From a virus, in IMG/VR virus record IMGVR_UViG_3300029268_000784, positions 1 to 23,440 of that record: a DNA stretch of 23,440 bases; one strand, 5' to 3'. Positions 1 to 23,440 of this stretch are shown here, in pieces; position 1 is the stretch's first letter; each line of letters starts with the position of its first letter. A program made the position numbers and the translations under genes. The notes beneath the pieces were generated by a model. That model did no database searches. It was given only the letters and a program-made list of their open reading frames with translations, and was not told the origin of the DNA.

Positions 1-569
1 TTTTTTTGAGTAATACGATCGCAGATCGATACCCATCGTACTCTAGGATCAGATCCATTTTGGGATAAAAGTGGCCGATTTAACTCCGTTCTTTGTAACA
101 TTGCAAGATATTCTTTGGGGACTGTGCCTTTGTTAGAGGGTAGAAGTATGTCTGACTGGTCATCTCTTGCAAGTTTTGCACATTGATCTATAAGCTCGCA
201 CCGTGCATTATCTGCGTTAGTAATATGTGTACCTTCAGGTCGCCCATTTCGTATATTATGAAACGCATCAAGAAGTGGAGGACGAAGAATAAGCGGAACA
301 GTCCGGACATGTATATTATCGAGTACATGATCTCTACGTATCCTTTGGTTAAACTTTGAGTTAGCAACCACCAGCTCATACCCTTTTGAGAGTCCTGTGT
401 GGATTGAGTCTAGTATCTCTCTTTCCCAGTTGTTTACCTTACTTTGTGGATTGTATACTGCACCAAAATCGAAGTTGTAACAACTATCTCCGTAAAGAGA
501 TTGTATGGCAAGGCCAAGAGTTGACTTCCCAACTCCAGATACTCCACCTATTAGTAGTACTGTTTGCAT
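1..569 (-). CDS. P-loop kinase-like NTPase, 3' end cut by window edge
   Basis: An open leftward frame starts at ATG 569-567 and runs off the left edge after 189 codons without a stop. Residues 7-17 (IGGVSGVGKST) are a clear Walker A loop right at the N-terminus, as in small P-loop kinases of the shikimate/gluconate/AAA_33 type. I see no firm lid or substrate motif, so the substrate is unknown. It follows the HD-domain gene by one base and belongs to the same leftward operon. A role in nucleotide or nucleic-acid phosphorylation is inference only. Confidence 0.6.
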   Translation of the reverse strand, partial: MQTVLLIGGVSGVGKSTLGLAIQSLYGDSCYNFDFGAVYNPQSKVNNWEREILDSIHTGLSKGYELVVANSKFNQRIRRDHVLDNIHVRTVPLILRPPLLDAFHNIRNGRPEGTHITNADNARCELIDQCAKLARDDQSDILLPSNKGTVPKEYLAMLQRTELNRPLLSQNGSDPRVRWVSICDRITQK

Positions 570-570
570 A

Positions 571-1017
571 TTATTGACAAGAACGAATAGGGTCATCTTC
601 ACTTATCTTCCAAAATCGTGATTTCTTAATAAATGACTTCTTTTTCTTGTCGTCCCATGAATTCATACGAGAGATGTTATGAGCCTGATCGCAAAGCTTG
701 ATAGCTATTGCCCAATGGCTATGAAGATGTGGAAAATATGACCCCTTCTCTTTGTTTTTAACGTGGGTGAGTTCTTTTACAAGCTCGGCTACATCTGTTC
801 CAAATTCATTCAATAACTGCTCGTATGTTGCATTAGTATCTTCTAAGGTATCATGAAGATAAGCACCAGCAACTACGTAATCAGGCGGATCTAACAACTT
901 AACCATATTGGCCACACTCATACAGTGGTAACAATAAGGAACACCGTCATCATCTGTTTGATTAAGATGCTTTTCAATTACAAACTTTAGTGTTTTTAAC
1001 TCTAGTGTTCCATCCAT
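571..1017 (-). CDS. HD-domain phosphohydrolase, SpoT/MESH1-like (possible alarmone hydrolase)
   Basis: The 148-residue protein carries the HD signature of ppGpp hydrolases: H31 (HCMSVANM), H55-D56 inside HDTLEDT with E59-D60, an FGTDVAELV helix, and D110/N114 in KLCDQAHNISRM, which matches the KLADRxHN motif of SpoT and MESH1. It is one HD domain with no synthetase or TGS domain, so a stand-alone hydrolase is expected, acting on (p)ppGpp or another nucleotide in the cytoplasm. The start has one of the few good Shine-Dalgarno sites in the window (GAGGAG, 7 nt upstream). The family is fairly sure; the substrate is inferred. Confidence 0.75.
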   Translation of the reverse strand: MDGTLELKTLKFVIEKHLNQTDDDGVPYCYHCMSVANMVKLLDPPDYVVAGAYLHDTLEDTNATYEQLLNEFGTDVAELVKELTHVKNKEKGSYFPHLHSHWAIAIKLCDQAHNISRMNSWDDKKKKSFIKKSRFWKISEDDPIRSCQ

Positions 1018-1018
1018 A

Positions 1019-1282
1019 TTAAATCTCCTCTTTGATCTTAAGCGTAGTCTTTCTATTTAGTTTGTGATACTCCTTATTTAGTTTGGCTTGTTCTTTGACA
1101 GCATAGGCTCTTGCCTTCTCAAGTGTGCTAAACACCTTTGAAAACTCATAAGTGGTTGGTTTGAAAGGAACAAGATCTGAATAGTCCCCGATGCATCTGA
1201 CCGTAAAGACCTTATCCTTGTTGATAAAAATATAGTGCATATAGGATAAATAATAATTACACAATGAGATGGGCTTGCTCAT
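1019..1282 (-). CDS. Small hypothetical protein
   Basis: An 87-residue basic protein with no family I recognise. The start was put at ATG 1282 because GGGGG lies about 8-12 nt upstream; a GTG at 1327 would add 15 residues. The stop lies one base before the HD-hydrolase start, so the two are likely co-translated. The middle (SKVFSTLEKARAYAVKEQAKLN) looks like a single amphipathic helix. Confidence 0.5.
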   Translation of the reverse strand: MSKPISLCNYYLSYMHYIFINKDKVFTVRCIGDYSDLVPFKPTTYEFSKVFSTLEKARAYAVKEQAKLNKEYHKLNRKTTLKIKEEI

Positions 1283-1345
1283 CGTATGAAACCCCCGCAT
1301 TAGCAGTAGTTTCAAAACAATACCCACCTCATTCTATAATCCTCA

Positions 1346-1438
1346 GTGCAAGGGGCAAGGAGCTTTCACCCTAGCTCTAAGCCCGTATTCGATGCAATCC
1401 TAGGTTGTGTTGCATCTGTATTCACTACCCCCCTGCAC
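1346..1438 (-). ncRNA. Candidate structured RNA / leader with three helices
   Basis: This stretch between two leftward genes folds on paper into a closed multibranch structure. The outer helix pairs 1346-1350 plus 1352-1355 (GTGCA, GGGG) with 1430-1438 (CCCCTGCAC), leaving one bulged A. Inside are two hairpins: 1360-1364 with 1373-1377 (GAGCT/AGCTC, 8-nt loop) and 1391-1397 with 1410-1416 (GATGCAA/TTGCATC). The leftward strand is assumed from the flanking genes. It has no tRNA T-arm and matches no riboswitch I know. It could be a leader controlling the gene ending at 1019, an RNA-processing site, or chance. Confidence 0.4.
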
Positions 1439-1573
1439 TCAAGACTCAGACTTTGTTGAATCTTCTTTCTCATCTAATTCATGCTCACAATGCTCACACC
1501 AGACTCGGACAAATTCTTGATCACTTAGACCTAAGTATATTCCACAGACTTGACATCTAACTTCGTATTTCAT
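1439..1573 (-). CDS. Small zinc-ribbon protein (44 aa)
   Basis: The 44-codon frame has two Cys pairs, C7-x2-C10 (CQVC) and C26-x2-C29 (CEHC), spaced as in a rubredoxin-like zinc ribbon, followed by an acidic tail. No Shine-Dalgarno site is seen upstream of ATG 1573. It lies in line with the leftward small-gene operon. The zinc ribbon makes it likely to be expressed; the partner (nucleic acid or protein) is unknown. Confidence 0.55.
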   Translation of the reverse strand: MKYEVRCQVCGIYLGLSDQEFVRVWCEHCEHELDEKEDSTKSES

Positions 1574-1604
1574 ATCTATATAAATTGATAATTAGTCCTT
1601 ACTA

Positions 1605-1673
1605 TTAGGCGGAAATGTCGGATGCCATATCTTCTGCTTTGTTATATGCGTAATCGTAAGATCCTCCACTCAT
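1605..1673 (-). CDS. Micro-ORF resembling the N-terminus of MSGGxxDY phage proteins, probably truncated
   Basis: A 22-codon frame begins MSGGSYDYAYNKAEDMA and stops at TAA followed at once by TAG. Many phage and bacterial proteins of roughly 60-100 residues start with MSGG-(S/A)-(Y/F)-(D/N)-Y, so this looks like the head of such a protein cut short, or a micro-protein keeping only the conserved N-terminus. It ends 31 bp before the zinc-ribbon gene. The family memory is mine and was not searched. Confidence 0.4.
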   Translation of the reverse strand: MSGGSYDYAYNKAEDMASDISA

Positions 1674-1678
1674 ATGAT

Positions 1679-2056
1679 TTATTTCAAATTTGTAATGATC
1701 TCTTTCACCTTGAGGCGTGCATCTTTTATATTTCCTTCTCTTATCGCTTCATCCCATTCTCTTTCACTTTCAATTTGTTGTGGGTTTTTAGGGTATATCT
1801 TCTGTATTATCTCCTCCCCATACTTCTCAAGGAGAGAGATGAGGGAGGTGCGGATAAGTTTCTCAAGGTCATCTTTTAATTCTGTAGTTCTCCAAGTATG
1901 TAATCCATTGCCATCACATCTTTCACAAGTTTTTTGTCCATCTGCACCTCCACCTCCACAATCATCGCATATGAGGGCATAGACTCTATTTTTGAGTAGT
2001 TTTTCTAGTTCAACCTCATTTATTTGTTTCAGGATCTCGTCTAGGTGGGATTTCAT
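1679..2056 (-). CDS. Protein with a DnaJ-like CxxCxGxG zinc hairpin
   Basis: The 125-residue protein has C30-x2-C33-GGGG and C44-x2-C47-DGNG, two CxxCxGxG-like modules as in the DnaJ cysteine-rich domain, but only one pair of modules instead of the four found in DnaJ. The flanks are helical and charged. There is no J domain, so it is not a DnaJ; zinc-dependent protein or nucleic-acid binding is more likely. It overlaps the upstream gene by 41 bp. Confidence 0.6.
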   Translation of the reverse strand: MKSHLDEILKQINEVELEKLLKNRVYALICDDCGGGGADGQKTCERCDGNGLHTWRTTELKDDLEKLIRTSLISLLEKYGEEIIQKIYPKNPQQIESEREWDEAIREGNIKDARLKVKEIITNLK

Positions 2057-2300
2057 AGGGATGCTTGTTAAAACTTTTAATTTCTGTTATTCTGACTTTT
2101 TTGGGATCTTTGATGACCTTGTATTCATACAATAACCAGAAAGCACTCTCTATGACACTCAATCCTGCTGTCCAATAATGTGCCTGTCTACCCTTATTCA
2201 ATTGGGCGTATTGTTGAACTACTTCAATGGCAAACTCACACAAGTGGACTTCTGTATGAGTTCTTTTCTTCTGTATTGTACCTTGTGGTAGGTCTTTCAT
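2016..2300 (-). CDS. Small hypothetical protein
   Basis: A 94-residue protein of mixed charge, with a central part (residues 22-60) that looks helical and a Pro/Arg-rich C-terminus. No known family. ATG 2300 has no clear ribosome site; a purine-rich stretch lies much further upstream. It is in the leftward operon and overlaps the next gene by 41 bp in another frame, which is long for this phage. The downstream gene's true start could be shorter. Confidence 0.5.
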   Translation of the reverse strand: MKDLPQGTIQKKRTHTEVHLCEFAIEVVQQYAQLNKGRQAHYWTAGLSVIESAFWLLYEYKVIKDPKKVRITEIKSFNKHPYEIPPRRDPETNK

Positions 2301-2365
2301 AGTTATTTTGAACTGTTAAATCTCTTTCTTCCTCCGCCCGAATCTTGTCAGACGGAAGGTGTAAG

Positions 2366-2674
2366 CTATTTACTAGCTTTTTTCTTAGCTGGGTATGCTT
2401 TGGCTACGACAGCTTTGCGAGCTGATTTAGCCTGAGTTACCTTTGCTTTCTTGGCTACTACTTTCTTGATTTTGGTTGTTGCAATAGGTTTATTAGAATT
2501 TATAACATCCGCATTCTGATCGAGGTACATAAGTATTGCACTTATCCAGTAATCATTTGCTTTAGATAGTGTGTAATTAGTATCTGCGTACATTAAACGT
2601 AAAAAGATCCTAAGGATTTCGGCTGATGGTTTCATTTCTGTATACAATTTATAACTTCTCTCCCTTAAAAACAT
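2366..2674 (-). CDS. Small protein with Lys/Ala-rich histone-H1-like tail
   Basis: Residues 1-65 look helical and globular; residues 66-102 are a run of Lys, Ala and Val (KKVVAKKAKVTQAKSARKA...), similar in composition to histone H1 tails and bacterial nucleoid proteins. This suggests a disordered nucleic-acid-binding tail; that is inference from composition. ATG 2674 overlaps the previous gene by 10 bp; an internal ATG at 2635 is the alternative start. Confidence 0.55.
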   Translation of the reverse strand: MFLRERSYKLYTEMKPSAEILRIFLRLMYADTNYTLSKANDYWISAILMYLDQNADVINSNKPIATTKIKKVVAKKAKVTQAKSARKAVVAKAYPAKKKASK

Positions 2675-2880
2675 GCTGGGGCACAGATCTGATTTATCGG
2701 TGTTGGAACGATATACGTTATCTCAACTGCTTCGCATAATCTGTGACTGCTAAATATTGGATCGGTCTTGAATGAAACAAAAAAACAAAAGAATATAAAT
2801 ATCCAATAAACAAAGATCACAAACCAAGTTACCTTCAAAGCTAACCAGATCATTCGGGTATCATTTATTGGGTTTTCCAT
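2665..2880 (-). CDS. Small single-pass membrane protein
   Basis: The 71-residue protein has one strong hydrophobic segment at about residues 11-36 (rich in Trp, Phe, Ile and Val), preceded by a short polar N-terminus and followed by a Lys and a polar tail with Cys49, Cys66 and Cys70. It is predicted to sit in the host inner membrane. It has no known family. It could be a holin-like or superinfection-exclusion protein, but nothing in the sequence decides this. Confidence 0.5.
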   Translation of the reverse strand: MENPINDTRMIWLALKVTWFVIFVYWIFIFFCFFVSFKTDPIFSSHRLCEAVEITYIVPTPINQICAPACF

Positions 2881-2920
2881 ATTATTCGAATGTACTCAAT
2901 GCCCCTTTGAGATATACAAC

Positions 2921-3052
2921 TTATAATATTGCTTTAAGAAATAACTCTTCAGTAAAATCTAATCTTAGGTTAAGATTCTCATCTATCTTTCTCATTGCTT
3001 CTTTAATAACTTTGTCTTGTCCCTGATCATTTTTTTTGGCTTGAAGTTCCAT
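2921..3052 (-). CDS. Very small helical protein (43 aa)
   Basis: ATG 3052 to TAA 2921 encodes 43 residues, almost wholly helix-forming and charged, with a hydrophobic C-terminus (FLKAIL). It fills the gap between two other leftward small genes with a 3-bp spacing upstream, as expected for a real member of the operon. No function can be given. Confidence 0.45.
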   Translation of the reverse strand: MELQAKKNDQGQDKVIKEAMRKIDENLNLRLDFTEELFLKAIL

Positions 3053-3055
3053 AGT

Positions 3056-3238
3056 TTATATTTTAACTTTTAAGTATATTTTTCTAATATCCTCTTTATA
3101 TGATTTTAATAATTTTTTAGCCTTAATATATGCTGATCTTTGTGCATCTTTACCCTCCCAAACATTCTGCACTTTAATATATTTATTAGCTATACCTTTC
3201 ACCATGATTTTAGCTATAACATCAATTTGATTTTCCAT
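3056..3238 (-). CDS. Small basic hypothetical protein (60 aa)
   Basis: A 60-residue, Lys-rich helical protein. ATG 3238 lies inside the 3' end of the upstream gene (17-bp overlap) and the next gene starts 3 bp after its stop, so it sits properly in the operon. No motif was recognised. Confidence 0.5.
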   Translation of the reverse strand: MENQIDVIAKIMVKGIANKYIKVQNVWEGKDAQRSAYIKAKKLLKSYKEDIRKIYLKVKI

Positions 3239-3473
3239 AGATTTTTTTTGTTAATTTATAAGAATAGTATTTTGTTCTTTCGTTTACTTGTCGCTTACGT
3301 TCTATATGATCTGGGAATTGTTTATATATTTCAGATAATCTTGCCGGGGCTTTATAACTTAAAAATACATCTCCTTCTATACCCCTTCTATTACCAACAA
3401 AGAAATGTGTCGGCAACCATTTTTGATAATTAAACTGCAGTACTTCTAAAACTTTCTGTAGTTGTGTTTTCAT
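3222..3473 (-). CDS. Winged-helix-like small protein
   Basis: The 83-residue protein has the pattern of a small winged-helix domain: an N-terminal helix (residues 1-13), then at 43-83 a helix-turn-helix-like stretch (APARLSEIYKQFPDHIERKR) and a C-terminal beta-like RTKYYSYKL. Phage proteins with similar ends are often DNA-binding. The call rests on pattern only. It overlaps the downstream gene by 17 bp. Confidence 0.5.
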   Translation of the reverse strand: MKTQLQKVLEVLQFNYQKWLPTHFFVGNRRGIEGDVFLSYKAPARLSEIYKQFPDHIERKRQVNERTKYYSYKLTKKIYGKSN

Positions 3474-3486
3474 TTTTTATACAGAT

Positions 3487-3669
3487 TTATAATAATTTAC
3501 CGCATTTATCACATTGACAATATTTCAAATGGTGTGATACCCATTTAATGCGATGCCTTGTAATTTTATGACATTTCTTACAGAACATTTTTACTATTGT
3601 TATTTCCATTTCAGGATAACAATTTATAAAACAGCTAGGACTTATTGCCTCCGATTGCGTTTCGTTCAC
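3487..3669 (-). CDS. Small zinc-ribbon protein, first gene after promoter P4
   Basis: The C-terminal half holds two CxxC pairs (CKKC at 30-33 and CDKC at 53-56), a zinc ribbon. The listed start is a GTG at 3669; ATGs at codons 21 and 28 are alternatives. The same frame stays open about 75 nt upstream of the GTG with protein-like content (GDKLGDKPIRRHIV) but no ATG. It is the first gene downstream of the 3760-3797 promoter, with a leader of about 85 nt. Confidence 0.5.
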   Translation of the reverse strand: MNETQSEAISPSCFINCYPEMEITIVKMFCKKCHKITRHRIKWVSHHLKYCQCDKCGKLL

Positions 3670-3759
3670 CGATATTTGTGTATCAGCTACTATGTGTCTT
3701 CTTATGGGCTTATCACCTAGCTTGTCCCCTAATTTAAACGAGCGGTATATTTCAATATC

Positions 3760-3797
3760 ATTATAATTAATATAGTATCATTGTAAATAGGCAAATT
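3760..3797 (-). promoter_or_regulatory. Leftward promoter P4 (TTTACA-16-TATAAT) with conserved upstream box
   Basis: Read on the minus strand: -35 TTTACA (3787-3782), a 16-bp spacer, and -10 TATAAT (3765-3760). It is preceded by AATTTGCC. Bases 3773-3797 are identical over 25 nt to 8694-8718 in promoter P2. It lies just downstream of the gene ending at 3809 and is placed to drive the small-gene operon from 3669 to the window start. Confidence 0.75.
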
Positions 3798-3808
3798 ATC
3801 CCTATAGA

Positions 3809-4036
3809 TCAACCTATTCTCGATTTGTATCTTCTCCTTGTTTCCAGCCACTTAATAACAGTATCTGGGTCGAATAGATTGATAGATCGTGAGCCGAACT
3901 TGAGTTTACGTTTATAGACCTTTAATTCGTCATTTTTAACCGCCCTAAAGATCATCTGTCGGGCGTATCCGTCAGACCTTCCCTCTTTTGCGAGAATCAT
4001 ATCTACGACTGTCCCTGTTTGAATTAACTCATCCAT
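3809..4036 (-). CDS. Small helix-turn-helix DNA-binding protein (excisionase/MerR-like fold)
   Basis: The 75-residue protein has a winged-HTH layout: a helix at 7-17 (TVVDMILAKEG), a second helix with YARQMIFRAVKND, a basic wing (LKVYKRKLKFGSRSINLF), then DPDTVIKWLETRRR. The pattern 'xx-GEL-x-wing-DPDxVxxWLExR' is typical of AlpA/excisionase-like and MerR-like small regulators. It is the last gene of the P3 operon and overlaps its neighbour by 8 bp. Whether it is a regulator or an excisionase cannot be said; no integrase is seen here. Confidence 0.55.
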   Translation of the reverse strand: MDELIQTGTVVDMILAKEGRSDGYARQMIFRAVKNDELKVYKRKLKFGSRSINLFDPDTVIKWLETRRRYKSRIG

Positions 4037-4376
4037 GCTTCGGTTTCAATTGATAACTAGGTACTATGTCGAATAAACTGTCCTGAATACTCACACTTGT
4101 CATCTTCGTATCTCGTACATACTCAGCCATCCACTCACTGAGGCTAGACTTCTCAAGTCTCACCTGTTCCTGTAGGTAATCCAGTCTTTCGATCTGGGAT
4201 GGATCTACGATGGCATTTCTGCGAGTTTTTAGTGCTTTCCGTATGTCGATCATGTTCAAATGCTTTTCTTGATACTCCCGATCTTGTAAACATGAGTCCA
4301 GTATCATCTTTCGATGCTTCTTTAACTCATCCTTAGCACGTTTTAGATTTTCGTATCCTTGTTGTAATTTGTCCAT
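4029..4376 (-). CDS. Hypothetical coiled-coil protein
   Basis: A 115-residue, highly charged protein; residues 1-85 are predicted helical with heptad-like spacing, and the C-terminus ends in a less charged tail (SLFDIVPSYQL). It starts 2 bp after the SSB-like gene stops and overlaps the HTH gene by 8 bp, so it is co-transcribed with the recombination genes. No family was recognised. Confidence 0.5.
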   Translation of the reverse strand: MDKLQQGYENLKRAKDELKKHRKMILDSCLQDREYQEKHLNMIDIRKALKTRRNAIVDPSQIERLDYLQEQVRLEKSSLSEWMAEYVRDTKMTSVSIQDSLFDIVPSYQLKPKHG

Positions 4377-4378
4377 AG

Positions 4379-4807
4379 TTAGAATGGTATAGAATCTACT
4401 GGAACTACCTGCGACTGATCTACTGTTTTAGGTGGTGCATCAGGCGACCACACATCAAGATACCCTTTCTCGGTTGAGATCAGTTTGACTACTTTATCTT
4501 TCGCAAAATTGAAAAAATCTACAGGGTTTTGACAAAGTTCAATCAGTTCCTTCTCGGTCTTTCCTGTTTGCACTGCTAACTGTTTTATCAGACTATTGGT
4601 AGATTTTCCTACTTCTGTCGGGTCCAACGAAAGATTGACAAAATGAGTCTCACCTGCAATCTCTACCTTAGCAGAGAATGAAGTGTAAGGCTTACCTGCC
4701 TTCGACACCATTTCCTTAAATGTAAAATCAACAATCTTTCCCTCATAATCACCTTGAGGTAGGGTTTTTCTTATTCCGAAGAATGAGAAGGTGGACGGTA
4801 CGTTCAT
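4379..4807 (-). CDS. Single-stranded DNA-binding protein-like (SSB-type C-terminal tip)
   Basis: The 142-residue protein has an N-terminal beta-rich region suited to an OB fold (PQGDYEGKIVDF, then KPYTSFSAKVEI, residues 17-51) and a Pro/Gln-rich tail ending in VDSIPF. Bacterial SSBs end in DDDIPF, the peptide that docks replication and repair partners; the same ending here strongly suggests an SSB or DUF669-like phage ssDNA-binding protein. It sits with the exonuclease and coiled-coil genes, so it likely serves phage recombination and replication. It could also be a paralogous OB-fold protein without SSB activity. Confidence 0.65.
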   Translation of the reverse strand: MNVPSTFSFFGIRKTLPQGDYEGKIVDFTFKEMVSKAGKPYTSFSAKVEIAGETHFVNLSLDPTEVGKSTNSLIKQLAVQTGKTEKELIELCQNPVDFFNFAKDKVVKLISTEKGYLDVWSPDAPPKTVDQSQVVPVDSIPF

Positions 4808-4814
4808 AATAGAA

Positions 4815-5780
4815 TTAGAAATTAGTAATAAGACTATCGACTGCTTTCATGAATAGGTCAAGTTTCTTTGACAATGTTGCATCTTTCAACATGGGTTTTT
4901 CTACTGCTTTGATTGATGCAAAGTATGTTTTAACTTTCTCCTTGTCGGGAGCAAGCAATGCCTCCTGGTCTTGTAATGCCTTTTTCAGTCTCTCGGCTTC
5001 TGCTTTTGCTTGTTCATCGGCAATTCTTTTTCGTTCCGCTTCTGCTTTTGCGTCTGCTTCTCTTTTCAATTTGGCAATCTCATCATCTTTTGCTTTCTGT
5101 TCTGCGATGACCTTTTGTTTCTCGGCTTCTTCCTTTACTTTATTTTCCGCTTCAATCTTTGCTTGTTCCTCTAACTTTATCTTGAGGACTTTGTTTTCTT
5201 CTTCAATCTTTTGTCTGCGTTCTATCTCGGCTTTTTCCTGTGCAATTCTCTCGTCCTCGATTCTCTTACGTTCCGCCACCTTCAAATCATACGAGATTTT
5301 AGATGATGACAAAAGTTGTTGATATGAGTCTTCGGACATTTCACCCAGTTGATAAAATGTAGAGTCAACTTCAAGCGTTGCTAGTTCTTCTGATCTCTTG
5401 ACTCGTAGTTCTTCCTTTCGGATTTTCTCTTGTAACTCTACATACTTTTCTACCTTTTCAAGATCAGCCTCAATAAGTTTGGACGAATTAGCGACTACAT
5501 TGAATAATCCGTCAATCAATCTCCCCTCGTCAAGTATTCCACTTTTTAGTCTGTCTTTTACTTCTTGAGCGGAGGTACGATTTTTAACTAATGTAAGCCG
5601 GGCTTCCCTTGCTTTTTGACTATCAATCGCTGTCGGATTCTCTCGGTTTAGAGTAGAGAGTACAGGACTAAGTTCATTCACCTTTGCCATCTGTGGGGCA
5701 AACTGTGAAGCTATTGATTGAGCCTTTGTGATCTCAACCGATTTGTACTCGTCCAATACTACCGCTAGTTCATTTTTCAT
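4815..5780 (-). CDS. Long coiled-coil phage protein
   Basis: The 321-residue protein has a globular N-terminal third (residues 1-145), a long Glu/Lys/Ala/Arg-rich coiled coil at about 155-280, and a short helical C-terminus. Phage proteins of this layout (for example DUF1351-like) often sit next to single-strand annealing and SSB genes, as here; the assignment to that family is uncertain. It starts 16 bp after the sigma-4 fusion gene. A large antisense frame over it is a by-product of its biased codons. Confidence 0.65.
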   Translation of the reverse strand: MKNELAVVLDEYKSVEITKAQSIASQFAPQMAKVNELSPVLSTLNRENPTAIDSQKAREARLTLVKNRTSAQEVKDRLKSGILDEGRLIDGLFNVVANSSKLIEADLEKVEKYVELQEKIRKEELRVKRSEELATLEVDSTFYQLGEMSEDSYQQLLSSSKISYDLKVAERKRIEDERIAQEKAEIERRQKIEEENKVLKIKLEEQAKIEAENKVKEEAEKQKVIAEQKAKDDEIAKLKREADAKAEAERKRIADEQAKAEAERLKKALQDQEALLAPDKEKVKTYFASIKAVEKPMLKDATLSKKLDLFMKAVDSLITNF

Positions 5781-5795
5781 ATTGTTTGTAATAAA

Positions 5796-6380
5796 TTAGT
5801 AATTTGCATATACCTCTCTCAACTTACCCTTTCGAGAAGGGTGTCGTAATTTTCTCATTGCTTTCATCTCGATTTGTCTAATCCGTTCTCTTGTTACCAT
5901 AAACTTTTTACCAACCTCTTCTAATGCCATGGTTTTACCATAAAACCCAAATCTCATTTTGACAACTTCCCTCTCTCTTGGAGTTATTGTTTCTAATACT
6001 TGTTCCATTCTGTTTTTTGTTTCCTCATCAAATAGATTGTCTTCTGTAGTATCAGGTGCCTCAAGCATCCGATATGTTGGACTTTCGAGACTAACAAACG
6101 AAATATCATGTACCTCTATCTTAGCTTTTCTTTTCTTGTAAACCAGCTTCGACCATTCAGGAAATAATTTATCAACAGATTGGCCTAGTATCAAAGATAT
6201 TGCATCCGCTTGTTTAACTGTTGGAAATTGTCTAAATGTCTCGATCTTTGAATATGCCTGATCACCCATCTCACATTTTTCTGCAACTTGTTTTTGAGTC
6301 AATCCAAGTGCAGTCCGCCTAGATTTCATCTCATAATGGAATACTGATTTACGTACTCCAACTGCTAAGTTATTTTCCAT
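5796..6380 (-). CDS. XRE-type HTH fused to sigma-70 region 4
   Basis: The 194-residue protein joins two DNA-binding modules. Residues 17-74 are an XRE/Cro-C1 helix-turn-helix ([14 protein letters not shown], then [13 protein letters not shown]). Residues 75-122 are an acidic linker. Residues 123-191 are a near-textbook sigma-70 region 4 ([37 protein letters not shown]), the part of RpoD that reads the -35 box and binds the beta flap. There is no region 2 or 3, so it cannot work as an ordinary sigma factor. It may be a transcription activator, a sigma-4 decoy, or a switch between early and late genes. It lies between the exonuclease and coiled-coil genes. Confidence 0.85.
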
Positions 6381-6383
6381 AGT

Positions 6384-7055
6384 TTATATGGTATTTATAA
6401 TGGTGTTGTAATACTCTGTCGCTAGTACGTGTTTAGCCTTGATCATTTCGATTTTGGCCTCATCCCTTGCAATCTCAAATATCTTTACTCTCTTTTCTTT
6501 CGGGATGTCGTTGTAACACATGTTCTGTCTGACTTTTTCCTCAAGTTCTCCATATTCATGTTCCTGTTCCTTAAATGTATTAGTCATGTAACACATTCTT
6601 TTTACCTCGTCAAAGATAAGGTGTTCGGGTGCATTCACTAAACAATATGCTAATTCTGATCTAGGTTTGTTCTTCAACCACATATACCCGGTCAGTTGCC
6701 ACGCATAGGCGGAGTCCAAATCAGCCTTTGCAAACGTGAATAGATTGAAGGGTGATTTAACATCGATTACACAGTCGTCTAAACTGAGGTCGAGCGTACC
6801 TTGTATCCACTCATTCTCAAGATGTTCTCTGTTCTTAATGTAGAGTTTACCCTTAATCTCGGACAATAAACTGATACTCAATTCCTCAACTTCCCGACCT
6901 TTCTGCATTTCTTTGGAGTCAAGGATAATTTCGCGGTTATACTTCTCTCGAATAGCCATTTCCATTAACAGAGACTTTGCATCTTCTGACAATGCTTCTC
7001 TAGGTTTTTCCCAACCTCCCATGAATCTACCGAGTGATGAACAACGTATTTTCAT
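6384..7055 (-). CDS. YqaJ/RecE-like PD-(D/E)XK recombination exonuclease
   Basis: The 223-residue protein shows the nuclease core: D89 in GTLDL, D98-x-K100 in IDVKSPF, and Q120-xxx-Y124 in QLTGYMWL, which together fit the YqaJ-type alkaline exonuclease motifs (D, DxK, QxxxY). Such enzymes chew one strand of dsDNA ends for annealing proteins. The start was set at ATG 7055; a TTG at 7067 is the alternative. It is the first gene behind promoter P3 and lies next to a Rad52-like gene, making a phage exonuclease/annealase pair. Confidence 0.75.
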   Translation of the reverse strand: MKIRCSSLGRFMGGWEKPREALSEDAKSLLMEMAIREKYNREIILDSKEMQKGREVEELSISLLSEIKGKLYIKNREHLENEWIQGTLDLSLDDCVIDVKSPFNLFTFAKADLDSAYAWQLTGYMWLKNKPRSELAYCLVNAPEHLIFDEVKRMCYMTNTFKEQEHEYGELEEKVRQNMCYNDIPKEKRVKIFEIARDEAKIEMIKAKHVLATEYYNTIINTI

Positions 7056-7082
7056 TTTATTATTCAATTGATAATTGAGTTT

Positions 7083-7118
7083 ATTATACTATATATAGTA
7101 TAGATGTAAATAGGTAAA
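7083..7118 (-). promoter_or_regulatory. Leftward promoter P3 (TTTACA-16-TATAAT)
   Basis: On the minus strand: -35 TTTACA (7110-7105), a 16-bp spacer, -10 TATAAT (7088-7083), preceded by AATTTACC. It matches P2 and P4 closely, including the bases upstream of the -35. It sits between the Rad52-like stop (7119) and the exonuclease start (7055) and should drive the recombination/sigma-4 operon. Confidence 0.75.
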
Positions 7119-7790
7119 TTAGCTTACTCTAGTAATCTGATTTAACTTATCTGTTATCAATGCACCATATTCTGAAGTGTGTACTCCTTCCGCTATTAGC
7201 TGTCCTTCGATAGTTGACAGTTGTTCAGAGGTGGTAGAATTTGCGATAAATTGACGTATTCTAGCGTCCTCGGGGTTCTTTGGGCTCCCGTCATCATTCG
7301 AGTACCTTGGAGTGAATTCTAGGGCATTTTTACGACCTATATCCCTACCAAATAATTTCCCTATATGTTCAACTGCGTCTTTTATAGCGTAAGATTTAGC
7401 TGCTGGTAATCCTATTTGTACTGCATTTGCTTTCATGCTTGAGGCTGAGAATGATGCTCCCTTATCAATCTGCATCGGGGATGCCCCTACTCCGTCTTGG
7501 TATCTCATCTCTCCAGTAAGTGGATCGCGGTAATGGACCCGAACAGTAACCGCTACAGAATTGAATAATGCTATAGCTTCTTTGACTTCAACGTGCCAGT
7601 CTTGGAATAACATTGTCAACGTATTCTCGATTATCTCAATTGGGATGTATTCAATCCCTGCAATCGGATGTTTCTTTACCCACTTGGCGGGGGGATTTTG
7701 ATTGAGAACTTTCAAAAACTGATCACGATCTGCCTTCTCTTTGGCTAACTTTAACTTCTTGGTGTTGATATATGTTACGAGTGTGTTCAT
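7119..7790 (-). CDS. Rad52/22-type single-strand annealing protein
   Basis: The 223-residue protein resembles the phage Rad52-family recombinases. Residues 46-150 carry the pattern of that fold: YIPIEIIENTLTMLF, VHYRDPLTGEMRYQDGVGA, then PAAKSYAIKDAVEHIGKLFG, which matches the Rad52 AxxxALKxALxxLGxxFG helix. Its job would be to coat resected ssDNA and anneal it, working with the exonuclease at 6384-7055 and the SSB-like protein. The C-terminal 60 residues are probably flexible or partner-binding. The gene is read from upstream, probably from P2, 90 bp after the lysozyme stop. Confidence 0.75.
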   Translation of the reverse strand: MNTLVTYINTKKLKLAKEKADRDQFLKVLNQNPPAKWVKKHPIAGIEYIPIEIIENTLTMLFQDWHVEVKEAIALFNSVAVTVRVHYRDPLTGEMRYQDGVGASPMQIDKGASFSASSMKANAVQIGLPAAKSYAIKDAVEHIGKLFGRDIGRKNALEFTPRYSNDDGSPKNPEDARIRQFIANSTTSEQLSTIEGQLIAEGVHTSEYGALITDKLNQITRVS

Positions 7791-7890
7791 AGGTATAGGT
7801 TTAATAAAATTACGGTAATAATGAGTAATAAATTACAAGTTAAAGATATATAGATTAACTTTTTCAATATATAGTTTTCAAAAGCTAAAC
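7791..7890. other. 100-bp AT-rich gap, no gene seen
   Basis: Between the muramidase stop and the Rad52-like start. It is very AT-rich. I see no copy of the P1-P4 promoter sequence, no strong hairpin, and only loose -35/-10-like hexamers, so no promoter is called. Confidence 0.5.
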
Positions 7891-8427
7891 TCATAAGCTC
7901 ATACATAAATTGTAATTATTTGAGCCATAACCGTACCAATATCCTTGGAATGACTGTCCTCTGGCATTCCATTTGTCATAGGCAAGATCAGTAGCGGTTT
8001 TGCAGTTTCGAGCTTGTTCATCGGAAACACCAGGATTATAGAGATCATTCCATTGCCAACATCCGCGATCTGTTGAATTACTATCCTCGTTATACCCAGT
8101 AGCATTATCGTCCAGGTGTCCTTCTGCAATATTCGTACAAAGTGCTACTGCCTGTAATCTGTTTCCATGTTCTTTCCACTTATTCCAGATATATTCTCCG
8201 TATTCTCTTTGTAATCCTTCAGCGTTATAATAATTGAGAATAGTATCCAAATCATATTCAGGAACTTTGGTTGGTGTTGGACTTGAGATTAGAATAGGAC
8301 TTGGTGTTATTAACACGTCAACGGTTGTTTTTGTTTGAGTAGCTTCGACAGGTACATTAACAGGTATATTGTTTGCAACTATCCCGCCTAACAGAAAAGC
8401 GAGAAAGTAGAGTTTGAGTTTTCTCAT
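7891..8427 (-). CDS. Secreted lysozyme/transglycosylase-like protein
   Basis: The 178-residue protein has a signal-like N-terminus (positive MRKLK, hydrophobic core residues 7-18), a Pro/Thr/Ser linker (about 40-56, SPTPTKVP), and a compact domain at 60-178 with a lysozyme-like layout: likely catalytic E102 in IAEGHLDDNATGYN, then TDRGCWQWN and NARGQSFQGYWYG. Cys97, 123, 142 and 175 could form disulfides outside the cell. It would cut peptidoglycan on the outer face of the membrane. It sits among early replication genes, away from any lysis cassette. Its start overlaps the upstream stop (ATGA). Confidence 0.7.
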   Translation of the reverse strand: MRKLKLYFLAFLLGGIVANNIPVNVPVEATQTKTTVDVLITPSPILISSPTPTKVPEYDLDTILNYYNAEGLQREYGEYIWNKWKEHGNRLQAVALCTNIAEGHLDDNATGYNEDSNSTDRGCWQWNDLYNPGVSDEQARNCKTATDLAYDKWNARGQSFQGYWYGYGSNNYNLCMSL

Positions 8428-8660
8428 AATCCAGTTTTAAACATCCAACTTTCAACGTTCTGTTTCTCGGATAAGATATAGTGGTATGTAAGCATCTTTC
8501 GAGTTTTACCACAGTCAGTACAAATTAGTATCTCACGCTCAAAATCTGCAACTATATGATCGGTATCATAATTACATAGGCAATCCCTAGTGATTGAGAT
8601 GTGTTCTCCCCTGTGATCGGTTGTGTCGATTGTGTCGATTGTGTAGGTATTCATATTCAT
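8424..8660 (-). CDS. Small Cys-containing hypothetical protein
   Basis: A 78-residue protein that may bind zinc through C27-x-C29 (CLC) and C47-x2-C50 (CTDC), a short ribbon-like arrangement. The N-terminus has the repeat TIDTIDTTD, encoded by a 9-bp direct repeat. ATG 8660 is the first start after promoter P2; an ATG at 8654 is also possible. It ends in an ATGA overlap with the muramidase gene. Function unknown. Confidence 0.5.
   Translation of the reverse strand: MNMNTYTIDTIDTTDHRGEHISITRDCLCNYDTDHIVADFEREILICTDCGKTRKMLTYHYILSEKQNVESWMFKTGL
8621..8647. repeat. Three-copy 9-bp tandem repeat
   Basis: TTGTGTCGA occurs twice in tandem (8621-8638), followed by TTGTGTAGG (8639-8647). It encodes the Thr-Ile-Asp repeats at the start of the small protein 8424-8660. 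In-frame unit length means copy changes would add or remove three residues. Confidence 0.7.
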
Positions 8661-8680
8661 AATTAAAATTGTAATAATTC

Positions 8681-8718
8681 ATTATATCATATGTAGTATC
8701 ATTGTAAATAGGCAAATT
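8681..8718 (-). promoter_or_regulatory. Leftward promoter P2 (TTTACA-16-TATAAT)
   Basis: On the minus strand: -35 TTTACA (8708-8703), a 16-bp spacer, -10 TATAAT (8686-8681), preceded by AATTTGCC. Bases 8694-8718 repeat the 25 nt at 3773-3797 of P4 exactly. It should drive the small Cys protein, the muramidase and probably the Rad52-like gene. Confidence 0.75.
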
Positions 8719-8723
8719 GTTAC

Positions 8724-9152
8724 CTAAAACTGGGATAGTGGGTTAGCTTTCAGTATGTCTCTGGTATAGACAACATTGTCATATTTGTTGTAAGCAATAT
8801 ATCGTGCCATTTTAACCTCACCAATAAAAGTTTCGAATATATTTAGTTCTATCTTGAAATTCAGTAGTATTTTTTCATATACAAGCTCAAAACCTTTATT
8901 TCTACGTATCTTTTCTACTAATCCTAATGCAGCTTTTTCTTGAATAACAGGTTTGAACTCTGTAGGGAGGTTATCTACATATTTTTTGCAGTCAATCCAT
9001 TCCTGCTTACTAGGTGGTTGTTTTGCTGGTACGATACGATGGTATGTTTTTGAAGCTTCATCTATTTCATATTGATCTGTCTTCTTAGGTAAGTTTTGGA
9101 CTCCTTGAAAAAATTCGAATTTGTTTTGAATAAGAGATGCAAGTGTACTCAT
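8724..9152 (-). CDS. Hypothetical protein of the replication operon
   Basis: A 142-residue protein with no recognised family. It is mixed alpha/beta by eye: an N-terminal helix (SLIQNKFEFFQGV), a Pro-rich middle (PAKQPPSKQEW, about 43-53), and a C-terminal helix (FETFIGEVKMARYIAYNKY). It is the last gene before promoter P2, behind the DnaD-like gene, so a link to DNA replication is plausible but unproven. Confidence 0.5.
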   Translation of the reverse strand: MSTLASLIQNKFEFFQGVQNLPKKTDQYEIDEASKTYHRIVPAKQPPSKQEWIDCKKYVDNLPTEFKPVIQEKAALGLVEKIRRNKGFELVYEKILLNFKIELNIFETFIGEVKMARYIAYNKYDNVVYTRDILKANPLSQF

Positions 9153-9157
9153 AAGTT

Positions 9158-9418
9158 TTATACAATTAGGTCAGATAGTAACGGCGTGTGCTGTATGTCT
9201 TTAATATGATAATTTGCACATTCGTACGTTTTATCAATGTCCAGTTTGAACTCTATAATGTAGGATTTATTGATACACGTACCGTCTTTGAGTTCAACGA
9301 ATTGTGTATTAGAATTTAATACGGTCATTTTTTGATCTCCTGTCATCTTATATTCAGATTTGTTTGTCATTTTTACCGTATATATCTTGTAATTTTCTGG
9401 TATTTCAGATAATTTCAT
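9158..9418 (-). CDS. Small hypothetical protein
   Basis: An 86-residue, beta-rich protein (alternating hydrophobics in YKIYTVKM, TQFVEL, SYIIEFKL) with no known family. Its ATG overlaps the stop of the DnaD-like gene (ATGA), so translation is likely coupled to it. Confidence 0.5.
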   Translation of the reverse strand: MKLSEIPENYKIYTVKMTNKSEYKMTGDQKMTVLNSNTQFVELKDGTCINKSYIIEFKLDIDKTYECANYHIKDIQHTPLLSDLIV

Positions 9419-10143
9419 AATTTAGTCACCCCCTTTGATTGTATTTTCAATTTTTCTTGATTTAGAAATTGGATTAGTTTCCCCATTTTATTTTCAAGTT
9501 CAATCGGAGTGCTTATCTGTGGTGCATAAGGTTTACGCATAATCTCTGGAAGTTGAGTAAGTAGGTTATTCATTCTCTCCTCACCGAATTGAATAATCAA
9601 TCTTTCAAGTGAGGCTCGTTGGCTTTTATTGCCTAATAATCTTTCATAGGTAGGGTTTACGCCTTTGAATTTATCAATATAGAGATTTAGATTTGCGACC
9701 TTAGTCGCTAATATATTATTATTCTTATCATTTTTATCATTCTCTACATTCTTATCATTATTGTTTGGTTCAATCTGTTGTACAATCTGCGTTCTATCTG
9801 CGTTCAATCTGCGTTCAGTTTCCTGATACTGACTATAGTTTAATATCGTCACAACAGTATATTTGTTAGTAGATTTGCGTTCAACATATTTGTCTTTCTC
9901 TAACTGATCTAACCAAAACCATATAGTTCCGACAGCCATCTTCAATTCTTCTTTTGCAGTATTACGACCCATTATGAATTGACCAGTTGTGATGTGTACT
10001 TTCTGTCTCCCATTAAATACGTCCTGATCTTGATGATTTGCCTTGAGAAGACACCATATCCATACCTTTAGCCCTTTTTCGCTTGTGAAGATTGTATTTT
10101 CGAGTAGTTTCCTATGTAGTTTTATCCACCCTTGAGTTTTCAT
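9415..10143 (-). CDS. DnaD/replisome-organiser-like replication initiation protein
   Basis: The 242-residue protein starts GWIKLHRKLLENTIFTSEKG, then WIWCLLKANH and GQFIMGRNTAKEELKM: the N-terminal winged-helix block shared by phage replisome organisers and DnaD-like proteins. An Asn/Asp/Lys-rich linker (about 125-142) separates it from a helical C-terminal domain, as in DnaD-type proteins. It would bind the phage origin and help load the host helicase. It overlaps the upstream gene by 32 bp and lies in the first operon (P1), where an initiator is expected. No helicase or loader gene is seen in this window. Confidence 0.65.
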   Translation of the reverse strand: MKTQGWIKLHRKLLENTIFTSEKGLKVWIWCLLKANHQDQDVFNGRQKVHITTGQFIMGRNTAKEELKMAVGTIWFWLDQLEKDKYVERKSTNKYTVVTILNYSQYQETERRLNADRTQIVQQIEPNNNDKNVENDKNDKNNNILATKVANLNLYIDKFKGVNPTYERLLGNKSQRASLERLIIQFGEERMNNLLTQLPEIMRKPYAPQISTPIELENKMGKLIQFLNQEKLKIQSKGVTKL

Positions 10144-10333
10144 AATTCATTATTAAACTTCTAACCTCCAAAAGTAAGTCATTATATACAGTTATCAGTC
10201 TATTTGCATTATCTTCATTCATCATGTCCATCGGATATTGTCTACCGAATTGAGCGTAGGTATATGAGATGTGGTTGATCTCGTTTAGAAGTCCTTTTAG
10301 TTTTAGCAGTTTAGCTTGAGTTTCAATATTCAT
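10112..10333 (-). CDS. Small hypothetical protein, first leftward gene
   Basis: A 73-residue, mainly helical protein without a recognised family. It is the first gene after promoter P1 and overlaps the DnaD-like gene by 32 bp in a different frame. Its place suggests an early role in replication or regulation. Confidence 0.5.
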   Translation of the reverse strand: MNIETQAKLLKLKGLLNEINHISYTYAQFGRQYPMDMMNEDNANRLITVYNDLLLEVRSLIMNYENSRVDKTT

Positions 10334-10343
10334 AATTAGGATA

Positions 10344-10378
10344 ATAATATACTATTTTTTGTAGAATGTAAATACCGA
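10344..10378 (-). promoter_or_regulatory. Leftward promoter P1, divergent member of the P1-P4 set
   Basis: On the minus strand: AATTTCGG, then TATTTACA with -35 TTTACA (10372-10367), followed by TATTAT (10349-10344, 17-bp spacer) or TATATT (15-bp spacer) as the -10. It keeps the -35 and the AATTT box of P2-P4 but has a weaker -10. It drives the first leftward gene and the DnaD-like gene. Confidence 0.6.
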
Positions 10379-10400
10379 AATTATCTTATCCTAGTAACCT

Positions 10401-10437
10401 AAAAAACCCCATAGGAAAAATGAAAAACCAATGGGGT
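10401..10437 (-). terminator. Hairpin plus U-tract facing left
   Basis: Inverted repeat ACCCCAT (10406-10412) / ATGGGGT (10431-10437), extended by two G-C pairs past one mismatch, with an AT loop. On the minus strand the stem is followed directly by TTTTT, as in an intrinsic terminator. It lies upstream of P1, so it would stop leftward transcripts coming from the right half. On the plus strand there is no U-tract. Confidence 0.5.
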
Positions 10438-10485
10438 AGCTTTCGCCACACCTATTATACAAAATCCCCTCAAGCGAGACCCGCA

Positions 10486-10513
10486 GGTTTTACTTTTGGG
10501 GTTGAATTATAAT
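10486..10513 (+). promoter_or_regulatory. Possible rightward promoter
   Basis: A TATAAT box lies at 10508-10513, 44 nt before the NinG start, with a poor -35 (GGTTTT at 10486-10491, 16-bp spacer; or TTTTAC with a short spacer). It is the only good -10 upstream of the whole rightward block, but the missing -35 suggests it may need an activator. The AATTT box of the leftward promoters is absent. Confidence 0.4.
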
Positions 10514-10557
10514 ATAGGTATTGCAGTGGGAAAGCAAATAGTTTATGATTTACTAAA

Positions 10558-11070
10558 ATGAAAAAGCCTACACTAAAATCCGCGAAAGCGAAAGCAAGGT
10601 ACAATTTCAAGGCATATATCAGGGTGAGAGATGCTTTAGCAACTACAAAATCAGTCAATTATTGTATTTGCTGTACCTGTGAAAAGACTACCAGGTTAGA
10701 TGGCTCACTTCATGCAGGACACTTCACCCAAGGCTCGCATAATTCTACCTATTTTGAAGAAACAAACGTACATGGTCAATGTCTTACAAAGGAAAGTAAT
10801 ATCTTAATGTTTAACGGAGTATCTAAAAGTATTAAAGACATAAGAAAAGGAGACAAACTATGGGCATTTCATAAAGAAACATACGAAAAGACAAAAAGTG
10901 AAGTATTAGATACAGCACATTTCATCCCAAAAGATTTATATAAAGTTGAACTAGAAAATGGAAAATGTTTCTATGCTACGGGAGATCATAAAGTTGTCGC
11001 AAATAAAAAATGGGTATCAATATATGATATGTTGCATAACCAGTTAGCGTATGATATAAGTGAAGCATGA
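10558..11070 (+). CDS. NinG/Rap N-terminal part fused to N-half of a split intein
   Basis: Residues 1-74 are the N-terminal part of a lambda NinG/Rap-like recombination protein: CICC-TC cysteines at 36-41, then LHAGHFTQGS and NVHGQ. At Cys75 the sequence changes to an intein N-segment: block A (CLTKESNILMFNG, SIKDIRKGDKLW) and block B (T141-G-D-H144, the TxxH motif). It stops at 11068-11070 after 96 intein residues, with no C-segment. The partner is 11570-11860. In trans the halves should splice and give a 137-residue NinG, joining ...VHGQ to CSTCN... NinG acts on recombination intermediates. The ATGA stop/start couples it to the endonuclease gene. Confidence 0.9.
   Translation: MKKPTLKSAKAKARYNFKAYIRVRDALATTKSVNYCICCTCEKTTRLDGSLHAGHFTQGSHNSTYFEETNVHGQCLTKESNILMFNGVSKSIKDIRKGDKLWAFHKETYEKTKSEVLDTAHFIPKDLYKVELENGKCFYATGDHKVVANKKWVSIYDMLHNQLAYDISEA
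10780..11067 (+). other. Split-intein N-segment (IntN, 96 aa)
   Basis: It begins with nucleophile Cys1 (codon 10780-10782) directly after Gln74 of NinG. Block A and block B (T67xxH70 in intein numbering) are present, at almost the same spacing as in Npu DnaE (T69xxH72). The ends are set by NinG homology on the left and the stop codon on the right. Confidence 0.85.
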
Positions 11071-11573
11071 AAGCATTATTTGACGAAACAGAATATACAA
11101 AATGGTATATAAGTGACGAGGGTAAGTTATATTCGATTACAACATATAATAGATCGGATAATAGAAATCGGACTCTCCATGAGGTCAAACCAAACATTAA
11201 CAAAGCTAGGGGATATTTATACGCACGAACAGCAAATAGGAATTACCAAATTCATAGATTAGTAGCCTCTGCATTTATACCAAATCCAAATAATAAGAAA
11301 TATGTCAATCATAAAGACGGAAACAAACACAATAATCATAAAAACAATCTTGAGTGGTGTACAGCAGTAGAAAATGCACAACACGCATTAAAAGTGGGAC
11401 TTACCACACAATTAAAGAAAAACGAAGGTAATATAAAATATAGTCTATATCAATGTAGGGGAGTTGTTGAACTAATAAGAGGAGGGATGAGTTACAAGAA
11501 AGCGGGAGCTAAATATAACATGCCATATTCGACTGTTGCACATTTGATGCGTGGAAGTAGAAGATCACTATGA
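11067..11573 (+). CDS. Free-standing NUMOD4/HNH homing endonuclease between the intein halves
   Basis: The 168-residue protein has an N-terminal NUMOD4-like part (residues 8-24, EYTKWYISDEGKLYSI), an HNH nuclease core at 60-112 (IHRLVASAFIPNPNN, VNHKDGNKHNN, NLEWCTAVENAQHA), and a C-terminal helix-turn-helix (about 130-165, SYKKAGAKYNMPYSTVAHLM), the usual phage homing-endonuclease order. Its ATG overlaps the IntN stop and its stop overlaps the IntC start, both as ATGA. It sits where an ordinary intein carries its endonuclease domain. It most likely cuts intein-free NinG genes and so spreads the whole cassette. Confidence 0.85.
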   Translation: MKALFDETEYTKWYISDEGKLYSITTYNRSDNRNRTLHEVKPNINKARGYLYARTANRNYQIHRLVASAFIPNPNNKKYVNHKDGNKHNNHKNNLEWCTAVENAQHALKVGLTTQLKKNEGNIKYSLYQCRGVVELIRGGMSYKKAGAKYNMPYSTVAHLMRGSRRSL

Positions 11574-11668
11574 AAATAATCAAGATTACTAAAGTAAAAC
11601 CAAAAACTGTATATGCGATTAAGACGACATCTAAGACATATATAGCTGACGGTTTACTTCATCATAAT
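11570..11668 (+). other. Split-intein C-segment (IntC, 33 aa)
   Basis: From Met1 to the cyclising Asn33 (codon 11666-11668); the next codon 11669-11671 is the +1 Cys of the NinG part. With IntN the whole intein is 129 residues, the size of a mini-intein with no endonuclease domain of its own. Confidence 0.85.
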
Positions 11669-11860
11669 TGCTCAACTTGTAACCGATTCTATCATGGGAG
11701 GTTAGATAAATACCTTATGTTCATGTTAAGAAAATACGGACAGGCCGAAGTAGATAGATTGTATACATTAAATGGACAAACAGTAATATATAAAATTGCA
11801 GATTATGAACGAATAGCATTGTTTTATAAAGAAAAGTTAGAAAAACTATTACTCAAATGA
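11570..11860 (+). CDS. C-half of a split intein fused to NinG/Rap C-terminal part
   Basis: Residues 1-33 are an intein C-segment: block F (VYAIKTTSKTYIADGLL) and block G (HHN with penultimate His32 and terminal Asn33), followed by Cys34 as the +1 nucleophile. Residues 34-96 are the NinG C-terminal part: CSTCNRFYHGRLDKY and LRKYGQAEVDRLY, as in NinG proteins where QCxxCN follows the NVxG region. Thus splicing rebuilds the second CxxC zinc site, with its first Cys supplied by this +1 Cys. The 33-residue C-segment is like that of other natural split inteins (DnaE type, 35-36). It overlaps both neighbours by ATGA. Confidence 0.9.
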   Translation: MKIIKITKVKPKTVYAIKTTSKTYIADGLLHHNCSTCNRFYHGRLDKYLMFMLRKYGQAEVDRLYTLNGQTVIYKIADYERIALFYKEKLEKLLLK

Positions 11861-12162
11861 CATATCTAGCACCAGACGGACAAGAATGGCAAAGCAAAAA
11901 GATATATCTCAAATACCACAAAAATCAAAAAGAAATAAAGAAACGAAAAGAAGACAGGGAGAACGGAAAACGAGATCACAAGAGAGTGCCCCTTTATGGA
12001 TACTATCGAAATCCAAAAGTAGCAGCATATCAAAAAAAGACATGTGAGAGATGCGAAGAAAGAATAGCAGTAACCACAACCTGGGATGGAAGAATAGTTT
12101 GTCATCCGTGCCACCTATCAATTCTTGATGAGTATGATTCAGACATTCAAGCTCGGAAGTAA
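11857..12162 (+). CDS. Small zinc-ribbon protein
   Basis: A 101-residue protein with a very basic N-terminal half and a C-terminal zinc ribbon: C63-x2-C66 (CERC) and C82-x2-C85 (CHPC). It overlaps the NinG C-part by ATGA, so it is co-translated. It is likely nucleic-acid binding; the true partner is unknown. Confidence 0.55.
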   Translation: MTYLAPDGQEWQSKKIYLKYHKNQKEIKKRKEDRENGKRDHKRVPLYGYYRNPKVAAYQKKTCERCEERIAVTTTWDGRIVCHPCHLSILDEYDSDIQARK

Positions 12163-12457
12163 GGAACATAGCTATCAATTCATTCAGTCAGGGAGAGTAA
12201 GACTGTGTACGATCTGTCATTCCGTAATCAGAGACACAAACAGAATGGACCATGTAAAGTGCTATGAAAAGAAGCAAAAGAGATTAGAAAAAGTATTTGA
12301 TATTCCAAATTACATAAAAAAGCGAAAAGATAACAATTATGAGGGGTATTTAAGAGAACTAGAAGAAATTAATAGTAAAAAGCAATACTTTACTCAAGAA
12401 TATATAGACGGAAGGATAAAGTATCTAGCATCAAAAATTAACGAATACCAACTATGA
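12128..12457 (+). CDS. Small C2HC zinc-finger-like protein
   Basis: The 109-residue protein has C27-x2-C30 (CTIC), H42 and C45, a C2HC zinc-knuckle-like set, and a helical, charged C-terminal half. The start was set at ATG 12128 (12134 also possible; a TTG lies at 12125). It overlaps the previous gene by about 35 bp and the glycosyltransferase gene by ATGA. Function unknown. Confidence 0.5.
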   Translation: MSMIQTFKLGSKEHSYQFIQSGRVRLCTICHSVIRDTNRMDHVKCYEKKQKRLEKVFDIPNYIKKRKDNNYEGYLRELEEINSKKQYFTQEYIDGRIKYLASKINEYQL

Positions 12458-13401
12458 GGTTTTGTTTATACGGCAACTTTTCAGTATCTTACTGTTCAGA
12501 GCAACACCACGCTCTATCTTTAGAGGCGTTAGGACATAAGGTGATAAGATTACAGGAGACTGAGATTACTACAAACCTAGTTTTAGAGACATCGTTACAG
12601 TCTGATGCACTTATTTGGATTCATTCGCATGGGTTTGTTAATAAGGGAACGTTGTCAATGGAGCAGGTATTAGACACTTTGAGAGAGAGAGGGATACCGA
12701 CACTCGCCTATCACCTTGACTTATACATGGGGATCGAAAGATGGAACGAGTATAAGAACTCACCCTACCTTAATAAACTTCAACATTTCTTTACCGTAGA
12801 TAAACTCATGGCAGAATGGTTGAATAAGAATACTAAGACTAAAGGACACTTCGTACCTGCGGGAGTATTACACGAAGAATGCTATAGTCTCGATCTACCA
12901 AAAAGATATGACGTAGTGTTCACAGGCTCGAAAGGATATCATAGGGAATGGAGTTATCGACCCAAACTTATTGAATGGCTTAGAATGACCTATGGTGATA
13001 GGTTTTACCACTTTGGTGGAGATGGACTAGGAGTCGTCAGAGGTCACGAGCTGAACAAATTATATTCACAGTCAAAGGTCGTGGTAGGCGACACACTATG
13101 TCCCAATTTTACATATCCATGGTATTCAAGTGATCGTCTATGGGATACGCTTGGTAGAAATGGATTTCTAATCTATCCAGAAATATACGGCTTGTCCAAT
13201 TACTTCACAAATGACAAAGATCTTGTATACTATACATACGGAGACTTTGAGGGTCTTAAAAAAAAGATAGATTATTATCTTGATCCAAAAAACGAATATG
13301 AACGAGAAACAATTAGAAGAACAGGGCATGAAAGATGTAAAAAGGAAGGCACGTATTATCACCGTTGGGGGGAAATTATTAAGACTGTGTACAATTTGTA
13401 A
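12454..13401 (+). CDS. CgeB/YkvP-like glycosyltransferase
   Basis: The 315-residue GT-B-type protein has the Glyco_trans_1_2 C-terminal domain (about residues 225-315): SSDRLWDTLGRNGFLIYPE, GDFEGLKKKIDYYL, ERETIRRTGHERCKKEGTYYHRW. These are the features of CgeB/YkvP-type transferases found in spore and phage cargo regions. The N-terminal half holds a GT-B Rossmann-like part (FHDxHxx-like IWIHSHG, YHLDLY). Substrate unknown: perhaps a virion protein, a host surface glycan or DNA. Its last about 50 residues recur in 14095-14370. It is overlapped at its 3' end by an HNH gene. Confidence 0.75.
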   Translation: MRFCLYGNFSVSYCSEQHHALSLEALGHKVIRLQETEITTNLVLETSLQSDALIWIHSHGFVNKGTLSMEQVLDTLRERGIPTLAYHLDLYMGIERWNEYKNSPYLNKLQHFFTVDKLMAEWLNKNTKTKGHFVPAGVLHEECYSLDLPKRYDVVFTGSKGYHREWSYRPKLIEWLRMTYGDRFYHFGGDGLGVVRGHELNKLYSQSKVVVGDTLCPNFTYPWYSSDRLWDTLGRNGFLIYPEIYGLSNYFTNDKDLVYYTYGDFEGLKKKIDYYLDPKNEYERETIRRTGHERCKKEGTYYHRWGEIIKTVYNL

Positions 13402-14095
13402 TAGAAAACATAGTGGACATGGATATTGTGAGGGTCATAGGAGAATGTGGCTAAAACATGGAGACCCATTAAAAAAAGGAGTATCAAGCACAAGGTTTAG
13501 AAAAGGACAAATAGCATCGAATAAAAAATGGTTTAACAAAAATTGTAAGGTGAATGGGTGTGAAGATAAATCTAATGGAGGAATGGGTATGTGCCATACG
13601 CATTATATGAATTATTGGAGATACGGAAACCCTATACACGAAAAAAAAAGAATTGTTGGTGGGACAGCTTTAGACAGATTTAATTTCTGGCATAAAAAAC
13701 AAGTGAATGGATGCTGGGAATGGCAAGGAGCACTTGATAAAAGAGGATATGGAAGAATTATTGATGATACTAATTGGAGAGATATGGCTCATAGGTGGTC
13801 ATATAAACATTTTATTGGAAATATACCCAGTGGATTAGTAATAGATCATTTATGTCACAATCCAAAATGTGTCAATCCAAAACACTTGGAGCCAGTTACA
13901 TATAGACAAAACACCATTGAAAGAGGAGTAACCAATGCATCACATTTGAACTCAAAAAAGACTCATTGTCTTAGAGGGCACGAATTAACAGAAAACAATA
14001 TCTATATTGGAAAGGGAAGATATGGCAACATGAGAGTCTGTAAAATATGTCATAAAGAAAGAGTTAAAAAATATCTATTAAAGAAAAAGGGATAA
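13328..14095 (+). CDS. HNH endonuclease with N-terminal zinc-finger motifs
   Basis: The 255-residue protein has two C-x-H-type fingers (C21-x2-C24...C34-x2-H37, and a repeat CEDKSNGGMGMCHTHY), then an HNH_3 domain (MAHRWSYKHFIGNIPSGLVI, HLCHNPKCVNPKHLEP, about 155-200) and a Cys-rich C-terminus (HCLRGH, CKICH). This is a common stand-alone phage homing endonuclease. The ATG at 13328 lies 74 bp inside the glycosyltransferase gene; ATGs at 13298 and TTG-like starts at 13280 are alternatives. Its stop TAA overlaps the next ATG (TAATG). Confidence 0.8.
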   Translation: MKDVKRKARIITVGGKLLRLCTICNRKHSGHGYCEGHRRMWLKHGDPLKKGVSSTRFRKGQIASNKKWFNKNCKVNGCEDKSNGGMGMCHTHYMNYWRYGNPIHEKKRIVGGTALDRFNFWHKKQVNGCWEWQGALDKRGYGRIIDDTNWRDMAHRWSYKHFIGNIPSGLVIDHLCHNPKCVNPKHLEPVTYRQNTIERGVTNASHLNSKKTHCLRGHELTENNIYIGKGRYGNMRVCKICHKERVKKYLLKKKG

Positions 14096-14370
14096 TGGCA
14101 GACTATACTCAAGACGCTTGCCTAGTCGGATGTACATCGTGTGTGTCCAGAGAACAGCGAGAGATTAATAGATTAAAATTACTCAGAGTGAAAAACATAA
14201 TTACAGGCGGATCAGGATTTGTAGGATTAAAAAATACGATAGACTATTATTTAGAAAATGACGAAAAACGAGAATCAATAAGAAGGAGAGGATTTGAACG
14301 TACTAAAAAAGATCACACATATCTAAACCGTTGGCAATATATTATTAAAACAATTTATGAAAAAACCTAA
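14095..14370 (+). CDS. Chimeric small protein: CxxC head plus CgeB-like C-terminal fragment
   Basis: The 91-residue protein has two parts of different origin. Residues 8-33 (GCTSCVSREQREINRLKLL) match the small CxxC protein encoded at 14357-14479. Residues 41-91 ([39 protein letters not shown]) match the C-terminus of the glycosyltransferase 12454-13401. It reads like the collapsed remnant of a second glycosyltransferase copy fused to the CxxC gene. It may be non-functional although the frame is intact. Confidence 0.6.
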   Translation: MADYTQDACLVGCTSCVSREQREINRLKLLRVKNIITGGSGFVGLKNTIDYYLENDEKRESIRRRGFERTKKDHTYLNRWQYIIKTIYEKT

Positions 14371-14479
14371 ATGTGAATTAAAAATCGGTTGTCCTACTTG
14401 TGCTTCGAAGGAAGAACGAGAAGCAAATAGAAAGAAACTAGAAGAAAAGCGAAAGAAACAAACTAAATTATCAAAGTAA
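14357..14479 (+). CDS. Small CxxC protein (40 aa)
   Basis: A 40-residue protein, [20 protein letters not shown] plus a basic tail. The CPTCAS-EREANR pattern is the same as in the head of the chimera just upstream, so it is the intact copy of the duplicated unit. Its ATG lies inside the 3' end of the chimera gene. It ends 1 bp before the acetyltransferase start. Confidence 0.55.
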
Positions 14480-14480
14480 T

Positions 14481-14957
14481 ATGGATAAGAAAGTAAAAAT
14501 GGGTAAACATTCATACGTTGACGGGTATATCAACCTCAGTTCTTATGGATGGGAGAAGATCGAGATAGGTTCTTATTGTTCTATAGCGCATCACGTAACA
14601 ATAAACACAGATTGCGGACATGACTATACTAAAACGTCAACCTTTCCTTTCAAAGAATTGATGAATATAGGAATATCTGGACGTACTCATAGAGGTGGTG
14701 TAAAGATCGGCAATGATGTGTGGATTGGTACTGGTGCTATCATAATGCCTGGGGTTACTATTGGAGATGGTGCAGTTATTGGAGCGTTTGCAGTAGTAGC
14801 AAAAGATATCCCACCTTACGCAATAGTTGTTGGAAACCCTTGTCAAATTAAGAAATATAGATTTAGTGAAGAAAAAATCAAAGAACTACTTGAACTAAAA
14901 TGGTGGAATAAAGACGATCAATGGATTAGGGATAATGCAAATTGGCTTACACAATGA
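14481..14957 (+). CDS. CatB/XAT-like hexapeptide O-acetyltransferase
   Basis: The 158-residue protein is a left-handed beta-helix acetyltransferase: hexapeptide turns at about 74-120 ([46 protein letters not shown]) and a likely catalytic His47 in [14 protein letters not shown], as in the xenobiotic acetyltransferase (CatB/VatD-type) family. It would move an acetyl group from acetyl-CoA to a sugar hydroxyl, as a trimer. Sitting among glycosyltransferases, it probably decorates the same glycan. An antibiotic-resistance role is not suggested by context. Confidence 0.8.
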
Positions 14958-15748
14958 ATAATGTAATTTGGCTATCAATTAAAGAAGGAACACCCGCTCG
15001 CGGTATGTGGGACCAAAACCTATTTGAATTAGCCTTTGAAGGATATAATCATAGTGAGAAGATTACAGACCAAGAAGAAGCAATAGTTATAGTCCCTGGG
15101 GCGTATCAAGACGTGGATAAAATCAATCGAGAAATAACTAAACTTACAAAATGTGTTGTCATAATAACCTCAGACGAAGAAAACAAGTTCGAAATAAATA
15201 GACTAGATCATCCTGAAATGAAGGTATTTACTACCTATCCTAATCAACCTCCAAGTGAATATTACAACTGGTTGCCGATATGGTATCCTCCCCACGCAAA
15301 TAATGTAAGTCCATTAGAAAAAACAATCGACTGGTTATTCTTAGGACAGATCAATCATCAGAAAAGAAAAGAAATGAGGGATGAGGTCTACAGTATTCCA
15401 AAGGGAATGATTTACGATACTGGTGGATTCTCAAGAGGATTAGAAAGAAGCGAATACTTATCCCTTATGTCAAGGTCAAAAGTAGTATTGTGTCCTCGCG
15501 GTAACGTAAGTTTAGACTCATTTAGAATATACGAAGCGTTAGAATGTGGGTCTATTCCTATAGCCGAAGGTAGAACATTTTGGACTAATATGTTTGGAGA
15601 ATGTCAATTCCCTGTAGTAGACAATAGGTCTGAGTGGAATACTCATCTTAGAAACTCAATAGAAATATACGATCATTTATCCCCTAAAATATCTGAATGG
15701 TGGAAACAAACAAAGAAAGATACATTTGAAAAGTTAAGAAACTTATGA
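14954..15748 (+). CDS. Exostosin-like glycosyltransferase
   Basis: The 264-residue protein carries the exostosin/GT47 signature near its C-terminus: [20 protein letters not shown] and ALECGSIPI, with earlier [12 protein letters not shown]. Such proteins are common in phage and capsule loci. The start ATG 14954 overlaps the acetyltransferase stop (ATGA); a TTG at 14942 would add four residues. Donor and acceptor sugars cannot be named. Confidence 0.7.
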
Positions 15749-16368
15749 ACATAAAATTCGTCATACCCGTAATAATTCAAGAAATAACCGAGAAGTGTTT
15801 AGCCTCGTATGATCTCGACTGGGAACAGTTAATCATTGTAGATAATTCAAAGAATAGTTTTGCCAAGAAATATATAGAGAGGGGAGCTGAAGTAAGAATG
15901 CACCCTCAAAATCTAGGTGTATCAGGTAGTTGGAATTATGGCATAGGATCAGACGCAGAATTCCTATGGATAATCTCATCTAGTCTTATATTTAATCAAG
16001 GATTTTCTGAATTAGTAGACAGAATAGATCAAGCAAACGAGTACGGATTACTTACAGATCAGGCGTGGCATTGTATCGGATTCACTCGAAAGACCTTAGA
16101 TACTGTTGGAATGTTTGATGAACAGTTTTACCCGGGGTACTATGAAGATAATGACTATGGATGGAGATTGCAGTTAGCAGGAATACATAATGCACCAAAT
16201 CATCCAAGTATGCCTAAGATAGATATTGATGTAACGTGTCAAGGTACGGCTACTACTCTAAAATCGGGACTTATAAGTGTAAGGTTTGATCTCTTACAAG
16301 ATTATTATCGTCATAAATGGGGCGGACTCCCGGGAAGCGAAAGATTTACAAAACCTTTTAACCAATGA
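15745..16368 (+). CDS. GT2-like glycosyltransferase (GT-A fold), short
   Basis: The 207-residue protein has VDNS (32-35), NLGVSGSWNYG (56-66) and EDNDYGWR (134-141), the nucleotide-binding, NLG and ED-W blocks of rhamnosyl-like GT2 enzymes. The usual DxD is not clear; the site is replaced by SSSLIF-type residues near 77-82. It is short for GT2 and may be a reduced enzyme. It overlaps both neighbours by ATGA. Confidence 0.65.
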   Translation: MNIKFVIPVIIQEITEKCLASYDLDWEQLIIVDNSKNSFAKKYIERGAEVRMHPQNLGVSGSWNYGIGSDAEFLWIISSSLIFNQGFSELVDRIDQANEYGLLTDQAWHCIGFTRKTLDTVGMFDEQFYPGYYEDNDYGWRLQLAGIHNAPNHPSMPKIDIDVTCQGTATTLKSGLISVRFDLLQDYYRHKWGGLPGSERFTKPFNQ

Positions 16369-17381
16369 TCGGACTTATCGTATTCAGTAACAATTCAGGA
16401 ATAGGTATACAAAGCAGAAGACTATGCTATATGCTTAAACCTAATAAGATATTAGCAATAGACAGTAGCGGATTCTCTAAAAATAAAGAGCAACATTGGG
16501 ATTGGTACTCACAATTTACAGGAATACTAACTAAAGGCTTTCCGACAAATAGAGAAATAGACGTATTCTTGAAAGGTCTGACAAAGGTCTTCTGCGTCGA
16601 AAACCCTCTTAACTTCCACTTATTAAATGAATGTAAGCGACTTGGGATAAAGTTGTATATACAATCTAACTACGAATTCTGCGACCACCTCAACAAAACC
16701 CTAACGCCCCCCACAAAGTTCCTCATGCCATCTTACTGGATGATCGACGAGATGAAGCGAAGGTTTGGCGATGATAAAGTGATGTACCTCCCCCCGCCCA
16801 TGAACCCTCAAGAGTTTACCAAAGCAAGAGAATGTAATTTCAGAAGAACAGGAAAGAAATATCTACATATTATAGGAACTCTTGCAACCAACGACAGAAA
16901 CGGCACGCTATCAATAATCGAAGCGTTACGACAATCCAAAGGTGACTTTGAAATAGTTATCAGAAGCCAACACGAACTGCCAATAGAATACATGACCGAT
17001 GACAGACGAGTGAAGTATGAAATACGAAACTCACAAGATGTCTCTGATATGTACCAAGACTTCGATGCGGTAATCCTTCCAAGAAGATATGGAGGGCTTA
17101 CTTTAGTCTGTAACGAGGCACTTATGTCAGGACTTCCAGTCATAATGACCGACATATCCCCCAACAATCAATTACTACCTAAGAAATGGCTCGTACCTGC
17201 CCAAAAGACAGCCGAACTCATGACAAGGACTATAATACCCGTCTACTCCGCAAACGTGCAGAAATTAGCCGAATTTCTCGATAATTTACAGGTCACAGAG
17301 GAAGACAAGATAGAAGCGTTTGAGCTAGGGTATAATCAATTCTCCGAAACCGAGCTGTTACCAGTTTATAGTAAACTATAA
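16365..17381 (+). CDS. GT4-like glycosyltransferase (GT-B fold)
   Basis: The 338-residue protein shows a GT-B fold with the C-terminal donor-binding block at 238-267: ILPRRYGGLTLVCNEALMSG then LPVIMTDISPN, matching the GT4 EX7E-like region (ExLxxGxPVI). The N-terminal half looks like a GT-B Rossmann part. It overlaps the GT2-like stop by ATGA. It likely adds one sugar of the glycan made by this cluster. Confidence 0.7.
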   Translation: MIGLIVFSNNSGIGIQSRRLCYMLKPNKILAIDSSGFSKNKEQHWDWYSQFTGILTKGFPTNREIDVFLKGLTKVFCVENPLNFHLLNECKRLGIKLYIQSNYEFCDHLNKTLTPPTKFLMPSYWMIDEMKRRFGDDKVMYLPPPMNPQEFTKARECNFRRTGKKYLHIIGTLATNDRNGTLSIIEALRQSKGDFEIVIRSQHELPIEYMTDDRRVKYEIRNSQDVSDMYQDFDAVILPRRYGGLTLVCNEALMSGLPVIMTDISPNNQLLPKKWLVPAQKTAELMTRTIIPVYSANVQKLAEFLDNLQVTEEDKIEAFELGYNQFSETELLPVYSKL

Positions 17382-17384
17382 ACC

Positions 17385-18131
17385 ATGAAGCTCACAATCA
17401 TTCTTCCTATATCAAGAGACACATTCTTTCAAAGGTTATTCCCGTCTCTGGAGTTTATGATATGTCCTCCCGATACCTCAATCCTCGCAATTGTTGACGG
17501 TGACATTAAACTATACGAAAAAGCTAGAAATTATATATCCACAAGCAAATTCGCAGAGCGATTATGTATCCACAGAAACTCACAACCTCAACTCACTATA
17601 ACCTCAAGACGAAAAAGAATAGCCGAGATACATAATGAATCAAAGCAGTACTTGAAAACAACAGAAATGATATTTTTGGCAGAGGACGATACACTCTATC
17701 ACCCTTCAACAATAAGAAAACTATTTGATGTGTATAAGAATTTTCCACACGCAGGATTTGTATCAGGCGCACAGGTAGGAAGGTGGGGATTAAAATACCT
17801 AGGACTGTGGGAGGTAGACAATGTCTACGACCCTACTAAAATATCATCAAGCCAACTAAAACAAGGAGTACACGAAATAGACTCATCAGGATTTTACTGC
17901 ATGATGACAAGAAAAGAGACATATTTGAAACATTACTTCGAACCATACGAAAACATCCTTGGTCCAGATTTTAACTACGGACTATGGCTTAGGAGAGAAG
18001 GTTATAGAAACTATGCACATTTTGATGTACACTGTACCCATCTGACACAGAAAGAAGAATTAAAAGTTATACAAGTCGCACAGGTAACATACGAAAGAGG
18101 CGACGACAAAAAATGGAAATCCGCACTGTAA
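17385..18131 (+). CDS. GT-A-like glycosyltransferase
   Basis: The 248-residue protein begins with a GT-A Rossmann pattern (TIILPISRDTFFQR, AIVDGD) and has an acidic triad EDD at 100-102 in FLAEDDTLYHP, the place of the metal-binding DxD. It later has VHEIDSSGFYCMM and GLWLRREGYRNY. It seems to be the last sugar-transfer gene; its end overlaps the ParB gene by 19 bp. Confidence 0.6.
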   Translation: MKLTIILPISRDTFFQRLFPSLEFMICPPDTSILAIVDGDIKLYEKARNYISTSKFAERLCIHRNSQPQLTITSRRKRIAEIHNESKQYLKTTEMIFLAEDDTLYHPSTIRKLFDVYKNFPHAGFVSGAQVGRWGLKYLGLWEVDNVYDPTKISSSQLKQGVHEIDSSGFYCMMTRKETYLKHYFEPYENILGPDFNYGLWLRREGYRNYAHFDVHCTHLTQKEELKVIQVAQVTYERGDDKKWKSAL

Positions 18132-18571
18132 AACTTATAGATATTAAATCTAATCCTTCAAATCCTAGATTCATAAGAGATGAAAACTACAAAAAACTAG
18201 TCAAATCAATCAAGGACTTCCCCGAAATGAGAGATATACGAGAGATAGTTGTAAACAAAGATATGGTAATACTTGGTGGAAATATGAGGTTTAGAGCGAT
18301 GCAAGAAGCAGGAATAAATGAAGCACAAGTAAAGATAGTCGACTTAAGTGAAGAAAAGCAAAAAGAGTTTATTATTAAAGATAATCTCGAAAGCGGAGAA
18401 ATGGATTGGGATAAACTAGCAAATGAATGGGAGCAAGAAAAGCTAGTTGAGTGGGGAGTAAAGTTGCCAAGCTGGGATAAGATCGAAGAGGAGAAGAAAG
18501 AGCAAGGAAAAAAGGAAGAGAGCGGTTATATAACCTGTCCGTCATGCGGACTTGAGTTTGAGAAAAAATGA
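18113..18571 (+). CDS. ParB/Srx-like nuclease-fold protein with zinc tail
   Basis: The 152-residue protein has the ParB N-terminal domain: IKSNPSNPRFIRDENYKKLV, then ILGGNMRFRAMQEAG (about 53-67, the GxxRxxA box), and DLSEEKQKEF. A C-terminal CPSC (142-145) with CGLEF suggests a small zinc finger. Phages often keep such ParB-like proteins just before a methylase and terminase, as here, where they modulate DNA modification or packaging. It overlaps the methylase by ATGA. Confidence 0.75.
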   Translation: MEIRTVKLIDIKSNPSNPRFIRDENYKKLVKSIKDFPEMRDIREIVVNKDMVILGGNMRFRAMQEAGINEAQVKIVDLSEEKQKEFIIKDNLESGEMDWDKLANEWEQEKLVEWGVKLPSWDKIEEEKKEQGKKEESGYITCPSCGLEFEKK

Positions 18572-19545
18572 ATAATCTTGGAATACCATACATGGGTAGT
18601 AAGAGAAAGCTAGCCACAGATATTCTGCTGTTCATGATAAGAAAAAATCCAACAGCAACAAAGATATATGACATATTCGGAGGAGGAGGAGCAATATCAT
18701 TTACAGCCTTACAAATGCCACAATTTGAAGCTGTCACATACAATGAACTCGACAGAAGGATATTCTCTCTTGTTGAGTACATTAAAAATGCACAAAAACA
18801 CAAAAAAGATCATCTAGAGCTGTACAAACTAGGTCAGGTGTACGAAGATAAGTTGTATGAGTGGGTGTCGAGAGACAGATTCAAAAAAGAGGTGGCTGAA
18901 GAGGGATGGTATGCGGGATTCTTACAGTCGGTCTGGACGTTTGGGAATAGAGGGACAAGTTATCTATTCGGCAAAGAAATAGAAGAATACAAAAGACTAG
19001 GACACATGGTCGCAGTTTACAGAGACGAAGAGTCTTTCGGGAAGTTAAAAGTAATACTTCCAAGCCTACCGAAACTAATACTTAGCAAAAATACAATCTA
19101 TCAAAGAAGATTGATTATCTTCCAATGCGCAACAGAGAGGAAATACAAAGAACTCCAGCAACTCCAGCAACTCGAGCGACTCCAGCAACTCCAGCAACTC
19201 CAGCAACTCGAGCAACTCCAGCAACTCGAGCAACTCCAGCGACTCGAGATAACAAATCTATCATACGCAGACATCGACCCCAAGAGCTTTGACGAGAAAT
19301 CAATAGTTTATCTCGATCCTCCATATATAAATACTGCATCATATAAAGAGGATGGGATAAGCCACGATGATTTATATAAATGGATTGCGGGAATAGAAGT
19401 ACCAGTATATCTATCAAGTTATGAGTCGCCACTCAAACCTGTAAAAGCGATGAATCACAGGACAACTTTATCAGCAGTACCACGAGAAAAAGAAAAGTCA
19501 GAAAGAACTGAATGGTTATTTTGGAATGGGAAAAGTATAATATAA
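18568..19545 (+). CDS. Dam-like (D12 class) DNA adenine methyltransferase
   Basis: The 325-residue protein has the N6-adenine methylase motifs of the D12 class: start GIPYMGSKRKLA, AdoMet motif IFGGGGAISF (36-45), catalytic motif DPPY (250-253) followed by INTASYKEDG, and a C-terminal RTEWLFWNGK. A repeat tract of Leu-Gln-Gln/Glu units (residues 196-227) lies between motif I and DPPY, in or near the target-recognition region. It would protect phage DNA from host restriction or mark it for packaging. Antisense frames over the tract are shadows. Confidence 0.9.
   Translation: MNNLGIPYMGSKRKLATDILLFMIRKNPTATKIYDIFGGGGAISFTALQMPQFEAVTYNELDRRIFSLVEYIKNAQKHKKDHLELYKLGQVYEDKLYEWVSRDRFKKEVAEEGWYAGFLQSVWTFGNRGTSYLFGKEIEEYKRLGHMVAVYRDEESFGKLKVILPSLPKLILSKNTIYQRRLIIFQCATERKYKELQQLQQLERLQQLQQLQQLEQLQQLEQLQRLEITNLSYADIDPKSFDEKSIVYLDPPYINTASYKEDGISHDDLYKWIAGIEVPVYLSSYESPLKPVKAMNHRTTLSAVPREKEKSERTEWLFWNGKSII
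19153..19248 (+). repeat. In-frame 9-bp tandem repeat inside the methylase
   Basis: Ten 9-bp units of CTC(C/G)AG(C)(A/G)A form, such as CTCCAGCAA and CTCGAGCAA, plus a final CTCGAG. They encode (Leu-Gln-Gln, Leu-Glu-Gln, Leu-Gln-Arg and Leu-Glu-Arg) triplets, residues 196-227. All units are a multiple of three, so gain or loss of copies keeps the frame. Confidence 0.9.
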
Positions 19546-19547
19546 TC

Positions 19548-19931
19548 ATGGACACTCAACAAACTACCACAGATCAGGAAAATATCAGGGACGAGAAGGG
19601 TAGATTTGTACCTGGCGTAAGTGGTAATCCAGGAGGAAGACCAAAGGACGATACCAAGATTACATACTGGTTAGAAAAGTATCTACAAGGTGTAAATCCT
19701 AAGAGCCCAGATGGTAAGAAAAGAATACAGGAGCTCGCAGAAAAACTTGCTGGTATGGCATATGGAGGCAATACTGTTGCTATGAGCATGGTATTGGACA
19801 GAATAGACGGCAAAGTCCCACAATCTACAGACATCACATCAGGTGGAAAACCAATAGAAAATCCTCTTATAATTTCCACCATAAAACCACGAGATGTTAT
19901 ATCTGAAACCCAAACAGAAGAAAGTAGTTGA
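19548..19931 (+). CDS. DUF5681-type putative small terminase
   Basis: The 127-residue protein has the N-terminal box GRFVPGVSGNPGGRPK (about 18-33), the mark of DUF5681, and the later DGKVPQSTDITSGGKPI typical of these phage proteins just before large terminase. It likely acts as the small terminase that binds the pac site, by position and motif. The start was set at ATG 19548; an in-frame upstream GTG at 19512 would overlap the methylase. Confidence 0.7.
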   Translation: MDTQQTTTDQENIRDEKGRFVPGVSGNPGGRPKDDTKITYWLEKYLQGVNPKSPDGKKRIQELAEKLAGMAYGGNTVAMSMVLDRIDGKVPQSTDITSGGKPIENPLIISTIKPRDVISETQTEESS

Positions 19932-19972
19932 ACTGGGACAATACCAGTCTTATCACATGGTATAATGTCTTA

Positions 19973-20602
19973 ATGATATTAAAATACTACCGTTGTGAAC
20001 ATTGTTCAAAATATGCACCATTAAAAAAGGGGGATAAGCCTAAAAAATACTGCAGTCGATCATGTAAAGAAAAAGCATATTATTATAGAAGAAAGAATAA
20101 TGAACCTTACAGATACAACCTTCACGGTCTAAGTAGCCATCTATTATATTCAACCTGGGAAGAAATGATGGCACGATGTTATAACCCTAATCGTCCGAAA
20201 TATAATAATTATGGTGGTAGAGGTATTATAGTTTGTGAGCGATGGCACAACGCAGAAAATTTTATAAAAGATATAGAAAAAATGCCAAAAGAAAATATAA
20301 ATATGACTCTTGATAGAATTGATAATAATGGTAATTATTCACCAGATAATATAAGATGGGCAAGTCAAACAATGCAGAATTTCAATCAAAGGGTAAGACT
20401 AGATAATAGTAGTGGATATAAAGGTATAGGTTTTGATAAGTACAGAAAAAAATGGACTGCGAGACTTATGCTAAATGGTGTGATATTGTTACAAAAAAGA
20501 TACCTTACGCTTCAAGAGGCTATTGATGCAAGAGAAATTGCATATAATAAATATGTTAAGTTTGAAAAAAAAACAAGTAAGAGCGGTAGAGCTAGCAAAT
20601 GA
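19973..20602 (+). CDS. HNH endonuclease with AP2 DNA-binding domain
   Basis: The 209-residue protein has an N-terminal zinc ribbon (C8, C11, C27, C31), an HNH block (about 48-130: STWEEMMARCYNPNRPKY, YGGRGIIVCERW, TLDRIDNNGNYSPDNIRWA) and a C-terminal AP2 domain (146-197: SSGYKGIGFDKYRKKWTARL, TLQEAIDAR). This is the usual free-standing HNH-AP2 mobile endonuclease of phages. It stands between the small terminase and the large terminase and overlaps the TerL start by about 50 bp. The start at ATG 19973; an in-frame TTG at 19928 is less likely. Confidence 0.8.
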   Translation: MILKYYRCEHCSKYAPLKKGDKPKKYCSRSCKEKAYYYRRKNNEPYRYNLHGLSSHLLYSTWEEMMARCYNPNRPKYNNYGGRGIIVCERWHNAENFIKDIEKMPKENINMTLDRIDNNGNYSPDNIRWASQTMQNFNQRVRLDNSSGYKGIGFDKYRKKWTARLMLNGVILLQKRYLTLQEAIDAREIAYNKYVKFEKKTSKSGRASK

Positions 20603-21878
20603 CCCAAGCATACATACGATAGTTTTAATCGGTAGCGTTGGAAGTGGAAAAACTGATGTTGCAGCGCACATTTCTATTTCTATTGCATACACTTTTCCAA
20701 AAACATACTGGACCGTATTTAGACAAAATCTTTCAACAGCCAAGAAAACAATAATCCCCTCATATCTAAACATGCTCGACATGATGAACTTTATTGAAGG
20801 TGAAGACTACAGACACGACAGGAGTCTAAACGAAATACAATTCTTACACAACAAATCAAAAATAGGCTTTATCGAGGCAGATGTAACCAAAGACAGACAA
20901 GGAAAGAAGATTAAAGGAATAAACGCATCGGGAAATCATATCGACGAGGCGGACGAGTTAGCGCAGATAATGTTCACGCAGGCAGTATCTAGGCGAGGAA
21001 GGTTCAATCATGCAGGTCAACCAAGCATCTCAATAGTTACCATGAACCCAAATGATACATACCTAAAACAAATGTACTACGACCCGTATCGAAGCGGGAC
21101 ATTACCCAAAGGAGTGGTCGTAGTCGAATTTGATATGTCCGACTCCTGGCAAACAAAGGATGATATAGATGCAATGATGCAAAACCCACGACCTTGGGTA
21201 GAGAGGTATATCAATAATCAGTGGGATTACTCGGACGATCAAGACTCCCTATTCAAATACCGCTACTTTGATGCAAGCATCACAGACAAGACAGATATAA
21301 ATGACAAGAGATATATTGGCTACGATGTAGCACGATCTGGAAGCGATAGATCAATAATAGCCCTCTGGTGGGGAAAAACCTTAGTAGACATCCAGATTGT
21401 CAAAGATAAAACCGAAAGTATAACAACTGACGACCAGGCGCTAGAGCTTATAAAATACATGTCAAATAACGCAGTAATCCCTCAAAATATAGCGGTTGAT
21501 GCAGTAGGTGTAGGAGTAGGAGTGGTCGATCACGCTAAATCAAAAGGGATACGATTTACAGAGTTTGTATCAGGAGGTAAGCCAACAGTCGACAAATACG
21601 ATAACCTAAGGTCTCAAGTTATATTCGAATTTGCCCAAGGATTAGAAAAGGGAGAAATCAAAATCTATGAAGGTTGCCCCTTACGAAACGAACTTATAAG
21701 TGAAGCGATGTTACACACACACAAAATAAATGATAAGAAACTAGCAGTCGAACCAAAAGACAAAATAAAAGAAAGAACTGGTGGAGTCAGTCCTGATATA
21801 ATGGACGCAGTAGTTATGGGACTTTATCCACAATTAAACATAAACCCAAAGCAGAATATCAATCGTATAATATATTAA
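20553..21878 (+). CDS. terL: Terminase large subunit
   Basis: The 441-residue protein is a complete DNA-packaging ATPase/nuclease. Walker A GSVGSGKT is at 27-34 and Walker B HIDEADE at 129-135. The RNase-H-like nuclease part has D258 (IGYDVARSG), D316 (VDAVGVG) and a third acidic site in SPDIMDAV near the end. It pumps DNA into the prohead with the portal. The start was set at ATG 20553 (LKKKQVRAVELAND head); ATG 20526 would lie deeper in the HNH gene. Confidence 0.9.
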   Translation: MLSLKKKQVRAVELANDPSIHTIVLIGSVGSGKTDVAAHISISIAYTFPKTYWTVFRQNLSTAKKTIIPSYLNMLDMMNFIEGEDYRHDRSLNEIQFLHNKSKIGFIEADVTKDRQGKKIKGINASGNHIDEADELAQIMFTQAVSRRGRFNHAGQPSISIVTMNPNDTYLKQMYYDPYRSGTLPKGVVVVEFDMSDSWQTKDDIDAMMQNPRPWVERYINNQWDYSDDQDSLFKYRYFDASITDKTDINDKRYIGYDVARSGSDRSIIALWWGKTLVDIQIVKDKTESITTDDQALELIKYMSNNAVIPQNIAVDAVGVGVGVVDHAKSKGIRFTEFVSGGKPTVDKYDNLRSQVIFEFAQGLEKGEIKIYEGCPLRNELISEAMLHTHKINDKKLAVEPKDKIKERTGGVSPDIMDAVVMGLYPQLNINPKQNINRIIY

Positions 21879-21905
21879 CGGTATACTATAATTCCTCTAT
21901 ATATT

Positions 21906-23440
21906 ATGTCTATAATAACCAATCTCCGCAAGTGTCTCGCGAGTCTTCTGTATAAAAATACTATCTCACTTCCGAATGAATATCTAAAGTATGGTAATAA
22001 GCGAATGACCTCAGACTGGACTGAGGTGCTTATGTCTGATCAAGATCACTACACAGGCTACGGATATGCTTCAATCAGAAACAGAGCTAATGCAGTTGCC
22101 AAACTGGCAATAGAAAACGTAAGAGTAGATAGCGATAATCCCGATGCTACTCATCCGTACCTAGAATTGATTAAACATTCACAATCATATTCACAGCATA
22201 CATTTTGGAGAGATATATCAACATATTTAGACCTCGAAGGTGTGTATTATCTTATGGCTATACGAGCCGTAGGTGAGGGGAGAGTAGGAAATGTACAAGA
22301 GTTCAAAATGCTCAATCCGTACTTTATTAAACGAGTATTAACGCCCGATAGATTATCAGTCGCAGGATATGTCGAAGCTAAGAAAGGAATGGTACGAGAA
22401 ATCCCGAAAGAAATGATTATCGAGATTAAAGAACTAAATCCCTTTGATGAAGATAAACCATTCGCAATGACTGATGCAGCTAAAGATAGCCAATTCACAT
22501 TAAAGACCGCAGGTGATTATCAAAGACACGCCATCAAAGGAAATATAAACGCTCCTGGAGTTCTATCAACTGATGTAATTCTCCCCGATACAGACTTCCA
22601 AAACTTCGTAGCCAGAGTAAGAAATCACACCAAAGGTGAGCCTATATTTGGTAATGGGGCTGGAGGAATAACATGGGAATCAATGACTCAGAACCTCAGA
22701 GATAGTGCTTTAGAGGTAGTAAATGAAATGAATCGAGATCAGTTGTTCGCAGTAGCAGGAGTATCTAAGACGATCATGGGTATCGAACAATCAGGTACTA
22801 CAAGAGAAACAGCACGAGTACAAAAGGATTTGAATATAGAGGGACATTGTATTCCAAGAGTCCAACTGATTATCGATGCGCTTAATCTTGACTATTCAAG
22901 GAATAACCCTTCTCAGAAATCCTTAACTATCGTAGTTGATAATCCAAACGCTACTGATATTGATGCTGAAAAGAAAGAAGCAGAACTAGAGAAAATAGAG
23001 TTTGAACTATATAACAGCCTTATAGATAAAGGGTATACATCAGAACTAGCCTCTCAATATGTTATGGGTGAGATAGGATTAGACAAACTAGGCGAACCTA
23101 CTAATAAACCTATTGAGCCAGAAGTAAAACCTGTAGATACAGAAAAACTAACCCAACAATTAAACGCTATGCAATCTCAAGGGATTATCGCCCAACAACA
23201 GGGAGCTTTGCAGAATGCCATAGTGAATATCGAGGGAAGGACTACAGCTCTTGTAATAAATAAACTAAGGAAGAAATACAGTAAAACATCAGTAAATGCC
23301 ATCGAGGATGCAGACGAGATAACCGAGGCTGATATTATATCCAAATATGACAAGAAGGATTTATCGAACGAATTAGCACTTATAATTGCCATGTTCTATG
23401 GAATCATCTTTACCCTCCAAGGTGAGAAGGCTATGAATGA
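21906..23440 (+). CDS. Portal protein, HK97-type, 3' end cut by window edge
   Basis: From ATG 21906 the frame is open for 511 codons and runs off the right edge. It has HK97-portal features: GYASIRNRANAVAKLA, LEGVYYLMAIR, NPYFIKRVLTPD, an IKGNINAPGVLSTD stretch, and WESMTQNLRDSALEVVNEM and VAGVSKTIMGIEQSGTTRETA. The portal is the dodecameric gate for DNA packing. A charged C-terminal region (after about residue 400) is longer than in many portals and may be an extension or MuF-like fusion; the end is not seen. It starts 27 bp after terminase. Confidence 0.85.
   Translation, partial: MSIITNLRKCLASLLYKNTISLPNEYLKYGNKRMTSDWTEVLMSDQDHYTGYGYASIRNRANAVAKLAIENVRVDSDNPDATHPYLELIKHSQSYSQHTFWRDISTYLDLEGVYYLMAIRAVGEGRVGNVQEFKMLNPYFIKRVLTPDRLSVAGYVEAKKGMVREIPKEMIIEIKELNPFDEDKPFAMTDAAKDSQFTLKTAGDYQRHAIKGNINAPGVLSTDVILPDTDFQNFVARVRNHTKGEPIFGNGAGGITWESMTQNLRDSALEVVNEMNRDQLFAVAGVSKTIMGIEQSGTTRETARVQKDLNIEGHCIPRVQLIIDALNLDYSRNNPSQKSLTIVVDNPNATDIDAEKKEAELEKIEFELYNSLIDKGYTSELASQYVMGEIGLDKLGEPTNKPIEPEVKPVDTEKLTQQLNAMQSQGIIAQQQGALQNAIVNIEGRTTALVINKLRKKYSKTSVNAIEDADEITEADIISKYDKKDLSNELALIIAMFYGIIFTLQGEKAMN

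What the first reader, a model, noticed from the sequence alone, without database searches (positions are those of the whole stretch)
10558..11860. A NinG recombination gene broken by a split intein, with a free HNH homing endonuclease gene nested exactly between the halves
Three frames chained by ATGA overlaps read as NinG(1-74)-IntN(96 aa), HNH endonuclease (168 aa), IntC(33 aa)-NinG(63 aa). IntN starts with Cys1, has block A and TxxH block B. IntC has blocks F/G, His-Asn and a +1 Cys. NinG homology on both sides joins seamlessly: NVHGQ + CSTCN rebuilds the QCxxCN zinc site. Known split inteins include the DnaE type and environmental 'fractured genes' (gp41, NrdA, NrdJ, IMPDH hosts) that sometimes keep an endonuclease in between. 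I do not recall NinG as a host. The insertion sits in the metal-binding Cys pair, so unspliced halves should be dead. The double ATGA suggests that an ordinary intein with an inserted endonuclease domain was cut into three translation units.
Basis: partly seen in the sequence, partly recalled or inferred. Interest (0 to 1): 0.95.

Follow-up and report, generated by a model that had tools for sequence, protein, structure and literature searches.

The report
Split intein with endonuclease in NinG
An uncultured phage's recombination gene ninG is cut into two genes that each end in half of a self-splicing protein (an intein), with a probable DNA-cutting homing enzyme encoded between them; the layout is known from other phage genes, but I found no report of it in ninG.

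Summary
Three plus-strand ORFs joined by 4-nt ATGA overlaps encode NinG(1-74)+IntN(96 aa), a 168-aa HNH endonuclease, and IntC(33 aa)+NinG(63 aa). IntN passes the curated NCBIfam intein cut-off. IntN+IntC joined passes Pfam Intein_splicing, which neither half does alone. IntC is the window's best hit to an independently built IntC profile (0 of about 2,000 shuffles match). The joined NinG halves score 64 bits (25.5 and 33.2 apart), and intein-free relatives read EETNVHGQCxxCN across the junction. A near-identical second contig carries the same locus unchanged, so an assembly frameshift is unlikely. Best reading: a class-1 naturally split intein that rebuilds NinG by trans-splicing, with an I-HmuI-type HNH homing endonuclease gene inside it. 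This is the known 'fractured gene' architecture: the closest phage IntNs sit in similarly split uvsW, nrdA and DNA polymerase genes, and phage MIJ3 polB has a split intein plus HNH. New are the host gene and the finding that NinG is a recurrent intein host: contiguous LAGLIDADG-type inteins sit three codons downstream in five other loci. Splicing and cleavage are untested; two accessory block F positions are non-consensus.

The parts
10558..10779 (+). N-extein: NinG residues 1-74 (…EETNVHGQ)
   Evidence: PF05766 25.5 bits, PHROG 171/5034 NinG/Rap; aligns to intein-free NinG L004, L005 and others
10780..11067 (+). IntN, 96 aa, followed by TGA 11068-11070: Cys1, block A CLTKESNIL, block B TGDH
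   Evidence: TIGR01445 30.1 bits over cut-off 24.5; joined with IntC passes PF14890; alignment A2
11067..11573 (+). HNH homing endonuclease ORF, 168 aa (weak NUMOD4, HNH_3, weak C-terminal HTH), ATGA overlaps at both ends
   Evidence: PF13392 28.5 bits; PHROG 59 3e-36; I-HmuI (1u3e) 1e-8
11570..11668 (+). IntC, 33 aa, blocks F/G ending …HHN
   Evidence: IntC profile built from other hosts: 28.4 bits, E 4.7e-7 in the six-frame window, 0 of 1,987 scored shuffles; alignment A3
11669..11860 (+). C-extein: NinG residues 75-137, +1 Cys (CSTCN…), stop included
   Evidence: PF05766 33.2 bits; joined NinG 64.0 bits; intein-free relatives continue as C-xx-CN

Best explanation
A naturally split class-1 intein sits in the ninG (Rap, Holliday-junction endonuclease family) gene of an uncultured tailed phage. 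NinG-N-IntN and IntC-NinG-C are made as two proteins from one message. The intein halves pair, Cys1 and Cys+1 carry out the acyl shifts, Asn33 of IntC cyclises, and the product is a seamless 137-residue NinG whose CxxC metal site is rebuilt from both halves. The HNH gene between the halves is a homing endonuclease that probably cuts ninG alleles without the insert, so that the whole cassette is copied into them. Shown: the anatomy, the domain homology, the exact empty site in relatives, and conservation in a second contig. Inferred: trans-splicing, NinG activity, target and homing.
For: TIGR01445 over cut-off with Cys1 at profile position 1. IntN+IntC joined reaches PF14890 36.3 bits against a cut-off of 35.8, and NF038136 rises from 31.9 to 46.5 bits. 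IntC statistics. The split lies where gp41-1 and the UvsW and NrdA split inteins divide. NinG halves 25.5 and 33.2 bits become 64. Empty site in L004 and L005. Locus identical in a second contig. HNH_3 over cut-off and I-HmuI similarity. Same layout in uvsW of Salmonella phage CF-SP2 and nrdA of Campylobacter phage CC_R7, and in phage MIJ3 polB with an HNH (PMC6892783).
Against: No experiment. Block F positions 4 and 13, usually Asp and His though less conserved (PMC4031507), are Ala and Ser/Lys here. The AlphaFold model of ORF1 is poor (pLDDT 46), so its intein-led fold matches are weak support. IntN is not net acidic as in the two compared split inteins (+1 against -7 and -7). Only one phage lineage carries this exact arrangement.
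Confidence: 0.88

Rival explanations
1. Genes-in-pieces without splicing: the two NinG halves associate non-covalently and work as two chains, as reported for the Aeh1 ribonucleotide reductase, and the intein halves are inert relics.
For: A precedent exists for a homing endonuclease splitting a phage gene into two working peptides (cited in PMC10448857). Block F:4 and F:13 are non-consensus.
Against: Core splicing residues Cys1, T-x-x-H, penultimate His, Asn and +1 Cys are all intact. The cut runs through a CxxC pair that needs both Cys side by side. The insert is exactly seamless.
Confidence: 0.06
2. A single contiguous NinG-intein-HNH protein, produced by two programmed -1 frameshifts or hidden by two sequencing errors.
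For: The HNH frame is -1 relative to IntN, and IntC is -1 relative to HNH, as any ATGA overlap gives.
Against: No slippery heptamer before either stop. Sequence identical in a second, non-identical contig. ATGA overlaps are common at other junctions here. IntC starts with Met at the place where other split IntC genes do.
Confidence: 0.02
3. The intein and split are real, but the HNH gene is an unrelated free-standing selfish gene that landed there and targets another site; it plays no part in intein homing.
For: Its closest relatives are free-standing or lie between other phage genes, and two more HNH genes lie in the same window.
Against: Its place, exactly between IntN and IntC at the position where endonucleases sit in inteins, recurs with other endonuclease-like ORFs in split uvsW and polB.
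Confidence: 0.2

Closest known systems
Fractured genes / naturally split inteins of phages (Dassa et al. 2009, title and references seen only as cited in held papers)
   Same: Extein gene in two ORFs carrying IntN and IntC, with an endonuclease ORF between; hosts are DNA-metabolism genes
Pseudomonas phage MIJ3 DNA polymerase B split intein with HNH orf154 (PMC6892783)
   Different: Different host gene and a Ser1-type intein motif (SVDGST…) against Cys1 here; sequences not compared directly
Salmonella phage CF-SP2 uvsW_1 / uvsW_2 and Campylobacter phage CC_R7 nrdA split inteins
   Same: Nearest IntN sequences among phage records (about 30% identity); same split point and Met-initiated IntC; ORF(s) between the halves
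   Different: Other host genes; the middle ORF of uvsW has NUMOD3 and a TnsA-like nuclease match, those of nrdA have no Pfam hit
NinG contiguous inteins L009, L171, L175, L176, L177
   Same: Same host protein, same metal-binding CxxC loop, Cys1 and +1 Cys
   Different: Not split (L177 is cut by the contig end); LAGLIDADG-like endonuclease inside one ORF; inserted before the second Cys (ECRH|CNRF), three codons downstream of this site
I-HmuI (PDB 1u3e)
   Same: HNH homing endonuclease fold, E 1e-8 over 99 residues
   Different: I-HmuI is intron-encoded (own knowledge); this one lies between intein halves

Membership tests
Intein (Hint, class 1) | Profile match to intein splicing domain above curated cut-off | tested here: met
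   TIGR01445 30.1 against 24.5 for the ORF as encoded; PF14890 36.3 against 35.8 once the halves are joined, 27.3 for ORF1 alone
Intein (Hint, class 1) | Cys/Ser1, block B TxxH, C-terminal His-Asn, Cys/Ser/Thr +1 | tested here: met
   C75 of ORF1, TGDH, HHN, C34 of ORF3
Intein (Hint, class 1) | Block F:4 Asp and F:13 His (less conserved) | tested here: not met
   VYAIKTTSKTY: Ala and Ser/Lys; these positions are described as less conserved, so this is not a disqualifying feature
Intein (Hint, class 1) | Removal restores the host protein exactly | tested here: met
   Joined NinG 64 bits and aligns without gap at the junction to L004, L005 and others
Intein (Hint, class 1) | Splices | not testable with these tools
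   Needs co-expression and mass spectrometry
Naturally split intein / fractured gene | Halves in separate ORFs, split between blocks B and F | tested here: met
   IntN 96 aa and IntC 33 aa; UvsW 97/35 and NrdA 96/33
Naturally split intein / fractured gene | Endonuclease gene between the halves | tested here: met
   HNH_3 28.5 against 24.8
Naturally split intein / fractured gene | Trans-splicing | not testable with these tools
   Experiment needed
HNH homing endonuclease (I-HmuI / PHROG 59 type) | HNH catalytic motif intact and family match | tested here: met
   NHKDGNKHNNHKNNLEW; PHROG 59 3.2e-36, 1u3e 1.1e-8
HNH homing endonuclease (I-HmuI / PHROG 59 type) | NUMOD4 and C-terminal HTH DNA-binding parts | tested here: inconclusive
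   NUMOD4 20.6 against 23.4 and HTH_psq 18.5 against 20.4, both just below cut-off
HNH homing endonuclease (I-HmuI / PHROG 59 type) | Cuts the intein-free allele | not testable with these tools
   Experiment needed
NinG / Rap | Family match and invariant Cys/His/Asn motif | tested here: met
   64 bits joined (cut-off 25.4); all 17 columns invariant in A1 are kept

The most novel reading that the evidence does not exclude
NinG is a repeated target of protein-splicing elements: unrelated or distantly related inteins have independently taken two sites three codons apart, each beginning at a different metal-ligand Cys, and in this phage a free-standing HNH endonuclease has taken over the mobility of an already split intein (collaborative homing at the protein-splicing level).
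Probability: 0.35. Interest if true: 0.55.

Novelty: new member of a known kind. Interest (0 to 1): 0.45.

Why it matters
It adds a recombination nuclease to the hosts of naturally split inteins, at a site where an unspliced product should be inactive, and supplies a natural split pair (96 + 33 aa, Cys1, +1 Cys) that can be tested for trans-splicing. Together with the contiguous NinG inteins three codons downstream, it gives a small system for asking how split inteins and nested endonuclease genes arise at one target. The mechanism itself is already known.

Tried and rejected
Assembly error or frameshift: rejected because a non-identical twin contig is unchanged over 10301-12500 and no slippery heptamer precedes the stops. 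Chance IntC: rejected. Second intact ninG in the same contig: none found, only the two halves matched. More NinG inteins at the same site: two patterns over IMG/VR returned only the twin contig or false positives in an exonuclease-like gene. IntN profile scan of IMG/VR not possible because the alignment was too diverse. AlphaFold model of ORF1: pLDDT 46, not relied on, although 15 of its 16 best PDB matches are inteins or bacterial intein-like domains or Hedgehog Hint domains, none with E below 0.001. Close phage relatives: none in the phage records by megablast. gp41-1 IntC against phage records: no hit; the joined intein against plasmids: no hit. 393 genomes of the order of L171: no further copy of its intein. 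Dassa et al. 2009 is not held.

Full report
What is in the sequence. The window is an uncultured tailed-phage contig (G000 is a virus record; terminase and portal genes). At 10558-11860 three plus-strand ORFs follow each other with ATGA overlaps at 11067 and 11570. Their translations are NinG 1-74 + IntN 96 aa, an HNH protein of 168 aa, and IntC 33 aa + NinG 75-137. All numbers in the finding are right.

Is it more than chance. NCBIfam TIGR01445 (intein N-terminal region) scores 30.1 bits against a cut-off of 24.5, beginning at Cys75 of ORF1. The pieces are better together than apart: IntN+IntC passes Pfam Intein_splicing (36.3 against a cut-off of 35.8; ORF1 alone 27.3), and NF038136 rises from 31.9 to 46.5 bits. 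NinG goes from 25.5 and 33.2 bits to 64.0. IntC is too short for the public models, so I built a profile from eight IntC sequences of other hosts. In the six-frame translation of the window the only inclusion-level hit is the IntC ORF (E 4.7e-7), and none of 1,987 scored shuffles approaches it (28.4 against at most 9.1 bits).

The junction. NinG relatives without an insert read EETNVHGQCRGCN (L004) and EETNVHGQCVPCN (L005). The window reads EETNVHGQ | intein | CSTCN. Both Cys of the CxxC and the following Asn are invariant in the alignment of seven NinGs. The insert therefore lies exactly before a conserved Cys, which is also the +1 nucleophile, and the two extein pieces cannot supply the intact metal site separately (inference from the motif).

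Is it an error. A second IMG/VR contig, 99.57% identical over 12 kb and thus not a copy of the same record, is identical over 10301-12500. Eight of the 18 listed plus-strand junctions in this window are 4-nt overlaps, so the ATGA links are how this phage joins its genes. No slippery heptamer precedes the two stops. Translation as three separate chains is the best reading.

The endonuclease. The middle ORF matches HNH_3 above its cut-off, PHROG 59 at 3e-36 and the solved homing endonuclease I-HmuI at 1e-8, with an intact HNH motif; NUMOD4 and HTH parts are just below their cut-offs. Its phage relatives (33-37% identity among the best) are free-standing or lie beside genes such as DNA polymerase and terminase.

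Relatives of the intein. Among phage records the best matches of the joined intein include the Salmonella CF-SP2 group UvsW, Salicola phage SCTP-2, a gut phage contig, Campylobacter phage NrdA and a Vibrio phage DNA polymerase. In CF-SP2, uvsW is split as uvsW-IntN, an ORF with NUMOD3 and TnsA-like nuclease matches, then IntC-uvsW. In CC_R7, nrdA-IntN and IntC-nrdA flank two ORFs without Pfam matches. In Vibrio phage VmeM-32 IntN and IntC lie in different frames of the polymerase gene. Their IntN and IntC lengths (97/35 and 96/33) match those here (96/33). Published phage MIJ3 has an HNH gene between the halves of a split intein in polB (PMC6892783). The architecture, even with an HNH, is therefore known.

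NinG as an intein host. The gut-phage hit (L009) proved to be NinG itself, with a contiguous intein of 285 aa containing a LAGLIDADG-like segment (…GWIAGMIDADG…) and placed before the second Cys of the same CxxC (ECRH | CNRF); an intein-free Bacteroides phage NinG (L013) shows that empty site. A survey of 160 NinG loci (the best 80 each from IMG/VR and GTDB genomes) found one more, L171 in a Bacteroidaceae MAG, 63% identical over the whole protein. A pattern scan added L175, L176 and L177 (L177 is cut by the end of the contig). No other insert at the first Cys was found. The survey is capped and pattern-based, so absence is not proof. No held paper connects NinG with inteins; a database annotation I cannot see may.

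How it works, with steps marked. Shown: gene layout, intein halves with the core splicing residues, exact reconstitution of NinG, HNH family. Inferred: the halves bind and splice in trans; spliced NinG is the active form; the HNH cuts intein-free ninG and drives copying of the cassette. Against: block F positions 4 and 13 are Ala and Ser/Lys instead of the usual Asp and His, positions described as less conserved (PMC4031507), so splicing may be slow or need testing. Whether the HNH invaded a split intein or is the detached endonuclease of a former contiguous intein is open; membership in an otherwise free-standing family favours invasion slightly.

Verdict. Real, correctly read, a new host for a known architecture.

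Noticed in passing
L009:3045-4409; L171:2372-3721; L175:6036-7373 (-); L176:1370-2734 (-); L177 near 554-592 (-): Contiguous LAGLIDADG-type inteins in NinG, inserted before the second Cys of the CxxC pair, in a gut phage contig, a Bacteroidaceae MAG and three IMG/VR records; no report found in the held papers.
   Followed up: yes
window 12454-14370: A second HNH gene (13280-14095, PHROG 826) overlaps the end of a glycosyltransferase-like ORF (12454-13401); the short ORF after it (14095-14370) repeats that ORF's C-terminal sequence (…LKxxIDYYL…RWxxIIKTxY), as if the endonuclease had landed between an old and a new copy of the gene's 3' end.
   Followed up: no
window 19928-20602: A third HNH endonuclease (PHROG 374) directly upstream of the large terminase gene.
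   Followed up: no
window 18568-19545: A DNA adenine methylase-like ORF carries an internal run of Leu-Gln-Gln-type repeats (…LQQLQQLERLQQLQQ…).
   Followed up: no
window, gene starts on both strands: Few starts have a recognisable Shine-Dalgarno motif (most are AT-rich, such as …taaact ATG), which may point to a Bacteroidota- or Patescibacteria-like host; one NinG relative (L101) is from a Candidatus Paceibacterota MAG.
   Followed up: partly
L010:1903-3873: Salicola phage SCTP-2 gp204, annotated hypothetical, is a RecA/UvsX-like protein that appears to hold two mini-inteins.
   Followed up: no
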